Below are positions 1 through 38,300 of a DNA stretch of 38,300 nucleotides, piece after piece; position 1 is the first letter of the stretch, and each line of letters starts with the position of its first letter. The notes below the pieces were generated by a model. The model was not told where the DNA came from and made no database searches. It saw only the letters and a list, made by a program, of their open reading frames with translations. Made by a program: the position numbers and the translations under genes. The DNA comes from a virus, in the IMG/VR virus record IMGVR_UViG_3300027985_001043, positions 1 to 38,300 of that record; one strand, 5' to 3'.

Positions 1-30
1 GCGCGAAATACCCGCAGGATCTACCGGTCT
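1..30. repeat. Terminal overlap of a circular assembly (copy 1)
   Basis: These 30 bases are identical to 38271-38300. A direct repeat of exactly this kind at contig ends is what an assembler leaves on a circular or circularly permuted molecule. An open reading frame runs through the join without interruption, which supports circularity. It is too short to be a typical physical terminal redundancy, although that is not excluded. Confidence 0.9.
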
Positions 31-268
31 GGAAGGACCCACGTTTTTTGTATACGCTAACCCCTACCGTCTTAGGCTTTATAAGGAGGTACGCCTCCAC
101 GCTTGCCAGCATGATAGCGCCCCATAGTGCTGCACAGATAAGAAGAACTCCGGCCATGTATCGGTAGTGCGCCCCCTTCACGAAGATAAGCCACGCGGCT
201 ACCACTACCGCCAGGACCTCCACCCCCAGGCATAGGCCCAGCCCAGCTTTTAAAACCATTTGTTCCAT
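1..268 (-). CDS. Small membrane protein, N-terminal part (continues across the join)
   Basis: Starts at ATG 268 behind a GGGGGC site and reads leftward off the window start. If the 30-base ends are overlapped it continues from 38270 to a TAA at 38230-38232, giving 102 residues. The N-terminal half holds two hydrophobic stretches (about residues 6-27 and 35-55), so a two-span inner-membrane protein is likely; the rest is short and basic and ends in KVLKTC. It begins 9 bases after the stop of the upstream membrane-protein gene and is followed by the 38210 gene, so it lies in one leftward operon. No family recognised; a lysis accessory or superinfection function is conceivable but unsupported. 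Confidence 0.7.
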   Translation of the reverse strand, partial: MEQMVLKAGLGLCLGVEVLAVVVAAWLIFVKGAHYRYMAGVLLICAALWGAIMLASVEAYLLIKPKTVGVSVYKKRGSFQTGRSCGYFA

Positions 269-276
269 ATTGCCCC

Positions 277-471
277 CTACTCTATCCTATATCTCTCTTT
301 AAGCTCATAGACCACGCCGTCCTTCTCTATGCAGGCGCCGTCCTTCCAGACCTTGCCCATGGGCCGCCCATACAATCGGGCAAGAGTGACCACGCAGAGC
401 ACAAAGCCCATGAAAAAGGCCAAGGCCACCGTGAAGCACGCCCCAGCAAATACCGCGATTGATTGCCCCAT
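277..471 (-). CDS. Small membrane protein (64 aa)
   Basis: The N-terminal half is strongly hydrophobic (about residues 5-32, enough for one long or two short spans) and the C-terminal half is charged and ends in KERYRIE, so it is probably anchored in the inner membrane with a short cytoplasmic tail. An AAAGGG lies directly against the ATG, which is tight spacing; a later ATG at residue 21 is possible but would cut the hydrophobic segment. It sits 16 bases after the gpZ-like gene and just before a second small membrane protein. Function unknown. The holin-like gene nearby makes a lysis role possible, but nothing in the sequence shows one. Confidence 0.65.
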   Translation of the reverse strand: MGQSIAVFAGACFTVALAFFMGFVLCVVTLARLYGRPMGKVWKDGACIEKDGVVYELKERYRIE

Positions 472-487
472 CCCTTTCGATGCTCCT

Positions 488-1276
488 TTAAGATTTCATG
501 TACTGTCTAAATATCCGATTGAATGTTACCGCAAAGAACTTACGCTGCACCTCCCGGGCTATCTTGTAGAAGTCCAGGCGGGGCTGGACTGACCCCCCTT
601 GCTTTCCCTTGATAAGGATAGGCTTAAGGCCCCTGGCCCGTATCGCTGCAGTCCGCTTACCACGTTGGTACGCCTTGGACTTGTCCGATATTGCCCGCCT
701 CACTTTCGGGTGGACGGCCTGCCCAGTGCTTACCCTCTGGTAGACGCCTGGGTATAGCTTGCCATGCTTCCGTGGGAGGATGATATAATCCCGCTGTTTT
801 CTGTTCTTGGTCCTGGACCTTGTGGAGGCATTGGCCGTATATCCGGCCGCACGCTCCGCCCTGCCCAGGACGGAAAGGAATTGTCTAATCTGGCCTATGC
901 TGATATTCCCGGCCGCCGTCATGCGGGCGCCCTGCCCGGGGATAAGCTCCCCCAGACCTATTGCCAGCTCGAAACCCTTAAGGCGGCGCGGTCCCCCCTC
1001 TACCTGGGGGACCAGATAATGGGCGCCCATGCGGTCCGGGCTCTTGAACCAGACCACCGCCTTAAGCTTTTCATAGGTGGCGGGGTCAAGCTGCAGGCTG
1101 TTTAAGGTATAGGCCACCGGGTTAGAAAACACGGAACGCATTGCGGCTTGTTCCGCCTTCTTTACTTCCTTACCGGTAAGGGTCAGGGCCACCGCACAAG
1201 CCCGTTTTGCCTTCTCTGGGTACTGCGCCAGGAGGCGCTCCACTTTTCCCAGACCTTCAATCTTTAGCTCGATCAT
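488..1276 (-). CDS. Minor tail protein Z-like (tail completion) protein
   Basis: 262 residues from ATG 1276, which has a GAGAGGTGG site 5 bases upstream; an in-frame GTG at 1282 is less well placed. The protein is very basic. It starts with a short helical segment (ALTLTGKEVKKAEQAA) and has a central stretch with ASTRSRTKNRKQRDY, then YIILPRKHGKLYPGVYQR, and an amphipathic C-terminus. This layout (N-terminal helix, basic core, K/R-rich beta segment, helical end) resembles lambda gpZ-type minor tail proteins, which act on the head-proximal end of the tail. The assignment rests on remembered pattern, not alignment. It is far from the other tail genes, next to a holin-like gene and upstream of the terminase across the join, which is unusual for gpZ. 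Confidence 0.5.
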   Translation of the reverse strand: MIELKIEGLGKVERLLAQYPEKAKRACAVALTLTGKEVKKAEQAAMRSVFSNPVAYTLNSLQLDPATYEKLKAVVWFKSPDRMGAHYLVPQVEGGPRRLKGFELAIGLGELIPGQGARMTAAGNISIGQIRQFLSVLGRAERAAGYTANASTRSRTKNRKQRDYIILPRKHGKLYPGVYQRVSTGQAVHPKVRRAISDKSKAYQRGKRTAAIRARGLKPILIKGKQGGSVQPRLDFYKIAREVQRKFFAVTFNRIFRQYMKS

Positions 1277-1303
1277 AGCCACCTCTCTACGCTGCCCGGC
1301 GCC

Positions 1304-1798
1304 TTACTGCTTCTTAGGCCACCGGAGGGAAAGGGCGCCCTTGTCGAACATGGAGCGCCCCAGGAAGTAATAGCCGAAAACCGCGTAGGCAAGATCCCGC
1401 AGGACCTCCAGGCGCTCCGGCGTTATGCTGGGGACAAAAAACGCTATGCAGAGGGTAAGGGCCAGGAGCAGGACGCATGCCGGGCGGACATTCTTAGACA
1501 ACCACGAGTCCCCCAGGGCCACGCCCTCTACCTCCTGCAGCTGGGCAACATAGCCCACCCCGTCCGCTGCAGGGGCGCCGGTGGAGTACATACCCTCCAG
1601 GAGCTCCTTAAACTTAGCGGACATTTCCGAGTCTTTGGCCAGGGCTTTAAGCCCCTCCTCCGCTGCATACTGGCCGGTAGCGGCAAACAAAAGGGACGCC
1701 ACCAGGCTGGCTACCTCTACCTCCCGGTCCGTCCCTATGACGGAGGCAAGCCGGGGCTCATGAAGGGCCGCGAGGGTAAGAAAATCTTTAGCGTTCAT
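1304..1798 (-). CDS. Holin-like membrane protein (3-TM type)
   Basis: 164 residues from ATG 1798, with AGGTG 5 bases before the start. The first ~100 residues are soluble and helical. After a SKNVRP motif come a long hydrophobic span (VRPACVLLLALTLCIAFF), a short loop with SITPERLE, and a second span (AYAVFGYYFLGRSMFDKG). Ending in a G-Y-F-x-GRS motif is typical of the phage/gene-transfer-agent three-TM holin group, in which the protein opens the inner membrane for the lysozyme. The only recognisable lysozyme gene (13522) is 12 kb away on the other strand, so the pair would not be co-transcribed. An alternative is a structural or superinfection membrane protein. Confidence 0.55.
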   Translation of the reverse strand: MNAKDFLTLAALHEPRLASVIGTDREVEVASLVASLLFAATGQYAAEEGLKALAKDSEMSAKFKELLEGMYSTGAPAADGVGYVAQLQEVEGVALGDSWLSKNVRPACVLLLALTLCIAFFVPSITPERLEVLRDLAYAVFGYYFLGRSMFDKGALSLRWPKKQ

Positions 1799-1830
1799 AA
1801 ATCACCTATGTAAAGTCTATCTTTATTTGT

Positions 1831-2403
1831 TCAATGCTCAAACTGAAAAACACCTACAGGGGGCTGGGCAATACAGGGGTTTTTCTTAAGCCCGGCGGCC
1901 TGCTCCTGCTCCGCATAGGCCCGGGCCCGCTCCAGGTCATTGTCCACCGGCGTCTTTGGCATAGGGTCCACCCCGGCGTCTACCAGGAAGTCCTCCGGAG
2001 TCTCGGGGCCTGGCCTTTCGCTTGCGTGGGCCACCAGTTCGGCCGCCATGGACTCCACCGCCTTAACGGCCTCCCCTTTCAAGATCCTCTCCAGGAGCAG
2101 GGCCTCCAGGAGGATAAGGTAGTTAATGAGGTCCCCCAGGTGTTCGTCAATATATCGAACAGTGGGGGCCTTACCCTGGGCGGTTTCTGCTACCATGAGG
2201 GTAACGCAAACAAGGTGTTTTCTCGCCATACCCCATAAAGCTTGTTCCGGGGTTTCGCCGGGGACGTCGGAAAGCCTTGCAGACTCCTTAAAGTTAAAAA
2301 GGCGGTCACCACCGGAGGAGTATCCCCCCTCCTTTACACCCAAGACGTCTTGGGTTTTGGTTATCCTGGTGGCCAGTAGGTTACCAAATTCTCTAAGTTC
2401 CAT
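1831..2403 (-). CDS. Putative nucleotide-metabolism protein (DUF1599/Nmad1-like)
   Basis: 190 residues; its ATG overlaps the HNH stop as TAATG. The N-terminal ~110 residues follow the pattern of DUF1599 (nucleotide modification associated domain 1) proteins: a TQDVLGVKEGGY segment, a FNFKESARL segment, an alanine/tryptophan helix, then YIDEHLGDLINYLILLEALL, whose D-L-x-N-Y motif is typical of that all-alpha, MazG-like fold. Such proteins occur in phage nucleotide pools and base-modification clusters. The C-terminal ~80 residues are acidic and low in hydrophobics, possibly disordered. No methylase or glycosyltransferase accompanies it here, so any link to DNA modification is inference. The family call is from memory of the motif. 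Confidence 0.5.
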   Translation of the reverse strand: MELREFGNLLATRITKTQDVLGVKEGGYSSGGDRLFNFKESARLSDVPGETPEQALWGMARKHLVCVTLMVAETAQGKAPTVRYIDEHLGDLINYLILLEALLLERILKGEAVKAVESMAAELVAHASERPGPETPEDFLVDAGVDPMPKTPVDNDLERARAYAEQEQAAGLKKNPCIAQPPVGVFQFEH

Positions 2404-2720
2404 TACCCTATCAACTCCTTTATTTTTTCGAGCTCATGCTCCCTTCTATGGCAATCCTTGCAAAGCACCTCATACATTGACGGGTCTTGCAAGATCCTCT
2501 CAAAAATCAAATCTATGACGCCGTCCCAGTCGATCCCCTCTACATGATGGACGTTTAAAATCACCTCCTGCCCTTTCTTCCTGGTCCCTTTAACTCCACA
2601 GGCCTTGCATGCGTTACCGGCCAGCTTTAAGGCGGCTGCCCTCTCCCTACTTCTTAGCCACAGCTGGCGCAAGGCTGCCCTTACTCTTGTCCTCGGTGTT
2701 ACGTCCGGCTTTTTAGCCAA
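2403..2720 (-). CDS. HNH endonuclease-like protein
   Basis: 105 residues starting at TTG 2720 (the codon before GCT AAA AAG); an AGGAGG lies about ten bases upstream and no ATG is better placed. The HNH core is clear: zinc ligands C38-x2-C41, the catalytic-type V-H-H at 57-59, an aspartate-rich turn (GIDWDG), then C87-x2-C90-H91 and H95. The N-terminus is a basic helix. Freestanding phage HNH proteins are often homing endonucleases, or act with the terminase in cos-phage packaging; here it lies between the candidate origin and a DUF1599-like gene, not beside TerS. A nicking role at the neighbouring iteron region is an untested possibility. Confidence 0.8.
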   Translation of the reverse strand: MAKKPDVTPRTRVRAALRQLWLRSRERAAALKLAGNACKACGVKGTRKKGQEVILNVHHVEGIDWDGVIDLIFERILQDPSMYEVLCKDCHRREHELEKIKELIG

Positions 2721-2781
2721 TGGTTTAAGCCTCCTGCTCTTATGGGTTATCAGTCCAGCAAAACGAATCCCCAGGGGCGTG

Positions 2782-2803
2782 GGAAAAGTGGGGGAACTTT
2801 TCC
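2782..2803. repeat. Inverted repeat / hairpin at the origin edge
   Basis: GGAAAAGT (2782-2789) and ACTTTTCC (2796-2803) are perfect arms around a 6-base GGGGGA loop that contains part of one iteron core. A second short palindrome, CCCCC-GTA-GGGGG (about 2807-2819), follows. No T-tract on either side makes a simple terminator unlikely; a DNA hairpin or a protein-binding site at the origin fits better. Confidence 0.5.
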
Positions 2804-2824
2804 ACTCCCCCGTAGGGGGTGGTC

Positions 2825-3050
2825 AGTTCGCCCAAATTGTTCCCCCAGATTTCTTAATGGTTCCGGTGGCTTATAAATCTGGAGGAACAGGCCATTTTTA
2901 GGCCACTTTTAGCCCTAAATGTATACTTTGCCAATATCATTAAGAAAATCTGGAGGAACTGATTTTCAGGGCTAGTTCCCCCAGATGTATACTTAAATCT
3001 TAATAGTGCGAAACCATTAAGAAAATCTGGGGGAACTGTTTGGGCGAACT
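2825..3050. repeat. Long inverted repeat enclosing the iterons
   Basis: The left arm at 2825-2860 begins AGTTCGCCCAAA and ends TTCTTAATGG. The right arm at 3014-3050 is its reverse complement, with one single-base length difference in the A/T run and two differing bases beside the 12-base outer block. The arms are about 36 and 37 bases and enclose roughly 150 bases holding three further iteron cores. Such symmetry suggests a complex assembled from both sides, as in bidirectional origins, or a recombination site. Confidence 0.75.
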
Positions 3051-3057
3051 CCTACAA

Positions 3058-3088
3058 GTTCCTCCAGTTCCTCCAGTTCCTCCAGTTC
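3058..3088. repeat. Tandem 9-base repeats after the primase gene
   Basis: Three perfect copies of GTTCCTCCA (3058, 3067, 3076) followed by GTTC, ending two bases before the primase stop codon. Each unit is the complement of the iteron core TGGAGGAAC, so these extend the iteron array. Direct spacing of 9 bases is less than one helical turn, unlike the scattered copies further left. Confidence 0.8.
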
Positions 3089-3089
3089 T

Positions 3090-5066
3090 TTACTGCCCGT
3101 TCATTCCGCCTTTGTAGACGATAAACTGGGCCCTCTTGCCCCTTATATCGCCGTAGGTTATCCCGTAAATTCTTCCGTCCTCGGTTACAAAGTCGTCCTT
3201 AAAAGTCGCTTGTATCTTCTTAGCCAGCCCCCTGGGTGTAAGACCAAGAGCTCCAGAAAGCCCTTTCGCCAGCTCGTTTACGGATTCGCGCCGGTCCTCG
3301 GAAAAGTCCACCTGGGTTATCACCATATCCCTTAGACTTCCGTTGGGGTCTGCAATCCGCTCAAGATCAACCGGCGAAAGAACGCCCACCCCGTCCCCAT
3401 TCGGTAAGTCTACGCTTAGTTTTTCAAACCACCGGGTCCGGTCGTTGGGCCCGGCGAGATTTGCCTTAGAGGAGTCAAGCCTTACGTACCAGTGGTGACT
3501 CATAGGTAGGTTGAACTTTTCGGCGTCCTTCTCTGTCATTACGTTAAGGTTTCGACCTATCCTGGCCGCAGACATAAGAGCGGAGGCGCCCCGGCCCATA
3601 TCCATATCCGTTACCGCGCCGTCCTTTCCTTTCTTCCTGGTATGGTGCACCACATGAACCGCACACCCGGTTTCATCCGCTATCAGTGACAAGGTTTTTG
3701 CCACCATATTTATGGCGGCGTTATCGTTCTCGTTTACGTCGTGAAGGTCTACAAAGGGGTCTACTATCCAGAGCTTGATAGCGTTCTGGACGATAAAGTC
3801 CTTTACGGCGGCAATGGCGGAGGCGTCCCTGGTAACCGTGCGGCCCTGCTCACGGACAAGGATAAGGGGGGAGGTCCGGCCGGAGGTGTAAAAGAACTTT
3901 CCCTTTATCTCCTCCGGCGCTACCTGGTGGATCTGGCACGCTGCCGATATCCGGCGGGCTATTTCGTCCAGGGGGTCCTCCCCGTTGTGAAGCCAAACAC
4001 GCCCAGGGACGTGGACGTGGTCCCCGGAGATCCTCCGGCCGGTAATGACGGCCAGGGCCTCGATTATGGAGAGATTAGACTTACCGGTCCCACCAGGGGC
4101 CACAGTAACGGTAAGAAAGCGGGAAATAAACCAGGTCCCCAGTAGCCACTCCCTCTTGGGGATTGCGGAGGGCATGAGGTCCCCGGCGTCATAAGCGAGA
4201 ATTCCCCGGGCGGGTATTCCCTGGAAAGCCGCCTCCGGGAGGTTTTCCCCCAGGCGGTTGGATGCGGACTTGTAGGCCTGCCGGACTTTCCACTCTACCT
4301 CTGGGATATCAAAGTCCCCTTGGGTTAAATAGACGTCGTCCCGGGCGGCCCAGTAGTCCACCATGATACGGAGGGCCATATCCAGGGAGAGGCCGAAGTC
4401 TCTAACCCTGCAGGCCACTTTATAGCAAACATTGTCACGCTCTCCCAGGTTGGCCCCTGGGGCGTCCTTCCTTGCGTACTCTATGGCGTCCAGAACATGC
4501 TCCGAACGGTTCACGGTTACGCCTTCTGCCGGGAGTTCCGCGTCCTCTGGGCGGTCCTTCTGGCGTCCATTCCCGGCGAGCTCCATAATCCATGACGGCG
4601 CCGGTGATATGGGGTTACTGGTTAGCGGCTGGTAGTCCTTGCCGTCCGGAATAATTGCATAGCCCCCCACGCTCCGCGTATCGACCCCGGGCCCTATTAC
4701 TCTGGCGGTCGTTTTTCCTGATCCCGCAAAGTAATAGTGAACGCCGCCGGAACGGGTCCGCACTTTGTACGTGGAGGGCAGGGGGCCCTTGTCGGCTTGC
4801 AGTAAAGCCAGCGTGGCCTCCCCGTCCTCCTGGCCCTTGCGGTCGCAGTCTACGATGAACAGCCCGGACTTTTCGCATTCCAGGCCCCACCTACACCCGG
4901 GAAAGCACGCGGCCCATGTAGCCAATTGGGCGGCGTCCGTAGTAGCGAGGGAGCGCCAGTCCTTAATCAGGGGGCGCTTATCCTCCTCCGGGTTGTCTGA
5001 ATGACGACAAGGGAAAACCGCATAGCCCGCGCCAGCAAACGCCCGGGCATAATCAAAGGATTCCAT
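3090..5066 (-). CDS. Primase-polymerase / RecA-like replicative helicase
   Basis: 658 residues from ATG 5066 (AAGGTGGGAA upstream). Residues ~8-160 are a bifunctional primase/polymerase (prim-pol, AEP-type) domain: metal-binding D73-x-D75 in IVDCD, S-G-G-V-H110 with YYF after it, and the GVDTR-x-x-GGYAI motif near 128-138. A linker leads to a RepA/AAA_25 RecA-fold ATPase: Walker A GGTGKS at 325-330, Walker B LWIVD ending in D436, then a VHHTRK motif. The C-terminal ~100 residues look like a small DNA-binding domain. One protein can therefore prime and unwind DNA at an origin. It follows the XRE regulator by 27 bases, and its stop abuts the iteron array, the natural target of such a protein. 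Confidence 0.92.
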   Translation of the reverse strand: MESFDYARAFAGAGYAVFPCRHSDNPEEDKRPLIKDWRSLATTDAAQLATWAACFPGCRWGLECEKSGLFIVDCDRKGQEDGEATLALLQADKGPLPSTYKVRTRSGGVHYYFAGSGKTTARVIGPGVDTRSVGGYAIIPDGKDYQPLTSNPISPAPSWIMELAGNGRQKDRPEDAELPAEGVTVNRSEHVLDAIEYARKDAPGANLGERDNVCYKVACRVRDFGLSLDMALRIMVDYWAARDDVYLTQGDFDIPEVEWKVRQAYKSASNRLGENLPEAAFQGIPARGILAYDAGDLMPSAIPKREWLLGTWFISRFLTVTVAPGGTGKSNLSIIEALAVITGRRISGDHVHVPGRVWLHNGEDPLDEIARRISAACQIHQVAPEEIKGKFFYTSGRTSPLILVREQGRTVTRDASAIAAVKDFIVQNAIKLWIVDPFVDLHDVNENDNAAINMVAKTLSLIADETGCAVHVVHHTRKKGKDGAVTDMDMGRGASALMSAARIGRNLNVMTEKDAEKFNLPMSHHWYVRLDSSKANLAGPNDRTRWFEKLSVDLPNGDGVGVLSPVDLERIADPNGSLRDMVITQVDFSEDRRESVNELAKGLSGALGLTPRGLAKKIQATFKDDFVTEDGRIYGITYGDIRGKRAQFIVYKGGMNGQ

Positions 5067-5093
5067 TTCCCACCTTGTTTATTGGTTCCAGGT

Positions 5094-5297
5094 TTAAAGG
5101 CCTATCCAGACCGCTGCAGGTATGACCCTTTCCTCTCCCCGTACGTCCTTGGAGCACCCCTCCAAGAGCTTGGCCCGGGTTTTGGAAATGCCTTTTCTAC
5201 CGGCTAGAATGTCGGATAACTGGGTGGCGCTTATGTCCGCCGCCTTTGCCAGCCTGCTCTTTTCGCCTGTTCGCCAGGTAATTTCTTTTAAGTTCAT
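5094..5297 (-). CDS. Cro/XRE-type helix-turn-helix regulator
   Basis: 67 residues, first gene of the leftward operon. Residues ~14-46 form a compact helix-turn-helix: SRLAKAADIS, then ATQLSDILAGRKG as the recognition helix and turn, followed by KTRAKLLEGC. The whole protein is little more than this DNA-binding unit, as in Cro-like repressors, and probably binds as a dimer. The 235-base intergenic region beside it carries several CACTT/AAGTG palindromes that would suit such a dimer. It likely controls its own leftward transcript and the rightward replication operon. With no integrase and no second, larger repressor visible, a classic lysogeny switch is not demonstrated. Confidence 0.8.
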   Translation of the reverse strand: MNLKEITWRTGEKSRLAKAADISATQLSDILAGRKGISKTRAKLLEGCSKDVRGEERVIPAAVWIGL

Positions 5298-5310
5298 AGG
5301 GCAGAGCTAT

Positions 5311-5397
5311 ACACTTGTGAGGTGAAGTCTACAAGCAAAAATACATACGGGGGCTATAAGAAAACTATTCACAAGAAAAGTGAACTAATACACTTTT
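5311..5397. promoter_or_regulatory. Operator cluster between divergent operons
   Basis: Related half-sites recur: ACACTTGTGA (5311-5320), TTCAC-N7-GTGAA (5368-5384), and AAAAGTG-N8-CACTTTT (5376-5397, 7-base arms). The last two overlap, so only one may be filled at a time. They lie between the XRE gene and the rightward promoter. A leftward -10-like TATAGC with TTGTAG 17 bases upstream is readable near 5307-5335 on the minus strand, placing the first site on that promoter. Binding by the XRE protein is inferred from position and symmetry. Confidence 0.6.
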
Positions 5398-5402
5398 TAA
5401 AC

Positions 5403-5430
5403 TTGCCAGGAGAAATAAACGCGGTATAGT
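5403..5430 (+). promoter_or_regulatory. Rightward sigma70-type promoter for the replication operon
   Basis: TTGCCA (5403-5408) and TATAGT (5425-5430) are separated by 16 bases, immediately right of the operator cluster. The leader of about 95 bases down to the first gene is G/C-rich, with C-runs at 5431-5436 facing a G-run at 5456-5460 and a CCC-TTCG-GG element between them, so the transcript probably folds near its 5' end. Whether this is a control element is not known. Confidence 0.6.
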
Positions 5431-5532
5431 CCCCCCACCCTTCGGGCTGTTTCGAGGGGGCCCGCCCGGGGGTTTTCGGGTAGGGACTGGGTAGGCACCA
5501 AGGAAAAATGAATACAAAACAGGGGGCTTTAT

Positions 5533-5907
5533 ATGAGATGGCATGATAGAAATTTAGACCGGCGTTTTACAGTCTTAGGCAACACCCTGGCCGGTGCTTT
5601 TGTTGTAAAGTATGAGGATGGAACAGTATGTATTTTGACCCGCCAGTATTTCGATTCCGTTACCGGCGCCCCAGCTGAAAAGCCCGCCATGGTAAGGGAG
5701 CTCCATTATCTTTTCCAATGGCTGGTAGAGGCCGGGTACGCTTTCGATGCCAAAAACGCCAGAATGTCTAAGGCCGTCGCCGTGGACTGCAGGCAGGGGA
5801 AAGTCTACTGGGACCACTGGCCCATGGGCGTGCTCGCCAGAATAGCCGGGCGCCCCCTCTGCGATTGTACCGTACCGGTCCCCTCTGACTGGGTAGAAAG
5901 CAAGTGA
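5533..5907 (+). CDS. Hypothetical protein, first gene of the rightward operon
   Basis: 124 residues from ATG 5533, with AGGGGG 6 bases before it. Soluble, mixed alpha/beta, with no membrane segment; visible features are an aromatic stretch ending WDHWPMG and two cysteines (C-D-C) near residue 112. The stop overlaps the GTG of the SNF2 gene (GTGA), so the two are translationally coupled. First position behind the regulated promoter suggests an early function. No family recognised. Confidence 0.75.
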   Translation: MRWHDRNLDRRFTVLGNTLAGAFVVKYEDGTVCILTRQYFDSVTGAPAEKPAMVRELHYLFQWLVEAGYAFDAKNARMSKAVAVDCRQGKVYWDHWPMGVLARIAGRPLCDCTVPVPSDWVESK

Positions 5908-7244
5908 TAATCCCCACACCCCAAGGACGTACCCTCCTCCCATACCAGGAGGAGGGGGTCCTCCACCTGATCCACAAGCGGGCCGCCCTGCTCGCAGACG
6001 AGCAAGGCCTAGGTAAAACAGTCCAGGTGGCCAGCGCTATAAACTGCGCCGCCCCTGGGGTAAAGGTCTTCATAGGCTGCCCAAACAGCTTGGTATTAAA
6101 CTGGGTCTATGAGCTTAAGGAGTGGCTCACCGCCCCGCGCACCATTGGCATTGTTACCCCGGCCAAGATCCCGGAAACGGATATCTTGATAGCCCATTAT
6201 GATATTTTCCACCGGATTTCTGGAAACCTATGTAGCCGGGAATTCAATATAGCCATTTTGGACGAAGCCCACCGGATAAAGAGCCCGGACGCAAAATGTA
6301 CGGTTTCAGCAAACTGTATAAAAGCGTGGACAAAGTGGCTACTCACCGGGACGCCTATACAGAATAGGCCCAGGGAGGCCTGGTCCCTGATAAACTGGGC
6401 CCTCTCCGGCCAGTTCATAGACTACATGACGTTTTCCCGCTACTACTGTAACGGCCACCTCCGGACCCAGGTTTGCAAGTTCAGGAACAAGAAGACCGGA
6501 AAACTGGACTCCAGGCCCAAGAAAATTTGGGACGACAAGGGCGCCTCTAATCTGGAGGCGCTCCACTCCATCCTCATAGACCGGGTGGGGATGCTCCGGA
6601 GGCGTAAGGAGGACGTTCTAAAGGACCTACCGGCTAAGCGCCACCAGGTTATCGAGATCCAGCCGCCCCGTGGGGTAATGGGCGGAGAGACTGCAGTAAT
6701 AAACGCCCTGGGCGGGTATGACGAAGCGGTAGCCCGCCTGCAGTCAGGGGCGCCGATAGGCTTTGAAGACTTTGCAAAAGTACGGGCGGAGCTCGCCCTG
6801 GCCAAGACCCCTTACGCGGTCGATATCCTGGAGGACATACTGGCCAGCGTTGATAAAGTCGTAGTGTTTTTTCACCACCGGGAGGTAGGGCTTACCCTTG
6901 CCGCCAGGCTAAAGTCATACGGCCCCGCTCTGGCCATGGGAGGTATGGACGTTGCGGGCGCGGCCTATCAGTTCCAAACAAATCCGGATTGCCGGGTTTT
7001 CATTGGCAACGACGTAGCCCGGGAGGGCTTAACCTTAACCGCCGCGCAAATCGGCGTATTTGTGGAGCTGGATCCAGTCCCGGGTAACATGGACCAAATG
7101 GAGGACCGCCTCCACCGTATAGGACAACTCGGTTCTGTACTTATCCAGGCCCTTGTTTTTTCTGGGTCCCTGGATGCCCACTTACTCCGCCTGGTGTGGA
7201 AAAAACAGCGTGTTATTGACCAGGCGGTAAACGGAAATTTTTGA
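5904..7244 (+). CDS. SNF2/DEAH-type helicase-translocase
   Basis: 446 residues from GTG 5904 overlapping the previous stop. All main superfamily-2 SNF2 motifs are visible: the Q-motif-like LLPYQEEGV, Walker A GLGKT (35-39), DEAH (120-123), LTGTPIQNR (147-155), and in the second RecA lobe a GNDVAREGLTLTAA motif followed by DRLHRIGQ (401-408). These proteins use ATP to move along duplex DNA and remodel protein-DNA complexes; in phages a compact version usually accompanies PolA-type replication modules. It lacks the accessory domains of chromatin remodellers. It is followed after 10 bases by the 7255 gene, in one operon with nuclease, ssDNA-binding protein and polymerase, so a role in replication or recombination is likely. 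Confidence 0.9.
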   Translation: MIIPTPQGRTLLPYQEEGVLHLIHKRAALLADEQGLGKTVQVASAINCAAPGVKVFIGCPNSLVLNWVYELKEWLTAPRTIGIVTPAKIPETDILIAHYDIFHRISGNLCSREFNIAILDEAHRIKSPDAKCTVSANCIKAWTKWLLTGTPIQNRPREAWSLINWALSGQFIDYMTFSRYYCNGHLRTQVCKFRNKKTGKLDSRPKKIWDDKGASNLEALHSILIDRVGMLRRRKEDVLKDLPAKRHQVIEIQPPRGVMGGETAVINALGGYDEAVARLQSGAPIGFEDFAKVRAELALAKTPYAVDILEDILASVDKVVVFFHHREVGLTLAARLKSYGPALAMGGMDVAGAAYQFQTNPDCRVFIGNDVAREGLTLTAAQIGVFVELDPVPGNMDQMEDRLHRIGQLGSVLIQALVFSGSLDAHLLRLVWKKQRVIDQAVNGNF

Positions 7245-7254
7245 AGGGGAAACC

Positions 7255-7941
7255 ATGATTAGAGTAGAAGAAGCACGGAAGCAAATGGAGCAATTCAAGG
7301 CGGAGCTGGAGCGCCTCCTGGCCAAGAGTAATGAAGAACTGGAGACGGAATATGTTTGCGGGTTCCTCACCACTCCGGCTGATAAGGACGATAAGGACAA
7401 GGCTTTTTTCTCCAGCGTCGTTTCAGGTTCGGAGCGTGTTATTCAGTCTCACATGCTCAATACGATGCAAGCCGGTCTTGCCATTATGGGCGTGGAGCAG
7501 ATGCGCCAGGTTCTAAAGACCGCCGAAAACCTGGCCGGTATAGCCCGTGAAGTCCCGCCCCTGGCGGAGGGGGAGCTGGCGGCCACGCAAAGCGCCCGTA
7601 ACACCCTGGAGCAGATGCACGAAAGAATCAGCGGCCTCTTAGGCATGCCCATGGACCGCCTGGCAAGACGTCAGTTTCTCGCCTATGTGGTTGTGGAGGA
7701 CCCGCTTAAGACCGATTTTATGGCCGTCCATGCTGCCATAGCGTGCACTATCCCCACGGCCGTGCGCGGGCTTTCAGATTTCCGTAAGACCGTGATGGAG
7801 CAAGTGGGGCTTTCCTCTCTTGGCCAGTCGTTGGGCCTTAGTCCGGACCCCTCCCTGGTAGAGATCCTGGACCGACTCAAGGACGCCCAGGAGAGTACAG
7901 TTATAGGGGAGCTTTTCCCCGGCGATGTAAAACCGAACTGA
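7255..7941 (+). CDS. Hypothetical protein of the replication operon (228 aa)
   Basis: ATG 7255 with AAGGGGAAACC upstream. The first ~30 residues form a charged amphipathic helix, possibly a coiled coil. The middle is alpha-helical (QMRQVLKTAENLAG, EQMHERISGLLGMPMD) and the C-terminus ends in a short acidic tail. No enzyme motif, zinc ligands or membrane span was recognised. It sits between the SNF2 helicase and the Pro/Ala-rich protein, with a 32-base gap after it, so it is probably expressed with the replication proteins. A structural or adaptor role is possible; I cannot name the family. Confidence 0.75.
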   Translation: MIRVEEARKQMEQFKAELERLLAKSNEELETEYVCGFLTTPADKDDKDKAFFSSVVSGSERVIQSHMLNTMQAGLAIMGVEQMRQVLKTAENLAGIAREVPPLAEGELAATQSARNTLEQMHERISGLLGMPMDRLARRQFLAYVVVEDPLKTDFMAVHAAIACTIPTAVRGLSDFRKTVMEQVGLSSLGQSLGLSPDPSLVEILDRLKDAQESTVIGELFPGDVKPN

Positions 7942-7973
7942 ACCAAAAACCAAAACAGTAAGGAGACAAAACA

Positions 7974-8834
7974 GTGGAAAGAATTATACAGGGGTTTGAA
8001 CGTATTGTTATTGCTTTTGAGCGCATGGCCGCCGCTGCCGAACGTAGCGCCGCAGCTGCAGAGCTGCAGGCGGGGGACATTAAGCGCCAGGCGGACGCCG
8101 TAGAGCGGGAATACCCCGGCCCTGGTCTTAATCAGGTGGCCGCCCCTGGGACTCCCGCGCCCCCGGTAAACCCCCCTGAACAAACCCCCACCCCTCCGGC
8201 TGCCGCCCCATCCACCCCTCCGGCTACCGCCCCGGCTGCCGCCCCGGCTGCCGCTCCGGCCACTCCTCCGGCCACTCCTCCGGCTACCGCCCCGGGCGCT
8301 CCTGCAGCTGGCACCCAGGTCCCCGGCCTCGAAACCTGGAACCCCTACACGGACCAAAAGGTAACTGCCCGCTATAAGGAACCCAAGGGAACTATCATGC
8401 GTAATGAGCTTGTCCGCCGTGGAGTGGAGGGGACGGAGAAGCTTACAGGGCAACAGCTCCACATGATGCTTTTGAAAATGGGACCGGAGGCCCCTGGTGC
8501 TCCTGCAGCTGGCGCCCCTGGCGCTCCTGCAGCTGGCGCCCCGGGCCTTCCTCCTGGCCCTGCAGCCGGTGCCCCTGGAACTCCCCAGGCCGCCGCCCCT
8601 GCTATGCTTCCGCCGGACCAGATTACCCTGGACAGCGTCCGGGTGGTTCTTTCGGACCTCATGGCCCTGGGAGGGGCTGCCCGTGATGAAGGCCTTGGGC
8701 TCTTGCACTCCGTTGGGGGCGTGGAGCGCCTCACGGACGCCACTACCGGGGAACAGCTTATCCCGGCGGCAAACGTGGTCCCCCTCTACTACGCGGTAGT
8801 CTCCGCACGGTCCCGTTATGGCGCAGCATACTGA
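7974..8834 (+). CDS. Modular protein with Pro/Ala-rich linkers (replication-associated)
   Basis: 286 residues from GTG 7974 behind AAGGAG. Four parts are seen: a short helical N-terminus rich in Ala/Glu (~1-45); a disordered Pro/Ala/Thr linker (~55-115); a compact central segment (~118-165) with RNELVRRGV and QQLHMMLLKM, loosely like a SAP-type DNA-binding unit; a Gly/Ala/Pro linker with GAPAAGAPG repeats (~168-210); and a C-terminal domain (~215-286) matching a widespread phage pattern (L-x-x-V-R-x-x-L, G-x-x-x-G-L-x-L-L, S-V-G-G) seen attached to phage recombination or ssDNA-binding proteins. It overlaps the DUF2800 gene by 17 bases. Likely an adaptor that tethers replication or recombination partners; the domain calls are tentative. 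Confidence 0.7.
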   Translation: MERIIQGFERIVIAFERMAAAAERSAAAAELQAGDIKRQADAVEREYPGPGLNQVAAPGTPAPPVNPPEQTPTPPAAAPSTPPATAPAAAPAAAPATPPATPPATAPGAPAAGTQVPGLETWNPYTDQKVTARYKEPKGTIMRNELVRRGVEGTEKLTGQQLHMMLLKMGPEAPGAPAAGAPGAPAAGAPGLPPGPAAGAPGTPQAAAPAMLPPDQITLDSVRVVLSDLMALGGAARDEGLGLLHSVGGVERLTDATTGEQLIPAANVVPLYYAVVSARSRYGAAY

Positions 8835-10014
8835 CCCAAGCCCAAGCAAAGGGGCCAGGCGGCTGGCCTGCCCTGGCAGCTATCGGATGGAACGGGGAAA
8901 GCCGGACATATCAGGACCGGAAGCAAAAGAAGGGACCGCCGCCCATTACCTTGGAGAAATTTGTTTACGCCACGGCCACCAGGCGGAGCAGTACCGGGGC
9001 CGGAAAATAGTAGAGGTCCAGACCGGTGTTTCCATGCTGCAGGAAGGGAGCACCAGGAAAAAGGACTACTGGGAGGTAACGCGGGAAATGGTGGAGGGCG
9101 TCCAGGTATATCTGGACGTCTGCCGGTCCCATTGGCCAGGGGCCTCTCAAGTCATGATAGAGCATAGGGTCCATATAATGGAGGGCGTCTCCGGAAGTAT
9201 GGACCACGGCGCCCTTTATGCAAACGGCCCTTTATTCGTTGATGATTTAAAATATGGGCGTATCGCCGTGGACCCGGTGGGGAACGTCCAAGAGCTCATG
9301 TATAGCGTGGGGGCCCTGCAGGCCTCCCCGTTTCCCCATACGGACGTCCACTGTACTATCATCCAGCCGCGGGGGACGGACCCCCAGATAGTACGGTCCT
9401 GGAGCATACCGGCCCGGGAGGTTATCCAGTGGCGGGACCAGGTCCTTATCCCGGGCCTCCGGGCGTGCTTCCTTCCGGACGCCCCTCTAGTAGCCGGTGA
9501 CCATTGCCGCTACTGCCTGGCCCTGGACTCATGCCCGGAAGCGAACAAGGGCAAAATGCTGGCCATTGCAGAGCTGGCCACTATCCCCTTGGATAACTTA
9601 AGCCCCCTGGCCTTGTCCAAGCTTTTGGACGTCGTTAAGCCAGTCCGTGGATTGCTTACTCTGATAGAGGAGGAGGCAAAAACAAGGCTTGAAGCGGGGG
9701 AGCACATCCCCGGGTGGAAGCGAGTAGCCGGGCGCGGTTCCCGCTCCTGGGAGAACGAAACGGACGCGGAGGCCCTGCTCTACTCCCAGGTGGGGGAGCA
9801 TGCCTACAACAAGAAACTAAAAACCGTAGCCCAGGCGGAGGGAGCGCTCAAAGACCACGGGCTTACCATAGACATACTGGGACCCCTGATAAAAAAGACT
9901 CCTGGCCAAGGCCAGGTGGTAAAAGATACGGACGGGCGCCGGGCCCTTCCTTCTTCCGCGCAGCAGGCTTTTGAACACGTCGCCCCTGTCGCTAACCCTT
10001 ACGATATTGGATAA
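8818..10014 (+). CDS. DUF2800 protein, Cas4/RecB-like PD-(D/E)XK nuclease
   Basis: 398 residues. The N-terminus fits DUF2800: a conserved cysteine (C18) followed by E38-G-T-A-A-H. Then comes the nuclease core: SGSMD (D129), VDDLKYG (D142/D143 and K145), and a Q-E-L-x-x-Y motif downstream. A C-x2-C-x6-C set (CRYCLALDSCPE) near residue 235 together with C18 could bind an iron-sulfur cluster, as in Cas4/AddB-type nucleases. Such proteins are exonucleases of phage replication and recombination modules. The next gene is the matching DUF2815 ssDNA-binding protein, a known gene pair. The start overlaps the preceding gene and has only a weak ribosome site, so coupling is likely. Confidence 0.88.
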   Translation: MAQHTDPSPSKGARRLACPGSYRMERGKPDISGPEAKEGTAAHYLGEICLRHGHQAEQYRGRKIVEVQTGVSMLQEGSTRKKDYWEVTREMVEGVQVYLDVCRSHWPGASQVMIEHRVHIMEGVSGSMDHGALYANGPLFVDDLKYGRIAVDPVGNVQELMYSVGALQASPFPHTDVHCTIIQPRGTDPQIVRSWSIPAREVIQWRDQVLIPGLRACFLPDAPLVAGDHCRYCLALDSCPEANKGKMLAIAELATIPLDNLSPLALSKLLDVVKPVRGLLTLIEEEAKTRLEAGEHIPGWKRVAGRGSRSWENETDAEALLYSQVGEHAYNKKLKTVAQAEGALKDHGLTIDILGPLIKKTPGQGQVVKDTDGRRALPSSAQQAFEHVAPVANPYDIG

Positions 10015-10020
10015 AATACC

Positions 10021-11043
10021 ATGGCAAAAGTTTACAGCGATTCCCTTATAACCCCCCTCCATCGTACCTGTTTCCCTGCCTTGTTCAAGCCGGACAAAAA
10101 GCAGAGCAAAGACGGCCAGACCTATGAGGAGTACAGCATCCTTATGCTGATCCCCAAGACGGACCCGGAAATAAACCGTATGTTTGACGCCTATAACCAG
10201 GTCATGACCCAGCTGTATGGTACCGACCCGAACCGCTGGCCACGGTTCAGGAACCCCACCTTTCGGGACGGAGACTCCGACCCCACTTATTTTAATCGTG
10301 AGAAGTACCCAGATTTCGGCGGTATGTGGGTGGTAAAGGCCTCCACCAACACAAAGCCCGGACTCTTGGACGAAAGAAAACAGCCCGTTATAGCAGAGGG
10401 CGTCCTCTACAGCGGTATGTGGGGCCTGGCCCAGGTTGTGGCCAGCAACTACGAGCAGGAGGGGAATGTAGGGATTAAGTTCTACCTCAACAACTATATG
10501 AAGATGCGGGACGACGCAGTTATAAGCGGGGGCGGTATGTCTGCAGAGGAGGCATTCTCCGGAGTCCAGGCGGCCGCCCCTGGTTACAATGCTGCAGGAG
10601 CTCCGGGAGGTGCTCCAGGCTATTCCGCCCCCGGAGGACTACCTGGCCAAGCTCCTGGAGGGGCTCCAGGTTACCCAGCCCCCGGTGGAGCGCCTGGCCA
10701 AGCTCCTGGAGGAGCTCCGGGCTATCCAGCTGCAGGGGGAGGAGCGCCTGGTTATCCGGCCACCGGCGCCCCAGCCTATCCGGCCCCGGGCGCTCCAAGC
10801 TACCCGGCCCCGGGCGCTCCAAGCTACCCGGCCCAGGGCGCTCCAAGCTACCCGGCCCAGGGCGCCCCTGGACAAGCGCCTGGAGCTCCGGCGGGTGCGG
10901 CCCCCGGTTATCCGGCACCTGGAGCGCCGGGCTATCAGGGAGCGCCGGGCTATCAGGGAGCGCCGGGCGGCCAGGTAGGCGCCCCGGGTTACCCTGGGAC
11001 CCCCACCGGTACCGCTCCAAACACCTTTCCCGGTATCGGATAA
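10021..11043 (+). CDS. DUF2815 ssDNA-binding protein with collagen-like repeat tail
   Basis: 340 residues. Residues ~1-175 match DUF2815, an OB-fold ssDNA-binding protein related to T7 gp2.5: N-terminal beta strands, LFKPDKKQ, SILMLIPK, PTFRDGD, then a GMWVVKAST segment and VLYSGMWG. Family members usually stop near here. This one continues for about 165 residues made almost only of Gly, Ala, Pro, Tyr, Ser and Gln in repeats such as GAPGYPAP, PAPGAPSY and GAPGYQ. The end (TFPGIG) lacks the acidic tip that gp2.5-type proteins use to recruit partners. The tail should be disordered; its function may be multivalent contacts or condensation. It is not true collagen, as Gly is not every third residue throughout. 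Confidence 0.9.
   Translation: MAKVYSDSLITPLHRTCFPALFKPDKKQSKDGQTYEEYSILMLIPKTDPEINRMFDAYNQVMTQLYGTDPNRWPRFRNPTFRDGDSDPTYFNREKYPDFGGMWVVKASTNTKPGLLDERKQPVIAEGVLYSGMWGLAQVVASNYEQEGNVGIKFYLNNYMKMRDDAVISGGGMSAEEAFSGVQAAAPGYNAAGAPGGAPGYSAPGGLPGQAPGGAPGYPAPGGAPGQAPGGAPGYPAAGGGAPGYPATGAPAYPAPGAPSYPAPGAPSYPAQGAPSYPAQGAPGQAPGAPAGAAPGYPAPGAPGYQGAPGYQGAPGGQVGAPGYPGTPTGTAPNTFPGIG
10782..10867 (+). repeat. 24-base tandem repeats encoding PAPGAPSY
   Basis: Units start at 10782, 10806, 10830 and (partial) 10854. The first two are identical and the third differs by one base (GGCCCC versus GGCCCA). Each encodes eight residues of the ssDNA-binding protein's tail. Near-identity at third codon positions means recent duplication, so copy number probably varies among relatives. 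Confidence 0.85.
10924..10977 (+). repeat. 18-base tandem repeats encoding APGYQG
   Basis: Two identical 18-base units (10924-10941 and 10942-10959) and a third that diverges after its first 10 bases, in frame within the tail of the ssDNA-binding protein. A second, independent expansion beside the 24-base array. Confidence 0.75.
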
Positions 11044-11068
11044 CAACGAACCCGGACAAACCGCAAGA

Positions 11069-11096
11069 GGGGGCCCTCCGGGGCCTCCCGCGTTTT
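11069..11096 (+). terminator. Hairpin with UCCG tetraloop after the ssDNA-binding gene
   Basis: An 8-pair stem (11069-11076 with 11081-11088, one G-U pair) closes a TCCG loop of the stable UNCG class; GTTTT follows at 11092-11096. It lies 25 bases after the ssDNA-binding stop and 62 bases before the polymerase start. It is probably a partial terminator or a 3' end stabiliser that would give more ssDNA-binding protein than polymerase. Confidence 0.55.
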
Positions 11097-11158
11097 AACC
11101 CGACCAGGGCGGGCCCTCCCCTGGAGCTTCTGAATATCTGCATACATAAGGGGTAACC

Positions 11159-13501
11159 GTGCGCCGTCTAACCATAGATTTCGAGTCCAGCTCCGTTGTA
11201 ACCGACCTGAACCGGACCGGCCCGTGGCCCTACTGGATGCACCCCTCTACACAAGTCCTTTGCGTGGCCTTCAAGCCAGACGGGGCTATCCCGTGGCTAT
11301 GGTTCCCGGGCCAGGATATCGGCGCGGTAAACTATGCCATAGAGCGGGCGGACCAGGTCATAGCCCATAACGTACAATTCGAGCTTGCAGGGTGGCATTG
11401 TAAAATGGTCCCCCTCTATGGCGCCGTCCCTATCCCCTTCCACAAGGTCCGCTGTTCTTCCTCCCTGGCTGCCATGTACGCCTTGCCCAGGAGCTTAGAC
11501 GGGGCCTGCTCCGCCCTGGGCCTCCCAGTACAGAAGGACAAGGCGGGCCACGCTCTTATGCTCAAAATGTGCAAGCCCAGGGCACCAAGAAAAGCAGAGT
11601 GGACCCAGTTAGACGCACAATATGGCCACCTGCAGGAATACCAGGGGCTTAGAAACGCATACCATTCCGCTAAAAAGGATAAGCTCTTGGCCATGTGCTA
11701 TTACGCTATGGTCCACTGGACGGAGGAGTTCAAAAACTTTCTTTTGTGGCATGAGTCTCCGGAGGAGCTGCAGGCTCTTGGCGCTTACTGCCTGCAAGAC
11801 GTGGAGGCGGAGCACGCCCTGGTGGACTACCTGGGAGAACTCCCGCCCATGGAGCTGGAGGTTTTCCGCCACGATATCATCATAAACACCCGGGGCGTCC
11901 AGATTGATACGGGAATGGTGGCCAATGCCATACGGATGATAAGGGAGTATGAAAACCGCCTTCTCCTGGAGCTGGAGGCCCTTACCGGCGGCGCCGTAAG
12001 ATCCCCTAAACAGGTGGCCGCAAGTAAGAGCTGGCTGGCCGCCCAGGGCGTGCACCTTGATACCCTGGATAAGGCGGCCGTGGCGGCTGCCCTCAAGCTG
12101 GACCTTCCGGAGCATGCCCGCCGGTTCTTGGAGATCCGCCGATCCCTGGCTAAGAGCTCCACCGCCAAATACGAAGCCGCCCGGCGTATGACCTGCCAGG
12201 ACGGGCGCCTCCGGGGCTTCGCCATGTACCACGGCGCGGCCACTGGGCGCTTTACCGGTAAAGGAATGCAGCTGCAGAACTTGCCCCGGGGTATTTTCGA
12301 CCTGGAAAAAGACGAAGACGCCCGGAATTTCTGGGAGGCGGTCGAAATGGTACGGGCCGGAAATTTGGACCAGCTCATAGAAAAATTTGGGGACCCCATG
12401 CCGGTCCTCTCCTCCCTTATCCGGCCGGTAATCATTGCCCGCCATGGCCATTACCTTATCGTGGCGGACTTCTCCGCGATAGAGGGCCGGGGCCTGGCGT
12501 GGATTGCCGGGGAGGAGTGGGTCCTGGATGCGTATAGGGCTTATGACCGTGGAGAGGGCCCGGATATGTATATGGTGACCGCCGGAAAGATCCTTGGAAA
12601 GGACCCCCGGGAAATAAGCAAGAAGGAACGCAAGAGCCCCGGGAAAATTGCGGACCTTGCTTGCGGCTACTACGGGGGCGTGGGCGCCATAGACCGCTTT
12701 GGAGGAAAGGTCCCGGAGGAGGAAAAAGCCAGGTGGACCCTGGAGGCCCTTAGGGAACTAAACCGCCCCGGGCCTATCTCCTGGGCGCCTGGCTACGTTC
12801 CCACCCCTGAAGAGCGGGAGCGGGCAGAGATCCCGGCCAGGGCATTCTCACACCTGGAGGCCTACCTGGATAACAGCCCCCAGGACCAGGCTACCCTGGA
12901 TTCCATCCGGGCTGCCCGGTGGCCTATGCCTGCAGACCATGAAGTATTCGAGGCCTGGGCCGGGGACGTCGTCAGGAAGTGGCGAAAATCGAGGCCAGAG
13001 ACGGTAAAGTTTTGGAAAGGGGTAGAGGCCGCCGCAATTAAAGCCGTGCAAACAGGGGCGCCCCAGACCTACGGAAAGGTCACTTTTGCAATGGACCGCG
13101 TTTTCCTTACTTGCACCCTACCCAGCGGGCGCCGTCTGTTCTATCCGTTCCCTAAAATCTTAAGCCGGGAAACTAAGTGGGGGGTCAGGTCCCAGCTTTC
13201 CGCCATGACGGTGGACGCGGAGACAAAACAGTGGGTTCGTCGGTTCCTCCACGGGGGTATTCTAACAGAGAATATCGTCCAGGCTCTTTGTAGAGATATC
13301 CTTGTGGAGGCCATGCTCCGCCTGGAGGCCCACGGGTTTCCTATCGTCCTCCATGTCCACGATGAAGCCGGAGCGGAGGTCCCGATAGGCGCTAGGAGTC
13401 TGGAGGAGTTCAAGGCTATAATGACACAAGTTCCCCAGTGGGCTGCCGGGTTCCCTATATCCGCCGCTGGGTGGGTGGGTGAAAGATACAGAAAAGATTA
13501 A
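11159..13501 (+). CDS. Family A DNA polymerase with 3'-5' exonuclease domain
   Basis: 780 residues from GTG 11159 behind AAGGGG. The N-terminal ~220 residues are the proofreading exonuclease (D7-x-E9 in TIDFES, N71-x3-E75, and a YCLQDVEAE motif near 215). The polymerase domain shows ATGRFTGKGMQLQNLPR, motif A with the metal-binding D437 in VADFSAIEGR, motif B as KKERKSPGKIADLACGYYGG, and motif C H734-D735-E736. There is no 5'-nuclease domain. This is a complete, apparently active phage replicase of the type that accompanies DUF2800/DUF2815 and SNF2 genes. About 120 residues between motifs B and C look like an insertion (TPEERERAEIPAR through the DSIRAARWP region), as seen in other phage versions. 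Confidence 0.96.
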   Translation: MRRLTIDFESSSVVTDLNRTGPWPYWMHPSTQVLCVAFKPDGAIPWLWFPGQDIGAVNYAIERADQVIAHNVQFELAGWHCKMVPLYGAVPIPFHKVRCSSSLAAMYALPRSLDGACSALGLPVQKDKAGHALMLKMCKPRAPRKAEWTQLDAQYGHLQEYQGLRNAYHSAKKDKLLAMCYYAMVHWTEEFKNFLLWHESPEELQALGAYCLQDVEAEHALVDYLGELPPMELEVFRHDIIINTRGVQIDTGMVANAIRMIREYENRLLLELEALTGGAVRSPKQVAASKSWLAAQGVHLDTLDKAAVAAALKLDLPEHARRFLEIRRSLAKSSTAKYEAARRMTCQDGRLRGFAMYHGAATGRFTGKGMQLQNLPRGIFDLEKDEDARNFWEAVEMVRAGNLDQLIEKFGDPMPVLSSLIRPVIIARHGHYLIVADFSAIEGRGLAWIAGEEWVLDAYRAYDRGEGPDMYMVTAGKILGKDPREISKKERKSPGKIADLACGYYGGVGAIDRFGGKVPEEEKARWTLEALRELNRPGPISWAPGYVPTPEERERAEIPARAFSHLEAYLDNSPQDQATLDSIRAARWPMPADHEVFEAWAGDVVRKWRKSRPETVKFWKGVEAAAIKAVQTGAPQTYGKVTFAMDRVFLTCTLPSGRRLFYPFPKILSRETKWGVRSQLSAMTVDAETKQWVRRFLHGGILTENIVQALCRDILVEAMLRLEAHGFPIVLHVHDEAGAEVPIGARSLEEFKAIMTQVPQWAAGFPISAAGWVGERYRKD

Positions 13502-13521
13502 TTCAAACAGGAGGTAGAAGC

Positions 13522-14073
13522 GTGGGCTTTTTGGAAGAATACAACAAGGTAATGGGCATAGAAAAACGGGTATTTTCCCGCACCCCTGGAGACTCCGGCG
13601 GCGATACTTTTTGCGGGATTGCCCGGAACAAAAATCCAGACTGGGCAGGGTGGCCCCTTGTGGATAGGGAGGTCCGGGCCATGAGAAAGCCCCAGGACGA
13701 TAAAACGCTTATGGATATGGTGGCGGCGTTCTACCTCCTGCAGTTCTGGAACCCCTTAGGCTGCCAGGTTATTACCTCCATGGGGGCTAGCCTTGTGGCG
13801 GGAGAGCTCTTTGAAGCGTCCGTAAATTGCGGCAAGGGCATGGGGTCTAAGTTCCTGCAGCGGGCCCTCAATGAGCTGAACAGGAACGGAAAGCTTTACC
13901 CAGACCTGGACCCGGACGGAAAGGTAGGTCCCAAGACCCTGGACGCCCTAGCCACCCTACTTAAGCGGGGGGAGGAGTGGCTGGTCTACCGCTGCCAGAA
14001 CGGGGAGCAGTACAGCTATTACAAGTCCATAAAAAACCATGAAGCGCTCCCCGGGTGGTTCGGGAGAACATGA
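13522..14073 (+). CDS. GH108-type lysozyme (endolysin)
   Basis: 183 residues from GTG 13522 with AGGAGG 9 bases upstream. The N-terminal ~100 residues match glycoside hydrolase family 108 (DSGGDTFCGIARNKNPDWAGW). The C-terminal part is the family's usual peptidoglycan-binding helical domain (NCGKGMGSKFLQRALNEL and DGKVGPKTLDAL). It cuts the glycan strands of the cell wall at lysis. The usual catalytic E-G-G motif is replaced by E14-K-R, so the glutamate is present but its two glycines are not. No signal peptide, so a holin is required. A small membrane gene follows 14 bases later. Its place at the end of the replication operon is unusual compared with lambda. Confidence 0.85.
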   Translation: MGFLEEYNKVMGIEKRVFSRTPGDSGGDTFCGIARNKNPDWAGWPLVDREVRAMRKPQDDKTLMDMVAAFYLLQFWNPLGCQVITSMGASLVAGELFEASVNCGKGMGSKFLQRALNELNRNGKLYPDLDPDGKVGPKTLDALATLLKRGEEWLVYRCQNGEQYSYYKSIKNHEALPGWFGRT

Positions 14074-14087
14074 CAGGAGGGTAGGCT

Positions 14088-14264
14088 ATGAGAGCGGCGA
14101 TTATTTACATGGCGTGCGGAGTCCTTGGTTACTTTATCGGCATGGTTCGGACCCGGGGGCTTAAATGTGCGGCCTGCAGCACGGCGGAGGCCCTGGTAGC
14201 CGGTGCGGTCCTTAGTTGCGCCGGTGTCGTCATTAAAGCCCTTGTGGAGCATTTCTACAGGTAG
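14088..14264 (+). CDS. Small two-span membrane protein, possible holin
   Basis: 58 residues from ATG 14088; GGAGGGTAGGCT precedes it. Two hydrophobic segments (about residues 3-20 and 35-52) are joined by a short basic loop with a C-A-A-C pair, and the end is HFYR. This size and two-span topology directly behind a lysozyme gene are typical of small holins. Codon use matches its neighbours, and it fits exactly between the lysozyme stop and the next ATG 4 bases after its own stop. The 3-TM protein at 1304 is a competing holin candidate. Confidence 0.7.
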   Translation: MRAAIIYMACGVLGYFIGMVRTRGLKCAACSTAEALVAGAVLSCAGVVIKALVEHFYR

Positions 14265-14267
14265 CCC

Positions 14268-14450
14268 ATGGAAATAACGATAGGGGATAGGAAACTATCC
14301 CCCACAGAGGTGGAGAGAATGGTCCCCTGGCTGGACGTGGAGGCCAAGAAAAAGTGGCCTTACTGCATGGATCAAGACCAGTGGGAGGAAGGACAAAAAA
14401 CGCTATGGCGCAAGATACTACGGGCCATAGATACTCACGGGATAGGGTAA
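14268..14450 (+). CDS. Hypothetical protein (60 aa)
   Basis: Starts 4 bases after the membrane gene and ends one base before the next ATG. A small, acidic-then-basic helical protein with conserved-looking tryptophans (VPWLD, KKKWPYC, QWEEG, TLWRK). No family recognised. Tight packing between two genes and phage-like codon use support it being real. Confidence 0.65.
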   Translation: MEITIGDRKLSPTEVERMVPWLDVEAKKKWPYCMDQDQWEEGQKTLWRKILRAIDTHGIG

Positions 14451-14451
14451 A

Positions 14452-15084
14452 ATGGATAATACAGAGATAGCAGAACGTACAGAAAAATTTCCCCACGTCC
14501 GGGTTTTCCATGAACCCACCGGCCGGTGGGCCTGCCTGGCCTGGTTGTCTAAGAAAAAAGGGTGCGACCCGGCGCTTATCTGGGACCGGTGGAATAGGTC
14601 AAAACGCCCCCAAAGAATAAACGACGATCTTTTTAAGCCCAAGGGTAAGTGGTCCATGGGAGACGGGGCGCTTGAAGGCCCGGCGGTAACGACAGTCCCT
14701 ATGAACACGAAGAAGGGAGAGAAGCTTACCCGCCTCCTGGCCAGTAAAAAAGTAAGGTGTCTAGAGTCTATCCGGGAGGTTACTTTTTACCTGGGAGACG
14801 ATGGCCAGTGGTACACAGCGGAGGACCTGGCGGCCATAACGGGCGCCGTCCGCAATAGGATTTACCAGAGGATTAGAAAGCACGGCCTGGACCACCCAAA
14901 AGTCCTGGCAAAAGTAAGCCGGACCCACCAAACAAGTAAGCCCGGCAAAGTAGGCGGCGCCAAGGGGTCCGTGGGCGCCCGTAGCGGTTCAAGCGAATAC
15001 CTGGGCCTTGCAGATAAGCCCAGGGACCACCTTTTAGACAAGTTACCCTCCGCAGGTTCCTGGGAGCGCTTGCACTCCCTTTGA
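14452..15084 (+). CDS. Putative DNA-binding regulator with repeated HTH-like segments
   Basis: 210 residues, last gene of the rightward operon. Two helix-turn-helix-like units can be read: WLSKKKGCDPALIWDRWNR with RINDDLF after it (residues ~26-63), and YTAEDLAAITGAVRNRIYQR followed by IRKHG (~119-143). Both follow the pattern of phage proteins that read DNA through short HTH repeats. The C-terminal third is basic and low in complexity (Ser/Gly/Lys). Lambda's late activator Q also sits at the end of the early operon, so control of the leftward virion operon is a reasonable guess. The 3' end overlaps the convergent 15043 gene by 42 bases. Confidence 0.6.
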   Translation: MDNTEIAERTEKFPHVRVFHEPTGRWACLAWLSKKKGCDPALIWDRWNRSKRPQRINDDLFKPKGKWSMGDGALEGPAVTTVPMNTKKGEKLTRLLASKKVRCLESIREVTFYLGDDGQWYTAEDLAAITGAVRNRIYQRIRKHGLDHPKVLAKVSRTHQTSKPGKVGGAKGSVGARSGSSEYLGLADKPRDHLLDKLPSAGSWERLHSL

Positions 15085-15279
15085 AAGGACCCCGCCAGGG
15101 TGCTCCTTGATAAACTCCTCCATCTTCCTTTCCGCGTCCGGGTCACACGGGGGCCACGGGGGGATAAAATCCCACCGGTTAGGGGGCGTCTTACAGTGGA
15201 AATAAAGGTAAGACGCCCGGCCCCCAAGGGTCAAAACTACCGCCGTCAATACTGCCAGAATTACAATTTTAGTTGTCAT
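15043..15279 (-). CDS. Small protein with N-terminal membrane anchor
   Basis: 78 residues from ATG 15279, inside the end of the preceding gene. Residues ~4-20 are a hydrophobic anchor or signal (IVILAVLTAVVLTLGG); the rest is periplasmic-type, Pro/Trp-rich with three cysteines (C29, C44 and one near the end). It follows a membrane protein with a long charged tail, so the two could be a spanin-like pair or two tail-associated membrane proteins. No lipobox is evident. Last gene of the virion operon. Function not established. Confidence 0.6.
   Translation of the reverse strand: MTTKIVILAVLTAVVLTLGGRASYLYFHCKTPPNRWDFIPPWPPCDPDAERKMEEFIKEHPGGVLSKGVQALPGTCGG
15062..15082. terminator. Weak hairpin between convergent operons
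   Basis: GGGAG (15062-15066) and CTCCC (15075-15079) form a 5-pair stem around an 8-base loop, followed by TTTG, inside the overlapping ends of the 14452 and 15043 genes. Stem and T-run are short, so termination from it alone would be poor. It is the only candidate stop signal where the two large operons meet. Confidence 0.25.
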
Positions 15280-15634
15280 GGGTCCTTTCCACGATTAGAG
15301 GGGGAGGACATTTCCGCTCTTGCTTACATCGCCGGTGTTCGTCCCACAGAGCATTAATATCCTTTTCGTTTTCCTTTTTATACTGCGCCAGCTCCGTTTT
15401 CCAGTCCGTCCTGGAGTCTCTCATAGCCCCCCGCAGGTCCGCCCACATGGCGCATATTGCCGCCAGGAGGAGGCCGCCTACTGCCATAAGGAGGGGCCAG
15501 TCCGCCGCCCCTGTTAGGGTGTAGGTCTGGGGCGCCCCCACCTTATCGGATATCTTATCCAGAGTGGCGGCAATATGAGAGGCCAGAGCCCCCACCGTTT
15601 CAATTGCTTTGTCGCTGATTTCAATCGTCGGCAT
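15269..15634 (-). CDS. Membrane protein with C-terminal charged helix
   Basis: 121 residues; AGGAGCTAACCTT precedes ATG 15634 and lies in the end of the tail-tip gene. Residues ~46-66 form one clear membrane span (WPLLMAVGGLLLAAICAMWA). After it comes a long charged helix (KTELAQYKKENEKDINALWD) with two cysteines near the end. One span with a coiled-coil tail resembles the inner-membrane part of a spanin, or the small membrane proteins often found after host-specificity genes. The span is in the middle rather than at the N-terminus, which is against a standard Rz. Confidence 0.65.
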   Translation of the reverse strand: MPTIEISDKAIETVGALASHIAATLDKISDKVGAPQTYTLTGAADWPLLMAVGGLLLAAICAMWADLRGAMRDSRTDWKTELAQYKKENEKDINALWDEHRRCKQERKCPPPLIVERTHDN

Positions 15635-15638
15635 AAGG

Positions 15639-18335
15639 TTAGCTCCTGGTTACGGTTAAATCCCATTTGTTAAAGCTTACCAGGGACCCCCGGACCGCTT
15701 CAAGTTCAAAACGGAGGGAGGTATTAAGCCGGTAAGCGGTTGGGACTATCAAGGTTATAAAAATATCGTCAATATAGCCGTCGTTGTTCGTTCCACCAGA
15801 GCGAACCATCTTCATGAGGGCGTCAAGGTAGCGGGTTCCCGTGGGTAGTGTTATCTCATGGGACCGCAAGGTCCATGTGGAGTCATTATATAGGGCGGAG
15901 TAGGACTCCCCCAGGTTGGTTGAGCTGGCGTCCAGGGGACGGAGGCCCATAGCATCGGAGTCCGCGTCCCCAGAGTAGCTATTGCTGTACCACTCCACCT
16001 TGGCCACCACGCCGCCGCCGTCCAGGGCGTCCGCCGTTACCCCCAGGGCTACCAGGTCGAAACGCTGGCGGGCTATGGTGGTCCCGGACGTACCCCCGTA
16101 AAAGTGATAACTGCCGGAATGGCCCCCCGCCATAACCGCGATGCCTCCGGCCTCGTTGGTCCACCCGGTGGTCCCAGACTCCGCGCCCGGGTTCGTTATT
16201 GTGGGGTGGACGTGATAAAAACCGCCCTCTGGAATGCTGCTATCTGCTATCTCCGTACCGTTCAAATATGTGTAAAAATTATCCGTTATCCCGGTAATGG
16301 TCCGGAGTAAGTCGTTAGTTTCTCCGTAAATCCTCAAAGTATAGGTTACCCCAGCCTCCGGCCCTATGTCGGTTTCATCCTGGCCAACAAAAGAGACGGT
16401 CTGTAAGGTTCTATCCCGGTGGGACCAGGTTAGAACCAGGTCGTCCATTTCCCCTATGGTGGACGGCCACCGCTCGCCCCCTACCTGGACGTTTCCAGGG
16501 GCATAGGGCCGCATCATTCGGCCCTCTAGGGTCTTGGTATCTACCGGCGCGGAGTCTATCTCCAGGCGCCCCTGGGACGTGGAGGGGAGCATTTTGACGT
16601 CTACCTGCTCGCCGTCAGCCCGCTCCGTCTGGTCCAGGCCGAAAAGGTCTTGGTGGAACCAAATAGGGGTCCCTATGGGGTGGGCCACCGGGACTGTATC
16701 GAGTATTCCCCGTTTTACCCCCACCACCACGTTTACCGTATCAATGGAAGTCACGGAAACAAGCTCCCCGTCAAGGTCCGCGTACATCCCCACCTTAACC
16801 AGGTTCGTGTCTATGAAATTCTCCTGCAGCTGGATTGAGGAGTAGACCTCCGGGTCCAGGGCCACCGCCACCGTACCGACAAAGGGGAAAGAGTCCGTAT
16901 CTTTTTTCTCATAGGTAGCCGCGCCGGAGTTCTTGTCCCACATTTCATAATTAATGGCATCCGAACTAGGCCGGCCACAGAAGCAAGTAAGAAAAGTGGA
17001 GCTGTCGTCCAGCTCTCCCAGGACGGAGGAGCCCTCCCCGTATATCCGGACGAATTGCCAGTATGTGATTTCATCCAGACGGCGCAGGGCTGCCGCAGCG
17101 GGGGCGCTTATGGGGTCCGTCCATAGGCTTTCTGCAGGTTCGACCAGGGCGACAGGACCCAGGCCGTAAACGTCCCGGGCGGCCTTTACGCGGAGCTGGC
17201 CGTCCGTATGCAAACCCAGGTCTATGGAAGTTACCCGCATTACCATTCCCTCTATGCCTACCGGCGGCCAGTTGAACGTAAAGCAGTCCCCGGGCTCGAG
17301 GTCCCAGTTTTTCCGGTTCATAACCAACGTGCAAGAAGACAAGGGGACGCATAGTTGCTGCATCTCACGGGCGGCAATCATGAGGGCGGCCCGCTCGTTG
17401 GTAATCCCGGGAAACTCCATGGTGGTGGGTATGGTTTGCCCCTGGGCGCGGGAAAGCCCGGCGATATCGTGCACGGTATTTGCCCGGGCCTGGTTGTCCC
17501 TATCTACCCAGACCACCGTAAGCTGGTTTATGGATTCAGTGGAGGCGGGCCCGGTGTATTCGGACAGCTCGGTTATGTTGGAGTCGTCAAGGACCGGGAG
17601 CAGGGCCGCCGCGTAGTCGTTGCGTACCAGCTTTATGGTAAGGAGGCCGGTAACGTGGCTGAAGAACAAGACCGCGTCTATATGCTGCAAAATGGCCCCT
17701 ATGAAGTCCTCCACAGTGGTGCTTTTAGACCATAGGAGGGAAAGCCCTATGCCCTCCTGGGTCCCGCCCTCCTTCATGATGTACGCCGCAGAATAAAAAG
17801 CGTCGTCGTCGATATCCGCCTCCGGGTAGCCCATCCCTCCCCATGTTGTATTGACCAGGGCCTCCCGGATTATGTGCACGGCGTTCATATCTGCATAGCC
17901 GTCCGGCGCGGTAATTTCTGCAAGCTCCTCGTGCCACCCGGTAGCGGTACGCTTACCCATGATCCACCAGGGCTTTATATAGGGGTTCATGGCCGAAAGC
18001 TGGCAATGGTTAGCCACCAGGCCAAAGAGCCCCCGGAACGCCGGTATAGCCGTTCCAAGGATGCTTTGCAGGTAAGAGTTAGGCGCCTGGGTAGGCAGGC
18101 CAAAGCACACATCTACCGCCCCCACGATGCCCCCCTCCCTGTTGTCTCCGCCGAACAGCTCCGGCTTATTAATCTGCAAGGTGGTGTTTTCGGTGACCTC
18201 CCCCTCCCACGCTACCTTTTCACCTACCCCCACCTGGAGCAGGGCGTCCAGGGCGTGGCAAAAGATAAGATGGAGGCCCGCATAATAGCGATATCCGATA
18301 GTAGAGCATGAGCTCCCTTTTCCTCCTCCTCCCAT
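15639..18335 (-). CDS. Tail tip / host-specificity protein (J-like)
   Basis: 898 residues from ATG 18335, which overlaps the previous stop as TAATG and has GGGGGGTG upstream (an in-frame GTG at 18344 is less likely). It starts MGGGGKGSSC, then TIGYRYYAGLHL and a VGEKVAWEG segment, the hallmark N-terminus of tail-tip proteins in BR0599-type tail modules. The middle (~120-430) follows the gpJ-like tip fold with LLTIKLVRNDY, TELSEYTGP and a NWDLEPGDCFTF strand. From ~590 on it is beta-rich with fibronectin-like segments (WSHRDRTLQTVSF, TYTLRIYGETND), and ~730-860 a jelly-roll-like stretch that may bind host glycans. This is the likeliest receptor-recognition gene. Confidence 0.85.
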   Translation of the reverse strand: MGGGGKGSSCSTIGYRYYAGLHLIFCHALDALLQVGVGEKVAWEGEVTENTTLQINKPELFGGDNREGGIVGAVDVCFGLPTQAPNSYLQSILGTAIPAFRGLFGLVANHCQLSAMNPYIKPWWIMGKRTATGWHEELAEITAPDGYADMNAVHIIREALVNTTWGGMGYPEADIDDDAFYSAAYIMKEGGTQEGIGLSLLWSKSTTVEDFIGAILQHIDAVLFFSHVTGLLTIKLVRNDYAAALLPVLDDSNITELSEYTGPASTESINQLTVVWVDRDNQARANTVHDIAGLSRAQGQTIPTTMEFPGITNERAALMIAAREMQQLCVPLSSCTLVMNRKNWDLEPGDCFTFNWPPVGIEGMVMRVTSIDLGLHTDGQLRVKAARDVYGLGPVALVEPAESLWTDPISAPAAAALRRLDEITYWQFVRIYGEGSSVLGELDDSSTFLTCFCGRPSSDAINYEMWDKNSGAATYEKKDTDSFPFVGTVAVALDPEVYSSIQLQENFIDTNLVKVGMYADLDGELVSVTSIDTVNVVVGVKRGILDTVPVAHPIGTPIWFHQDLFGLDQTERADGEQVDVKMLPSTSQGRLEIDSAPVDTKTLEGRMMRPYAPGNVQVGGERWPSTIGEMDDLVLTWSHRDRTLQTVSFVGQDETDIGPEAGVTYTLRIYGETNDLLRTITGITDNFYTYLNGTEIADSSIPEGGFYHVHPTITNPGAESGTTGWTNEAGGIAVMAGGHSGSYHFYGGTSGTTIARQRFDLVALGVTADALDGGGVVAKVEWYSNSYSGDADSDAMGLRPLDASSTNLGESYSALYNDSTWTLRSHEITLPTGTRYLDALMKMVRSGGTNNDGYIDDIFITLIVPTAYRLNTSLRFELEAVRGSLVSFNKWDLTVTRS

Positions 18336-18583
18336 TATACACACCCCCCATTCTTACCGGCGTCCTCCCCGCCCACGGGGACGGGGGACCAGTTGGTTTT
18401 TTCTGCGAACGCCACCACGTCTTTTGCCATGGCGGAGCTATCAATCCGGAGGAGCTCCTCCGCGTCAATGCCTTCCTTGCGTAGGGTGGTCCAGGACAGC
18501 CCATGTCTTTTACACCAGGGGCGGAGCTGGCGGTTACAATACCCCAGGGCCTTTATGTGCCAAAAATAGATATGGCCCATCAT
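18335..18583 (-). CDS. Small tail-tip assembly protein
   Basis: 82 residues from ATG 18583, overlapping the previous gene as ATGA. The sequence ALGYCNRQLRPWCKRHGLSW with GIDAEELLRIDSSAMAKDVV is a pattern I know from the short gene that sits between the anchor-bearing 76-residue type protein and the J-like protein in many siphophages. The role is presumably tip assembly. Reading could begin upstream at 18787, but that extension lies inside the neighbouring gene in another frame and looks like shadow coding. Confidence 0.7.
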   Translation of the reverse strand: MMGHIYFWHIKALGYCNRQLRPWCKRHGLSWTTLRKEGIDAEELLRIDSSAMAKDVVAFAEKTNWSPVPVGGEDAGKNGGCV

Positions 18584-18810
18584 TTGCCACCACCGCAAGA
18601 CTGTATTGGAGTGGTCCCCACGTCCCCATAATAGACGCAATTTGTCTTGGTAAGCTTGCGGGTCCCGAACAATACGGGCACATCGGAGGCGGAGTCTACG
18701 GTAGTGCCTTCCACGGTCCCAGGGGCGGACGTGAAAGTGGCCGGTTTCGGCCGGAGAACATAGGAGGCCACCATAAGAGCCACCCACGCTACAAGAAGCA
18801 AATAAGACAT
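18580..18810 (-). CDS. Small membrane-anchored tail-tip protein
   Basis: 76 residues behind AAGGAGGG. Residues 2-19 are hydrophobic (SYLLLVAWVALMVASYVL), followed by RPKPA and then SASDVPVLFGTRKLTK with NCVYYGDV. The P-V-L-F-G-T-x-K motif is typical of small proteins preceding the tip protein in this tail type. It ends SCGGGK. Likely a tip-complex or assembly protein that touches the membrane. Confidence 0.7.
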   Translation of the reverse strand: MSYLLLVAWVALMVASYVLRPKPATFTSAPGTVEGTTVDSASDVPVLFGTRKLTKTNCVYYGDVGTTPIQSCGGGK

Positions 18811-18824
18811 AATAAAGGCCCTCC

Positions 18825-19622
18825 TTATACCAGGGCGTCCCCGCTGAAGGGGTTTTTTGTGGGCAAGAACGGGAGGCCCCCGTAGTTGTCCAGGTTATTG
18901 AAACGGTTAAGGCATGCGTTCATGGTCCTGGGGCAACCAGGCCAGAGGTAAACGTCGTCTTCTTCCGCCAGGTCCGAGATTGAGTCCACCAGGGTTACCA
19001 CTCCAGCCCCGTGGGCCACTATCATGCGGAGGTCGTCCCCCCGCTGGAGCATGCCCCCAAGGAAGTACCCGGACGAATAGGCGCCTATCCCTGCAAGGGT
19101 CAGGACCTTGCCCTCCACAGCGGAGACGGCGGCCGTTACTTTCCAGTCGTCCATATTAAGGCCGCAGGCTGGCCCATAGTGGGCATGCGGACAGCCTACC
19201 TGATACTTTCGCCGGAGGCCGGGGCGGGTAAACATGGTGGAGGCGCTTTCCGTCTGCAAGGTGGCTACCGCGCCGGTCCACCTGCAGGAGGTAACCCGGC
19301 CTTTCCAGAACAAGGAAAAGTCCACATCGTCCTTATGGTGGCGAAAGATCGAAATGGTCATTATTCCGGATAGCCACCCGTCACGGAATGGGAGGGCCAC
19401 AGAGTTGGACCCTTTTACCTCCACGTCAAGGTTGGCCTTCTTAGCGTCCCCGCCCTTGGTAAAGCCGGTCCGCTTTATGTAGACCGGGACGTAGGTGTCC
19501 TCCCCGTAGGCTACTGAATGGTCCGCACTGGTAAAGAGCCAAAGCTTATTGCCCAGGGCGAACCGGTAGAGCTCTAAAGGGTGGCCGGAATAATCGGAAG
19601 ATTCTAAGGCGTCATAACTCAT
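18825..19622 (-). CDS. BR0599-family tail assembly protein
   Basis: 265 residues; the start overlaps the previous stop (ATGA). N-terminal half: a beta-rich DUF2163-like region (PLELYRFALGNKLWLFTSAD, then YVPVYIKRTG). C-terminal half: the BR0599 pattern, with VGCPHAHYGPACGLNMDDW and C-P-R-T-M-N-A-C-L-N-R-F-N-N followed by NYGGLPFLPTKNPF. Four cysteines in that part could bind zinc. These proteins lie between distal-tail and tip genes in many siphophages and in gene transfer agents, and build the baseplate hub. Confidence 0.85.
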   Translation of the reverse strand: MSYDALESSDYSGHPLELYRFALGNKLWLFTSADHSVAYGEDTYVPVYIKRTGFTKGGDAKKANLDVEVKGSNSVALPFRDGWLSGIMTISIFRHHKDDVDFSLFWKGRVTSCRWTGAVATLQTESASTMFTRPGLRRKYQVGCPHAHYGPACGLNMDDWKVTAAVSAVEGKVLTLAGIGAYSSGYFLGGMLQRGDDLRMIVAHGAGVVTLVDSISDLAEEDDVYLWPGCPRTMNACLNRFNNLDNYGGLPFLPTKNPFSGDALV

Positions 19623-21178
19623 GGTAGCACCATTATGGAGGTAAGGACCTCCAGGCAGTCCTGGGAAACCCAGTGCAATAAAATTTCGTCGGCATCAAGG
19701 CGGACCAGCTCAAACCAGGTACACCTATTCAGGTTTTCGTCGGATATCTCCACGCCCAGGGGGTCGTCCAGGGTAAGGACTTCCAAGCCGGAGGGCAGGG
19801 TTTCCACGGAGGTAATGCTCCGGCGTATAACCGTCCCGTCCGTGGTGATGAACTCCAGGTACTTGCGGGCGTTAGATTCGGACAAAACAAACTCATAATC
19901 TATCGGCTGAATGGTCACCGTGGAGGAGTCCGCAGCGCTCCCCACGGCCAGGGAGACGCCCCGGTCAGTAGCCGCAAGCCAGAAGGGAGTAAGCTTTCCG
20001 GCCCTCCTGGAGAGGAAGGTCATAAAGGCGTAAATAGCCTCCCTGGAGGTAAGCAAGAACCGGGCAGGGCGCCCCCGGACCGCCTCCTCTGTATGGACCT
20101 CGAACTCCAGGACCCCGGTATCGTTATCGAGAACAGTCCACTTGTTATCTAGCGTCTCCTCCGCTCCCTCCCAGCTGGGGATAAAGGGGCATACCTCCAC
20201 GGTCTTGTAATACTCTGGGGACCCTGAAATGGGGTTCCATGCATCGTCGTCTGCCAGGACCCGCAGGGTATAGATTCCCACGTCCTCGGTGAACCGCTGG
20301 GCCCTCCTGGTTTCAAAAGAGAAGCAATACCGGGCCGGGGCTATCAGGGTCCCGGCTGGCCAGGAGTAGGCAAAAGGGGCGTCTACCGTGAAATAACCGG
20401 CCTGGGCGCTCACCACCTCCCGGACTTCAAAGTGGTTAAAGGCGTCCCAGATTACTACCGGCGTCCCCTGGAGTAGATTGTCCGTTACGTCGGCCACCGG
20501 CGCCAGGATTTCCCCCTCCTGTATCGCCCCGGTGGTCTTAGCAAGATCCCGCCAAATGGGGACCAGGAAGCGCCGGGCCTTTCCCATCCCCATATAGGTT
20601 TCCAGCTTGCGCCGGGCGTCTCCAGAGGTAAGAATCTTAAGGTCCCAGGTCCTCCTGGGCATGCTCCGCAGCTGGACCCGTTGCTCCGTCCTATCCACGG
20701 CCACCATTACGTCCGTTTTCCAGGTAAGGGTTTCGTCCAGGCCTTTTTCCCAGTCGTGCGGGAAAACCAAATAGCCCACGTCGGTAGCGAGCTGGGGCGC
20801 CCTGGTCCCCTCTACGGAAAAAGACGGATTGAAACCACAAGCGGCAATGAACTGGAAAAGTGCCAGGTACTCCACCGGGCCGTCCAGGGTGACCGTTACC
20901 AGGACCCGCTTAGAGCTCCTGGAGGGGATTACCACCGGGAGGGGCACGGATATGGAGATCCCCTCAAAAGCCCCATCATAGAGGATATTGGAAAGGACCG
21001 TATCGGAGTCCCCACCGTTCCACAAGTAGAGGTCAAAATAGGCCTCCTTGGTCACATATCCCACGTTCCGGTAAGGCGCCTGGTCCTTGCAATACATTTG
21101 CATTGAATGGTCCGTGGTAGCCGTAGCTATTCCGGTGGTCTGTAAGACCTCTGGGGCAATAATACTCCCGATAGGCAT
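19619..21178 (-). CDS. Distal tail / tail assembly protein (519 aa)
   Basis: Starts with TAATG overlap. Residues ~1-135 are beta-rich; then FPHDWEKGLDETLTWKTDV with EQRVQLRSMPRRTWDL, a motif of tail assembly proteins related to DUF2460, and it recurs in variant form as WEGAEETLDNKWTVLDND with TREAIYAFMTFLSRRAGK later (~345-415), so the protein may hold two copies of the same fold. Such proteins form the hub connecting tail tube and tip. It is followed by the BR0599 protein, the usual order in this tail type. Confidence 0.75.
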   Translation of the reverse strand: MPIGSIIAPEVLQTTGIATATTDHSMQMYCKDQAPYRNVGYVTKEAYFDLYLWNGGDSDTVLSNILYDGAFEGISISVPLPVVIPSRSSKRVLVTVTLDGPVEYLALFQFIAACGFNPSFSVEGTRAPQLATDVGYLVFPHDWEKGLDETLTWKTDVMVAVDRTEQRVQLRSMPRRTWDLKILTSGDARRKLETYMGMGKARRFLVPIWRDLAKTTGAIQEGEILAPVADVTDNLLQGTPVVIWDAFNHFEVREVVSAQAGYFTVDAPFAYSWPAGTLIAPARYCFSFETRRAQRFTEDVGIYTLRVLADDDAWNPISGSPEYYKTVEVCPFIPSWEGAEETLDNKWTVLDNDTGVLEFEVHTEEAVRGRPARFLLTSREAIYAFMTFLSRRAGKLTPFWLAATDRGVSLAVGSAADSSTVTIQPIDYEFVLSESNARKYLEFITTDGTVIRRSITSVETLPSGLEVLTLDDPLGVEISDENLNRCTWFELVRLDADEILLHWVSQDCLEVLTSIMVLP

Positions 21179-21483
21179 TAGCGATACCTCAAAAATAGAT
21201 CAAGACACCCGTGCCAGTAGTCCATCCCGGAGGCAACAAAGGCGCCGGACCCGGACCAGGAAACCAGAGATATGGGCGCGTTATCGGCGGAAGTCCCCCC
21301 GCTGGAGTAAGGGTCCGCCAGCTCGGAGACGTGTTTATAGAGATCCGCTATGTTAAGGCTGGTAGCCCCCCAGAGATCAATATTTACTGACTTTTCCGCC
21401 AGGTCCTCAAACTCTGGTATTACCGGCCCCAGACCGTAATAAACGTCCTGAAGGTAAAATATGCTCCACTCATAGGAGGCCAT
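21178..21483 (-). CDS. Hypothetical tail-region protein (101 aa)
   Basis: ATG 21483 with AAGGGCG upstream. Soluble, rich in Tyr, Trp, Ser and acids. There is no recognised family. Its place between a 111-residue beta-type protein and the distal tail protein suggests a small baseplate component. Confidence 0.65.
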   Translation of the reverse strand: MASYEWSIFYLQDVYYGLGPVIPEFEDLAEKSVNIDLWGATSLNIADLYKHVSELADPYSSGGTSADNAPISLVSWSGSGAFVASGMDYWHGCLDLFLRYR

Positions 21484-21487
21484 GGTT

Positions 21488-21823
21488 CTACGCCCTTAAA
21501 AGGTTCCAGGGGAAAGTCCGGTCTACCCCCGCCGTCTGCTCCACGGTCAGGACCAGGAGGCCGCCGTCGTAGTTCAGAATAGGGAGAGAAAACCAGTTTA
21601 TAAGGGCCTGGGCGTCCGTGAAAACCTGGAGCTGCGATACCTGGGTATCATCCGTGGACCTGCAGCGGGTTTTTATCCGGACCGTGATAGAGTCCCCGGC
21701 CACCAGATTGGCCAGGTCTATGTTTAGGGTATAAACACCCACCCCCATTTGCTGGGTAAGCTCCTGCTCCCCTCCGCTCACTACCGCAGATAGGAGGCCA
21801 CTTGTAACAGATACAACACCCAT
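21488..21823 (-). CDS. Hypothetical tail-region protein (111 aa)
   Basis: ATG 21823 behind GGGAGGG. Almost entirely beta-strand in composition (GVYTLNIDLANLVAGDSITVRI, QLQVFTDAQALINWF), with the look of a compact beta-sandwich of a virion decoration or tip protein. No family recognised. Confidence 0.65.
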   Translation of the reverse strand: MGVVSVTSGLLSAVVSGGEQELTQQMGVGVYTLNIDLANLVAGDSITVRIKTRCRSTDDTQVSQLQVFTDAQALINWFSLPILNYDGGLLVLTVEQTAGVDRTFPWNLLRA

Positions 21824-21835
21824 TTTTTCCCTCCC

Positions 21836-22693
21836 TTAGCTGATCTTTACAGCCCATTGGACGTTATTGTCACTTTCGCACCCCTGGTAAGCCCCGCAAG
21901 CCACGTACGTGTCCGCGCCTATGTTGAACGTATCGCCGTCCAGGTAGACGTCCGCCCCACGGACAAGCCGCATTCCAGAGACAAACCCCAGGGGGTGGTA
22001 TAAGCCGGAGTTAGAGATATTGGCGGCGAACAAGGGGCATTTAGTGGGCAGGACTCCCGCGTTAAAAACATTCGGCATCTTTCCACGAATATGGGACAGA
22101 GTGGAAAAACGGCCTACCGGCTGGCCTAGATTAGCCCCTGGCGCCCACTCCCCATTTACATAGACTGCCAGGGCGGTGCTTTGGCTTGTGTTGGAATTGT
22201 CGAATAGCCAGAAGTCGCTGGAGTTGTTACCAACAAAGGCCCCAAAGACATATTGCCCCCCGGTCCAGTTGCCTATTTTATCCGCGTCCTCTATGACCCC
22301 GAAAGCCATTCCCCTGGTTCGTATGTAATAGCTCGAACCGTCTATAACGCCGGGGAAGATAAACATTGAGTTCCCGGAGGCGCATACCCTAAAACGGGGC
22401 ATGTACCCAGATTTATCCGGACCGGCGTAATCATAGATGGTACTGGTCTTATACGGAGACGTACCAGGCTGGGCGGAGTAGGTGGCGCCGCTGTCATACC
22501 CTTGACAAGCCGCTATCCCCATAACCGTGGAGCTCACCTTGTAGATATCGAAATGGTAGCCGCTTTTACTTATATGCAGGCGGCTGTTTGTATCGTGCCG
22601 GTCTATGGTCCATCCGTTGTCGGTAGCAAGAAGGAAAAGGGCCTCTATCACCACGTCTATGCTCGTTATAAAATCGCTGTAAGTTGCTACCAT
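21836..22693 (-). CDS. Tail structural protein, paralogue of the next gene upstream
   Basis: 285 residues. Its N-terminus (YSDFITSIDVVIEALFLLATDNGWTID) lines up with that of the 22697 protein (ANNYLDLLAALATFASANGWTIL), and both end with an INVGDxxFC-type or IGADTYVACGA strand followed by a short tail. Composition is beta-rich with many Gly, Ser, Asn and aromatics. The pattern N-G-W-T after an N-terminal helix is shared with fibre-region proteins of many siphophages. Probably a tail or baseplate surface protein that has diverged from its twin. The ribosome site is weak (GGACTAAAAT). Confidence 0.7.
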   Translation of the reverse strand: MVATYSDFITSIDVVIEALFLLATDNGWTIDRHDTNSRLHISKSGYHFDIYKVSSTVMGIAACQGYDSGATYSAQPGTSPYKTSTIYDYAGPDKSGYMPRFRVCASGNSMFIFPGVIDGSSYYIRTRGMAFGVIEDADKIGNWTGGQYVFGAFVGNNSSDFWLFDNSNTSQSTALAVYVNGEWAPGANLGQPVGRFSTLSHIRGKMPNVFNAGVLPTKCPLFAANISNSGLYHPLGFVSGMRLVRGADVYLDGDTFNIGADTYVACGAYQGCESDNNVQWAVKIS

Positions 22694-22696
22694 ATT

Positions 22697-23530
22697 TTAG
22701 TCCATCCTCAAGGCGCAAAAGTCCCCGACCCCCACGCGGTAAACGTCCTGGATAACCAGGAAATTTACGCCGGAAACCGTTATAATGTTTTCTGATGCCT
22801 GGTTATAGCCGCTCACCCGGAAAAGCCCATCAATCGCCCCGAACGTAGTAGCCTGGGCGGCGTCCGTACAAAAAAGCTGATCGAGTAAGTATTCCCCGTC
22901 TACGCTCGTTATAATGATATCCTTCAAGCCGTAGGTGGTGCTCACCACCGGTATGGTGGAGCTGTTCACGGAGGACCAATACCCCCCGGGGATTGATAGG
23001 CGGCCGTTTGACGTTCCAGAATTCGCCCAAAAATTCCGGTTTCCATCTCCCGTTACGGAGTAGTTTTGCGCCGCCGTTGTCCCGCAGGCCGCCACTAGAA
23101 GCGGGTAGGGGTATTGTGTAACAGTCCCCACCGGGTCCAAAAGCCCCAGGTGGATGGTTTCAAAGACGGTTCCTATTTTAGCCACAAGGATAATGCGCCG
23201 GGGGGTAGCGGCTATCCAGTAAGGGATAGGGGAATTCCACAGGTACACAAAGGCAATATTGTTACCCGCCGATTTCGGCATATTGTAGAAGGGGCGCCCA
23301 CTCCGGTACGTCCACGCCCCGTACAATTCCCAGTTGTAGTAATCGGAGGCGGAGTCGTCAAAAGCCTCCACCCCGCAATAAATTTCGTCGATCCCGGCCA
23401 GGCCGGTGCCCTTCATGAATAGCTTGGACTCGCTCTGCTCGAGTATCGTCCAGCCGTTGGCGGACGCAAACGTGGCCAGGGCGGCCAGGAGGTCCAGGTA
23501 GTTGTTAGCGGTGCCGCTTGCAAAAGACAT
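22697..23530 (-). CDS. Tail structural protein, first of a paralogous pair
   Basis: 277 residues, ATG 23530 preceded by AGGGGGC that overlaps the tape-measure stop. The N-terminal helix ends in N-G-W-T-I; then come a GIDEIYCGVEAFDD segment, a central beta region and a YRVGVGDFCALRMD end. It is directly downstream of the tape measure, where distal tail components usually lie. A structural role on the tail or baseplate is likely; a receptor role is possible. Confidence 0.7.
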   Translation of the reverse strand: MSFASGTANNYLDLLAALATFASANGWTILEQSESKLFMKGTGLAGIDEIYCGVEAFDDSASDYYNWELYGAWTYRSGRPFYNMPKSAGNNIAFVYLWNSPIPYWIAATPRRIILVAKIGTVFETIHLGLLDPVGTVTQYPYPLLVAACGTTAAQNYSVTGDGNRNFWANSGTSNGRLSIPGGYWSSVNSSTIPVVSTTYGLKDIIITSVDGEYLLDQLFCTDAAQATTFGAIDGLFRVSGYNQASENIITVSGVNFLVIQDVYRVGVGDFCALRMD

Positions 23531-26116
23531 TTAGCCCCCTATGTATGTCCGGACGGTGGATCCGTTCCGGCGGATAATGTTAAGGAGGACGGTTTCCCCC
23601 TCGTTGGTTTTCAAGTAATCGCCCACCAGGTTGCTATCCAGGACGTTTACCACTCTTAGCTTGGTATCACCGCCCCGGACCGATACGGCGCCGGTCCCGG
23701 AGGCCTGCCCGCCCTGGGCAAGGTGGGTCCCCCGGGGGACACGCGGGAGAGTAGCCCCGGCAAGGGCCCGCGCAAGATCCCGGGGGAATAGTCTCCTCCG
23801 GACTGCCTCCATAAAGGCCAGGCCGTAGTAGTCCACGGAGTCGACCGGGTGGACGAACTCCCGGGCGGTAAGCCATGCGGGGATATTGTCCGCCGTCTTG
23901 GATGGACTCCACCCGCGTACCTGGCCGCCTTCGTCAAAAGACTGAACAGGCCCGCCGGTGGCCATGCCTACCGGCCCACCGGTAGAAAAGCCTATAGCCG
24001 CCTGCAGGGCCTTTAAAATCAGTTGTTGCGCTATGACCTTGGCAAGCCACGAAATGGTGGAGCGGGCAAAGGCCGCCATGGCCTCCGTGGCCGTTGCGGA
24101 CCCATCTACGAAAGAGTCCCAGGCGGACATAAGGTTGCTCGCCATTTGTTCGCCCAGGTTCTCCCCGATATAAACCATTACCTCCGCGTCCGTCTGCATG
24201 CTCTCCCGGGCATGCGTAAAGCCCAGGGATAGGGCGGCGCCCAGATCGTCCCCGGATGCTATCAGGCGCTCGGAGACTTCGTCCGCAGTAAGGACGCCAG
24301 CCTCTCCGGCGGCCTTTACCGCTGCCTGGTAGTCCTCCACGGCGGCCTGGCCCCTTCTCCACGCCTGCTCTGTTTCCGCCAGCTTTTCGGTGGCTACGTT
24401 AGCCAGGTTGGAATGCTCCTGCTTAACCGCGTCCACCTTAAGCGCTGCCAGCTCCGCCTGGGCGCGGATAATATCGGCCTCACTTGTGTTTGAGTCCGGC
24501 CGGGCCGCGTCGGCCTTCATAGCGGCTATTTCCTGCTCTCGCAGAGATATTTTCTCGGCGGATATCTTGCGTTCTATATCGGCCAGGGCAACAGCACGCG
24601 CCAGGCGGGACCCCTTGGTGGAGGCGTCTATCTTATCGAGCTCCAGGGCCAGGAGTTTCTCCTGGGAAGCAAATCGCATCTTCTCCGCTGCAATCTTCTT
24701 TTCTTCTTCGTACTGCTTTTTGGCCTCCGCTGCCGCCTTCTTGGCCTCCGCTGCCGCCTTCTTTGCAGCGCTGGCGGCCCCCTTAGACTTGGCGGTAGAT
24801 TGGTCCGCCGCGTCCCCCTGGATTTTGAACTGGGCCAGGGCGTCCTCATTAGATGCTTTGCGGGCCTTCTCTTTTTCCTCAAAGGCCACGCGGTCCAGTT
24901 TCGCCTGGGTCCGCTGATCCTGGGCGGCTTTTACCGTGGCGTCTCTCTGGTCCAGGATGGAAACTACAGAAGCGGTCCTTGCGTCGTCTATGACCTTAAG
25001 CTCCCGCTCTAGGGAGGCCCCCACCCCGGCGAACGTCTGGCCGTTGAAAATAGCGGCTATGCCATTCTTAAACGCCCTGGCATAGGCCGCCGCCTTATCG
25101 AACCCGGCGGCCACCTGGACCACCATTATACCAATAAAGGCCCGGACGTTTTCCGGGAAGCGGGCAAAGGAGTTAATGAGCTCCTCCACCATGGCGGACC
25201 CTTCCTCCCCCAGACCCTCCGTAAACTCCAGCCACCAGCCGGAGACAATGTCCACGGTTTTCTTTATATCGTCCCCCCAGCCCCCGAACTGGGTAACAAT
25301 GGCCCGGAGGTAGCCCTCCAGCTCCCCGGACGATATCATGGCGTTGAGCTCCTCCAGGGCGCCTATAGCGATACGGACGCCGTCCGCTATAATGTCGCCT
25401 ACACCAGCGTTGGATATGTTGAGAAAAACCTTATTCCATTCGTCCCCCAGGTTGGAGAGGGCGCCGTCGAGGGTCTTCATTCGGTTGGCCATGGCGTCCC
25501 CGAAATTCGTTTCCCCTAGTTTTATGAGGTAGTCCTCTATCTCTTTGGAGTTTTTCCCCACGGTCGTGGTGATGCCACGAAAAGTAAAGCTTACCTTGTC
25601 GCCCTCGGAGCTGGCCTTAATACCGAACTCCTTTAGGCGCTCAAACTCCCCGGTGGCCGCGTCCGCCACCGCTTCCACCATATCGCCCAGGGACTTGCCC
25701 AGGGATGCGGAGGTATTGCCGTAGCTGGTTAGCGCTTTTTCGGAGGGGTCCAGGCCGTAGTTTACCAGCTTGGTAAAGGCGCCGGAGACTTGCTCCAGGT
25801 CGTAAGGGGTCTTGGTGGCAAAGTCTTGAATGGCGGAAAAGGCCACCTGGGCCCGTTCAGTGGACCCGGTGGCGGTGATTAGCCCGGCATTGATCTTGTC
25901 AAATTCCCGGGAAACGGAAACCAGCTTGGAGAGGCCCGCCGCAGCGGAAACCGTGGCCCCCATAGAGGCGGCCAGGCCTTTAAGGCTGGTTACAGTGTTG
26001 GCGGACTGGTCAGTAAGGCCACGGAGGGACCCTACCGCTTTGTTTAACCCGGTAGAGAGGCCTTTGTCGACCGCCGTTAAAATTACCTGAATAATATTTT
26101 GCGAATCGCTGGCCAT
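23531..26116 (-). CDS. Tape measure protein
   Basis: 861 residues from ATG 26116 (GGAACA before it). N-terminal region ~60-190 is the conserved tape-measure core (FDKINAGLITATGSTERAQV, KTPYDLEQVSGAFTKLVNYG, ATGEFERLKEFGIKASSEG). A hydrophobic segment follows (~310-345). Residues ~430-560 form a highly charged coiled coil with the near-perfect 7-residue repeat KKAAAEA. The C-terminal ~150 residues have another hydrophobic helix and the F-x-x-GG-P-V-x-x-F-x-x-GG repeats typical of tape-measure ends. It sets tail length; by the usual ~0.15 nm per residue rule the tail would be about 130 nm. No lytic domain is evident. Confidence 0.93.
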   Translation of the reverse strand: MASDSQNIIQVILTAVDKGLSTGLNKAVGSLRGLTDQSANTVTSLKGLAASMGATVSAAAGLSKLVSVSREFDKINAGLITATGSTERAQVAFSAIQDFATKTPYDLEQVSGAFTKLVNYGLDPSEKALTSYGNTSASLGKSLGDMVEAVADAATGEFERLKEFGIKASSEGDKVSFTFRGITTTVGKNSKEIEDYLIKLGETNFGDAMANRMKTLDGALSNLGDEWNKVFLNISNAGVGDIIADGVRIAIGALEELNAMISSGELEGYLRAIVTQFGGWGDDIKKTVDIVSGWWLEFTEGLGEEGSAMVEELINSFARFPENVRAFIGIMVVQVAAGFDKAAAYARAFKNGIAAIFNGQTFAGVGASLERELKVIDDARTASVVSILDQRDATVKAAQDQRTQAKLDRVAFEEKEKARKASNEDALAQFKIQGDAADQSTAKSKGAASAAKKAAAEAKKAAAEAKKQYEEEKKIAAEKMRFASQEKLLALELDKIDASTKGSRLARAVALADIERKISAEKISLREQEIAAMKADAARPDSNTSEADIIRAQAELAALKVDAVKQEHSNLANVATEKLAETEQAWRRGQAAVEDYQAAVKAAGEAGVLTADEVSERLIASGDDLGAALSLGFTHARESMQTDAEVMVYIGENLGEQMASNLMSAWDSFVDGSATATEAMAAFARSTISWLAKVIAQQLILKALQAAIGFSTGGPVGMATGGPVQSFDEGGQVRGWSPSKTADNIPAWLTAREFVHPVDSVDYYGLAFMEAVRRRLFPRDLARALAGATLPRVPRGTHLAQGGQASGTGAVSVRGGDTKLRVVNVLDSNLVGDYLKTNEGETVLLNIIRRNGSTVRTYIGG

Positions 26117-26122
26117 TGTTCC

Positions 26123-26190
26123 TTACTCTCCGGATAGGAGCTTGCAGGCTGTTAGGAAAAACCCATAGCCATACTCCCAGACTATTGGCC
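26123..26190 (-). CDS. Putative -1 frameshift extension of the tail chaperone
   Basis: In the -1 frame after the tail chaperone, an uninterrupted reading of 22 codons gives PIVWEYGYGFFLTACKLLSG and ends in a TAA at 26123-26125, six bases before the tape-measure ATG. It has no start codon of its own and begins where the chaperone stops. A Trp-Glu-Tyr-Gly aromatic segment just before the tape measure is what frameshifted gpG/gpGT-type chaperone extensions look like. No canonical X-XXY-YYZ slippery heptamer was found near the stop; TCC-AAA-ATG and ACG-GGC-CAA are weak candidates. Confidence 0.5.
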
Positions 26191-26553
26191 CGTGGCCATT
26201 TTGGATAAGATAGCAGATTGAACGATTGAACCCGTCGAGGTCACCACCTGTAAGACCGCCTCCCGGACTACCTGGATTATAGCCTTGTCCAGGCCCATGA
26301 GACGGGCTACCCCCAAAAAAGCGGAGTTTACCTCCTCAAAGCCCGCCCAGAGCTCCTCAATTTCGGAGGGATAGAGGTCTATAAGGACCTCCGGGGTAAG
26401 ATCCGGACACGCCAGGCGTAAAAGATCCTGCATTTTAGCCATAGAGTCCTTTTCTTTGTTGTTGACCAGGTCCCAAATAACCCGGACCGACAGCTCCCGG
26501 AGGAGGAAAGTTTTTTCCGGCGTTCCCACCGTTACATTCTTGGTTTTCTGCAT
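26182..26553 (-). CDS. Tail assembly chaperone
   Basis: 123 residues. All-alpha and acidic in the middle (PSEIEELWAGFEEVNSAFLG), with an N-terminal beta stretch (TFLLRELSVRVIWDLVN), as in tail assembly chaperones. It sits between the tail tube and the tape-measure genes, the fixed position of this family, whose product keeps the tape measure soluble until the tail tube forms. The stop is followed by an open -1 frame (see the frameshift entry). Confidence 0.8.
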   Translation of the reverse strand: MQKTKNVTVGTPEKTFLLRELSVRVIWDLVNNKEKDSMAKMQDLLRLACPDLTPEVLIDLYPSEIEELWAGFEEVNSAFLGVARLMGLDKAIIQVVREAVLQVVTSTGSIVQSAILSKMATGQ

Positions 26554-26586
26554 GTTACTTTTCCCTTTCTAGTTGATGTTTACGGT

Positions 26587-27330
26587 TTACAGCATCTCAA
26601 AAGGCCAGGATTTCCCGGAGGGCGTTACCATGGTCCCGGAAAATTCCAGTTCCGGAAAGCCCGCCTGGTTCAGCAAGTCAAAATCCGTAGTGGACCGGAT
26701 TTGCGCCCGCCATACCTGGAGCTTAAGGTCCTCTCCGTTCACGTAATTTTTACCGTCGACAATGACGCCCACGTTGATAATCGGCTTAGTGGCGCCGGTG
26801 ATCTTGGACCCGGAAGACGCCACAGTATCCCCAGAGAGGTGGAGGACGTCACTTTCCGCAATAGCCCCGGTGGACAGGACCTTGATAAGGCCAAGGCGGA
26901 GATTGAGCTCGTAGTCCTCACCCAAGACATACGTGGTGGTATCTCCATCGTCTTTTACGACGCATGTACCGGCGTCATATCGGCCGAACGGGACCCATTT
27001 GTCCAGGATGGTGGTTACTGAGGCGGTAAATGTTCCCGCTGCCGCCGTGATATCCACCGCAGAACCGGCCCAAAAGGCCGCCACGATATCCGGATTATAC
27101 CGGTTGAGAGAAAACGAAAGGGTGGAGGCGGTTATCCGGGTGTAGGAGTCGCCGGTCTGGCCCAGGGTGTCCCGGCCGTTAAGCTTACTCTCTATGGTTT
27201 CCGTCTCTACCTTGGGGATAAATTTAGTTACGTTGCCCACCAGGGCGAACCCCTGAGAGGCCCCGGCGTCCGTCAAAAAGTCAAAATAAACGTCGCCACC
27301 GGCAATAATGCCCTGTTGTTCGGGTTTCAT
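26587..27330 (-). CDS. Major tail tube protein
   Basis: 247 residues; ATG 27330 has GAGGTG upstream and follows the previous stop closely. Strongly beta: an N-terminal GDVYFDFLTDAG, the long central repeats of strands (YNPDIVAAFWAGS, TFTASVTTILDKWVPFG) and an ENLKLQV-type edge strand near LKLQVWRAQIRS. Its position after the tail terminator and before the chaperone is the standard place of the tail tube gene. The length is normal for the class. It should be one of the most abundant virion proteins. Confidence 0.85.
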   Translation of the reverse strand: MKPEQQGIIAGGDVYFDFLTDAGASQGFALVGNVTKFIPKVETETIESKLNGRDTLGQTGDSYTRITASTLSFSLNRYNPDIVAAFWAGSAVDITAAAGTFTASVTTILDKWVPFGRYDAGTCVVKDDGDTTTYVLGEDYELNLRLGLIKVLSTGAIAESDVLHLSGDTVASSGSKITGATKPIINVGVIVDGKNYVNGEDLKLQVWRAQIRSTTDFDLLNQAGFPELEFSGTMVTPSGKSWPFEML

Positions 27331-27332
27331 CG

Positions 27333-27764
27333 TTACACCTCATTTAAAGAAAAAGTGGCCGGGATTACCCTTGTCGCCACCTGCAGGAGGTAGACCGTAG
27401 GGCCTTCCTGGTTAAAAGCCCCCAGGCCCGGAGAGTCCAAGACCGCAAGGGGCTGGACCCCGCACTTAATACCCGGGGGGACAATGTTCTGGAGGGTAGA
27501 GAAAACGGAGTCCACCAGGTCATAAAGCGGACCGTCTAAGGTGTCGCCGTTTGCGTCCGTCTCCAGGTTGGTTTCAATCTGGACAGCCACCCGCATATCC
27601 AGGCGGACCTGGGGGCTATTGTCCAGGTTTTCATCCTTAGACCCGGGGATATACACCCGGACCAAGGGGTAAGTGGGTTTTTCTGCTCCCAGGCCGGTTA
27701 CTTTGGAAAAGGCCCCTGAGGCCACCAGGGCGGCCTTTATTGAGGCCACAAGTTCTTTTCTCAC
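27333..27764 (-). CDS. Tail terminator / tail completion protein (gpU-like)
   Basis: 143 residues from GTG 27764, overlapping the previous stop as GTGA. Fold pattern: an N-terminal helix, a PLVRVYIPG strand, DMRVAVQIET, a helix with DLVDSVFSTLQ, and a closing strand (VYLLQVATRVIP). This matches lambda gpU-type tail terminators that cap the growing tail tube. Sits between the head-tail connector and the tube gene, as expected. Confidence 0.75.
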   Translation of the reverse strand: MRKELVASIKAALVASGAFSKVTGLGAEKPTYPLVRVYIPGSKDENLDNSPQVRLDMRVAVQIETNLETDANGDTLDGPLYDLVDSVFSTLQNIVPPGIKCGVQPLAVLDSPGLGAFNQEGPTVYLLQVATRVIPATFSLNEV

Positions 27765-28081
27765 GCGGTACGCTCCAGAGATAGGACGGCAAGCCCGGAG
27801 GCCTCCGGATTGATCGACAGGACGCGGAAAGCCCCCTCCGAAATTGTTATAACGTCCCCATCGTTACCGGCGGCTAGGTTAATGGCGGCTACATGAGAGG
27901 GCCGGGACAAAGCTTGCGGCCCCGTATGCTCCACAAATTCACCTACAAGGACCGTCCGCCCGTCGATCTGGGGAATAACACGGAAAGGGGCCCCACTGGC
28001 CAGAGCGGGGACCCCGTTTACCAGGGCCTCCTCCCCGAAGTCGTCAAAAGCGGAGTCCAGGATTTCGTCCCCGGTTATCAT
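27761..28081 (-). CDS. Head-tail joining protein
   Basis: 106 residues; start overlaps the previous stop (ATGA). N-terminal acidic helix (EILDSAFDDFGEEAL), then a beta barrel-like body with GAPFRVIPQIDGRTVLVGEF and FRVLSINPEASGLAVLSL. This is the size and layout of lambda FII-like connector proteins. Likely forms the ring joining head and tail. Confidence 0.7.
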   Translation of the reverse strand: MITGDEILDSAFDDFGEEALVNGVPALASGAPFRVIPQIDGRTVLVGEFVEHTGPQALSRPSHVAAINLAAGNDGDVITISEGAFRVLSINPEASGLAVLSLERTA

Positions 28082-28317
28082 CCGATTTCACCGCCCTCTT
28101 TCTTGCCTCCGTCCCCCTCGGCACCCACTTTTCCTTTAGCGCTGCCCTTGCCCTTGGGGCTTTCTTTCTTCTGCAGGCCGGCCGGTACCGCTTTCCCCGT
28201 GCCCATGAGGGCCTTGGCCACACGTTCGGAAGTGGTTACCACGTCGCCCTTCATGACGTCCTTACCATCGCAAACAGTGGCCCGGGTGATTTCGATTTTT
28301 CGTGTTGCTTCTGCCAT
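28078..28317 (-). CDS. Small basic head-completion protein
   Basis: 79 residues behind GGGGG. Two parts: residues ~1-50 with an HTH-free compact strand/helix pattern (VMKGDVVTTSERVAKALMGTG), then a Lys/Gly-rich tail (KKESPKGKGSAKGKVGAEG). Located straight after the capsid gene, where small connector or head-completion proteins lie. The tail may contact DNA or the capsid. Confidence 0.65.
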   Translation of the reverse strand: MAEATRKIEITRATVCDGKDVMKGDVVTTSERVAKALMGTGKAVPAGLQKKESPKGKGSAKGKVGAEGDGGKKEGGEIG

Positions 28318-28331
28318 TGGTTACCCCCTTA

Positions 28332-28362
28332 AAGGTAAAGGAGGCGGCTGTCCACCGCCCCC
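28332..28362 (-). terminator. Hairpin after the capsid gene
   Basis: On the minus strand GGGGGCGG (28362-28355) pairs with CCGCCTCC (28347-28340), eight pairs including one G-U, around a 7-base loop, followed by TTTACCTTT. It sits between the capsid stop and the next gene. A partial terminator here would raise capsid mRNA over the tail genes downstream. Confidence 0.5.
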
Positions 28363-28373
28363 TGGTTCATTGT

Positions 28374-30254
28374 TTACGCGGTCAAGGCGTCTTTCATTGC
28401 TGCAAAGCTTTCCGGGTGCCGGACGGCTACGTCTACATCCTGCAGGGCGACAATTCGGACGGCGCCCTGAGTGCTCAAAGAGTAGGGGTCCACGGTAAGG
28501 TCCAGGGTGCCCCACATGCCCACGATAAGGTCCGCCCAGTTTCCGTAAAGAATGGCGGAGCAAATAGAGTCCGCAGTCCCCTTGGTAAGGTTCGCCGGTA
28601 CCTGGTTAGAAACGCCGCAGCGGGACCCGGCAAGGCTGGTCATGCCCTGGGCGTCCGGAAAGTCCTTACAAACAAACTGGGCGGTCCCGGTGGCCTTCTC
28701 GGTGGTCATGAGCTTGCCAATAACGGAGGTATTTGTCAAAAAGCCCAGGCTACCGAAAGCCGCATTATCCTGGGCCACCTGGGACCACAGGCCTACCACG
28801 TCGGCCCATTCAGGAGCGGCGCCGTTATCGCCGCCAACTACAAGGCCGATCCCGCTTGTGTTAAGCACGCCGGTGGGCTGGTTGTTGGATCCGCTCCCCG
28901 TAATACCCGCCAGGTCAATGGCCAGGGCAAGAGCCCGGGCAAGGTCCCCACGGACAAAATTCTCCACGTCAATGGAGCTCTGTTTAAGGAGCTTGCGGGA
29001 GATATCGGTAAAAGCGCCAACAGTTTTAGGGGTCATACCTACTTGGTCAAAGGCCTGTTGGGACTCGGTGGGGTCCCCGGATTCAGCTACCCAGTAAGCG
29101 GTAGCTCCTCCGGTCTGGCGCGGGATAGCGATATCTCCCACCAGGCCGGTAAGGGTGGTGGTACCCATGCGAACCAGGGCCATGGCGTTTCGTAGCATGT
29201 CAATAAAGGACCCGGCCAACAGATTAGTGGCCACCAGGTTACCGCCGGCAGTCGGGGTTCCTACCACAAGGTCACGCTTCATGACCTCGAGCGGGACCAT
29301 GATACCCTGGGCGGTACGCTGCAGGACCTTAGAGACGGCCTCGGAGGCCTCGAATTCAAAAGCCGCCTCCTCCTGGGCCCGGCGATCCGTCGGGTTAGCC
29401 AGGGCGCGGAAAGCACGTACAAAGGAAAAGGCCTTGGTTTCCTTCTCGGAGAGGCCCACGGAAGCGTCCGGGACGTCTACAGGGGTAAGGCCTTTCTTGC
29501 CCAGGGCCTCCAGAACATAAGCCCGGAACTGGTCCAGGGTCTTATCCTCTGCAATGGCTTTTTCCGCTGCCTCCTCATAGCCGTGCATTTTGCCCAGGGC
29601 GGAAATTTCACGGATTCGGAGCACCTCGGCGGCGCGGGTTTCGTTCCGGATAGCTACGGGGTCGACAGCCTCCGGGGTGGTTGCGGGTTTGTTCTCGTTA
29701 GGCATTTCTACACCTCGTTGTAAAGGGGTTTCAGCTGATCGACCAACACCCACAGAGGTGTCCGCCGGGATTGATACTACGCTGGCCTCCAAGGGCTGCC
29801 AGCTGGTTACGCGGTAAGTATCGCCTTTTTCATCGCTGGACTCTTGCAAGACCATGTCAAGGACGCGATACCCTACAGAAATGTTTCCCTTGATACCGTC
29901 CAGAATGTCTTTAAAAACTTCGTCGGCTGCCGGGTTTCTGCTAAATCGGACCACCGCCCGGCCTCTACGGTCCGGGTCTATCCTTGCGGATTCAATGACG
30001 CCAAGCTGGCGCCCGTGGTCGTGGCTATCCAGGAGGGGGGCCCGCCCGGACGCCATAAAGTCCATGATAACCTCACCGTCCGCATGGCCCAGGATTTCGT
30101 CACCGAACCACCGGCGGTATGGTTCCTCACTGGAAAAAGCTATCTCCACGGTCCGCTTTTCTTCGTCGATCCCCTCACGTACCACGGTAAACTCACGGGT
30201 AAGGGGGGCGTCCGAATTAAGCCGGAGGATTAGCTCTTGGATGCTCTTTTCCAT
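28374..30254 (-). CDS. Prohead protease-major capsid protein fusion (HK97 fold)
   Basis: 626 residues from ATG 30254; AAAGGAGTGA lies just upstream, whereas earlier in-frame Met codons lie inside the portal gene. Residues ~15-175 are an HK97-type prohead protease: histidines 78 and 80 in LLDSHDHG, a serine 126 in GNISVGY, and the closing EASVVSIPAD. From residue ~184 a scaffold-like helical stretch, then the HK97 capsid fold (VGTPTAGGNLVATNLL, MVRMGTTTL-type strand, AYWVAESGDPTESQ, DFPDAQG and the C-terminal VDVAVRHPESFAAM). The fusion joins two genes that are usually separate; the protease would cut itself off. An internal start with its own ribosome site at residue 184 may give free capsid (see that entry). 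Confidence 0.92.
   Translation of the reverse strand: MEKSIQELILRLNSDAPLTREFTVVREGIDEEKRTVEIAFSSEEPYRRWFGDEILGHADGEVIMDFMASGRAPLLDSHDHGRQLGVIESARIDPDRRGRAVVRFSRNPAADEVFKDILDGIKGNISVGYRVLDMVLQESSDEKGDTYRVTSWQPLEASVVSIPADTSVGVGRSAETPLQRGVEMPNENKPATTPEAVDPVAIRNETRAAEVLRIREISALGKMHGYEEAAEKAIAEDKTLDQFRAYVLEALGKKGLTPVDVPDASVGLSEKETKAFSFVRAFRALANPTDRRAQEEAAFEFEASEAVSKVLQRTAQGIMVPLEVMKRDLVVGTPTAGGNLVATNLLAGSFIDMLRNAMALVRMGTTTLTGLVGDIAIPRQTGGATAYWVAESGDPTESQQAFDQVGMTPKTVGAFTDISRKLLKQSSIDVENFVRGDLARALALAIDLAGITGSGSNNQPTGVLNTSGIGLVVGGDNGAAPEWADVVGLWSQVAQDNAAFGSLGFLTNTSVIGKLMTTEKATGTAQFVCKDFPDAQGMTSLAGSRCGVSNQVPANLTKGTADSICSAILYGNWADLIVGMWGTLDLTVDPYSLSTQGAVRIVALQDVDVAVRHPESFAAMKDALTA
29703..29717 (-). 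promoter_or_regulatory. Internal ribosome binding site and in-frame start for free capsid protein
   Basis: Inside the fusion, GAGGTG sits 5 bases before an in-frame ATG (29705-29703, codon 184), at the border between the protease and the scaffold/capsid part. It is as good as the sites at real starts nearby. Use of it would make a 443-residue protein ending at the same stop, giving capsid in excess over protease. This is analogous to nested starts of lambda C/Nu3; it has not been shown here. Confidence 0.6.
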
Positions 30255-30261
30255 GGCCGGT

Positions 30262-31815
30262 TCACTCCTTTGCAGGGGCCGGTTTTGTCGCCCCCGCTGC
30301 ATTGGTTTTAGGCTTAAATACCTCCAATTCAAGATTGTATTTTTTAGCCAGTTTTATGGCCTGCTCATTGGCCGCAAAAACTTCCTCAAGATCCCGGCCA
30401 TGCTTTGCGGCCACATCGAAGAGGGAGGCCACGCCCAGGCGGACGTCATTCTCTGCCGCCGTGGACTCCGCTTGCGGGTCTACCCACTCCCAGCCACGGG
30501 GGCGCCAGGTTACCCGCAAATATTTTCTGTAACGGGACGGCGACAGGGCCAGATATCCGGTGGTAAGGACCGTCTTAAGCCACTGTTTATAAATCGGGTG
30601 GCATAGGTGTTGAATTATCAAGGTCTGCAGGACTCGCCAGTTATCCCGGTCCGATATCTCCCCGGAGCGAATAGAGGAGAAGGACACACCCTCCAGGTTA
30701 TTGGATAGGCTGGTATAGGACACGTTTAGCCCGGAGGCCACGCCCCGCAGCTCCGCCTTTAAGAAGCTTTCAACGGTAGAGGAGGGCTTGTCCGGGTTCC
30801 ATTCCTTGAAGTCCCAGCCGCTCTTTAAGAGCTCAAAAACCCCGGGTTCCGCTTCCTGTATCGGGTTTCCGTCGTCCGCTTCGTCGTCCCCGTCATAATT
30901 TGGATCGTCCCCGGGGATGTAAAAGCCCATCTTACTGGCGGCGATCCTCCAGGCCACTACCTCCGCCTCCTCTGCCGCCGTTATCTGCCGGATTCTTGCA
31001 GCGGAACAGGTTATCCAGGGGGCGCTCCGGGTTTCGTCCACTCGTTCAGGCTTGCGGAAATGGATGATATACTCCGCAAGGACGCGGACGCGGTCCGATC
31101 CCTTGGTATAACCCCCGTGGTCCGCCGGGTGCCTGGTCAAAATGTGGTAGGCAATCGCACGGCGCCAGGGGTCCATTTCCACCCCCATGCGGATAATATT
31201 TCCGTTCGCAAGATCCGCGTTGTATCGGATATCCAGGTGGTCCGCCTCTATGAGCTGCAGCGCAAAACCGGCATCATTTCCACGCCAGGAGGGTGGCATA
31301 TAGACCAGGACCTCCCCGTCTCTCGCCACAGACCGTAAGCAGAGCATGAGCACATCCAGGAAGGAGTAGCGCCCGCAAACAGTACAGGACCCCACCTCCC
31401 CCCACTCCTGCCACGCTTCCTCTATCAGGCGGTTGGCGTATTCGTCCATAGACCCGTCCGGGTTCAACGTCTTGGCCTCCAGGCCTATGCCCGTATGGCC
31501 CACGACGTTGGCCAGGAGGAGATTAAAAAACCTCCGGATATAATCGTTATTCCGCTCCAGGTCACGGGCCCGTTGCCGCAGGATAGGGAGGGCTACCTCT
31601 ATCTCCATATCGGCGGTAGTGTCGGGGGCGTTCCAATCGGACGTAAGCCGGTTGGCCACGGCGGCCGCATAGGCGCGGATTCGGTGCACTGTTGAGCGCT
31701 TACGAGCTGGCGAATTAGGGACGGCCTGGGCGGAGGGGTCCGCTACCTGCAAGGATGCGGAGGGACTGATAGCCAGGACCCCACCGGAGGCACGTTTCTT
31801 TAAGGGCCAGAACAT
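30262..31815 (-). CDS. Portal protein (lambda gpB-type)
   Basis: 517 residues; starts as TAATG overlap with the connector gene. The lambda portal family pattern is clear: LRQRARDLERNNDYIRRF with NLLLANVVG at ~80-105, the ARDGEVLVYMP segment, an IEADHLD strand, ADLANGNIIRMGVEMDP, the IIHFRKPERVDETRSAP strand, then the stem and clip region with LRGVASGLNVSYTSLSNNLE, and SSIRSGEISDRD. The portal forms the twelve-subunit ring through which TerL pumps DNA. The extra N-terminus (first ~40 residues) is Ser/Ala/Pro-rich. The stop is 5 bases before the capsid fusion start. Confidence 0.93.
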   Translation of the reverse strand: MFWPLKKRASGGVLAISPSASLQVADPSAQAVPNSPARKRSTVHRIRAYAAAVANRLTSDWNAPDTTADMEIEVALPILRQRARDLERNNDYIRRFFNLLLANVVGHTGIGLEAKTLNPDGSMDEYANRLIEEAWQEWGEVGSCTVCGRYSFLDVLMLCLRSVARDGEVLVYMPPSWRGNDAGFALQLIEADHLDIRYNADLANGNIIRMGVEMDPWRRAIAYHILTRHPADHGGYTKGSDRVRVLAEYIIHFRKPERVDETRSAPWITCSAARIRQITAAEEAEVVAWRIAASKMGFYIPGDDPNYDGDDEADDGNPIQEAEPGVFELLKSGWDFKEWNPDKPSSTVESFLKAELRGVASGLNVSYTSLSNNLEGVSFSSIRSGEISDRDNWRVLQTLIIQHLCHPIYKQWLKTVLTTGYLALSPSRYRKYLRVTWRPRGWEWVDPQAESTAAENDVRLGVASLFDVAAKHGRDLEEVFAANEQAIKLAKKYNLELEVFKPKTNAAGATKPAPAKE

Positions 31816-32363
31816 TAGCTAAACCTCACATAGACCTTATTTGCTTTTTTCCCCGCCTTGGCCCTCTGCTCTTTCTGCACCTCTCCCCGGAAATAGTTGC
31901 GGGCTTTTATCAATTCGTCCCAGGTGTAGCGGGCCAGGCTCATGCCATTAAGAGCATATTGCAGCTGATCCTTAGAGGCCTTGCCACTGATAACCGCCTC
32001 CAGGGCGTCCAGGGTTTTTTCCGCAAAGGTCCGGGAGTCCAGAGAGTCCAGGGAGGCCACGTCCGGGAGGATTTCAATGGAACCGCTGCCCACGGCTATA
32101 CGGTCCCCGGAAAGGGAGACGAGGGCCGTATAGCCGTAGCGCCCAGGGGGATAGGCGGCCGTGGTAGCGGATTCAAGGCTTACAAGGTGGTCGTCACCGT
32201 CCGCCGTGGAGGCAATGGTCAATTTGCCCGCAGCGTTGATAAGGACGTAGGAGAGACTCCACCCGGCAGACGCGGGATAATCCGGGAGGGACGCCCGCCA
32301 GGTTGCAGAGTCCCCGGCCATGAGGGTGGGGGGTATGTTCGTTAGTTCTTCCATGAGTCCCAC
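31815..32363 (-). CDS. Putative head-tail connector (gpW position)
   Basis: 182 residues from GTG 32363 with GGGGG 4 bases ahead; an in-frame ATG at 32354 is the alternative. Residues ~10-100 form an Ig-like beta domain (GDSATWRASLPDYP, YVLINAAGKLTIAS, GRYGYTALVSL). Residues ~115-180 are a helical domain: EKTLDALEAVISGKASKDQL, then MSLARYTWDELIKARNYFRG. The second part resembles small gpW-like connector proteins, and the gene lies just before the portal, as W does in lambda. It probably sits at the head-tail junction. First gene of the virion segment after the backwards cassette, so its promoter should lie in 32364-32581. Confidence 0.6.
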   Translation of the reverse strand: MGLMEELTNIPPTLMAGDSATWRASLPDYPASAGWSLSYVLINAAGKLTIASTADGDDHLVSLESATTAAYPPGRYGYTALVSLSGDRIAVGSGSIEILPDVASLDSLDSRTFAEKTLDALEAVISGKASKDQLQYALNGMSLARYTWDELIKARNYFRGEVQKEQRAKAGKKANKVYVRFS

Positions 32364-32581
32364 TATACCCCCATTTTTTGACCGATTTTAAAAAACGGTA
32401 AAACCCACAGTGAAAGCTGGAAAAAGTATACAAAAAACATATTGACCGGGGGTAAGAAATTAAACTTGTTTTTCGTACACTTTTTTATTGTGTTCTTTTT
32501 TGTTTTTTGTATACTGAAATTGAGCTTTGTCTTGTGCTCTGGCCACGGGGGCCGGGGGGACGGGGCGGACCAGGGGGCGAT
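32364..32581. promoter_or_regulatory. Divergent promoter region with 15-base inverted repeat
   Basis: A/T-rich gap between divergent genes. AGTATACAAAAAACA (32425-32439) and its exact reverse complement (32501-32515) face each other 61 bases apart; a degenerate third copy with CGTACACT lies near 32471-32482. Each arm contains TATACT, a good -10. Rightward, TTGTGT (32488-32493) stands 16 bases before TATACT (32510-32515). For the leftward direction a -35 is not clear. The same DNA may therefore be both promoter and operator. The GTATAC motif also occurs twice in the origin. Controlling protein unknown. Confidence 0.6.
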
Positions 32582-33466
32582 ATGGCACGGACAGAAAGGG
32601 AAGTTATAGAGACAACGAGCAAAATAAGACAGTTTTACGTTTTGGATAACAAGGGCCGAAAGGTGGGGCTGCAAGTAACCCGTAAGACCGTCATTCATAC
32701 CGCCCAGGAGGAGGGGTATCTCCGGGGGTATGCTACCGCCCCCGGGACTTACTATACGGTAAAAATCCAAATGACCAGGGATGGAGAGGCTTTTGGCGCT
32801 ATCCAAGAGGAAAGGTACTTCCATGATATCGTAAAGGCCTCCGATTATGAGCGGGTAACGGTAGAGGCAAGGAGCAAGGACTACATGAAGCGGCACCCCA
32901 TGGCCGAACGCTGGGGGTACACGGAGGAGGCCCCGGTAGTGGAGGAGGCCCCGGTAGTGGAGGAGGCCCCGGTAGTTGACCCCCTGGACAGTCTGCGCCA
33001 GCAGACAAGGGCCTATGCCCCCGCCCTGGAGGCCAGGATAGCAGACCAGACAAAACGCCGTTTCTGGTTCCTCCTGGAGCAATACGGGCCCCAGCTCAAA
33101 GGGCTATACCGCCATCCATACGGCCTGGGCCAGATACTCCGGAACAGTGCACGCAGAGACAAAGAATGTGGGGTTTATTCCCTGGACCCTGACATCCTCC
33201 AAAAGGAGGTGGCCCTGGCGGCTGCCGACACTATAGCCAGGTGGGAGGACAAGATAATCTCTAAACTAGGAAAGGTCGACCGGGCCACGCTCGAAAGGCT
33301 GGACGGTTTCCGCTTCAAGGTCCGGGCGGATAGAGGGCCCGACAGGGTAGAGATACTACAGGAGATAACCCTTAATTTCTCAAAAAACGGAGTCATGTAT
33401 AACCAGTTTCCGGCCAGGATCTATGTAAACGGGAAATTCACCCCGGAGGCGGAGTACAAGGCTTAA
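32582..33466 (+). CDS. Unknown cassette protein with EEAPVV repeats
   Basis: 294 residues from ATG 32582, with AGGGGG 5 bases ahead; reading could start earlier at 32507 but there is no ribosome site. It has an N-terminal basic beta-rich domain (residues ~10-105: RQFYVLDNKGRKVGLQVTRK, with YYTVKIQMT), a linker with three EEAPVV copies (~115-132), and a helical then beta C-terminal domain (~140-294: KRRFWFLLEQYG, KEVALAAADTIARWE, and FRFKVRADRGPDRVEIL). No family recognised. It is the first and longest gene of the plus-strand cassette and the natural effector of it. Not a virion-type sequence. Confidence 0.8.
   Translation: MARTEREVIETTSKIRQFYVLDNKGRKVGLQVTRKTVIHTAQEEGYLRGYATAPGTYYTVKIQMTRDGEAFGAIQEERYFHDIVKASDYERVTVEARSKDYMKRHPMAERWGYTEEAPVVEEAPVVEEAPVVDPLDSLRQQTRAYAPALEARIADQTKRRFWFLLEQYGPQLKGLYRHPYGLGQILRNSARRDKECGVYSLDPDILQKEVALAAADTIARWEDKIISKLGKVDRATLERLDGFRFKVRADRGPDRVEILQEITLNFSKNGVMYNQFPARIYVNGKFTPEAEYKA
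32924..32977 (+). repeat. 18-base triplicate encoding EEAPVV
   Basis: Three copies of an 18-base unit (GAGGAGGCCCCGGTAGTG), the first two identical and the third differing only at its last base. They encode the linker of the first cassette protein. Recent expansion; copy number may vary in relatives. Confidence 0.85.
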
Positions 33467-33474
33467 AGAATGGA

Positions 33475-33510
33475 GGCCCCGGGGTCCCCGGGGCCTTAAA
33501 GTTGTTTTTC
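33475..33510 (+). terminator. Perfect palindrome with T-rich tail
   Basis: GGCCCCGGGG (33475-33484), a central T, and CCCCGGGGCC (33486-33495) form a 21-base perfect palindrome, followed by TTAAAGTTGTTTTT. It lies 8 bases after the first cassette gene and before the second. It is probably an intrinsic terminator that separates the first gene from the five small ones, or a partial one. The T-run is interrupted, so efficiency is uncertain. Confidence 0.6.
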
Positions 33511-33534
33511 CTCACATTTAGAAAGGTGGATGCA

Positions 33535-33726
33535 ATGGTAGACTGGAACGACGAAACGACACGCCCGACCACAGAGATAGAATGTTTTTGTCCAGGGTGT
33601 GGCTACTGCTATTTCCGTATAGATACCGCCAAAGCCTTGGCGAACTACGGGGATTTTATCCAGAGGAAGGAGCAGGCCCTCAAGAACCACTTAAGCGAAT
33701 ACCACGGGGTGGAGGGGACCGCGTGA
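33535..33726 (+). CDS. Small C2H2-like zinc-finger protein
   Basis: 63 residues from ATG 33535, with AAAGGTGG 5 bases before. C-F-C-P-G-C-G-Y-C in the first half and HLSEYH near the end give a C-x2-C plus H-x4-H set that could hold one zinc. The middle is a charged helix (DTAKALANYGDFIQRKEQAL). Such mini-zinc fingers occur in phage early proteins that bind host factors or nucleic acid. Translationally coupled to the next gene (GTGA). Confidence 0.7.
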   Translation: MVDWNDETTRPTTEIECFCPGCGYCYFRIDTAKALANYGDFIQRKEQALKNHLSEYHGVEGTA

Positions 33727-34043
33727 AAGTGACAACCAAGGGTCTATCAAACCCCAGGACCCGGACCATAGACGGGGTGGAATACACAGTAGGAGGGGCC
33801 AGCGGGACCCGGGGCGGCTTTTGGAGATCCCACCGGGATATGGCCCGGCCGTTCGTGGCCTTCATAGACGGAAAGCCCCTCCTCTCCAAAACCGGCCAGC
33901 CCTGCAGGTACTCCACCCCAGGGGCGGCCTTTCTTGCAGCTAAAAAGGAGCACGAAAAATGCCAGAGAGTACAAAGACTCCAAGAGGTAGAAAAGGCGGT
34001 AGAAAGCCTGGTAAAACGTCGCCAATGGTCACCTTGTCCGTAA
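33723..34043 (+). CDS. Hypothetical basic protein (106 aa)
   Basis: GTG 33723 overlaps the previous stop; GGAGGGG lies 5-11 bases ahead. Residues ~1-45 are basic with GASGTRGGFWRSHRD; the middle FIDGKPLLSKTGQPCRYSTPGAA is a strand-turn unit; the end is a basic helix (FLAAKKEHEKCQRVQRLQEV). Possibly nucleic-acid binding. Its last 85 bases also encode the start of the next gene in another frame. No family recognised. Confidence 0.6.
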   Translation: MKVTTKGLSNPRTRTIDGVEYTVGGASGTRGGFWRSHRDMARPFVAFIDGKPLLSKTGQPCRYSTPGAAFLAAKKEHEKCQRVQRLQEVEKAVESLVKRRQWSPCP

Positions 34044-34156
34044 GGGTGCGGAAGGATCAAAAAGGGTGGCTCGATAGGCAAGCGGACGCGGCCGCCCTTA
34101 TCCGGGACGCCGTGGCCGCCATGATGGACAAAGAAAATCAGATTGATATAGGGTGA
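33959..34156 (+). CDS. Small ribbon-helix-helix-like DNA-binding protein
   Basis: 65 residues. AAAGGAG 8 bases ahead of ATG 33959 is one of the best ribosome sites of the cassette, though it lies inside the previous gene. A basic N-terminal arm (PRGRKGGRKPGKTS) leads into VTLSVRVRKDQKGWLDRQAD with AALIRDAVAAMM, which fits one strand and two helices of CopG-like repressors. It is the best candidate for the protein binding the 15-base inverted repeat ahead of the cassette. Confidence 0.65.
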   Translation: MPESTKTPRGRKGGRKPGKTSPMVTLSVRVRKDQKGWLDRQADAAALIRDAVAAMMDKENQIDIG

Positions 34157-34160
34157 AACC

Positions 34161-34640
34161 ATGGAGAAAGGGACCATGAGCACGACAAAACGGGAGGTAT
34201 TGCGGGCCTTTTTGGAAGAAAGGGACGCGGAGCTGGGAAACTATATCGTGGAAAGCCGGGGCGGCCGGGGGGCTATCGTCCGGAGAAAATCGGACGGCGC
34301 CCTATTGGCTATCCATAATGGCAATCTATGGGGGGTAAGGCCCCAGGTATTCGGCCTCATTGGCGCCTACTACTCCAGGGAGTGGCGGACTATTACTCCC
34401 ATGGACCTGCAGGAGGAAGAGAGCGAAACCATAAAGGCCGCCCGGGCCGTCCTCCTCACCTTGAAGGCGGACCCGGATATCTCTTTGCTGTATGGGTATT
34501 GCTGCCCGGTGGTAGACGTTGAAAAGACCCTGGCCTCCATGGCCACGCCGCCGGCTACGGACGAAGAACGGGAGGCCGTCCTGGCTATCTTTGAGGGCCG
34601 CCTGGCGGCTTTAAAACACAGAGTAGGCTTGAACTACTAG
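34161..34640 (+). CDS. Hypothetical cassette protein (159 aa)
   Basis: Starts at ATG 34161 (ATAGGGTG ahead) or at ATG 34176 (GGAGAAAGGG ahead); both have usable sites. A mixed alpha/beta protein: helix with VLRAFLEERDAELGNYIV, strands RGAIVRRKSDGALLAIHNGN, then a C-terminal helical half with DEEREAVLAIFEGRLAAL. One C-C pair near residue 116. No family recognised. It follows the ribbon-helix-helix-like gene by 4 bases. Confidence 0.65.
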   Translation: MEKGTMSTTKREVLRAFLEERDAELGNYIVESRGGRGAIVRRKSDGALLAIHNGNLWGVRPQVFGLIGAYYSREWRTITPMDLQEEESETIKAARAVLLTLKADPDISLLYGYCCPVVDVEKTLASMATPPATDEEREAVLAIFEGRLAALKHRVGLNY

Positions 34641-34650
34641 GGGGTGGGTT

Positions 34651-34839
34651 ATGTGGGGCTTTCACGTCCGCAGCTATGACGATGGAAAAGTAGAAGTGGG
34701 GGGACTTATCAGGGTCCCGGAGAGCTCGAAAGACACGCACACGGACGGGACCCTCTGCCAAATAAGTTTCCACGTATATGAGAACGAAAACGCCGCCCGG
34801 GAGGCCAGGGCGGCTATTATAAGGGCTAGTAAACACTAG
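34651..34839 (+). CDS. Hypothetical cassette protein (62 aa)
   Basis: ATG 34651 behind GGGGGTGGG. Small beta-rich protein (FHVRSYDDGKVEVGGLIRV, ISFHVYENENAAREARAAII) with a helical end. The stop overlaps the stop of the opposite-strand gene at 34836 by three bases. No family recognised. Confidence 0.65.
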   Translation: MWGFHVRSYDDGKVEVGGLIRVPESSKDTHTDGTLCQISFHVYENENAAREARAAIIRASKH

Positions 34840-35087
34840 GCCCCGGTGGTCTTCCGGGCGCCCATGTGCCGGTTCTTTTCGTTGTTGTTGAACTCCATAA
34901 GGTCCGCACATAGCGCCCGCCACTTTCCTTTAGGCCCGTCCTTCCACGCCTGCAGGTCCCCCCGCTCCACCAGGTCCGCTATCTCCCGGGGGTCCCTCTT
35001 TATAATCCGCCCTATAGCCTCCGCACCATAGATAAGGTGGTCCTCCGGCTTTATCATTATCGTATAAGATACCCTCTCACCAGCCAT
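34836..35087 (-). CDS. Excisionase/MerR-like small HTH protein
   Basis: 83 residues from ATG 35087, inside the end of the TerL gene (a TTG at 35093 is also in frame). Residues ~20-66 follow the winged-helix pattern of excisionases: YGAEAIGRIIKRDPREIADL, the ERGDLQAWKDG turn, and WRALCADLMEFN. Such proteins bend DNA or regulate promoters. Placed between TerL and the cassette, and ending tail-to-tail with it. A control role on the virion operon or packaging is possible. An integrase that would make it an excisionase partner is absent. Confidence 0.6.
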   Translation of the reverse strand: MAGERVSYTIMIKPEDHLIYGAEAIGRIIKRDPREIADLVERGDLQAWKDGPKGKWRALCADLMEFNNNEKNRHMGARKTTGA

Positions 35088-37026
35088 TGACAAACCCCGC
35101 TCCCTTCCGTTTTCGGCGCTTTGCTTTCTTGGTCTTTGGTTCTTCCTCTGCCATTTCCGGGGCCACCGGTGCGGCCTCCTCCCCTGCCCGCTCCTGCAGG
35201 CGCTCCGCCTGCTTTATCAGCCTGGCCTTTATCGCCTTAAGGTTCGGGTTTATCCTGAACAAGGCCCCCAGGGCGTAGACCCTACAGTCCAGGGGCTCAT
35301 TTGGGCCAAGCTTTACCCACTCATGGCCCAGGAGGCGGCCTGCCCTCCGCTTCTCCCGCTTCTCCTCATTGGTCATTTTTTCAAAATGGTCCTGATCGTA
35401 GAAGTCAGGGAAATGACAATAACCCGGGCCAGGCTGGGTAATCTTCTGCAGGCGATGGAAAACCATTGTCTTGCCTTCGTCCACGTTCACGGTATGAAGG
35501 ATTGCCTTGTGCTTCTTGTCCCCCTGCCAGGTCCCCTTATTGCACATGGTCCCGGTCAAAACGCCCTTGGTGGCGTAGACGTTCCGGCGCCTCCGGGGGC
35601 CCGTAAACTTATAGACCTCCGTAGCCAAATAGCCGGAGTCGATAAAAGCGCCGGCCACTTTCAAGGTGATCCCGTCCCGCCGGGTAAAGACCCGCTTAAG
35701 CTCCTCCTCCAGCTGGTCCCAGACGTGCGGCTGTTCCGGGTCCCCCGGGAGGACCACGTAGTCCAGGGACCACGTTTCATTCTCCAGCCCATGGCCTACA
35801 AATTCCAGCTCTATACGCGGGTTTTTGCCCCCCTGGACGTCCGCGCCTACCGTGATAACTAGAACATTGTTCGGGATGCCTGTATCAGGGCTGTAGGCCT
35901 CCGTCCGGTCTGCAAATCCCTCCGCGTCTATGCTTTCCCCCCGCTCTTCAAAAGTTTCCCCCAGGCGGGTGTTTACCACGGTCTTTAATTTCTGGTTGTT
36001 CCCCTGCTCCGCCTCCCTGGTTGCCTCTACCCACTTGGCCGCCGTATCGGCCCAGGGGGTAAAGTAGCTGTAAGCCGCCCAGATATGTGCGGCCACTTTC
36101 TTGGGGCGCTCCACCTCCAGGCCGTCCGGGCCGTGGAAAGTATCTGAATCGTCCAGGTAGTAATAGCCGTCCAGGGATTGCCACCGGCCCGCCGCGTCCA
36201 TGGTGGGGAGGGCGCTATAATCGTGGGCCACGGAGCAGTGGGGACACACGTAAACAGTGTTGGCCGGGTCCCCGTCCCATCTTAAATGCTGAAACTCTAG
36301 CCGCTGCAGGACCCCGCACGCCGGGCAGGGGACGAAACGGTAGTAGGTACGGCCTACCGCGTTTACCGCTGCCTCTATCAGGGAGGCGTTTTTTACCCGG
36401 GGGGTGCTCCCGCGCACGGACTTGGGAAAGGGGCTTGTCTGGATGCGGGTATCTCCCAGCTCAAAAGGGCTGCCCTCTCCGTCCACGTCCGCGTCAAAGC
36501 CGTCTGTTTCATCGTAAAAAGCCGCGTCCTTTGTCATGCGCCGGTAATTCCGCCCGGACTTGCCGCCTTTTATGTCTAGGGTAGACCCGTGGAAGGCTTT
36601 TTTCTTATTGGTGTTGTGTTTGCTCTTGGCGCCCACCGCGCACTTAAGGAGCTCCCCCACCGCCGGAACGTCCCGGAGCATGGTATCCACTTCGTCCGTG
36701 CAAAAGTCTTGGGCGTCCCCGTCCGTGGGCTGCCACACGGCGATATTGCGCCGCTTCTGCTCTATCAGGTAGCCCATGGCGATAATGAGGCATTTTGTAT
36801 AACCCACCCGGGCGGACTTGATTAAATCCACCTCCTCTATATCGTCGTCCACCATCCAGTTTATCAGGGCCCTTTGATACGGGAGGGTTACCCACCGCCC
36901 CTCTATTCCGGAGGACTCCGGCGACAGATAGAAATATTTATCCGCCCATTCGTGCCCCATCATAGGCGGGCGGACTTTAAAGACTTCAAGGCTACTTTCG
37001 ATAGCCTCCACAACGTTCTGGAGCAT
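35077..37026 (-). CDS. Terminase large subunit (GpA family)
   Basis: 649 residues. ATPase: SARVGYTK (71-78) is the deviant Walker A of the GpA group; Walker B ends in D172-E173 (YDETDGFD). A C-x2-C ... C-x2-C zinc pair at 234/237 and 261/264 lies between the motor and nuclease halves. The nuclease half has GADVQGG and an IDSGYLA stretch with metal-binding Asp. The C-terminal ~60 residues are charged and basic (KKAKRRKRKG), as in lambda gpA where this end binds the procapsid. Such terminases generally cut at cos sites. No obvious cos sequence was recognised in the window. Confidence 0.95.
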   Translation of the reverse strand: MLQNVVEAIESSLEVFKVRPPMMGHEWADKYFYLSPESSGIEGRWVTLPYQRALINWMVDDDIEEVDLIKSARVGYTKCLIIAMGYLIEQKRRNIAVWQPTDGDAQDFCTDEVDTMLRDVPAVGELLKCAVGAKSKHNTNKKKAFHGSTLDIKGGKSGRNYRRMTKDAAFYDETDGFDADVDGEGSPFELGDTRIQTSPFPKSVRGSTPRVKNASLIEAAVNAVGRTYYRFVPCPACGVLQRLEFQHLRWDGDPANTVYVCPHCSVAHDYSALPTMDAAGRWQSLDGYYYLDDSDTFHGPDGLEVERPKKVAAHIWAAYSYFTPWADTAAKWVEATREAEQGNNQKLKTVVNTRLGETFEERGESIDAEGFADRTEAYSPDTGIPNNVLVITVGADVQGGKNPRIELEFVGHGLENETWSLDYVVLPGDPEQPHVWDQLEEELKRVFTRRDGITLKVAGAFIDSGYLATEVYKFTGPRRRRNVYATKGVLTGTMCNKGTWQGDKKHKAILHTVNVDEGKTMVFHRLQKITQPGPGYCHFPDFYDQDHFEKMTNEEKREKRRAGRLLGHEWVKLGPNEPLDCRVYALGALFRINPNLKAIKARLIKQAERLQERAGEEAAPVAPEMAEEEPKTKKAKRRKRKGAGFVNGW

Positions 37027-37052
37027 AGAGGAGCTGGCCTCCGGGGTCCCAT

Positions 37053-37532
37053 TTATATTAAGGAGGTGTCTATTTTCATGGTCCCCAAGATGTTCCGCAT
37101 CTTGGCCACTGAGTCTTTAAGTAAGCGGATATCCCGGCCGGTAAGCTTGGGGTTTCTCCGCTTTGCCTCCAGGGGGAGGGACTCACAAATAGGCATCATT
37201 TGGGCCGCCGTGGCGCTTATGGCGGCCTGGAGGAGGCCTATAGGGGCCAGGTTCCCCTCCGCCAGGTCGTTCTCCCTCCTGGCCTGCCTCCATTTCTCTT
37301 GTTCCAATTTAGCCCGGTAATCATCGTCTGGGAGCTCCTCCCCCTCTGCCTCCCAGTTCCGGACCGTCCCCTTATTTACGCCACGGAGGTACCGGATATA
37401 GGCCAGGCGGCAAACGTCCAGGTCGTAGCCCCCTGGCCCCTTGTGGTCCGGTATAACTCCGTTGAGTATCAGCTGGCGGACCCGGCTTGTAGAGATATCC
37501 AGGTGGTCCGCTACTTCCTTCTGGCTCGCCAT
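37053..37532 (-). CDS. Terminase small subunit (Nu1-like)
   Basis: 159 residues. N-terminus is a winged helix (KEVADHLDISTSRVRQLILNG with GVIPDHKGPGGYDL), the DNA-recognition unit of Nu1-type terminase small subunits, then a long acidic and amphipathic helix (DDDYRAKLEQEKWRQARREND) that joins to TerL. It lies 26 bases before TerL, as expected. It selects the viral DNA for packaging. Confidence 0.9.
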   Translation of the reverse strand: MASQKEVADHLDISTSRVRQLILNGVIPDHKGPGGYDLDVCRLAYIRYLRGVNKGTVRNWEAEGEELPDDDYRAKLEQEKWRQARRENDLAEGNLAPIGLLQAAISATAAQMMPICESLPLEAKRRNPKLTGRDIRLLKDSVAKMRNILGTMKIDTSLI

Positions 37533-37534
37533 GG

Positions 37535-37879
37535 CTACTCACTTTTCGGCGGGGCGGGCGCCTTCTCAAAGGTTAAGGAGGCCTCCGGGACCTCCTCCCA
37601 CGGGACCCTGGCATCCAACCGGGCTTTCTCCTGCTTAAGGGCCCGCAGGGCCACCAGGGAGGAGTCCAGGGTAGTGAACAGGTCCGGAATAGGGCAGGCC
37701 CGTTGCTTAAACAGCTTGGCGGGGACCCAGGCCGACACGCCCCAGAAGGTAAAACGCGCCTCCAGGCGGAAGCGGTCCCCGTCCGTAAGCACTCGGAAGG
37801 CCTGGGGGGTGGTCCCCCCGTCGTCCACCCGGAGCATACGCCGGACAAAAAGCTCCTTTGAAAGATCAAAAAGCCCCAT
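37535..37879 (-). CDS. Hypothetical protein ahead of TerS (114 aa)
   Basis: ATG 37879 with GGAGGGAACG ahead; an in-frame TTG at 37912 is possible but weaker. Soluble, with FDLSKELFVRRMLRVDDGG, a beta pair (RFRLEARFTFWGVSAWV) and a charged helix (VALRALKQEKARLDARVPW). Stop 2 bases before TerS. No family recognised. Confidence 0.65.
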   Translation of the reverse strand: MGLFDLSKELFVRRMLRVDDGGTTPQAFRVLTDGDRFRLEARFTFWGVSAWVPAKLFKQRACPIPDLFTTLDSSLVALRALKQEKARLDARVPWEEVPEASLTFEKAPAPPKSE

Positions 37880-38210
37880 GGACGTTCCCTCCCTGGGGCG
37901 GAACCCGGCCAAGATCCCGAACCGTTAAAAGCCCGGTCTTTGCGTCCACGTCTACGATTTCAAAACGGGCGCCCGGGCGGGCCAGGTAGCGGAGAATAAA
38001 GTCCTCCGATATAACCAGGCCTTTTATTCGCCAGGTGTTACTCATAACGTCGTAGCCGCTTTCACTTCTCATAAGGTGGTAAAACGTGTCCAGGGGAAAT
38101 AAGACGAACCGCAAGGCCACCGCCCACTTAGGCAAAATACAGTTGGGACTTTGACCACATAAATCGTATACGAACCAGTAGAAAAACAGTGCTCTTTTAC
38201 CGCCTACCAT
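37866..38210 (-). CDS. Hypothetical protein, start of the packaging segment
   Basis: 114 residues, ATG 38210 behind AGGAG. N-terminal segment hydrophobic and aromatic (ALFFYWFVYDLCG, then WAVALRFVLFPLDTFY); the second half is soluble (GLVISEDFILRYLARPGARF, VDVDAKTGLLTVRDLG). Overlaps the next start by 14 bases. No family recognised; may associate with the membrane. Confidence 0.65.
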   Translation of the reverse strand: MVGGKRALFFYWFVYDLCGQSPNCILPKWAVALRFVLFPLDTFYHLMRSESGYDVMSNTWRIKGLVISEDFILRYLARPGARFEIVDVDAKTGLLTVRDLGRVPPQGGNVHGAF

Positions 38211-38229
38211 GCTCTTAGCTCCTTTAGCG

Positions 38230-38300
38230 TTAGCAGGTTTTTAAAACCTTATGAATTGAAATAGGCCGGGGCGCGAAATACCCGCAGGATCTACCGGTCT
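38230..38300 (-). CDS. Small membrane protein, C-terminal part (joins 1-268)
   Basis: The continuation of the gene that starts at 268 after the ends are overlapped. The final 30 bases repeat 1-30. Reads CGYFAPRPISIHKVLKTC and stops with TAA at 38232-38230, 20 bases before the 38210 gene, whose ribosome site AGGAG lies in the gap. Confidence 0.7.
   Translation of the reverse strand, partial: TGRSCGYFAPRPISIHKVLKTC
38271..38300. repeat. Terminal overlap of a circular assembly (copy 2)
   Basis: Identical to 1-30. See that entry; remove one copy before building a circular map. Confidence 0.9.

Follow-up and report, generated by a model that had tools for sequence, protein, structure and literature searches.

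How does a phage single-stranded DNA binding protein (SSB) contact its replication partners if its C-terminus carries no acidic residue? The question is raised by one gene in the window, by which we mean the whole stretch of DNA analysed, a 38.3 kb viral record (G000) that is classed as linear and has a lambda-type terminase and portal. The acidic C-terminal tail of phage T7 gp2.5 is implicated in contacts with the polymerase and the primase-helicase (PMC5686142). There is no charge in the tail of the window SSB, which should therefore be unable to contact partners through charge in the manner of T7. The gene and its two parts are as follows.

10021-11043, + strand: SSB gene, ATG start, 340 aa, predicted Enc34/gp2.5-type OB-fold core followed by a Gly/Ala/Pro/Tyr repeat tail (PF10991, PHROG, AlphaFold2, Foldseek).
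10021-10557, + strand: predicted OB-fold core, aa 1-179, with Phe179 as its last residue (PF10991, AlphaFold2, Foldseek, alignment).
10558-11040, + strand: uncharged tail, predicted to be disordered, aa 180-340, 161 aa with 13 Tyr and no Asp, Glu, Lys or Arg (composition count, AlphaFold2 pLDDT).

Judged by sequence family and modelled fold, the product is a phage replicative SSB with an Enc34/T7 gp2.5-type OB-fold and is predicted to bind ssDNA. A profile search matches aa 9-181 to PF10991 (Enc34_ssDNA-bd, formerly DUF2815; E 1.5e-29, 103.3 bits with a cut-off of 26), and the core is also matched by PHROG_112/7011 (gp2.5-like SSB). The AlphaFold2 model, computed from a 62-sequence alignment, is confident over residues 1-170 (pLDDT mostly 87-98), and its strands at 14-28 and 34-45, followed by a helix at 51-66, correspond to the T7-type OB fold with a long capping helix after strand 2. 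Its Foldseek neighbours are 4klk, 5odl, 5odj and 4jg2 (E 3e-12 to 2e-11); the Enc34 SSB structures match at E 5e-12, and T7 gp2.5 (1je5) at E 2e-7. A preliminary description of this DNA had proposed a DUF2815/gp2.5-like protein whose core stops near residue 180; the profile and fold matches bear out the identity, and Phe179 marks the end of the core, Phe being present there in 211 of 219 aligned rows.

Two positions of the core, at which Enc34 contacts ssDNA in its complex structure, depart from the family. Alignment, with a shift of two in the 5odj chain numbering taken into account, places Glu37 at the equivalent of Enc34 Lys46, which is Lys or Arg in 167 of the 176 acid-tailed homologues described below, and Ser142 at the equivalent of Trp150, which is aromatic in all 176. 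Tyr144, two residues past Ser142, retains an aromatic side chain. On this alignment, the ssDNA binding of the window core may be altered by Glu37 and Ser142.

The gene lies within a replication module, and its neighbours are as follows.

8818-10014, + strand: DUF2800 (PHROG_69) exonuclease, directly upstream of the SSB gene (profile matches).
11159-13501, + strand: family A DNA polymerase (PolA), directly downstream of the SSB gene (profile matches).
7974-8834, + strand: protein without assigned function in the same gene run, with two Pro/Ala/Thr repeat linkers at 8188-8303 and 8490-8552 (repeat finding, comparison with the relative L172).

The order exonuclease-SSB-polymerase is present in most of the relatives examined, and it recurs wherever homologues were seen in many other phages and prophages. 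The linkers of the 7974-8834 protein are longer than those in L172. No second SSB that could supply an acidic tip was found among the window genes scanned against Pfam and PHROGs, a scan that covered the small ORFs in part.

The tail consists largely of Gly (44 residues), Ala (39) and Pro (39), with 13 Tyr and 9 Gln, and at 161 residues it agrees with the length of about 165 first given for it. It contains 11 GAP.Y motifs and tandem GAPxYPxx units. Successive Tyr residues are 6-20 positions apart and include a run of exact 8s, so that the regular Tyr spacing reported earlier holds for about half of the tail and not for the rest. AlphaFold2 pLDDT values are mostly 34-52; the tail is modelled as disordered, and is presumably disordered in vivo. 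The protein ends in GTPTGTAPNTFPGIG, without the [DN]P[ILV][TA]GxP tip found on some relatives. The acidic C-terminal tail by which the gp2.5 functional class is recognised is absent, with no Asp or Glu over the last 161 residues, and we therefore assign the window SSB to the fold family and not to the class of acidic-tail SSBs. A search of the tail alone against the PDB returned a low-complexity fibril, a match without meaning.

For comparison we assembled 199 non-redundant homologues from 80 genome loci, 80 viral loci, annotated phages and two class surveys (391 genomes of the class of a Ruminococcus flavefaciens genome and 83 of the Heliophilum class), a sample enriched for long frames, which were fetched deliberately. 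Tail length has a median of 12 residues. In 176 of the 199 the tail is short and its end acidic, typically DDDFLx; the remaining 23 are exceptions. The window tail is the longest of all and, in agreement with the preliminary description, has no acidic tip. The two unselected scans yielded uncharged tails of at least 40 residues at six loci (L040, L036, L023, L034, L025 and L012), and in the 391-genome survey roughly ten of about 55 matches had non-acidic tails. Of the 23 exceptions, 14 have their C-terminus at or close to a [DN]P[ILV][TA]G motif, for example QIDPITGKPLVGGIYGI (L190) and QIDPITGKPLNGGVWGI (L202, Paenibacillus phage Pd_22F).

A conserved DP[IV]TGxP tip stands on the uncharged tails of L188-L196, L202-L204, L036 and L040 (clostridial prophages and Paenibacillus/Fusobacterium phages) and is possibly a docking motif in place of the acidic tip. 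Ruminococcus and Heliophilum prophage SSBs (L034/L023 and L036) have uncharged tails that end in GGPLPF or DTLPF. The Firmicutes host SSB ends in DLPF, and mimicry of the host tip by these ends is possible. The opposite extreme is Lactococcus phage 1358 Orf27 (L223:24136-25008), an SSB of the Enc34 type whose tail is very long and strongly acidic.

The clostridial and Paenibacillus tail-swapped cores group together in a single clade (SH-aLRT 99). The window and L172 are placed by the best tree with acid-tailed SSBs, of which several come from proteobacterial phages (SH-aLRT 84-94). These core phylogenies favour a separate tail swap in the window lineage, although a single origin is not rejected in an AU test that joins the window with the clostridial tail-swapped clade (p 0.35). 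The only close relative, L172, shares 72% core identity, but its contig ends at residue 133 of the protein, and the window tail is thus known from one genome. When viral contigs were scanned with the SSB, PolA, exonuclease and TerL proteins singly, the only close relatives to appear were L172/L091, ending at residue 133; a subclade DNA pattern found L172 and three chance matches, and a GAPxYPxxGAPxY DNA pattern found no other viral contig in IMG/VR. Apart from the centre genomes, no members came to light when the planctomycete phylum and the class to which an Actinomyces genome belongs were surveyed.

Tails built of Ala/Pro repeats are present on SSBs of cultured Salmonella, Escherichia and Vibrio phages, and other viral SSBs of 240-442 aa are among the BFVD matches. 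Salmonella phage Sasha gp63 (L224:39763-40674) has 303 aa and five copies of AAPVAAPTPA, annotated by its depositors as a direct tandem repeat region, and the SSB of Escherichia phage KarinMuster_Bas82 (L228:901-1932) has 343 aa and nine copies, encoded by a 30-nt repeat; the AVIO78A SSB is likewise 343 aa long. The number of repeat units, a count of which across relatives had been suggested at the outset, therefore varies, with five in Sasha and nine in KarinMuster_Bas82 on identical 180-residue cores. Change in tail copy number thus occurs in the broader family, with Ala/Pro rather than Tyr-bearing units. The repeats of both phages run into one shared small C-terminal module that is also present in Vibrio phage SSBs. 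This module, MTxKAxGxTYExxIxxGWxDExxIxxGxM, ends the tails of L216:1474-2373 (twice), L217:1474-2205 and L224:39763-40674, and Pfam gave no match outside the SSB core for the L216 and L224 SSBs.

Three tandem arrays together span most of the DNA encoding the window tail.

10599-10730, + strand: older array, 51-bp unit in 2.6 copies, diverged chiefly at third codon positions (TRF).
10756-10865, + strand: recent array, 24-bp unit in 4.6 copies, 91% identical, encoding PAPGAPSY (TRF).
10921-10968, + strand: recent array, 18-bp unit in 2.7 copies, 100% identical, encoding GAPGYQ (TRF).

The longest exact DNA repeat in the tail is 31 nt, whereas two kinds of synonymous-codon shuffle, each run 300 times, gave no more than 26-27 nt; the DNA identity therefore exceeds the repetitive peptide's own effect, and units have recently been duplicated as DNA. 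The near-identity of the 24-bp and 18-bp units further indicates that the array is still growing, in agreement with the ongoing expansion first read from the sequence. Adjacent 51-bp units differ at 2/27, 1/27 and 11/27 of first, second and third codon positions (11/27 at third positions versus 3/54), and all unit pairs differ at 3/37, 1/37 and 15/37 (Fisher p 1e-5, the pairs not being fully independent and the bias being computed from 2.6 repeat units). This distribution confirms the annotated reading frame, and a frameshift artefact giving a wrong-frame tail is rejected, since the divergence between units sits at the third positions of that frame. The same distribution would be expected under selection for the peptide sequence, and the tail peptide is under apparent amino-acid constraint. 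Elsewhere in the window, a stretch without a clear gene contains three perfect 18-bp copies (GGAGGAGGCCCCGGTAGT) at 32923-32976.

The reading that we prefer, with a probability of roughly 0.45, is that the tail is a multivalent self-association element in place of acidic-tip docking. The short acidic C-terminal tip of most homologues has been replaced in the window lineage by a long, charge-free, Tyr-dotted Gly/Ala/Pro repeat, for which we propose a mode of action resembling that of the E. coli SSB disordered linker or the galectin-3 PGxY domain. A multitude of weak Tyr, Gly and Pro contacts between tails, possibly also with ssDNA bases or replication partners, could allow SSB-coated DNA to self-associate and so concentrate the exonuclease and polymerase without stereospecific docking of an acidic tip. 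The array would lengthen by in-frame tandem duplication, its length probably loosely constrained and its composition kept. Self-association, condensate formation and partner recruitment by the window tail are all proposed here by analogy with these other proteins.

The precedents that favour multivalent self-association are the condensation of E. coli SSB, which needs its Gly/Gln/Pro-rich linker, thought to act through pi interactions (PMC12143593), the liquid droplets formed in vitro by T4 gp32 in PEG (PMC11951158), and the galectin-3 PGxY domain, which has 10 Tyr and 2 Trp and phase separates via its aromatics (PMC7060198). It is also favoured by a charge-free tail with 13 Tyr that is the longest among the 199 homologues, by the recurrence of uncharged Tyr/Pro/Gln or Ala/Pro tails at the same exonuclease-SSB-polymerase position, by the third-position bias, and by the variable repeat number on identical cores of cultured phages. 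Against it, the Enc34 SSB is reported to be a monomer or transient dimer (PMC5686142), without the helpful multivalency that E. coli SSB has as a tetramer; when its tip is missing, E. coli SSB condenses poorly in the absence of crowders (PMC11947617, PMC12143593), and the window SSB has no recognisable tip; and the tail offers no Arg for Tyr-Arg contacts. The occurrence of the tail in one genome, with L172 ending at residue 133, the derivation of the third-position bias from 2.6 units, and the expanded Pro/Ala linkers of 7974-8834, which fit general repeat slippage, also count against it.

A somewhat unlikely alternative, and the one that survives best, is that the tail is a flexible spacer, a length-tolerant entropic bristle or linker that separates SSB-coated strands or presents a partner with a short C-terminal peptide (...TPTGTAPNTFPGIG), without any mutual stickiness of the repeats. 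The uncharged stretch of relatives often precedes a conserved end, be it DPITGxP (clostridial and Paenibacillus), GGPLPF (Ruminococcus) or the GWxDexxIxxGxM module (Sasha and Vibrio), a change from five to nine units on an identical core is expected of a spacer, and the Sasha-type linkers contain only Ala, Pro, Thr and Val, with no Tyr. The window SSB, however, has no clear tip to display, and Tyr, needless in a plain spacer, is present in nearly every one of its units (11 GAP.Y) and is kept in the clostridial tails despite their otherwise different sequence.

It is less probable still that the PPII/PGY motifs bind one specific partner, be it the DUF2800 exonuclease, PolA or some protein of the host, a multi-copy linear motif thereby supplanting acidic-tip docking. 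Such docking would suit the gene order, since exonuclease and polymerase flank every tail-swapped clostridial-type SSB examined, and the DPITGxP tip conserved in 14 relatives has the hallmark of a linear motif; PxxP docking has also been proposed for the E. coli SSB linker (PMC10164576). The window lacks the DPITGxP motif, however, no partner emerged from the analysis, and acid-tailed relatives share the same gene neighbours. Least probable is neutral slippage, in which a GC-rich repeat expanded in frame without function once the acidic tip was lost, for although the tail has perfect and near-perfect DNA units, the 7974-8834 gene of the same run has Pro/Ala linkers expanded relative to L172 and unit number is labile in Sasha-like phages, the older units differ chiefly at third positions, unlike the 7974-8834 linker (7/20, 0/21 and 7/20 at codon positions 1, 2 and 3), the tail differs from the other phage genes in its GC3 (0.53) and in its codons for Gly, Ala and Pro, similarly uncharged tails occur in other lineages, and about 0.5 kb of useless sequence is seldom retained in a replication gene of a small phage genome.

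A bolder form of the multivalent reading, which we consider unlikely as a whole, is that phages have repeatedly swapped the T7-type acidic docking tip for a Tyr-bearing, charge-free repeat that condenses SSB-coated DNA. The replication module would then owe its cohesion to a 'velcro' that phase separates and can be tuned in length, and not to tip-to-enzyme docking. The window would be the extreme case, its two altered DNA-contact positions perhaps offset by stacking of tail Tyr on ssDNA.

The novelty attached to the tail in the preliminary description stands in part: it is the longest surveyed, charge-free and Tyr-rich, but uncharged repeat or low-complexity tails recur in Clostridia prophages, Pd_22F, Vibrio phages, and Sasha and its relatives. 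Condensation of SSBs in vitro is already on record, for the phage protein T4 gp32 among others (PMC12143593, PMC11947617, PMC11951158), and DUF2815 SSB tail swaps may have been remarked on elsewhere in the literature. As far as sequence comparison can tell, the window is one of several SSB lineages that gave up the acidic tip; what we see is a familiar replication protein in a form that recurs and can be tested, and not a wholly new system, and by analogy the condensate idea is plausible for its tail. Its value lies in an acid-free phage SSB and in the recurrence of the swap in cultured, tractable phages, since KarinMuster_Bas82 and Sasha, with nine and five repeats on a shared core, allow specific docking and multivalent association that depends on length to be tested directly against each other as the mode of action of an SSB tail, together with its use by phage replication centres.

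Among known systems, the nearest is the Enc34 ORF6 SSB (5odj/5odk/5odl; PF10991), which is alike in sequence family, predicted fold and replication-module neighbourhood. It differs in its acidic tail, 16 of 29 residues of which are Asp or Glu (PMC5686142) where the window has 161 uncharged residues, and in its Lys46 and Trp150, which correspond to Glu37 and Ser142; without its acidic tail it keeps ssDNA binding and gains dsDNA binding (PMC5686142). T7 gp2.5 (1je5) shares the T7-type SSB fold, but its acidic C-terminal tail is missing from the window SSB. The SSBs of clostridial prophages and Pd_22F (L188-L194, L202, L204, L036 and L040) have the same family, operon order and replacement of the acidic tail, here by 41-141 uncharged residues rich in Pro, Gln and Tyr; most of them carry the DPITGxP tip and they form a separate core clade (support 99), whereas the window tail is of Gly, Ala, Pro and Tyr, longer, and without such a tip. 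The PHROG_7011 SSBs of Sasha, KarinMuster_Bas82 and 9NA combine a gp2.5-like core with an uncharged tandem-repeat tail of variable copy number, but their AAPVAAPTPA-like repeat has no Tyr and leads into a small conserved module. In E. coli SSB the linker is similarly Gly/Gln/Pro/Ala-rich, follows an OB fold and is needed for condensation (PMC12143593), although that protein belongs to another OB family, is tetrameric and keeps an acidic MDFDDDIPF tip. Finally, in the galectin-3 N-terminal domain an aromatic residue comes after each Pro-Gly repeat (PGxY), charge is low and phase separation is driven by the aromatics (PMC7060198); the protein is otherwise unrelated, and the resemblance is one of composition only.
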